Source: a virus
IMG/VR virus record: IMGVR_UViG_3300044635_000484
Span: 1-21,813 of that record
DNA: 21,813 bases
Direction: 5' to 3' (one strand)
Part shown: piece after piece, positions 1 through 21,813 of the stretch
How the letters are laid out: the number at the start of each line of letters is the position of its first letter
Position numbering within the stretch: the stretch's first letter is position 1
Notes under the pieces: model-generated
Told to the model about the DNA's origin: nothing
The model's input: the letters and a program-made list of their open reading frames with translations, nothing else
The model's database searches: none
Position numbers and translations under genes: made by a program

Positions 1-465
1 GCCGGGTGCCGACTGTTCTGGGTGCAGACCGCCACTGCAGGCGCGACGGCGCAGAACATCGCGGTCAGCTACTCCAACACCACGCCCACCTCGGGCCGCA
101 CGCTGCCGGTCACCGTGGCCATGACCGCCTCGGCCATCACGCCGCACATCAGCCACTCGGGAACGGCGGCGAACAACTACGGGCCGTTCTTGCCGCTGGC
201 AAACGGCGACACGGGCGTGTCCAACGTGGCGTCTGTCACCTTCAGCGCGGCCAACACGGGCACCGGGGCGCTGTGCCTTGCGAAACCCCTGCTGACGCTG
301 CCTCTGACCACGGTGTCCGTCGCTGCCGAGCGCGATCTGCTCAACCAGTTGCCAAGCCTGCCTCGCGTGATGGACGGCGCCTGTCTGACATGGCTTTACT
401 TTGCGGGCGCGGCCACTGCGGCCAGCACCAATTTCTACGGCGCGGCTGAGTTCGGCTGGGGCTGA
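1..465 (+). CDS. Virion-like protein, 3' part only
   Basis: The reading frame is open from the first base of the window (A-G-C-R-L-F-W-V-Q-T...), so the gene begins upstream; the GTG at 22 is probably an internal valine. The visible part of about 154 residues is rich in Ala, Thr, Ser, Gly and Asn with alternating beta-strand-like patterns and no catalytic motif. This composition is typical of phage capsid-surface or tail-associated proteins. Its stop overlaps the start of the next gene as TGATG, so the two are probably translationally coupled. I recognise the general style of protein but not a named family. The structural assignment rests on composition and on its place in the virion gene block. 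Confidence 0.7.
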   Translation, partial: AGCRLFWVQTATAGATAQNIAVSYSNTTPTSGRTLPVTVAMTASAITPHISHSGTAANNYGPFLPLANGDTGVSNVASVTFSAANTGTGALCLAKPLLTLPLTTVSVAAERDLLNQLPSLPRVMDGACLTWLYFAGAATAASTNFYGAAEFGWG

Positions 466-1238
466 TGGCACTCAAGCAAAACACCACGATCCTGGCGCAG
501 TTGCCACTGCGCCTGATCGGTGGCGACCCCGGCACGCTGCGCCCCCTGTGGGGCCGTGGCGACCGGATGAACCAGTCCGTGGGCGAGGGCATCCCGTCCA
601 AGCTGGCGGGCATCCCCAGCGGGCACCTCGCCCCATCGTCGTGGGTGCTACCGTACAAGCCGGGGGCGATGTCGTCGTTCACCAATCTGGTGGTGACGCT
701 CACGCCCGGCACGCTAAACCTTGCCGCGGGGCGCAACATCAGTGGCGACACCACGGTCACGGTGACCGTCAATCCCGCCGCTGGTCAGCTCATCGTCTCG
801 GCGGTCGGCTCCACGTCCATCACGTTCAACCTTGCGGCCAACTTGGCTGGTGCCCTGTCGGCCTCGGGCAGCACGGCCGTCACGTTCACGGTCAACAACG
901 CCACCCTCGGGGCCATCGTTGACGCTGTCGGCGCCACGCTGGTGCAGTTATCGGCCAGCGCCACACCACGCGCCACAGGCAACCTGTCGGGCGACATCAC
1001 ACCATTCACAGAACTCAGTCCGCAGAACTTGGCTGCTGCGGTCTGGGCGCAAGTCATCGACGGAACATACGCCGCCAACGACTTGCTGAAGCTAATTTCT
1101 GCCTCTGCCGCGGGCGAACTGGCAGGCTCGCCTGGCGGGCCGATTTTGATCAAGAGTGTGAATGGCACTACAGTACGGATCACGGCCACAGTAGACGCCA
1201 ACGGCAATCGCACGGGCGTGACCTACGATGTTTCCTAA
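465..1238 (+). CDS. Beta-rich virion structural protein, function unknown
   Basis: This 257-residue protein starts at the ATG of a TGATG overlap with the preceding gene. Residues 1-70 contain a Gly/Pro/Trp-rich segment (LAQLPLRLIGGDPGTLRPLW, then RGDRMNQ). Residues 75-175 are repetitive Thr/Val/Ser-rich beta strands, such as TTVTVTVNP and STAVTFTVNN, resembling an Ig-like or fibre shaft fold. Near residue 180 comes TELSPQNLAAAVWAQVIDG, a motif I associate with phage tail proteins, and the tail ends in a beta hairpin. There is no signal peptide or membrane segment. It is probably a capsid-surface or tail-associated protein; the exact role is unknown. Confidence 0.75.
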   Translation: MALKQNTTILAQLPLRLIGGDPGTLRPLWGRGDRMNQSVGEGIPSKLAGIPSGHLAPSSWVLPYKPGAMSSFTNLVVTLTPGTLNLAAGRNISGDTTVTVTVNPAAGQLIVSAVGSTSITFNLAANLAGALSASGSTAVTFTVNNATLGAIVDAVGATLVQLSASATPRATGNLSGDITPFTELSPQNLAAAVWAQVIDGTYAANDLLKLISASAAGELAGSPGGPILIKSVNGTTVRITATVDANGNRTGVTYDVS

Positions 1239-1368
1239 GACGTACTTCGCTGCAGCGTTCTTCTCGGGGTACTTCTTCCCTCCGGTTGATGGCGGGCCTA
1301 CGCCTCCGGAACCTGCGCTGCAACCGTATGTAGAATTGCGCTCGCTCACTGAACGCGGGGGATTCTGA
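1228..1368 (+). CDS. 46-residue aromatic small protein
   Basis: A short ORF begins at ATG 1228, inside the end of the preceding gene in another frame, and stops at TGA 1366-1368, immediately before the GTG of the next gene. The product starts MFPKTYFAAAFFSGYFFPPV, is rich in Phe, Tyr and Pro, and ends with a charged stretch (VELRSLTERGGF). Peptides of this look (K-T-Y-F, a run of aromatic residues, Y-F-x-P-P) occur in many phage structural clusters, which supports reality despite the length. The 11-base overlap upstream and zero-base gap downstream fit a coupled operon. Function is unknown; a small virion component or assembly peptide is possible. Confidence 0.6.
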   Translation: MFPKTYFAAAFFSGYFFPPVDGGPTPPEPALQPYVELRSLTERGGF

Positions 1369-1674
1369 GTGGCCATCAACCTTAAAGCCATCACATCTTG
1401 CATCGGCTACGAGCAGATTGCGACTCTATCCGCGTCAACCGGGCTTAACGCTCCGACTACGGACGCCAACGGGTTGTCTTGCCGGCCATCGTTTGCGCTG
1501 ATCAGTTGTGAGGGTGCTGCCGTGCGGTGGCGCGATGATGGCAACGCGCCTACAGCGTCGATCGGCATGCCTTTGGCAGCGGGAGTAACCCTGCAGTACG
1601 ACGGCGACATTTCCAGAATTCGCTTCATTCAGCAAAGCGCTGGCGCCAAGCTGAACATCTCCTACTACGCCTGA
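1369..1674 (+). CDS. Small conserved virion-associated protein, copy A
   Basis: This 101-residue protein begins with GTG directly after the previous stop codon. It carries the core AVRWRDDGNAPTASIGMPL, then YDGDISRIRFIQ, and ends LNISYYA. The same core is found in the protein at 1828-2103, so the two are paralogues separated by one tiny ORF. The core (VRWRDDG, P-T-x-x-x-G-M-P, Y-D-G-D, I-R-F-I, SYYA) looks like a small beta-sandwich domain found repeatedly in phage head or tail gene blocks. Copy A has an insertion around residues 26-45 that includes three cysteines counting neighbours (C12, C37, C47). No enzymatic residues are apparent. A decoration or ring-forming role is a guess. Confidence 0.75.
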   Translation: MAINLKAITSCIGYEQIATLSASTGLNAPTTDANGLSCRPSFALISCEGAAVRWRDDGNAPTASIGMPLAAGVTLQYDGDISRIRFIQQSAGAKLNISYYA

Positions 1675-1678
1675 CGCC

Positions 1679-1801
1679 ATGTACGTCTACAACGATGTGC
1701 CAGACGAATTGTCGTGGCCGTTGCACAAGCGGATCACCCGCAAAATCGCTGGACTGTGGGCACGTTTTGTGGCACAAGTCAAGTCTTTGCGGGCGTCTTG
1801 A
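1679..1801 (+). CDS. 40-residue basic small protein, tentative
   Basis: An ATG at 1679 opens a 40-codon frame ending at TGA 1799-1801. The product starts MYVYNDVPDELSWPLHKRI and ends in a basic amphipathic stretch (TRKIAGLWARFVAQVKSLRA). It fills the space between the two paralogous proteins and leaves only 26 bases before the next gene, whose SD-like TGAGG lies in that gap. No convincing ribosome-binding site precedes this ORF, so initiation by coupling from the gene ending at 1674 would be needed. No family is recognised. The evidence is packing and a plausible protein composition only. Confidence 0.45.
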   Translation: MYVYNDVPDELSWPLHKRITRKIAGLWARFVAQVKSLRAS

Positions 1802-1827
1802 CCAAACCAAACTTTTGAGGTTGACTC

Positions 1828-2103
1828 ATGGGACTGAAATCTACAACCGTTTGCTTGGGCTACCAGCAGATCACTTCGCTGTCTGCCGCAGCCGCGTTGA
1901 CAGTGCCCGATGGGGCTACCTTGGCCGTCATCACGCCGGAATCGCAGGCTGTGCGGTGGCGTGACGATGGTGTCAACCCGACCAGTGCGGTTGGCATGCC
2001 CGTATCGATTGCCACGGTGTTGAGCTACGATGGCGACTTGAAGCGCATTCGGTTCATTGAACAGGCCGCCAGCGCCAGGCTGAATGTGAGCTACTACGCA
2101 TGA
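1828..2103 (+). CDS. Small conserved virion-associated protein, copy B
   Basis: This 91-residue paralogue of the protein at 1369-1674 has the same order of motifs: C-L-G-Y-Q-Q-I-T-S-L near the start, QAVRWRDDGVNPTSAVGMPV in the middle, then YDGDLKRIRFIEQAAS and LNVSYYA at the end. A TTTTGAGG sequence 8-15 bases upstream supports the ATG at 1828. The stop overlaps the next start as ATGA, so translation is probably coupled. It lacks the cysteine-containing insertion of copy A. The family's role is unknown to me; repeated copies in a virion block suggest a surface or decoration protein. Confidence 0.78.
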   Translation: MGLKSTTVCLGYQQITSLSAAAALTVPDGATLAVITPESQAVRWRDDGVNPTSAVGMPVSIATVLSYDGDLKRIRFIEQAASARLNVSYYA

Positions 2104-2366
2104 TCACCGTCCGCAACTCACCGGTATACGTCAACCGAGTCCGTCAGGATTGGACGGCCAACGGTGGGGTGTATGGCGATGGCGGCATCTCTGCGGTGGT
2201 GCCGGCAAACGATCCGTTTGCGCAGCTTGGCCCGACTCTTGACCTGGTGTTTGCGGGTGTCCCGACAAACCTGCTTGCGACCGCTACGGTCGATGATTAC
2301 TCGTTAAGCCTTGGCTTCACGACTGAAACCTATCAAACTGCGGTTCAGTACGCTGTTTGGGAGTAA
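2100..2366 (+). CDS. Small virion-block protein, function unknown
   Basis: The 88-residue product starts at the ATG of an ATGA overlap with the upstream paralogue. It begins MITVRNSPVYVNRVRQDW, has a Gly-rich middle (GGVYGDGGIS), and ends in alternating strands (YSLSLGFTTETYQTAVQYAV). It has no cysteines, signal peptide or membrane segment. The next gene follows after three bases, with GGGAG at 2359-2363 acting as its ribosome-binding site inside this gene's last codons. It lies between the small beta proteins and the fibre-like gene and is probably structural, but I do not recognise a named family. Confidence 0.68.
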   Translation: MITVRNSPVYVNRVRQDWTANGGVYGDGGISAVVPANDPFAQLGPTLDLVFAGVPTNLLATATVDDYSLSLGFTTETYQTAVQYAVWE

Positions 2367-2369
2367 CAC

Positions 2370-3539
2370 ATGGCACTCGTATCCAAAGCCTTCGGCGACA
2401 TCATCACCTTCACCCGTGCGTCCAGCGCCACGTTCACGGGCAGCAACGGCCTCATTCAGAGCGCCACGACCAACACGCCTCGGTTTGACTACGACCCTGT
2501 AACTCTCGCAGCCAAGGGGCTGCTGATTGAGGAGCAGCGGACGAATTTGCTTCTTTATAGCAGCGACTTTGGAAACGCAGTGTGGACGAAGGCCAATATA
2601 ACGGTCACGCCAAATTCAACCACGGCTCCTGATGGAACTACATCCGCAACTACGTTTGCCGCAACAACTACAGCATCAGCGATTTCCTATCAGGACGCGA
2701 TTGCAACTAGCACAACGCTTGTTTACACCATCTACGTAAAACAAAACACGGGTCCTACAGACGCGAATACGTTTGCGGTTTACAACAACACAACAGTAAC
2801 AAATCTGTCAATTTTAACGGTTAACTATTCAACTGGAGTTGTTACACACAGCCTTGGAAGCGGGGCAACAACGACGAACGTCGGCAATGGTTGGTGGAGG
2901 CTTTCTGTGCCAATTTCTAGCGGGGTCACAGTAGGAAACTCCGTCCGCATATACCCATGCTTTATTGGTAACGCAGAAACAGCCGGTGAATCGGCTTTTA
3001 TCTGGGGCGCTCAACTAGAAGCCGGAGCCTTCGCCACCTCCTACATCCCCACGGTAGCGAGTCAGGTGACGCGCAGTGCTGATGTGGCTTCAGTGAATAC
3101 GCTGAGCCCTTGGTACAACGCGACTGAGGGGACGTTGTATGTAGAGGCAACCCCTTATGGTGTTTTACCCGACACAAGAATAGCAACGCTCGATGACGGA
3201 ACAAGTTTAAACCGTCACCTGATTTGGGGGACACTTAGCAGTTCTTCAACTCGATACGAAGTAATCACAGGTGGCGTTACACAGGTAGGATTAACTGTTA
3301 ACGGAACATTTGTTGCAAATACCACTACCAAAGCCGCGGCAGCGTACAAAGTCAATGATTTTGCATTCAGCGTGAATGGAGGCGCAGCGTTAACTGACAC
3401 TGTTGGAACTCTCCCATCAGTTACTGCACTGCGTATTGGTGGAAGTGCAGGCGCACCGCTTTTTAATGGATCCATCCGCCGCATCACCTACTACCCGCGC
3501 CGACTCAGCAACGCTGAACTCCAAGCCATCACCGCCTGA
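2370..3539 (+). CDS. Fibre/spike-type surface protein with lectin-like domains
   Basis: The 389-residue protein opens with a motif common in phage head-spike or fibre proteins: FTRASSATF near residue 14, a N-G-L-I, then PRFDYDP and KGLLIEEQRTNLLL by residue 62. Residues 63-225 (starting SSDFGNAVWTK, ending WGAQLEAGAFATSYIPT) form a carbohydrate-binding-like beta sandwich seen in many environmental phage fibres. Residues 235-389 look like a concanavalin A/LamG-type domain ending RITYYPRRLSNAELQAITA. The likely role is binding of surface glycans. The gene is clearly less GC-rich than the capsid genes (23 of 60 G+C in 2761-2820, hand count), suggesting separate acquisition. Domain family names are from memory; the surface role is inferred. 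Confidence 0.8.
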   Translation: MALVSKAFGDIITFTRASSATFTGSNGLIQSATTNTPRFDYDPVTLAAKGLLIEEQRTNLLLYSSDFGNAVWTKANITVTPNSTTAPDGTTSATTFAATTTASAISYQDAIATSTTLVYTIYVKQNTGPTDANTFAVYNNTTVTNLSILTVNYSTGVVTHSLGSGATTTNVGNGWWRLSVPISSGVTVGNSVRIYPCFIGNAETAGESAFIWGAQLEAGAFATSYIPTVASQVTRSADVASVNTLSPWYNATEGTLYVEATPYGVLPDTRIATLDDGTSLNRHLIWGTLSSSSTRYEVITGGVTQVGLTVNGTFVANTTTKAAAAYKVNDFAFSVNGGAALTDTVGTLPSVTALRIGGSAGAPLFNGSIRRITYYPRRLSNAELQAITA

Positions 3540-3550
3540 TAGGAGCCGCC

Positions 3551-3838
3551 ATGTTCAATGACTACATGCTTGTTTTCGCTGATGAGGCGGAAGCCATCAC
3601 CGCTCTGTACGACTCAGCCACGGACGACGAAGGCAACGTGACGCTGACGCCCAAGTTCACTGCGGTGGACATGATCGGCACGATCTACGAGCCTGCGCCT
3701 GATCCGTTGCCCAAGAAATACGTCCCCGTGCCGTACCCGGGCTACTATGCCAACGTGCGCAACATCGGCGCAGCGCCTGAGCTGGACACGCATGTGGTAT
3801 CTCCTTCCCCCACAGTTCCCCTTCGCGTGTGGGCCTGA
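3551..3838 (+). CDS. Small acidic protein, function unknown
   Basis: This 95-residue protein is preceded by TAGGAG at 3540-3545, a good ribosome-binding site eight bases or less from the ATG at 3551. It is acidic in its first half (FADEAEAITALYDSATDDEG), then has a Pro/Tyr-rich stretch (PLPKKYVPVPYPGYYANVRN) and ends VPLRVWA. Short proteins with this layout often follow fibre-like genes in phages, and could be chaperones or accessory subunits, but that is inference. The next gene is separated by the only real intergenic region of the block, 3839-3901. Confidence 0.72.
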   Translation: MFNDYMLVFADEAEAITALYDSATDDEGNVTLTPKFTAVDMIGTIYEPAPDPLPKKYVPVPYPGYYANVRNIGAAPELDTHVVSPSPTVPLRVWA

Positions 3839-3840
3839 TT

Positions 3841-3897
3841 CTGGTGTAATATGCACCGCAACCGTACTGGTAAGGTTTACCAGGGCTCAATTTGAGC
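3841..3897 (+). promoter_or_regulatory. Twin palindromes and -10-like box before the scaffold gene
   Basis: The 63 bases between the small gene and the scaffold gene hold a TAATAT (3847-3852) resembling a sigma-70 -10 box, a perfect 7-bp palindrome CTGGTAA-GGT-TTACCAG (3867-3883), and a perfect 6-bp palindrome GCTCAA-T-TTGAGC (3885-3897) that ends just before the ATG at 3902. No good -35 box is seen at 16-18 bases from TAATAT, so a promoter is only possible. The second palindrome overlaps the only SD-like GAG (3894-3896), so it could limit translation of the scaffold. Operator, promoter or mRNA-structure roles cannot be told apart from sequence alone. Confidence 0.35.
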
Positions 3898-3901
3898 ATC
3901 C

Positions 3902-4702
3902 ATGACTGAACAAGTCCAAGAAGCCTTAGCGGAAGTTGACTCCGCGCCAGCAGCCGAGGTGACGGCCACCCCGGAAAATGCACAGACGCCGGAAGTCGCT
4001 GAACAAAGCAACGAGCAGCAAGAGGAAAAGAAGTTTTCTCAGGCTGAGATCGATGCAATGATCAGCAAGCGCCTCGCAAGAGAGCAGCGAAAGTGGGAAC
4101 GAGAGCAAGCGGCTAGGTTGGCAGAAACGCAAACCCGGCAGTCTGCGCCAAAAGATGTTCCGCCAGTTGATCAGTTTGAGTCCCCTGAAGCCTACGCGGA
4201 AGCGCTGGCTGTCAAGAAGGCCGAAGAACTGATTGCCTTGCGAGAGCAGCAAAAGGCACAGGCAGCGATTGCTGACGCCTACCACGACAGAGAAGAAGAG
4301 GCCCGGAACAAATACGACGACTTTGAACAAGTCGCTTACAACCCGAGCGTCCGAATCACTGACGTGATGGCTGAGACGATTCGCGCTTCTGATGTTGGCC
4401 CTGATGTAGCCTACTACCTCGGTGCTAACCCCAAAGAAGCGGACCGTATCTCGCGCTTGTCGCCGTTCATGCAGGCAAAAGAAATTGGGAAGATCGAGGT
4501 CAGACTGACCGACAATCCGCCCGTCAAACGAACCACATCTGCGCCAGCACCAATCACGCCTGTAACGGCCCGTGGCAGCAACAACAACCCGTCATTTGAC
4601 ACGACTGACCCGCGTTCCATCAAGAACATGAGTACGTCGGAGTGGATTGAAGCTGAACGTGCCCGGCAGATGCGTAAGTTGCAGGCTCAGGCTTCTCGCT
4701 AA
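3902..4702 (+). CDS. Capsid scaffolding protein
   Basis: The 266-residue product lies directly upstream of the coat gene, as scaffolds do in P22-like phages. Residues 1-45 are acidic and disordered-looking. Residues 45-140 are strongly helical and charged (FSQAEIDAMISKRLAREQRK and following), with coiled-coil character. Residues 145-205 form further helices, a Pro/Thr/Asn-rich linker covers about 205-240, and the end is a basic helix (EWIEAERARQMRKLQAQASR) like the coat-binding ends of scaffolds. P22 gp8 is 303 residues, so the length is comparable. It should assemble inside the procapsid and leave before or during packaging. The start is the first ATG after the palindromes, with a weak SD. 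Confidence 0.85.
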   Translation: MTEQVQEALAEVDSAPAAEVTATPENAQTPEVAEQSNEQQEEKKFSQAEIDAMISKRLAREQRKWEREQAARLAETQTRQSAPKDVPPVDQFESPEAYAEALAVKKAEELIALREQQKAQAAIADAYHDREEEARNKYDDFEQVAYNPSVRITDVMAETIRASDVGPDVAYYLGANPKEADRISRLSPFMQAKEIGKIEVRLTDNPPVKRTTSAPAPITPVTARGSNNNPSFDTTDPRSIKNMSTSEWIEAERARQMRKLQAQASR

Positions 4703-4721
4703 GATTTGAAAGGACTCAATC

Positions 4722-5930
4722 GTGGCCAACAGTATTCTGACCATTGACATGATCACCAGGAAAGCCCTGGAGATCCTGGAAAACAACCTGGTGCTGACGC
4801 GCAATGTCAACCGCCAGTACGACGACAGCTTTGCTGTCGAAGGGGCCAAAATCGGCTCTACGCTGCGCATCCGCCTGCCGGACCGCGCTCTGGTGACTGA
4901 CGGTGCCGCTCTGCAAGTGCAGGACGACAACGAGCAGTTCACGACCCTGACCGTCGCCTCGCAGAAGCACATCGGCGTGAACTTCACGTCCGCCGAACTG
5001 ACGATGCAGTTGGACGACTTCGCTGATCGTGTGCTGAAGCCTCGTATCAGCCAGTTGGCCGCCAGCATCGACGCCGACGTCGCCAACGCTTTCCGCACCA
5101 TCGGCAACTCCGTCGGCACGCCCGGCACCACGCCGGCCACCTCGCTGGTTCTGCTGCAAGCTCAGCAGAAGCTCAACGAAAACGCCGCTGTGATGTCGCC
5201 GCGCTACGCCACCGTGAACCCGGCTGCCAACGCCGGTCTGGTGGAAGGCATGAAGGGTCTGTTCAATCCGACGGACACCATCAGCAAGCAGTTCCGCAAC
5301 GGCATGATGGGCACGGGCGTGCTGGGCTTCGAAGAAGTCAACATGTCTCAGTCGATCAAGCAGTTCACTACCGGCTCGCGTACCGCTACCGGTGGCACGA
5401 CCTCCGCGGCGGTCACGGCTGAAGGCGCAACCACCATCGCAATCACCGGCGCTGGCGCGTCTGCTGTGGTCAAGGCCGGCGACGTGTTCACCGTGGCTGA
5501 CTGCTTCGCTGTGAACCCGCAGACCCGTGAGTCCACCGGCTCGCTGTTCCAGTTCGTGGCTCTGGCTGACGTCACCCTGAGCGGCGCTGGCGCTGGCAAC
5601 ATCACCGTGGCCCCGATGTACTCGGCCAACAGCGCACTGGCTACGGTCAACGCGCTGCCGGGCAACAGCAAGGCTGTGGTGTTTGTGGGCGCCGCATCTA
5701 CGGCATACCCGCAAAACCTGGTCTACCACAAGGACGCCATCACGTTCGCCACCGCTGACCTGCTCCTGCCCCAAGGCGTGGACATGGCCAGCCGTGCCGT
5801 TCACAATGGCATCAGCCTGCGCGTCGTGCGTCAGTACGACATCAACAACGACCGCATGCCCTGCCGGATCGACGTGCTGTACGGCTACAGCACCATTCGT
5901 CCGCAGATGGCCTGCCGTCTCTGGGGCTGA
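4722..5930 (+). CDS. Major capsid (coat) protein, P22 gp5 type
   Basis: The 402-residue protein begins with GTG at 4722, preceded by GAAAGGA. It has the HK97-fold layout of the P22 coat family: an N-terminal arm (TIDMITRKALEILENNLV), a segment GAKIGSTLRIRLPDR near residues 41-55, and an E-loop-like stretch with TLTVASQKHIGVNFTS. The central helix region includes QLAASIDADVANAF at about 111-124. An inserted domain spans about 221-314, rich in Thr/Ala/Gly with FTVADCFAVNP, at the place where P22 gp5 carries its I-domain. The C-terminus (ISLRVVRQYDIN...) returns to the core fold. P22 gp5 is 430 residues. It forms the icosahedral shell with the scaffold encoded just upstream. Confidence 0.9.
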   Translation: MANSILTIDMITRKALEILENNLVLTRNVNRQYDDSFAVEGAKIGSTLRIRLPDRALVTDGAALQVQDDNEQFTTLTVASQKHIGVNFTSAELTMQLDDFADRVLKPRISQLAASIDADVANAFRTIGNSVGTPGTTPATSLVLLQAQQKLNENAAVMSPRYATVNPAANAGLVEGMKGLFNPTDTISKQFRNGMMGTGVLGFEEVNMSQSIKQFTTGSRTATGGTTSAAVTAEGATTIAITGAGASAVVKAGDVFTVADCFAVNPQTRESTGSLFQFVALADVTLSGAGAGNITVAPMYSANSALATVNALPGNSKAVVFVGAASTAYPQNLVYHKDAITFATADLLLPQGVDMASRAVHNGISLRVVRQYDINNDRMPCRIDVLYGYSTIRPQMACRLWG

Positions 5931-5936
5931 TGAGAA

Positions 5937-5954
5937 TGGGGGCTACGGCCCCCA
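5937..5954 (+). terminator. Hairpin 1 after the coat gene
   Basis: A perfect 7-bp stem TGGGGGC / GCCCCCA encloses the stable tetraloop TACG, a UNCG-class loop. It starts seven bases after the coat stop codon. The downstream sequence is AGTCTTACAA, not a run of T, so it is a weak intrinsic terminator at best. It may partly attenuate transcription or protect the coat mRNA's 3' end. Near-identical stems follow the next two genes. Confidence 0.6.
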
Positions 5955-5988
5955 GTCTTACAACTGAACACTGAAAGGAAACTCAATC

Positions 5989-6405
5989 ATGGCTCTCCCT
6001 AATGGCGCTGGCGGTTACCAAGTCGGTGACGGTAACGTTAACGATCCCATCATCGACCTGACTGCTGATCCGGTATCGGTCACTGCTACTGCAACCCTGA
6101 CCCCGGCGCAAGTGCTGAACGGTCTGATCTTGGCCAACAACGGTGTCACCGCTGCTGCCCAGACCTACACGCTGCCCACCGTGGCGGATCTGGAAAACGT
6201 GCTGATCAATTCTGACCGGATCGGCACCACGTTTACGTTCCGCGTGGTCAACCTCGGCACGTCTTCTGGCACCGCAATCATCGCTGCGGGCACCGGCTGG
6301 ACTGTCTCTGGTTCGCTGACCATGACGATCCCCGTCACGACCGGCGCAAGCATGGTTGCTCGCAAGAGCGCCGCGGGTGCTTGGACGCTGTACCGCGTGG
6401 CCTAA
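5989..6405 (+). CDS. Decoration-like virion protein 1
   Basis: The 138-residue protein follows the coat gene and is preceded by GAAAGGA, the same ribosome-binding sequence as the coat gene. It starts MALPNGAGGYQVGDGN and then consists of alternating Thr/Val/Ala-rich strands (ADPVSVTATATLTPAQVL, TFTFRVVNLGTSSGTAIIAA, LTMTIPVTTGA), ending with WTLYRVA. No cysteines or catalytic residues are seen. Small abundant beta proteins encoded immediately after the coat gene commonly decorate capsids, and the strong SD and flanking hairpins fit high expression. The decoration role is inferred from position and fold type. Confidence 0.75.
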   Translation: MALPNGAGGYQVGDGNVNDPIIDLTADPVSVTATATLTPAQVLNGLILANNGVTAAAQTYTLPTVADLENVLINSDRIGTTFTFRVVNLGTSSGTAIIAAGTGWTVSGSLTMTIPVTTGASMVARKSAAGAWTLYRVA

Positions 6406-6410
6406 TGAAC

Positions 6411-6430
6411 AAGGGGGCTTCGGCCCCCGT
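6411..6430 (+). terminator. Hairpin 2 after decoration-like gene 1
   Basis: GGGGGC (6413-6418), loop TTCG (6419-6422) and GCCCCC (6423-6428) form a stem with the exceptionally stable UUCG tetraloop. It begins seven bases after the stop codon of the upstream gene and is followed by GTTCTCG, without a true U-run. The stem matches the other two hairpins. It is followed by GAAAGGA and the next start codon at 6448. Confidence 0.62.
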
Positions 6431-6447
6431 TCTCGAAAGGAACCATC

Positions 6448-6849
6448 ATGCCTAACACCAAGGCTACTGGTGTCGCGTACAGCGACCCCGAATTCACCAC
6501 CTGCTACGCGACCGAAGAACTTGGTTACGCTGCTGCAGCGCAAGGCGTTGTGACGCAGGCCACCAGCAAAAGCACCGCGGTCACGCTCAACAAATCTGCG
6601 GGGCAGATTACACTGAACAACGCAACATTGAACGCTGCAACCAACGTGACGTTTACGCTGAACAACAGCCTTATTGGTGTTAATGATGTGACAATCATTA
6701 ACGTCGCATCCGGTGCTACGGCTGGTGCGTACAATTGCTGGATTTCCAGCAAGAGTACAGGTTCTTGCACCATCACGGTGCGAAACATCAGCGCTGGCAA
6801 TTTGTCAGAAGCGATTGTTCTAAACTTTGCAATCATCCACTGCCTGTAA
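6448..6849 (+). CDS. Decoration-like virion protein 2
   Basis: This 133-residue protein starts at the ATG after CGAAAGGAACCATC. A short N-terminal segment (YSDPEFTTCYATEELGY) leads into a beta domain with VVTQATSKSTAVTLNKSAGQ, TFTLNNSLIGVNDVTIINV and CTITVRNISAGNLSEAIVLN. I recognise this motif series (T-S-K-S-T-x-V-T-L-N, then F-T-L-x-N-S-L-I, and an S-E-A-x-V-L ending) from phage virion blocks, but without an established function. It is somewhat less GC-rich than the coat gene. Position between two hairpins and next to the coat suggests an abundant capsid-surface protein. Confidence 0.78.
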   Translation: MPNTKATGVAYSDPEFTTCYATEELGYAAAAQGVVTQATSKSTAVTLNKSAGQITLNNATLNAATNVTFTLNNSLIGVNDVTIINVASGATAGAYNCWISSKSTGSCTITVRNISAGNLSEAIVLNFAIIHCL

Positions 6850-6852
6850 TCA

Positions 6853-6875
6853 ACGGGGGCTTCGGCCCCCGTTTT
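6853..6875 (+). terminator. Hairpin 3, best terminator candidate of the three
   Basis: ACGGGGGC (6853-6860), loop TTCG and GCCCCCGT (6865-6872) make a perfect 8-bp stem followed by TTTT-C-C-C. This is the only one of the three repeated hairpins with a short T-run, so it is the likeliest to terminate some transcripts after the coat/decoration cassette. The next start codon lies at 6880, only eight bases after the stem, so the stem also occupies the place where a ribosome-binding site would be. Confidence 0.68.
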
Positions 6876-6879
6876 CCCT

Positions 6880-7083
6880 ATGCCCATCATCTACTTGAGA
6901 CATCCTTTTCACGGCGCCAAAGTGGCGACGCTGGAAATGGAGGCCGAAGCCGACGAACGCAACGGATGGGCGCGGTATACTCCGAGGCAAGACGATGATG
7001 TCGAACCGGCGCTTGCTGTCAATGCTTTGACCGCGCGCCCTCGCCGCCGTAGGGAGGTTGTCCATGTCCACCACAGCGGGTGA
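6880..7083 (+). CDS. Small conserved phage protein before the head-tail adaptor
   Basis: The 67-residue product starts MPIIYLRHPFHGAKVATLEM, continues with an acidic helix (EAEADERNGWARYTP), and ends in a basic tail (ARPRRRREVVHVHHSG). The pattern Y-L-R-H-P-x-H-G-x-K-V-A, then E-M-E-A...D-E-x-N-G-W-x-R-Y, is one I associate with short proteins encoded between capsid and adaptor genes in podovirus-like genomes. There is no SD, only the terminator-like stem just upstream. The end overlaps the next gene by 20 bases. Function is unknown. Confidence 0.68.
   Translation: MPIIYLRHPFHGAKVATLEMEAEADERNGWARYTPRQDDDVEPALAVNALTARPRRRREVVHVHHSG
7051..7057 (+). promoter_or_regulatory. Strong ribosome-binding site deciding the adaptor start
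   Basis: AGGGAGG ends six bases before ATG 7064. A TTG at 7058 abuts this site and is too close to be used, so the adaptor gene is called from 7064. Confidence 0.7.
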
Positions 7084-7777
7084 TCAGATCAATCGCGCCC
7101 TGCGTCTGCTGGGCGTGTTGGCGGAAGGCGAAACGTCTTCTGCAGCCGTCTCGCAAGATTCGCTGATGGCTTTGAACCAGATGATCGACAGTTGGAACAC
7201 TGAGCGGTTGTCTGTCTTTTCGACCCAAGACCAAGTGTTCACTTGGCCTACCAGCACGATCAGCCGCACGTTGGGGCCTACGGGCGACTTTGTGGGCAAC
7301 CGCCCCATTCTGCTGGATGACGCGACGTATTTCCGCGACCCCAGCACCAACGTCAGCTTCGGCATCAAGATCATCAACCAGCAGCAGTACGACGGTATTG
7401 CTGTCAAGACGGTCACGTCAACGTACCCGCAGGTGCTGTGGGTCAACATGACCTATCCCAACATTGAGATGTACATCTACCCGGTGCCCACGCGGCTGCT
7501 GGAGTGGCACTTCATCTCGGTGGAAGAACTTACGCAGCCGGCCACGCTGGCCACCACGCTGGCGTTCCCGCCAGGCTACTTGCGGGCGTTCACGTACAAC
7601 TTGGCGATGGAAATCGCGCCTGAGTTTGGTGTCGAGCCGTCGCAACAAGTGCAGCGCATTGCGATGACGTCCAAGCGCAATCTGAAGCGCATCAACAACC
7701 CGGATGACATCATGAGCCTGCCGTACGCGCTGGTGGCCACTCGCCAGCGGTTCAACGTGTACGCAGGGAACTACTAA
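7064..7777 (+). CDS. Head-tail adaptor / DNA stabilisation protein, P22 gp4-like
   Basis: The 237-residue protein begins STTAGDQINRALRLLGVLAE, continues with a helix containing LMALNQMIDSWNTERLSVFS, and has IYPVPTRLLEWHFISVEELT near residues 140-160. The end holds YLRAFTYNLAMEIAPEFGV and IDN-like helices. This succession is characteristic of the podovirus family related to P22 gp4, which binds below the portal after packaging and starts tail assembly. P22 gp4 is shorter (166 residues); the longer form is common in environmental phages. The following gene is gp10-like, matching P22 order. Family identity is by remembered motif pattern and synteny. Confidence 0.78.
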   Translation: MSTTAGDQINRALRLLGVLAEGETSSAAVSQDSLMALNQMIDSWNTERLSVFSTQDQVFTWPTSTISRTLGPTGDFVGNRPILLDDATYFRDPSTNVSFGIKIINQQQYDGIAVKTVTSTYPQVLWVNMTYPNIEMYIYPVPTRLLEWHFISVEELTQPATLATTLAFPPGYLRAFTYNLAMEIAPEFGVEPSQQVQRIAMTSKRNLKRINNPDDIMSLPYALVATRQRFNVYAGNY

Positions 7778-7780
7778 GCC

Positions 7781-9313
7781 GTGAAAACGCCGATCCTCGG
7801 CTCCAGCTACGTTGCTCGCAGCGTCAATGCTGCGGACAACCGCATGGTCAACTTGTTTCCCGAAATCGTACCGGAAGCAGGCAAGGAGCCGGCGTTTCTT
7901 AGCCGAGCGCCAGGCTTGCGGCTTCTTGCTTCTCTAGGCGGCGGGCCTATTCGTGGGCTCTGGGCGTTTCAGTCTGACGCTACTGCGGCGTTTGTCGTTT
8001 CCGGCAACACGTTGTACAAAATCAACACCAGTTGGGTTGCCACCGCGGTAGGCATTGTCACCGGCTCGGGGCCGGTGTCCATGTCGGACAACGGCACGCA
8101 GTTGTTCATTGCCTGTGGCGGCCCCAGCTTCATTTACAACAACGCCACAGGCGATTTTGCCGAGATCACAGACCCCGACTTTCCTGGCGCGGTGACGGTC
8201 AACTACCTTGACGGGTACTTTGTTTTCAACGAACCTGGCAGCCAGCGCATCTGGATAACAAGCCTGCTAGACGGCACATCAATCGACCCTTTGGATTTTG
8301 CAAGCGCTGAAGGCTCTCCAGACGGCCTAGTGGCAATATTGGTTGACCACCGAGAAGCGTGGCTATTTGGCAACAACAGCGTCGAGGTGTGGTACGACAG
8401 CGGCGCGGCTGACTTTCCGCTGACGCGCATTCAAGGCGCGTTCAACGAAATCGGCTGCTCGGCGCCTTACTCGGTCGCCAAGCTCGACAACGGCATCTTC
8501 TGGTTAGGATCCGATGCGCGTGGGCGAGGTATTGTCTACCGCGCCAACGGCTACACCGGACAGCGCGTCAGCACGCACGCGGTGGAATGGCAGATTCAGC
8601 AGTACGGCAATCTGACGGACGCCATCGGGTATACCTACCAGCAAGACGGTCACAGCTTTTACGTGCTGGTGTTTCCCGACGCGAATACGACTTGGGTGTA
8701 CGACGTAGCCACGCAGGCATGGCATGAACGCGCCGGTTGGAACGGCACCGCATTTACGCGCCACCGTGGCAACTGCCAAATGGCGTTTAACGACGAGATC
8801 GTCATTGGCGACTACGAGAACGGCAACATCTACGCATTCGACCTAGACGTCTACGCCGACAACGGTGACGTTCAACGATGGCTGCGGTCGTGGCGAGCGC
8901 TGCCTACGGGTCAGAACAATCTGAAGCGCACCGCGCACCACACGCTGCAGCTTGACTGTGAATCGGGAGTCGGGCTTAACGGTTTGGACCCCCTCGATCC
9001 GGTTCCGGCTGTAGACGAAACGCTGTCGTTGAACTTTACCGCGCAGCTTTACGAGGTCTACGAAGAGCCTGTTTTCACCCAAGGCGTCAACCCCAAAGTC
9101 ATGCTGCGTTGGTCGGACGACGGTGGGCACACCTGGTCGAACGAGCATTGGTCTGAGATGGGCCGGATTGGTCAGCACGGGCGCCGCGTCTTCTGGCGTC
9201 GTCTGGGCATGACCATGAAGTTGCGCGACCGCGTGTACGAGATCAGTGGCACTGACCCGGTGAAGATTGCCATCACGGGCGCTGAGTTGAACATCAGTGG
9301 CACGGCGGCATGA
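7781..9313 (+). CDS. Packaged DNA stabilisation protein, P22 gp10-like
   Basis: The 510-residue protein begins with GTG at 7781, three bases after the adaptor's stop. It opens with LGSSYVARSVNAADNRMVNL and FPEIVPEAGKEPAFLSRAPG, the hallmark start of the phage stabilisation family (the P22 gp10 'hub' family). The middle consists of repeating beta blades, including VSMSDNGTQLFIACGG, VWYDSGAADFPLTRI and GIFWLGSDARGRGIVYRANG. The C-terminal third contains RWSDDGGHTWSNEHW and MGRIGQHGRRVFWRRLGM, also usual for the family. P22 gp10 is 472 residues. It forms the ring beneath gp4 that closes the head and carries the tailspikes and needle. The stop overlaps the next start as ATGA. Confidence 0.87.
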   Translation: MKTPILGSSYVARSVNAADNRMVNLFPEIVPEAGKEPAFLSRAPGLRLLASLGGGPIRGLWAFQSDATAAFVVSGNTLYKINTSWVATAVGIVTGSGPVSMSDNGTQLFIACGGPSFIYNNATGDFAEITDPDFPGAVTVNYLDGYFVFNEPGSQRIWITSLLDGTSIDPLDFASAEGSPDGLVAILVDHREAWLFGNNSVEVWYDSGAADFPLTRIQGAFNEIGCSAPYSVAKLDNGIFWLGSDARGRGIVYRANGYTGQRVSTHAVEWQIQQYGNLTDAIGYTYQQDGHSFYVLVFPDANTTWVYDVATQAWHERAGWNGTAFTRHRGNCQMAFNDEIVIGDYENGNIYAFDLDVYADNGDVQRWLRSWRALPTGQNNLKRTAHHTLQLDCESGVGLNGLDPLDPVPAVDETLSLNFTAQLYEVYEEPVFTQGVNPKVMLRWSDDGGHTWSNEHWSEMGRIGQHGRRVFWRRLGMTMKLRDRVYEISGTDPVKIAITGAELNISGTAA

Positions 9314-9990
9314 GCAGTCCGCCCAACATAACGACGATCACGCCCCCGCGCGTGCCGTTGGTCGATCCGCGCACGGGGATGATTTCGCGGGAGTGGTATC
9401 GGTTCTTTCTGAATCTCTTCACGCTAACCAGTGACAACGCCAACGCTGGGACAATCGAAGACCTAGAAAAAGCACCGCCTGTTACGGATTACGGATCGAC
9501 GGTTGCGGCGCTGCAGAATCAACTGGAGACGGCGCCGTACGCAGTCGACTATGGTTCTGTTTTGGCGAGCGTGCAGACCGAAGTCGAGACGGCGCCTTTG
9601 GCAATCGACTACGGGTCGGCTATCGCCACGTTGCAAAACGAACTGGAAACTGAGCCGCCTACATCCAACTTCGAGGCTTCCTTACAGCAGTTGCGATCCG
9701 ATCTTGAGATCGGCACTCAGCCGCCAGTAATTCCAACCACGCCTCAAAACTACGGGACGCTGCCAACAGCTATCACTGTAACGGCGTCTCCCTTCACCTA
9801 CATCAATCAGACTGGTGGTGATGTTGACGTGATCGTTAGCGGAGGTGGAATCTCGCTGTTAGAGTTTTCTAGAAACGGGGCCACGTTTTACAGCACGGGT
9901 AGTTTCTACGGGATGTTCTCCCTTTCACCGTATGATCGCTTGCGAGCGACGTACGTGTCTGCGCCAACCATGACCCTTGTTCCGAGGTAA
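9310..9990 (+). CDS. Tandem-repeat tail protein, possible tail-needle analogue
   Basis: The 226-residue protein begins at the ATG of an ATGA overlap with the gp10-like gene. Residues 10-40 hold PPRVPLVDPRTGMISREWYR and FFLNLFTL, a common podovirus structural opening. Residues 55-134 are four 20-residue repeats of the form A-P-x-x-x-D-Y-G-S-x-x-A-x-L-Q-x-x-L-E-T, helical with regular breaks. The C-terminal 80 residues form a beta domain (SPFTYINQTGGDVDVIVSGG to YVSAPTMTLVPR) seen at the ends of other phage tail proteins. In P22 the gene after gp10 is gp26, the trimeric needle of similar size (233 residues). The needle role is inferred from position, length and helix-plus-tip layout. Confidence 0.72.
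   Translation: MSSPPNITTITPPRVPLVDPRTGMISREWYRFFLNLFTLTSDNANAGTIEDLEKAPPVTDYGSTVAALQNQLETAPYAVDYGSVLASVQTEVETAPLAIDYGSAIATLQNELETEPPTSNFEASLQQLRSDLEIGTQPPVIPTTPQNYGTLPTAITVTASPFTYINQTGGDVDVIVSGGGISLLEFSRNGATFYSTGSFYGMFSLSPYDRLRATYVSAPTMTLVPR
9472..9711 (+). repeat. Four 60-base tandem coding repeats
   Basis: Four consecutive 60-base units encode residues 55-74, 75-94, 95-114 and 115-134 of the tail protein. The first three share D-Y-G-S and end L/V-E-T; the fourth is diverged (N-F-E-A-S, ending L-E-I). The DNA copies differ at many third positions, so the repeat is old and kept at protein level. Confidence 0.75.
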
Positions 9991-9993
9991 TCT

Positions 9994-11883
9994 ATGCCCA
10001 CGACCTTGTCCCCCGCGCCGAAGCTGCAGTTCTTCGACAGCAACGGCAACCCTCTTGCTGGCGGGTTGTTGTACTCGTACGCTGCCGGCACGACCACGCC
10101 GCTGGCCACGTACACGGATTCCACGGGCGCCACCACCAACGCCAACCCTGTCGTCTTGGATTCGCGTGGCGAAGCAAACGTGTGGCTGGGCTCCGCGTCG
10201 TACAAACTGGCGCTGTACACCAGCACCGGCGTGTTGATCTGGACCGTGGACAACATCGACGGCGTCTCCGCGCTGACCACGCTGGCCGGCTCTGGCGGCT
10301 CTAGTCTGGTCGGGTTCATCCAGTCGGGCACCGGCGCGACGGCCACCACCGTCCAGGCTCGCCTGCGGCAAACGCTGTCGGTCAAAGACTTTGGTGCGAC
10401 AGGTGACGGCACGACCGACGACACAACGGCCATTCAGAACGCATTGAACGCGGCCACCGGGCGCGGCGTGTACTTCCCTGCTGGCACCTACCGCATATCG
10501 ACCACATTGGTTGTGAAAACCAAGACGACGTTAGTCGGCGACGGCATCGGCAAATCTATCATCAAACTGACGGCGGGTTTTGGCGCGAGTGTGACGGGCA
10601 TCCGCAACGACATCATCACCGGAACCGCAAACGTCTATTACGACACCGATCTTGAGTTTTACGGGCTGACGTTCGATGGCAACAACAACGCAACCCGTAC
10701 AGCGGAATTGGTTGCGATATTGAAGGTGCAGAACGTCATTTTCTCCAACTGCAGCTTCCAGAACCACACCAACATTGCGCTTGCAATGACGGCAAACCGT
10801 AACATGACGGTGACGGAATGTTACTTCACCAACAACGGTCGCCCGCGCCCGTCCACCATCAGTGCGCCAGCGTTGTGGATTGCCACATCGGTGCAAGGGA
10901 CACCGTTTGATGTCCGCGTAGAAAACAACTACTTCTACGCCAACAACTGGTCGGCGGCGTACTTCATGCCGACGCGTGGTTCGTTCAGCAACAACAACTG
11001 CGTCAACAACGGCGAATCCACGCTGTTCTGCAACGACACTGGCGCGTACCTTCGCATCGAAAACAACAACATTTCGGGCGCTGTGCGGTCAAACATTTCC
11101 GCGTCTGGAATCGAGTGCGGTTCTCCGTACACCATCATTGCTGGCAACACCATCGATTCATGCGCTGCAGAAGGTATTGCGCTGACCGACGTTCAAAACG
11201 TCACCATCGCTGACAACCTCATATTCAACAACGGTCAAGAACCTGCATATTACCCATTTGCAAACGGCATCACCATCATTGGTACTGTCGCAGCGCCGAA
11301 TCAGCCGGATCACATCCAGATTCACGGCAACCGGATTGGCGACCGCCAAGGCACGAAGACTCAGTACGCTGCTGTCGGATTCGGCGGGACTGGCGCAGCA
11401 TGCACCAACGTCGCCATCTACAACAACGACTTCACCGAGCAGAAGACGGCGACGTACTACAACCTGACGGCGGCGCGATTCGGTACGGGCTGCTACACGT
11501 TGAACAACTACGACAGCAGCGGTACTCTGCTGCCGCCGTTCAAGTACGTTCAGTTCACGTTGAACGCTGGCGCTGGCGCGCAAGCGATTACGGGGGTCGG
11601 ATTTCGTCCGCGCGGCATTCGCATTACTGCGGCGTTGGCTTCAACGACTCAAGCGTACACTAGCATAGGCGTCCACGATGGTGCGGCAGGTACTGCCATT
11701 TTCAGTTCCGTGGACGGTTCAGGCCGACGCGGCGGCAATGACACTGGCATCATCAACATCAAAGACAGCGGCGGCGTACAAGTGGCGCGAGCGCAGATGC
11801 AGTCCTACGACATTGATGGCTTCACCGTAAACGTCACCACAGGCAACTCGTCCGTGGTGTGCAATGTCGAGTGCTTCCCTTAA
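9994..11883 (+). CDS. Tailspike with pectate-lyase-like beta-helix
   Basis: The 629-residue protein has a modular spike layout. Residues 1-90 are a head/tail-binding domain (APKLQFFDSNGNPLAGG, then PVVLDSRGEANVWLG and IWTVDNIDG), and a neck follows with FIQSGTGA. Residues 127-155 start the right-handed beta-helix with SVKDFGATGDGTTDDTTAIQ, the signature of the pectate_lyase_3 family. The helix, rich in Asn ladders and N-N-x-F/I turns, runs to about residue 505. Residues 515-629 form a separate beta domain (FTLNAGAGAQAITGVGFRPR). It probably binds and possibly cleaves host polysaccharide. Catalytic acids cannot be assigned by eye. The gene starts three bases after the needle candidate. Confidence 0.86.
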   Translation: MPTTLSPAPKLQFFDSNGNPLAGGLLYSYAAGTTTPLATYTDSTGATTNANPVVLDSRGEANVWLGSASYKLALYTSTGVLIWTVDNIDGVSALTTLAGSGGSSLVGFIQSGTGATATTVQARLRQTLSVKDFGATGDGTTDDTTAIQNALNAATGRGVYFPAGTYRISTTLVVKTKTTLVGDGIGKSIIKLTAGFGASVTGIRNDIITGTANVYYDTDLEFYGLTFDGNNNATRTAELVAILKVQNVIFSNCSFQNHTNIALAMTANRNMTVTECYFTNNGRPRPSTISAPALWIATSVQGTPFDVRVENNYFYANNWSAAYFMPTRGSFSNNNCVNNGESTLFCNDTGAYLRIENNNISGAVRSNISASGIECGSPYTIIAGNTIDSCAAEGIALTDVQNVTIADNLIFNNGQEPAYYPFANGITIIGTVAAPNQPDHIQIHGNRIGDRQGTKTQYAAVGFGGTGAACTNVAIYNNDFTEQKTATYYNLTAARFGTGCYTLNNYDSSGTLLPPFKYVQFTLNAGAGAQAITGVGFRPRGIRITAALASTTQAYTSIGVHDGAAGTAIFSSVDGSGRRGGNDTGIINIKDSGGVQVARAQMQSYDIDGFTVNVTTGNSSVVCNVECFP

Positions 11884-11892
11884 GGAGTCAAC

Positions 11893-12231
11893 ATGACCGT
11901 CACCGTCAAAGTTCTTGTCTTTCCCAAGAACGCCGAAAACATCCAGTTCACGCAGTACACCGCCACAGGTGTGACGGCGATCATCGACAAGTTCACCGCA
12001 ACAAATTACGGCGCGTCGGCGGCGACGATCAGCGTCAACTTGGTCACGGTGTCGGACTCTGCCGCCAATGCAAACTTGATCGTCAAGACGAAGTCGTTGC
12101 AGGCCGGCGAGACGTACACGTTCCCCGAGATCGTCGGCCAAGTGCTTGCGCCTGGCGGGTTCATCTCTACAATCGCCAGCGCGGCAAACACCATCAACAT
12201 CCGCGCTTCCGGGCGCGAGGTGACATCGTAA
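11893..12231 (+). CDS. Small beta-rich virion protein after the tailspike
   Basis: The 112-residue protein is preceded by TAAGGAG, in which the tailspike stop codon overlaps the ribosome-binding site. It reads as one beta domain: VKVLVFPKNAENIQFTQYTA, then ATISVNLVTVSDSAANANLI, LQAGETYTFPEIVGQVLAPG and a final INIRASGREVTS. The pattern L-x-x-G-E-T-Y-T-x-P-E-x-V-G-Q-V-L...G-G-F-I-S-T is conserved in small proteins of other podovirus-like genomes, to my recollection. Its gene sits where P22 carries gp14, but no similarity is claimed. Function is unknown. Confidence 0.76.
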   Translation: MTVTVKVLVFPKNAENIQFTQYTATGVTAIIDKFTATNYGASAATISVNLVTVSDSAANANLIVKTKSLQAGETYTFPEIVGQVLAPGGFISTIASAANTINIRASGREVTS

Positions 12232-12241
12232 GGATCACGCC

Positions 12242-12937
12242 ATGTTTCAATTTCTGATCCCTGCCGCCGCGACGTTGATCGGCGCCAAAATGTCGGGCGA
12301 CGCTGCCAAGTCAGCCGCGCGGACGTCTGCGGAATCTGCAGACAAGGCCACTGCGCTGCAGCAGCAGATGTACGAGGAGAACATCGCTCGTCAGCAGCCG
12401 TTCCTGCAGACCGGCACCGAGTTCTTCAACCGTCTGGCGGCGGTGCAGCGTGGCGGCCCCGAGGCGCAGAACTTTTTGCAGATGGATCCCGGCTACCAGT
12501 TCCGTCTGAGCGAGGGTCTGAAGGCGCTGGACCGCCAGGCCGCGGCGCGTGGTGGACTGATCTCAGGTGGTGCGTTGAAGGCCGCGCAGCGGTACGGCCA
12601 AGACCTCGGATCGCAGGAGTTCGGCGCAGCGTACAACCGTCTGGCCGGCCTGGCTGACGTCGGCCCCCGCGCCGCAGGCGTGATGAGCGGTCTGGGCCAG
12701 ACCTACGCCACCAACGTCGGCAACATGATGTTGGGTCAAGGCAACACGGCGGCCAACGCCGCGCTGGCGCGTGGGTCAGCCTACGCGGGCGGCCTGAACC
12801 AGTTGGGCTATCTGGCCGGTCGGTACTACGGCCAGCCGCAGACGCCGAACTACGCGCCGGTTGAGTCACGCGACATCTACCCGAGCGGTGGCGGTGGTGG
12901 CAGCGGGTATTACCCTGACTTTACAGGCCCGCGTTAA
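12242..12937 (+). CDS. Ejection/internal virion protein, gp7-like position
   Basis: The 231-residue protein has a hydrophobic start (FQFLIPAAATLIGAKM), then an Ala/Ser/Gln-rich amphipathic helix (residues 20-50). The conserved stretch RLSEGLKALDRQAAARGGLI with S-G-G-A-L-K-A-A-Q-R-Y-G-Q lies near residues 88-120. The tail is Gly-rich (SGGGGGSGYYPDFTGPR). This 'sample-like' pattern is typical of phage DNA-transfer or internal virion proteins encoded before two larger ejection genes. In P22 the corresponding position is gp7. It would be packaged in the head or tail lumen and help form the DNA channel across the cell envelope. The role is by synteny and family look. Confidence 0.75.
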   Translation: MFQFLIPAAATLIGAKMSGDAAKSAARTSAESADKATALQQQMYEENIARQQPFLQTGTEFFNRLAAVQRGGPEAQNFLQMDPGYQFRLSEGLKALDRQAAARGGLISGGALKAAQRYGQDLGSQEFGAAYNRLAGLADVGPRAAGVMSGLGQTYATNVGNMMLGQGNTAANAALARGSAYAGGLNQLGYLAGRYYGQPQTPNYAPVESRDIYPSGGGGGSGYYPDFTGPR

Positions 12938-12946
12938 GGAGCCAAC

Positions 12947-14347
12947 ATGGCAGTCAACTTCGGACTTCTCCAGCCGGCGCAGCCGGCGTCGGCGTTCTTC
13001 CAAGGCCAGCAGGACGTGCAGCGCGAGGTCGAGCAGAACATGCTGCGCCAGTCGCAGATGGAGAACATGGCCGCGCAGCGTGCCGAGCGTCTGGCCATGA
13101 TGCAGGACCGGCAGGCGCTGACCCAAGAGCGCACGGCCAAGGCTGCGCAGGCCGCCGAGAGGCAAGAGTTCTTGGCGGGGCTCAGCGCCAAGATGGCCGA
13201 GGGTGGCTACAAACTCGACCGCCCCACGCTCGGCCAAGTGCTGCAGTTCGGCATGCAGACCGGCGAAGACTCGCTGATCAAACTGGCCACCGAGGGCATG
13301 CGGGCGCTGGACGAAGAGGCCCGTGAAGCTGCTGAGATGAGCCGCATCCGTGGCCCTGCGCCGTCCATGATGCGCCAGCCCGCCGCCGCGTTGCCCGCAG
13401 CGCCTGCCGCACCCACCAACATGCTGGCCGGCACGCCGTTCGACATCGGCGTAGCTACGCCTGCGCCGGCTAACGCTCTGGCCGTGCGCCCCGCTGCTGA
13501 GCCTATGGTTGGCGGCTTGACACGCGCTGAAATCAACGAGATGGCCGGCAGCGACGTCAAGGCCGTGCGCGAGCGCGGCGAACGGCTGTTGAAGTTGTTG
13601 CCGAAGGATCAGTTACCAAAACTATCTGACCGACTTGTGCCGGTCGGCAAGTTGGTGTTTGACCGCGAGACGCGGCAGTTCATCACGCCCCCTGCAGCGG
13701 CTATTGCGGCTACGCAAGAGCGTGGGGCAGCAGCGCCTGCCAAGGAGCCCGCCGCCAAGCCGCTCACCGCTGCGCAAGAGGCGGCGCGGCGCGACAAACT
13801 GGGCAAGGAGTTCAAGTCGGCTTCATCTGCACTGCAAACCACACAGGACGTGCTGGACTCGATTGCTGCAGTTAAAAGTGCGCCCGGGTTGTCAAGAGCA
13901 ACGGGTTACTCGGGCACCATGTTGCCCTCGTTCCCTGAAGGTGAGGCGGCACAAGCAGAAACTCGACTGGCTAACCTGAAAGGCAAGATCACTGCACTTG
14001 GTAAAGCGCAAGCTGCGGCAACAGGCGCGATTGGATCTATCGCCAATCAAGAATGGAAGATTCTTGCAGACCAAATTGCAGCTATTGAGCCCGTTAAAGG
14101 TACTGGGCCTTTACTGGAGCAAATTGATCTTGTCGAGGCGCAGGCATTGGGCGCGATGGAACGAATGCGCGATGAGTATTCACGCCAGTTCGGTGAAGAC
14201 TTTGAACGGTTCCCACAGTTCAAAGATCTACCGCCGCCAAAGTCAACGCAGCCCAAGGGGCGCAAGTCCGGTGGGGCTGTGACGCCTGCCGGGGCAGCGC
14301 CAGCCGCAAGGCCAAACATCGATACTTTGCTTGACAAGTACAAGTAA
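12947..14347 (+). CDS. Coiled-coil ejection protein, gp20-like position
   Basis: The 466-residue protein starts after TAAGGAG (stop and SD shared). Residues 18-85 form a charged, Gln-rich coiled coil (QDVQREVEQNMLRQSQMENM onward). Residues 115-180 are Pro/Ala-rich and disordered-looking. Residues 275-430 are helical with ATGYSGTMLPSFPEGEAAQA and ILADQIAAIEPVKGTGPLLE. The end is Pro/Gly/Ala-rich. Non-enzymatic helical proteins of this size in the second ejection position are expected for P22-like phages. The last third (about 13855-14347) is visibly less GC-rich than the first, suggesting a recombination patch. No motif proves the function. Confidence 0.7.
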   Translation: MAVNFGLLQPAQPASAFFQGQQDVQREVEQNMLRQSQMENMAAQRAERLAMMQDRQALTQERTAKAAQAAERQEFLAGLSAKMAEGGYKLDRPTLGQVLQFGMQTGEDSLIKLATEGMRALDEEAREAAEMSRIRGPAPSMMRQPAAALPAAPAAPTNMLAGTPFDIGVATPAPANALAVRPAAEPMVGGLTRAEINEMAGSDVKAVRERGERLLKLLPKDQLPKLSDRLVPVGKLVFDRETRQFITPPAAAIAATQERGAAAPAKEPAAKPLTAAQEAARRDKLGKEFKSASSALQTTQDVLDSIAAVKSAPGLSRATGYSGTMLPSFPEGEAAQAETRLANLKGKITALGKAQAAATGAIGSIANQEWKILADQIAAIEPVKGTGPLLEQIDLVEAQALGAMERMRDEYSRQFGEDFERFPQFKDLPPPKSTQPKGRKSGGAVTPAGAAPAARPNIDTLLDKYK

Positions 14348-14349
14348 CT

Positions 14350-16542
14350 ATGGCCACCATCGAACAACTTAGCGCGGCGCTTGTAAAGGCAGATGCGGCT
14401 GGCAACACCGCAGACGCAAAAGCGTTTGCTGACGAAATTCGTCGGTTGCGTGCCGTCACTCAGCCAACGCAACCCGCTCAACCGTCAGAAGTTCCGTTTG
14501 GGCGTCGTGCGATTGAGTTCGTGCGGCCCACGGTCGAGGCGCTGGGCGGAGTTGGCGGCGCGGCGCTAGGGACTCCGTTGGGTCCAGTGGGTGCTGTTGG
14601 TGGCGCGGGTCTTGGCTACGGCGCCGCGAAGACGGGTTTGGACGTGTTGGAGACGGCGCTTGGCTACCGTCAAGGCCCACGCACCGCGCTTGAGGCGGTA
14701 GGCGGCGGCGCCAAAGACGTTGCGGTTGGATCCGTGATGGAAGGTATTGGCCGCGGCATCGTTGGCCCTGCCGTGGCCAAGGCTGGCGAGTACGTCAGCA
14801 AGATCAAGAACATCAAATTCGACACCTACTTACAAGCGCTTGACAACAAGGGTGACGACATCATCGCCGCGCTGCGCGGCAAGCCGTCTGCTGTACCGGG
14901 CGCGGCGCCGACTGCTGGCGAGATAGCCGCGCCTGCGGGAAGCGTGCGGTTCTCGGCGCTGCAGTCGCAAGCGTCGAAGGTGCCTGCGATGGCATCGGAT
15001 TACGCCGCGATGGCTGCGCAGACCAACCAGGCTCGGCTGGCGCAGCAGAGTCGGGCAGACGCCAAGTTCCAGGCGGCAGCCGCCAAAGCCAAGGCCAAGA
15101 TCGACCGCGGCCTGACCACCGTAAGCCAGCGCGAAGCTGGCGAAACGTTGTTGGCTGCTGCTGAGGCTGAGAAGGAAGCCGTCAAGAAACAGGTGGTCGA
15201 ACCGGCATACACCAAAGCGTTTGCGGCGGCTGGTGACGACAAGATCGACGTCAGCAACGTCGTCAAAGAAGCCGAGTCGATTCTGAAGCGCAAACTGTCT
15301 ACGTTTGATCCCAGCACTGCACCAGAAACGGTTGGCAAGTTGCTGTCGCTGCAGCCGAAAGCCCCCGCCGCCAAGCCGGTTGGCGCTGGCGTCGTGTCGT
15401 CCAAACTGAAAGCCCCGACGCCTCCTGCCGAAGCGCCTGAAGTGACGTTGGCGCAGCTTGACGACGTGCGCAAGGCCATCAACGCCGACATCGCTGCCGC
15501 CGCACGGTCAAACGACCCGGCAGCAGCCACAACGCTGCGCAACTTGGGCAAGCTGCACAAGTCGATCGATGAGGCGATAGAAGGCAGCGCCACGCTGTCA
15601 GATGAGGCCAAGGGTCTGTACCGCCAGGCGTTGGATACATACCGCACGCAGTACGCACCTCGGTTCAAGACCGGCGTCAATGCCAACCTGTTCAAGCAAA
15701 CGGCGCTCAACGAGCCCAAACTGAACCCGGACGATGTCGTCAAGACGTACTTTCAGCCCAAGGGCGAGCGTGAGGCTCAGCAGTTTGTCACGATGTTCGG
15801 TAAGAACGCCGATGCGTTGAAGGTGGCACGCTCGGGCATTGAAGATCTGTACCGCCGCGAAGTTACAGACGCTGCTGGCCGCGTGACGCCCGAGGCGCAC
15901 GCCAGGTTTGTCAAGAAGTACGCAGACCCGTTGCGCATTCTTGATGAGGCGGGTGTGAACGTCTCGCAACGCCTCGATGTTGTTGCCAAGGACGCTGCTC
16001 GACTGGCCAAGATCCAAGAACTTGCTGAAGCCAGCGGCAACAAACTTGCGCCTCCGCTACCGCCTGGCGCAAACGCGATGGCAGTGCAAAAGCGTATCGA
16101 TGAGCTTACGCAAGGCTTGACGCCTCAGCAAAAGACGCACGTCGGCGCCGTCAAGGAAGACCTGTTGCGAGAGGCCGAGTTCCAGCGCCTTGTCCAAGCC
16201 GGCGCGCAGTCTGAAGTCAAGGTCAAGGGGTTGGGCACAGAGACAGGCAAGGAGTTGGGCCTTCCATTGCCCAACTTCCTGCTGGTGCCCATCACGATCT
16301 TCAACAACGTCTACAAGCGGTTGGCGCTGCGGATGGACGACAAGATCGCGCTGGAGATTGCACGCGAACTCACCAACCCTGCGATGGCCGCCGATTCAAT
16401 TTCCAAGGCCATCCGTCTGCAGGCCGATCGTGCGGCAACTAACCAACTGTTGCCACAGTTTGGTCGCGCAGCAACAATAGGTGCCGGGGTCGAGATCGCG
16501 CCCCGAGCGGAACCGGCAAACTACAACGCCCTTGCACGATGA
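14350..16542 (+). CDS. Large ejection protein, gp16-like position
   Basis: The 730-residue protein begins two bases after the previous stop. Residues 5-35 (QLSAALVKADAAGNTADAKA, then FADEIRRLR) form a short helical-hairpin motif often found at the start of phage internal virion proteins. Residues 64-95 and 116-142 are Gly/Ala-rich hydrophobic segments of glycine-zipper character (AALGTPLGPVGAVGGAGLGY) that could insert into a membrane. The rest is mainly long Ala/Lys/Glu-rich helices, with Pro/Ala linkers near 335-360. No lytic transglycosylase active site is visible. In P22 the third ejection protein, gp16, enters the host envelope. The assignment rests on order, length and the membrane-prone segments. 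Confidence 0.75.
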   Translation: MATIEQLSAALVKADAAGNTADAKAFADEIRRLRAVTQPTQPAQPSEVPFGRRAIEFVRPTVEALGGVGGAALGTPLGPVGAVGGAGLGYGAAKTGLDVLETALGYRQGPRTALEAVGGGAKDVAVGSVMEGIGRGIVGPAVAKAGEYVSKIKNIKFDTYLQALDNKGDDIIAALRGKPSAVPGAAPTAGEIAAPAGSVRFSALQSQASKVPAMASDYAAMAAQTNQARLAQQSRADAKFQAAAAKAKAKIDRGLTTVSQREAGETLLAAAEAEKEAVKKQVVEPAYTKAFAAAGDDKIDVSNVVKEAESILKRKLSTFDPSTAPETVGKLLSLQPKAPAAKPVGAGVVSSKLKAPTPPAEAPEVTLAQLDDVRKAINADIAAAARSNDPAAATTLRNLGKLHKSIDEAIEGSATLSDEAKGLYRQALDTYRTQYAPRFKTGVNANLFKQTALNEPKLNPDDVVKTYFQPKGEREAQQFVTMFGKNADALKVARSGIEDLYRREVTDAAGRVTPEAHARFVKKYADPLRILDEAGVNVSQRLDVVAKDAARLAKIQELAEASGNKLAPPLPPGANAMAVQKRIDELTQGLTPQQKTHVGAVKEDLLREAEFQRLVQAGAQSEVKVKGLGTETGKELGLPLPNFLLVPITIFNNVYKRLALRMDDKIALEIARELTNPAMAADSISKAIRLQADRAATNQLLPQFGRAATIGAGVEIAPRAEPANYNALAR

Positions 16543-16766
16543 TGGACACGCAATCCCTTTTCAACGTCGCCGTCTCCATCGCCGGGTTCCTCGGCGGGTG
16601 GGTGCTCAACAACATCTACCAGACGATTCGGATACTGGACAAGGACGTGCGGCAGATGCCGTTGCACTACGTCACCAAGGACGACTACCATCGGGACATT
16701 GGCGAGATCAAGGACATCTGCCGTCAGATCTTCGCCAAACTCGACGCCAAGGCAGACAAATCCTGA
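16539..16766 (+). CDS. Small N-terminally membrane-anchored protein beside the holin
   Basis: The 75-residue protein begins at ATG 16539, overlapping the upstream stop in ATGATGG; ATG 16542 is an equally possible start. Residues 6-24 (SLFNVAVSIAGFLGGWVLNN) form one membrane segment. A charged helical tail follows with YVTKDDYHRDIGEIKDICRQ and ends AKLDAKADKS. One membrane anchor plus a charged helix is seen in accessory lysis proteins and i-spanins, but it is short for a spanin and no lipoprotein partner is seen. The motif Y-V-x-K-D-D-Y-x-x-D-I-x-E-I-K is familiar from phage lysis regions without known function. Confidence 0.7.
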   Translation: MMDTQSLFNVAVSIAGFLGGWVLNNIYQTIRILDKDVRQMPLHYVTKDDYHRDIGEIKDICRQIFAKLDAKADKS

Positions 16767-16776
16767 AAGGACTGAC

Positions 16777-16947
16777 ATGAACGCAATGATCATTCAAGCG
16801 CTAGTACGCCACCTTTTGACCGCGCTGGCCGGCGGCTTCGCTGTCAAGTACGGCATCGGCAGCGACGTCATGGATGCCATCATCGGCGGTGGCGCTGCGC
16901 TGGCCGGTGTGGGTTGGTCGGTCTACGACAAGCGCAAACAACCGTGA
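16777..16947 (+). CDS. Holin-like protein
   Basis: The 56-residue protein starts at ATG 16777, preceded by GAAAGGA at 16765-16771. Two hydrophobic segments (about residues 8-25 and 32-49) flank a short turn containing GIGSDVMD, and the protein ends with the positive tail YDKRKQP. The second segment is Gly/Ala-rich (AIIGGGAALAGVGW). Size, two membrane segments, basic C-terminus and position just before the endolysin fit a class II-type holin that opens the inner membrane at lysis. Its stop overlaps the GTG start of the endolysin as GTGA. The holin call is by topology and context. Confidence 0.75.
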   Translation: MNAMIIQALVRHLLTALAGGFAVKYGIGSDVMDAIIGGGAALAGVGWSVYDKRKQP

Positions 16948-17306
16948 AGTGGTCGGATTACCCCAGCTTCACGGCTGCCGAGTTCCGTTGCCGCCACTGC
17001 GGCAAGCAGGAGATGAAGCCCGAGTTCATGGGGCGTCTGCAGGCGCTGCGAGACGTCTACAAGCGCCCCATGAGCATCACCTCGGGCTACCGCTGCCCTG
17101 ACCACCCCATCGAGAAGGCCAAAACCGAGCCGGGGATGCACTCGACTGGCCTAGCTTGCGATGTCGGCGTGCAGGGCGCTGACGCCCATGAACTGCTGCG
17201 CCTAGCCATGCACCTAGGCTTCACCGGCATCGGCGTGCAGCAGAAGGGATCGGGGCGATTTATCCATCTGGACTTACGCTCCACGCCGTCGATCTGGTCG
17301 TACTAG
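16944..17306 (+). CDS. Endolysin, peptidase M15 type
   Basis: Starting at GTG 16944 the product has 120 residues (MKWSDYPSFTAAEFRCRHCG...). It shows the M15 zinc peptidase pattern: SGYR at 47-50, HSTGLACDV with zinc-binding His66 and Asp73, and IHLDLR with the third ligand His108. C16-x-x-C19 and C51 are additional cysteines common near the start of this subgroup. Such enzymes cleave peptide bonds in peptidoglycan (D-Ala-D-Ala or L-Ala-D-Glu type) and serve as phage endolysins. There is no signal peptide, so it needs the holin encoded immediately upstream. An upstream in-frame start would give ten extra residues, but the GTGA overlap favours 16944. Its TAG lies in a CTAG shared with the opposite-strand gene. 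Confidence 0.87.
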   Translation: MKWSDYPSFTAAEFRCRHCGKQEMKPEFMGRLQALRDVYKRPMSITSGYRCPDHPIEKAKTEPGMHSTGLACDVGVQGADAHELLRLAMHLGFTGIGVQQKGSGRFIHLDLRSTPSIWSY

Positions 17307-17521
17307 CCTGCAAAGAACAGGGCCAGCGTGCCCATGATGGCCACAAGAGCCGCGGCGAACAAGATCAGACCCGCGGCCTCTTCTTTCCAGTACTCGGGGC
17401 CGTAGAAGTCGGGCTCTTCGCAGCCGAGTTCAGTGCAGCATTCGGCGGCTTGGGGGTGTCGGCCTTGCTGGTCGCAGCCGTTGGGGACTCGCGTGTGCTG
17501 AAGCGGTGATTGTTCGCGCAT
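17303..17521 (-). CDS. Small C-terminally membrane-anchored protein, overlapping frame
   Basis: ATG 17521 is preceded by GGAGG (17531-17527 on the minus strand) with a five-base spacer, giving a 72-residue product. It ends with PDFYGPEYWKEEAAG followed by a convincing membrane segment (LILFAAALVAIMGTLALFF). ECCTELGCEEPD precedes it, with three cysteines. The frame is also open upstream to ATG 17641, which has its own SD (AAGGAG) and overlaps the previous gene's stop as ATGA; that start would give 112 residues. The first part overlaps the zinc-ribbon gene at 17365-17601 in another frame. Its stop shares CTAG with the endolysin stop on the other strand. Function is unknown. Confidence 0.55.
   Translation of the reverse strand: MREQSPLQHTRVPNGCDQQGRHPQAAECCTELGCEEPDFYGPEYWKEEAAGLILFAAALVAIMGTLALFFAG
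17346..17381 (+). terminator. Possible stem-loop ending the rightward block
   Basis: GCCGCGG (17349-17355) can pair with CCGCGGC (17371-17377), and AGA (17346-17348) with TCT (17379-17381) around one bulged C. The loop is 15 bases and the stem is followed by a pyrimidine-rich TCTTTCC in the rightward direction. It lies 40 bases past the endolysin stop, inside a leftward gene. It is the only terminator candidate at the convergent junction, and a weak one. Confidence 0.3.
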
Positions 17522-17601
17522 TCGTACCTCCGATAGGTGTAGCCTTCTCGCTGCCTGGTTTGTAGGACTTCCGTCCATGCCTTGCAAGTGGGACATTTCA
17601 T
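17365..17601 (-). CDS. NrdR-like stand-alone zinc-ribbon protein
   Basis: The 78-residue product starts MKCPTCKAWTEVLQTRQREG and continues YTYRRYECANNHRFSTRE. This is the zinc-ribbon pattern of the N-terminus of NrdR, with C3-x-x-C6 and C28-x3-H32 as likely ligands, R24-R25 before the second pair and R-F-S-T-R-E after it. The ATP-cone domain of NrdR is absent; the remaining 40 residues are Ser/Thr/Ala/Pro-rich and disordered-looking. No SD precedes ATG 17601, which lies inside another frame that starts at 17641, so initiation may depend on ribosomes from that start. It may bind nucleic acid, but this is inference from the ribbon alone. Confidence 0.65.
   Translation of the reverse strand: MKCPTCKAWTEVLQTRQREGYTYRRYECANNHRFSTRESPTAATSKADTPKPPNAALNSAAKSPTSTAPSTGKKRPRV
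17527..17531 (-). promoter_or_regulatory. Internal ribosome-binding site inside the zinc-ribbon gene
   Basis: On the minus strand GGAGG is followed by TACGA and ATG 17521. The site also encodes R-R-Y of the zinc ribbon through CGG and AGG codons. It supports separate initiation of the membrane-anchored small protein in the overlapping frame. Confidence 0.5.
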
Positions 17602-17637
17602 AGGGAAGCACGTCGCGGATGTTGGCGAAGCTGGGGT

Positions 17638-17844
17638 TCATGCGTTGCGCTCCTTCAGCGCGGCCTCAATCTCCTGATGCACATCAGTCAGCCGTTGCAG
17701 TGCCTCCTCCGCAAGCGCGGCGCGGAGAGCGTCAATTGCTTGCCATCGTTCAGGGCGATTTGCCTTTTGCGTGAAGCCCCATTCGTCTGCCATGAACTCC
17801 AACGCCTCCAACGCCTGCTGGGCGGCGGTACGAAGGTCACTCAT
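17638..17844 (-). CDS. Small helical protein with duplicated N-terminus (copy 1)
   Basis: The 68-residue product starts MSDLRTAAQQALEALEFMAD and continues as one or two amphipathic helices (AIDALRAALAEEALQRLTDV). ATG 17844 is preceded by GGAGG and overlaps the upstream stop region (ATGAGTGA); the ATG-like start 18 bases earlier lies within the neighbour's coding end and is less likely. The first 15 residues are identical to those of the gene at 17837-18145, and the DNA of the two starts is 41 of 45 identical. Such short helical proteins are frequent in phage accessory operons. No function is recognised. Confidence 0.7.
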   Translation of the reverse strand: MSDLRTAAQQALEALEFMADEWGFTQKANRPERWQAIDALRAALAEEALQRLTDVHQEIEAALKERNA

Positions 17845-18145
17845 GGTCGTCCTCCGGTTCAATGGGCACCTCGACCAGCGGCTTGCCGCAGTAGCAGCAG
17901 TGCGTCATGCGGTTGTCGGTCGGGGTGCCGTCGTTCAGTTGGAAATAGCGATGCCTGCCGCACGACGCGGCCCACTTGTCGGAATCCTCGTCGCCGTCTT
18001 GGTACCAGTGGCATTCGGTGGGCTGATACAGCGCGGCCCTGAGGTCGGCAAGCGCATCCCTCGTAAGAAGCACATCGTCCTCGCCATTCGCGCAGTTCTG
18101 CAACGCCTCCAGCGCCTGCTGGGCGGCGGTTCTCAGGTCACTCAT
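17837..18145 (-). CDS. Small protein with duplicated N-terminus and C-terminal zinc-knuckle (copy 2)
   Basis: The 102-residue product starts MSDLRTAAQQALEALQNCAN at ATG 18145, which overlaps the previous gene's stop as ATGA and follows GGAG. A helical N-terminal half (to about residue 40) is followed by YQPTECHWYQDGDEDSDKWA and CGRHRYFQLNDGTPTDNRMT, and a final HCCYCGKPLVEVP that looks like half of a zinc-binding site; C-H and C-x2-H pairs earlier could complete it. An acidic tail (PIEPEDDHE) ends it. The N-terminus is shared with the next gene, but the C-termini are unrelated. It may be a small nucleic-acid or protein-binding accessory factor; function is unknown. Confidence 0.7.
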   Translation of the reverse strand: MSDLRTAAQQALEALQNCANGEDDVLLTRDALADLRAALYQPTECHWYQDGDEDSDKWAASCGRHRYFQLNDGTPTDNRMTHCCYCGKPLVEVPIEPEDDHE

Positions 18146-18342
18146 CTCATCCACTCCGGTTTCTTGGGCAGCGGTGCCCAGCCGAGATACCCGCCAACAC
18201 CGGGCTGGTACTGCCCGTAGACGGCCACGCCGCCCTGGGTCAGCAGTTGGACTTTCGCGGACAGCGGGCATGTGTGCAGCGGGCGCCAGAAGTAGTCCTG
18301 ATCCACGGCTGCAGCCCGATCACTGGTGATCTTGACTGTCAT
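18142..18342 (-). CDS. Small protein resembling DUF551-type phage proteins
   Basis: The 66-residue protein starts MTVKITSDRAAAVDQDYFWR and contains P-L-H-T-C-P, then KVQLLTQGGVAVYGQY and LGWAPLPKKPEWM. The order W-x-P-L, K-x-Q-L-L, G-V-A-x-Y-G, W-A-P-L-P resembles the DUF551 type of small phage proteins (W...P-L-P-x-P at the end). Its ATG overlaps the upstream stop as ATGA, and its stop overlaps the downstream start in the same way. The function of such proteins is not known to me. Confidence 0.7.
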   Translation of the reverse strand: MTVKITSDRAAAVDQDYFWRPLHTCPLSAKVQLLTQGGVAVYGQYQPGVGGYLGWAPLPKKPEWMR

Positions 18343-18587
18343 GCCGCCGCCTCTGCTTTGGCGATGGCGGCGCGGGCTTTGCAGCCCCCGCAGTCGTCAA
18401 ATGATCCACAGCTTTCTTTGCACCAGCCTTCGCAATATGTGTCGGCGTAGTGTTTCAGCGCCTCCAGCAGTTCCTGATTCACCGCATGCAGGCGGCGCAG
18501 TTCGGCGGCGGCACATTGTTGCGTACCAGCGTGACAGTTCATTTCAAGTTCATCCGCCAGCCGCAGGGCTTCGGGTTGTGTGGTCAT
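18339..18587 (-). CDS. Small cysteine-rich helical phage protein
   Basis: The 82-residue product starts MTTQPEALRLADELEMNCHA, has a helix AAAELRRLHAVNQELLEALK (residues 26-45), and then a cysteine cluster C52-x3-C56-x3-C60-x5-C66-x2-C69 before an Ala-rich end. The N-terminal A-L-R-L-A-D-E-L-E and the A-A-E-L-R-R-L-H-x-x-N-x-E-L-L-E-A-L-K pattern are common in accessory proteins of proteobacterial phages. The cysteine cluster could bind a metal. AAAGGAG, overlapping the helicase's last codons, precedes the ATG at a usable distance. Function is unknown. Confidence 0.72.
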   Translation of the reverse strand: MTTQPEALRLADELEMNCHAGTQQCAAAELRRLHAVNQELLEALKHYADTYCEGWCKESCGSFDDCGGCKARAAIAKAEAAA

Positions 18588-18590
18588 GCC

Positions 18591-19997
18591 TCACACTCCT
18601 TTTTGCTTCCGGTATTCCTTCACCGCGCTGCGCAGACCGGCCTGCGTAGTCGCCTTCTCGTCCAGCGCCAGAGCCTGCGCCTGGTCGAGGGTGTCCTGGC
18701 ATAGGATGCGATGGCACACCACCGGGGCACCCTGACCCTGCCGGCGCACCCGGGCGTTGAACTGGTCGTACAGGTCAAGGCTCCAGTTCAGCCCGAACCA
18801 CACCAGCGTGCGCCCCTTGTGCTGCAGCCCGTCGATGCCGTGGCCCATGCTCGCCGGGTGGCCGATCATCAGAGGGCAGTCACCGCTCTTCCACCGCTCC
18901 ATCGCGTTGTTCAACTCGCGCTCTGTCTTGCACTCGGTCAGGTTGATCGGCCGCAGCGCCTTGAACCGCTCCATGATCCGCTCTGCGTCTGAGCGGTAAG
19001 CGTAGGCGCACAGCACAGGCGAGCCCTGAGCCTCGTCAAGGATCTCGTCGAGCGCGTCAAGCTTCAACTCATGCACCGGCTCCCACAGCGGCATGCCTGC
19101 GATGGGGTACACCGCGCCGTTGCTGAACTGCAGGCACTTGTTGGTCAGTGCGGCCGAGTTGAACACCTCAATCTCCTTGCCGCTGTCGAGCACGGTGAAG
19201 AACTCGCGCTCCATCTGGTCATACTTGGCCCGCAACTCGGGCGGCATCTCCACCTCGATGTTGTTGACGATGAGGTCGGGCAGCGGGTTGTAGTCCTCGG
19301 CGCTCATCTCCAGCGTGATGTCGCCGATGAGGGTCTTGATGACCGTCTCGGTGTCGTCGTAGGGCACTTCCTTGTAGGGGCCGGCCTTCTTGTAGAACCG
19401 GGTCTTGAACGCGGTCTTGCTGGTGCCTAGGCGCTGCCCCTTGTCCACCACCAGGTACTGCCCGTGCAGATCCTTGTAGCCGTTGGAGGCTGGGGTGCCG
19501 GTCAGGCCGGTGGTCCAGTCAAACTTGTCCAGGATGCGCTTGACCGCTCGCACGCGGTCCGTGGCGCTGTTCTTCATCTTGCTGATCTCGTCCCACACCA
19601 CACCGTTGAACGGCAGCGGCTTGTCCTTGCTCACGTAGTAGGTGTGCAGCGTCTCACCGAGCCACTTGAGGTTGTCGTAGTTCATCAGGTACACGTCAGC
19701 CTCGCGCATCAGCGCCCGGGTGCGCTGGTCCCGCGTGCCGGTGACCATGCTGAAGCGCAGGTGCTTGGTGTGCTCCCACTTCGCGGCCTCCTGGCGCCAC
19801 ACCAGACGGATCACGCGGATGGGGGCGATGATGATCACGCCCCGCAGAAACCGCGTCTTGATCAGGTGCGCGATGGTGGTGAGCGTGACGATGGTCTTGC
19901 CCAGCCCCATGTCCAGCCACATCATCGAATTGACGTGGGTGGACTGGAAGTTGACCGCCTTCTTTTGGTAGTCGTGGAGGAGGTTGGGTGTCAGCAT
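18591..19997 (-). CDS. SNF2-type DEAD-like helicase/ATPase
   Basis: The 468-residue protein has the superfamily 2 motifs in order: LHDYQKKAV near residue 7, Walker A MGLGKT at 30-35, motif Ia IIIAPIRVI, Walker B variant DEIS at 136-139, motif III TGTPASN at 166-172, motif V GHGIDGLQ at 385-392 and motif VI QFNARVRRQGQ at 412-422. This is the compact phage form of SNF2-related proteins, without extra domains. It should be an ATP-driven DNA translocase, probably used in replication or recombination. The ATG overlaps the end of the VRR-NUC gene by seven bases (ATGCTGA), so the nuclease and translocase are probably coupled in expression. Confidence 0.9.
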   Translation of the reverse strand: MLTPNLLHDYQKKAVNFQSTHVNSMMWLDMGLGKTIVTLTTIAHLIKTRFLRGVIIIAPIRVIRLVWRQEAAKWEHTKHLRFSMVTGTRDQRTRALMREADVYLMNYDNLKWLGETLHTYYVSKDKPLPFNGVVWDEISKMKNSATDRVRAVKRILDKFDWTTGLTGTPASNGYKDLHGQYLVVDKGQRLGTSKTAFKTRFYKKAGPYKEVPYDDTETVIKTLIGDITLEMSAEDYNPLPDLIVNNIEVEMPPELRAKYDQMEREFFTVLDSGKEIEVFNSAALTNKCLQFSNGAVYPIAGMPLWEPVHELKLDALDEILDEAQGSPVLCAYAYRSDAERIMERFKALRPINLTECKTERELNNAMERWKSGDCPLMIGHPASMGHGIDGLQHKGRTLVWFGLNWSLDLYDQFNARVRRQGQGAPVVCHRILCQDTLDQAQALALDEKATTQAGLRSAVKEYRKQKGV

Positions 19998-20275
19998 GTC
20001 ATCAACATCTCGTCGACCATGCGCAGCCCAGCGTCCACGTTGTCAATGACGAACACGCTGACCTTGTGCTGCCTCAGCCGGTGATGCTCGCGCTCCTGGG
20101 GCGGCGTGGGCTTCTGGCCCTGGCGCTTGAACTCGCAGAAGAACATGCGCCCGTTGGGCAGCACGAACAGCCGGTCAGGCACCGCGGCGTGCGCTGGCGA
20201 TGTGAACTTGTAGGCCAGCAGCCCGCGCTCACGGGCGTAGCCACAGACCTTCGCTTCGATGTTCTTTTCAAGCAT
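19991..20275 (-). CDS. VRR-NUC domain nuclease
   Basis: The 94-residue protein is a complete stand-alone VRR-NUC domain. It shows an N-terminal helix with E7, YKFTSPAHAAVPDRLFVLPN with Asp34, then MFFCEFKRQGQKPTPPQ with Glu48 and Lys50 (the E-x-K of the PD-(D/E)xK fold) and Gln60. It ends FVIDNVDAGLRMVDEML. VRR-NUC proteins are structure-specific nucleases; small phage versions can act on branched DNA such as Holliday junctions. It lies between DUF3310 and the SNF2 helicase, a common neighbour set in phage replication blocks. The start follows the upstream stop by one base. Confidence 0.9.
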   Translation of the reverse strand: MLEKNIEAKVCGYARERGLLAYKFTSPAHAAVPDRLFVLPNGRMFFCEFKRQGQKPTPPQEREHHRLRQHKVSVFVIDNVDAGLRMVDEMLMTC

Positions 20276-20276
20276 G

Positions 20277-20513
20277 TCAGTACCCGTGCGGCTCGATGCT
20301 GCTGATGTTCAACTCGATCAACTTGTCGATGTAGTGCCGAGCCTTTCGCAAGTCCTCGACACCACCTTTGTCCTTCCACCGCGAGACGTACTTCACCACG
20401 TTACCCTCGAAGTAACCGAGGTTGTTCGCAGCAATGTAGTCCCACGACTGGATCACTTGCTTCTTGTAGTGATCGCCACCGTGTTGCACTTGGTTCACGC
20501 TAAAGCCAGGCAT
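20277..20513 (-). CDS. DUF3310 protein, related to T7 nucleotide kinase gp1.7
   Basis: The 78-residue protein carries the DUF3310 signature QHGGDHYKKQVIQSWDYIAA, then NLGYFEGNVVKYVSRWKDKG and VEDLRKARHYIDKLIEL. Nearly the whole protein is the domain. The T7 member, gp1.7, is a nucleotide kinase that phosphorylates dTMP and dGMP; the short stand-alone form may have a similar role in nucleotide supply, but that is inference. The start codon lies 19 bases inside the end of the polymerase gene in another frame, so translation is probably coupled. Confidence 0.9.
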   Translation of the reverse strand: MPGFSVNQVQHGGDHYKKQVIQSWDYIAANNLGYFEGNVVKYVSRWKDKGGVEDLRKARHYIDKLIELNISSIEPHGY

Positions 20514-21813
20514 AGTTTCTCGATCTCCTGTACGTAATAGTCAAAGTCCACAGGCAGCCCAACGTCCTTGATGTCGTTGCACACCTGCACGTTCCACCCA
20601 CTCTCCACGGCGAACTTGCGCCAGTCGGTCTTGCCCTTGAGCGGCGGCATCCACTTGATCAGCGGCTTGCCGCCCTTGGCCACGTAGTACCGGGTGGTGT
20701 TCTGCGCCTGGTGGTCACCCCACTGCAGGTAGCTGGAGCGCGGCACCTTGATGCGCAGCATGAAGTCGTGCAGGTGCGGCCAGTTCTCCACCGTCTCGCG
20801 GATCGGTGCGCCGTCCACCAGCACCTTCTCGGCCACCTTGGAGATCACCAGGCCGCCAGCGTTCTGGTGCCAGCCGGTCTTCCACTCGTAGGCGCCCTTG
20901 CGCTTGACGGTGCCGTCCTCGTACTGCCCGATATAGTTGTTCACGTCGCGCAGGTACATGCGCCGGTAGCGCACCTGCTCCAGGTTCAACCCGGTCATGT
21001 GCATCCACCATGCGCACGTCTTGTCCACAAAGTACATGTTGGCGCGGGGTACGCGAACCGTGACGCCGTCGGTGTTGATCTGCACCAGCGACAGGCCGCC
21101 GATCTCCATCAGGCGCTCGGCCAGCAGGCACAGCAGCAGTTGCCCATTCAGCGTGATGCTCATGGTGAACAGCGGGTCGTAGAACACGCTGAACTTGTTG
21201 TTGCTGTCGCCGTACACGCCGTTCAGGGCCAGCTTGAGCATGGCGCTCTCGCTGCTCTTCTTGGGGTACTGCTTGCGCTGCTCGAACAGGTTGCTGTAGA
21301 TGGCCACGAAGTCCTTGCCCAGGTGCGCCGGGTGGAACTCGTTGGTGATGGCCAGGTTCGGGTAGTAGCTGGTGACGTCGAGGTCGATGATGACGTGCTC
21401 GTCGTCAGACTCCACCACCACGTTCTCCAGCGAGCCGTGGATGCCACCCAGACCGAAGACGAACGTGAACCCGTCGACCGTGGCCGTGAGATCCGTGAAG
21501 ACGCCCTTGGTCTCGGTGATCGTCTGCGCCTTGAGCCAGTTCAGCACCCGGATGAACTCGGGCTGCTGGAACGTGATCCACGGCAGGATGGCGTCCTTCA
21601 AGTGGATCACCGGGCGAGGGGTCTGCCGCGGCGTGCGTCCATCGGGGCCGAAGTCGTAGCAGGAGACGCCGGCCTGCTCCAGGCGTAGCGTGAAGTATTC
21701 CTTGCCGATCTTGGTGTCGTTGAAGTTCAGCCAGTCCTTGCCCGGGTACTTGATCGTGAGGTCTTCGCGGAACCGCAGCATGTCCGTGGTCAGGTGGTAG
21801 AAGAGCCGCGTGG
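20495..21813 (-). CDS. Family B DNA polymerase, C-terminal part
   Basis: The frame is open to the window's right edge (T-R-L-F-Y-H-L-T-T-D before the Met at 21781), so the N-terminal exonuclease part and the start lie outside. Numbering from that Met, NDTKIGKEYF lies at 21-30, a GLGGIHGS (YxGG-like) at 110-117, and motif A IIDLDVTSYYPNLAI at 131-145. Motif B KLALNGVYGDSNNKFS lies at 183-198 and motif C QINTDGVTV at 224-232. The order and motifs are those of family B, not A. Motif C has Asn for the first Asp of the usual DTDS, but keeps the second. It should replicate the phage genome together with the downstream DUF3310, nuclease and helicase products. Confidence 0.88.
   Translation of the reverse strand, partial: TRLFYHLTTDMLRFREDLTIKYPGKDWLNFNDTKIGKEYFTLRLEQAGVSCYDFGPDGRTPRQTPRPVIHLKDAILPWITFQQPEFIRVLNWLKAQTITETKGVFTDLTATVDGFTFVFGLGGIHGSLENVVVESDDEHVIIDLDVTSYYPNLAITNEFHPAHLGKDFVAIYSNLFEQRKQYPKKSSESAMLKLALNGVYGDSNNKFSVFYDPLFTMSITLNGQLLLCLLAERLMEIGGLSLVQINTDGVTVRVPRANMYFVDKTCAWWMHMTGLNLEQVRYRRMYLRDVNNYIGQYEDGTVKRKGAYEWKTGWHQNAGGLVISKVAEKVLVDGAPIRETVENWPHLHDFMLRIKVPRSSYLQWGDHQAQNTTRYYVAKGGKPLIKWMPPLKGKTDWRKFAVESGWNVQVCNDIKDVGLPVDFDYYVQEIEKLCLALA

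Follow-up and report, generated by a model that had tools for sequence, protein, structure and literature searches.

The minus strand of an uncultured 21.8-kb phage (IMG/VR virus record IMGVR_UViG_3300044635_000484, positions 1–21,813, analyzed at full length and referred to here as the window) presents three start codons, ATG 17641, ATG 17601, and ATG 17521, in two open frames, raising the question of which of these starts belong to genes and how such genes came to occupy the same DNA. The coordinates of the starts were rechecked and agree with the original prediction. ATG 17641 has an AAGGAG sequence 8 bases ahead, forms an ATGA overlap with the upstream TGA at positions 17640–17638, and opens a frame that continues down to position 17303, encoding 112 residues that end in a hydrophobic segment. 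The ORF beginning at ATG 17601 lies in the other frame and encodes a zinc ribbon, with no Shine–Dalgarno (SD)-like site ahead of its ATG. ATG 17521, with GGAGG 5 bases upstream, is in the same frame as the membrane segment. The label “nested” is misleading for this arrangement: the overlap between the ribbon gene and the membrane-protein gene is partial and tail-to-head (Table 1). The interpretation offered with the prediction, which ranged from true overlapping genes through re-initiation to two indel errors, is partly supported as a whole.

Table 1. Features of the window around the three minus-strand starts
Feature	Positions	Strand	Basis or remark
Endolysin (M15 peptidase), facing the membrane gene convergently	16914..17306	+	Pfam Peptidase_M15_3, 1.8e-14; PHROG 894 endolysin, 1.8e-26
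Gene for the small membrane protein (start ATG 17521, 72 aa)	17303..17521	-	Relatives, ATG conservation, helix model
Zinc-ribbon gene, 78 aa (MKCPTC...CANNH)	17365..17601	-	Pfam match, relatives, AlphaFold2
Same-strand overlap, 157 nt, recombination joint at ~17490	17365..17521	-	Substitutions by codon position
GGAGG SD-like site for ATG 17521	17527..17531	-	Within ribbon Arg codons CGG AGG
Remnant of a 113–114-aa gene (its ATG and first codons, MNPSFANIRDVL), fused by rearrangement to the ribbon start	17602..17641	-	Intact copies in relatives
Upstream gene (MSDLRTAAQQALEAL..., likely start ATG 17844)	17638..17862	-	100 relatives; 3′ end bears the AAGGAG and the ATGA joint

The ribbon is composed of a conserved core, codons 1–38, and a tail of ~39 codons that are read from membrane-gene DNA. 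The match of the core to the N-terminal model of NrdR spans 38 residues. Against the Pfam NrdR zinc ribbon (PF22811), the window ribbon scores 25.3 bits, just under the cut-off of 27.2, and its relatives exceed that cut-off with 31.8–43.8 bits; some of these relatives also match the Ogr/Delta zinc finger (PF04606) with 32 bits. The start and core are conserved across more than 575 IMG/VR stretches, and a single-sequence IMG/VR search returned 17 close relatives. In the AlphaFold2 model, pLDDT is ~92 for residues 1–40 and ~52 for residues 41–78. A sequence profile search matched NrdR structures weakly (E ~0.005), and a Foldseek search with the model returned short β-hairpin matches, none of them significant. 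The ribbon scores 15.2 bits against full-length NrdR (TIGR00244; cut-off, 124.65), and the ATP-cone domain that is expected of an NrdR protein is absent from its 78 residues. Judging from these matches, we tentatively consider the ribbon to be probably a small nucleic-acid-binding regulator, given its NrdR/Ogr-like sequence. Several related phage ribbons (L010–L012, L239, L247, L248, L269, and L277) have a longer C-terminal part containing LTPFQIAQVLGITHGDVRKKL, a sequence that resembles a helix-turn-helix and points to DNA binding as a possible role of the ribbon family.

The product of the second gene is modeled with a single C-terminal transmembrane helix (residues 42–71, pLDDT up to 97). 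In its family, the core P-x-GCDQQGR-x-P-x-AAE precedes a variable spacer, after which comes a single hydrophobic helix at the C terminus, and the GCDQQGR-x-P-x-AAE motif is near-invariant among the members (L125–L204). A single-sequence search of IMG/VR returned 26 relatives and a search with an alignment 180, of which 80 loci were kept for locus comparison. The window protein has no match in Pfam, PHROGs, NCBIfam, or PADLOC; tblastn of this protein and two family members against 50,697 phage records gave no match; a genome_contigs pattern search returned 75 stretches, 0 of them confirmed; and a nucleotide search of phage records with the 2 kb around the site matched nothing. The family apparently has no described counterpart in the libraries searched. 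The protein is probably, though with low certainty, a single-pass inner-membrane protein with the conserved motif on the cytoplasmic side, and it would belong to the general class of small single-pass phage membrane proteins.

In 20 of the 80 loci that were compared, a ribbon gene overlaps the membrane gene from upstream, with the +1 frame relation unchanged throughout; the other loci lack such a ribbon, and none of the loci has ribbon and membrane protein in a single frame. Ribbon-less membrane genes start with MTSRIPNGCDQQGR... (MTSRIP.. or similar) or with other short N termini, and the start often lies directly behind an AAGGAG, within an ATGA overlap with the preceding gene. Where the ribbon is present, membrane residues 1–10 (MREQSPLQHT) come from ribbon DNA, and both this N terminus and the ribbon tail are of low confidence in the structure models. 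The 157-nt overlap recurs with an identical frame relation in 19 distinct relatives, none of which has the two parts in one frame; this supports true overlapping genes and rules out two indel errors. That annotated long co-directional overlaps in prokaryotes are mostly errors (PMC2478687) would favor a single ribbon-membrane protein split by one or two indels. However, the frame relation common to all 19 sequences, the occurrence of the membrane gene alone with its own start, and the separate constraint pattern on each side of the joint, described below, make such an error extremely improbable.

Constraint was followed in 19 distinct gap-free sequences as the minimum number of substitutions per site, summed at ribbon codon positions 1/2/3, where ribbon position 2 corresponds to membrane position 3. 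The counts are 22/13/40 before the overlap (17598–17522), 4/2/13 in the first 33 nt of the overlap (17521–17489), and 6/27/6 in the next 69 nt (17488–17420); the last two sets differ with a chi-square p of 4.5e-5, shared ancestry being left uncorrected. Upstream of ~17490 the ribbon third positions vary, and downstream of it the membrane third positions vary. Because the variable position switches in this way, constraint passes from the ribbon to the membrane protein at ~17490. Purifying selection at the protein level acts on the ribbon over 17598–17489 and on the membrane protein over 17488–17420, so that the proposed test for constraint in both frames found each frame constrained, but each on only one side of the joint. 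The switch point coincides with the onset of homology to ribbon-less membrane genes (R-[VI]-P). Since constraint switches at this point, we interpret the overlap as a recombination joint, at which the ribbon was left without its stop and the membrane gene without its start. The ribbon stop lies 112 nt past the glycine of GCDQQG, the position of the first +1 stop in ribbon-less relatives with the same C-terminal type, and this match indicates that the ribbon runs on until the first stop that it meets. One ancestral fusion is likely to lie behind the overlapping set.

The ribbon frame is open through the overlap in 19 of 19 relatives, as would be expected if selection acted in both frames across the entire overlap and the ribbon tail were functional. 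Such dual coding should lower synonymous variation, yet the overlap retains variability at membrane third positions. These positions vary at 15 of 18 core sites, versus 17 of 18 in ribbon-less relatives, and the pairwise values at these positions are 0.34 per site in overlapping and 0.42 per site in ribbon-less sequences. Because these positions are ribbon second positions, the changes alter ribbon residues. Together with the low pLDDT of the tail, this variability makes selection in both frames quite unlikely. In two related contigs (L007/L024/L141 and L008/L029/L145), a TAA that is silent in the ribbon (CCC to CCT) interrupts the membrane frame after GRHP, and for this reason the membrane protein looks broken in them. 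In both contigs, the membrane-helix part beyond the TAA still appears intact. The TAA in L141 and L145 may represent a recent loss or an alternative way of starting.

The start of the membrane gene is built into the ribbon. In ATG 17521, the A is the wobble base of a ribbon codon and the TG opens the codon after it, TGC, which encodes a zinc-ligand Cys; this ATG is kept in 19 of 19 distinct overlapping relatives. In the overlapping set, the codons GAA, ACA, CAA, AAA, and GGA occur directly ahead of the Cys that is the third presumed zinc ligand; they specify five residues, and all end in A. The codon at this place ends in G in 48 of 62 distinct ribbons without a membrane gene. A GGAG or GAGG sequence precedes the start in 12 of 13 distinct overlapping ribbons versus 3 of 62 without a membrane gene (Fisher p = 2e-10, shared ancestry left uncorrected). 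AGG accounts for 1 of the 66 Arg codons in four neighboring minus-strand genes of the window. In two relatives (L174 and L199), the conserved ATG is present and the SD site is absent. Between ATG 17521 and the conserved core, the membrane frame has no further ATG, GTG, or TTG. Chance was assessed by replacing the ribbon codons with synonymous ones drawn according to the codon usage of this phage: the membrane frame was open in 26% of the redrawn ribbons, the ATG was present as well in 3.1%, and the open frame, the ATG, and the SD site occurred together in 0.025%. An open frame alone is weak evidence, because 26% of redraws leave it open; the start, the SD site, and their conservation taken together are not due to chance.

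These data also bear on a programmed −1 frameshift that would produce a membrane-anchored zinc ribbon. The membrane frame is indeed −1 with respect to the ribbon, and the length of the overlap would suffice, but the window ribbon contains no strict X_XXY_YYZ heptamer, none is conserved in the overlap of the 19 relatives, and the RNA fold near the 17521 start is unremarkable (z = 0.5). Moreover, the membrane family normally initiates alone, and initiation explains the conservation of both the SD site and the ATG; we regard frameshifting as very unlikely. The architecture, the joint, the separate constraint on each gene, and the conservation of the start and SD site are established by comparison of the sequences. 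On the same basis, the locus very probably comprises two genuine, separately initiated genes, their 157-nt overlap having arisen from recombination that joined a ribbon gene to the 5′ end of a membrane gene.

The third start, ATG 17641, has a different origin. Intact copies of the 113–114-residue gene to which it belongs are found at L004:3663–4004 and L035:3212–3556, and in L004 the intact gene ends with a TGA that forms an ATGA joint with the ribbon start. Of that gene, 12 codons are retained in the window and in a second contig (L002/L019/L045), joined within GACGTGCT/TCCCTATGAAATG. The window and L019 differ by 12 mismatches in 6,801 bases, all clustered ~2.3 kb off. The distance from the ATG of this gene to the ribbon ATG is 40 nt in the window versus 338 nt in L004, and it is the junction of the 12 codons with the ribbon that places the remnant in frame with the membrane protein. 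In 6 of the 19 relatives (L144, L146, L147, L196, L199, and L200), stops occur in the 17641 frame before ATG 17521, and the DNA upstream of the ribbon start consists of unrelated genes among the relatives. Given the unrelated upstream DNA, the donor gene, and the interrupted frame in relatives, the long ORF is a local accident, and its start is not conserved. The enclosing 17641–17303 frame is accordingly not a conserved gene as first drawn, having the truncated start of another gene brought into frame by rearrangement.

Nevertheless, the AAGGAG and ATGA joint at 17641 are good, the frame is open, and the same junction recurs in the second contig, all of which would suit a real gene for a 112-residue membrane protein with its own SD site, the ribbon and the 17521 start then being spurious. 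Against this stand the foreign first 12 codons, the unrelated DNA and in-frame stops just described, and the constraint on the ribbon frame across 17598–17489, and we consider such a gene highly improbable. An additional minor product from ATG 17641, in this virus alone, is unlikely; if made, it would be an N-terminally extended form of the membrane protein.

The gene that contributes the AAGGAG and the ATGA to this junction is itself part of a variable region. The gene after its ATGA differs in almost every relative, and because the gene following the MSDLRTAAQQALEAL gene changes from contig to contig, the region has the character of a mosaic operon of ATGA joints. Two successive genes within 17638–18271 share the leader MSDLRTAAQQALEAL. 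The product of the 17638–17862 gene resembles about 100 IMG/VR relatives over at most ~44 residues at the N terminus, beyond which the sequences diverge. As judged from its relatives, this gene is a conserved N-terminal module with swapped C termini and downstream genes.

Comparison shows that the ribbon gene, without a stop of its own, ends at the first stop in the +1 frame of the membrane gene, and that the membrane gene, having lost its usual start, uses the ATG formed inside ribbon codons with GGAGG ahead; in the two-gene reading that we favor, each gene thus borrowed its replacement from the other. Ribosomes would load internally at the GGAGG and ATG 17521 to yield the 72-residue membrane protein, perhaps aided by ribosomes translating the ribbon, and re-initiation may contribute. 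The last ~39 residues of the ribbon and the first ~10 of the membrane protein would be tolerated passengers. Expression of the ribbon in this virus appears uncertain: its ATG in the window has no SD site and lacks the ATGA coupling present in L004, and since the rearrangement took away the coupling stop, initiation there is doubtful. This uncertainty counts against the two-gene reading, as do the interrupted membrane frame in L141 and L145 and the missing SD site in L174 and L199. The placement of the membrane start and SD site within zinc-ligand codons could be taken to mean that the ribbon controls the dose of the membrane protein, either through ribosome traffic or by binding its own mRNA, with the 17641 fusion adding an extended isoform. 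We consider such a built-in regulator unlikely.

At its 3′ end, the membrane gene (minus strand) shares the palindrome CTAG, positions 17303–17306, with the stop of the M15 endolysin (plus strand). The two genes therefore meet tail to tail on four bases, and in several relatives the minus-strand ORF ends at the same offset (−4). Among the loci scored, a convergent M15 or GH24 endolysin lies opposite the membrane gene in 17 of 17 distinct overlapping cases and in 22 of 46 that have no ribbon. The facing endolysin varies in type, M15 or GH24, and about half of the ribbon-less loci have neither. The membrane protein may, with low certainty, belong to an operon that is convergent with a lysis cassette.

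The fourth zinc ligand of NrdR is a Cys. The phage ribbon has a His (CANxH) as the fourth presumed ligand at this place, and it differs from NrdR also in its total length of 78 residues without an ATP-cone domain. A literature search on zinc ribbons of the NrdR type encoded in overlapping frames of phages returned nothing relevant. The locus provides a clean natural case of phage recombination creating a long same-strand overlap: donor-state relatives are known for all three pieces (the ribbon alone, the membrane gene alone, and the intact gene behind the leftover start), and the constraint switch locates the joint with a precision of a few bases. The analysis additionally delimits a small family of phage membrane proteins bearing the GCDQQGR-x-P-x-AAE motif, a family that is absent from the libraries searched. 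A survey covering 338 prokaryotic genomes recognized no co-directional overlap of ≥60 bp as real (PMC2478687), and the longest real bacterial case was holD–rimI, with up to 56 bp (Palleja et al. 2008, PMC2478687). Overlaps that form by extension of the end of the upstream gene or the start of the downstream gene are of a known kind (PMC3887535). As in the unidirectional prokaryotic overlaps that arise when a start or stop codon is lost and replaced (Fonseca et al. 2013, PMC3887535), the two phage genes lie on one strand, the upstream one runs on at its 3′ end to a stop within its neighbor, and the downstream one has its start within the upstream gene. Unlike those overlaps, the phage case is 157 nt long, its recombination joint removed both the stop and the start, and it is kept in 19 distinct phage sequences. 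By these comparisons of sequence, the overlap is a real and fairly ordinary co-directional overlap of a known kind, longer than the cases surveyed.
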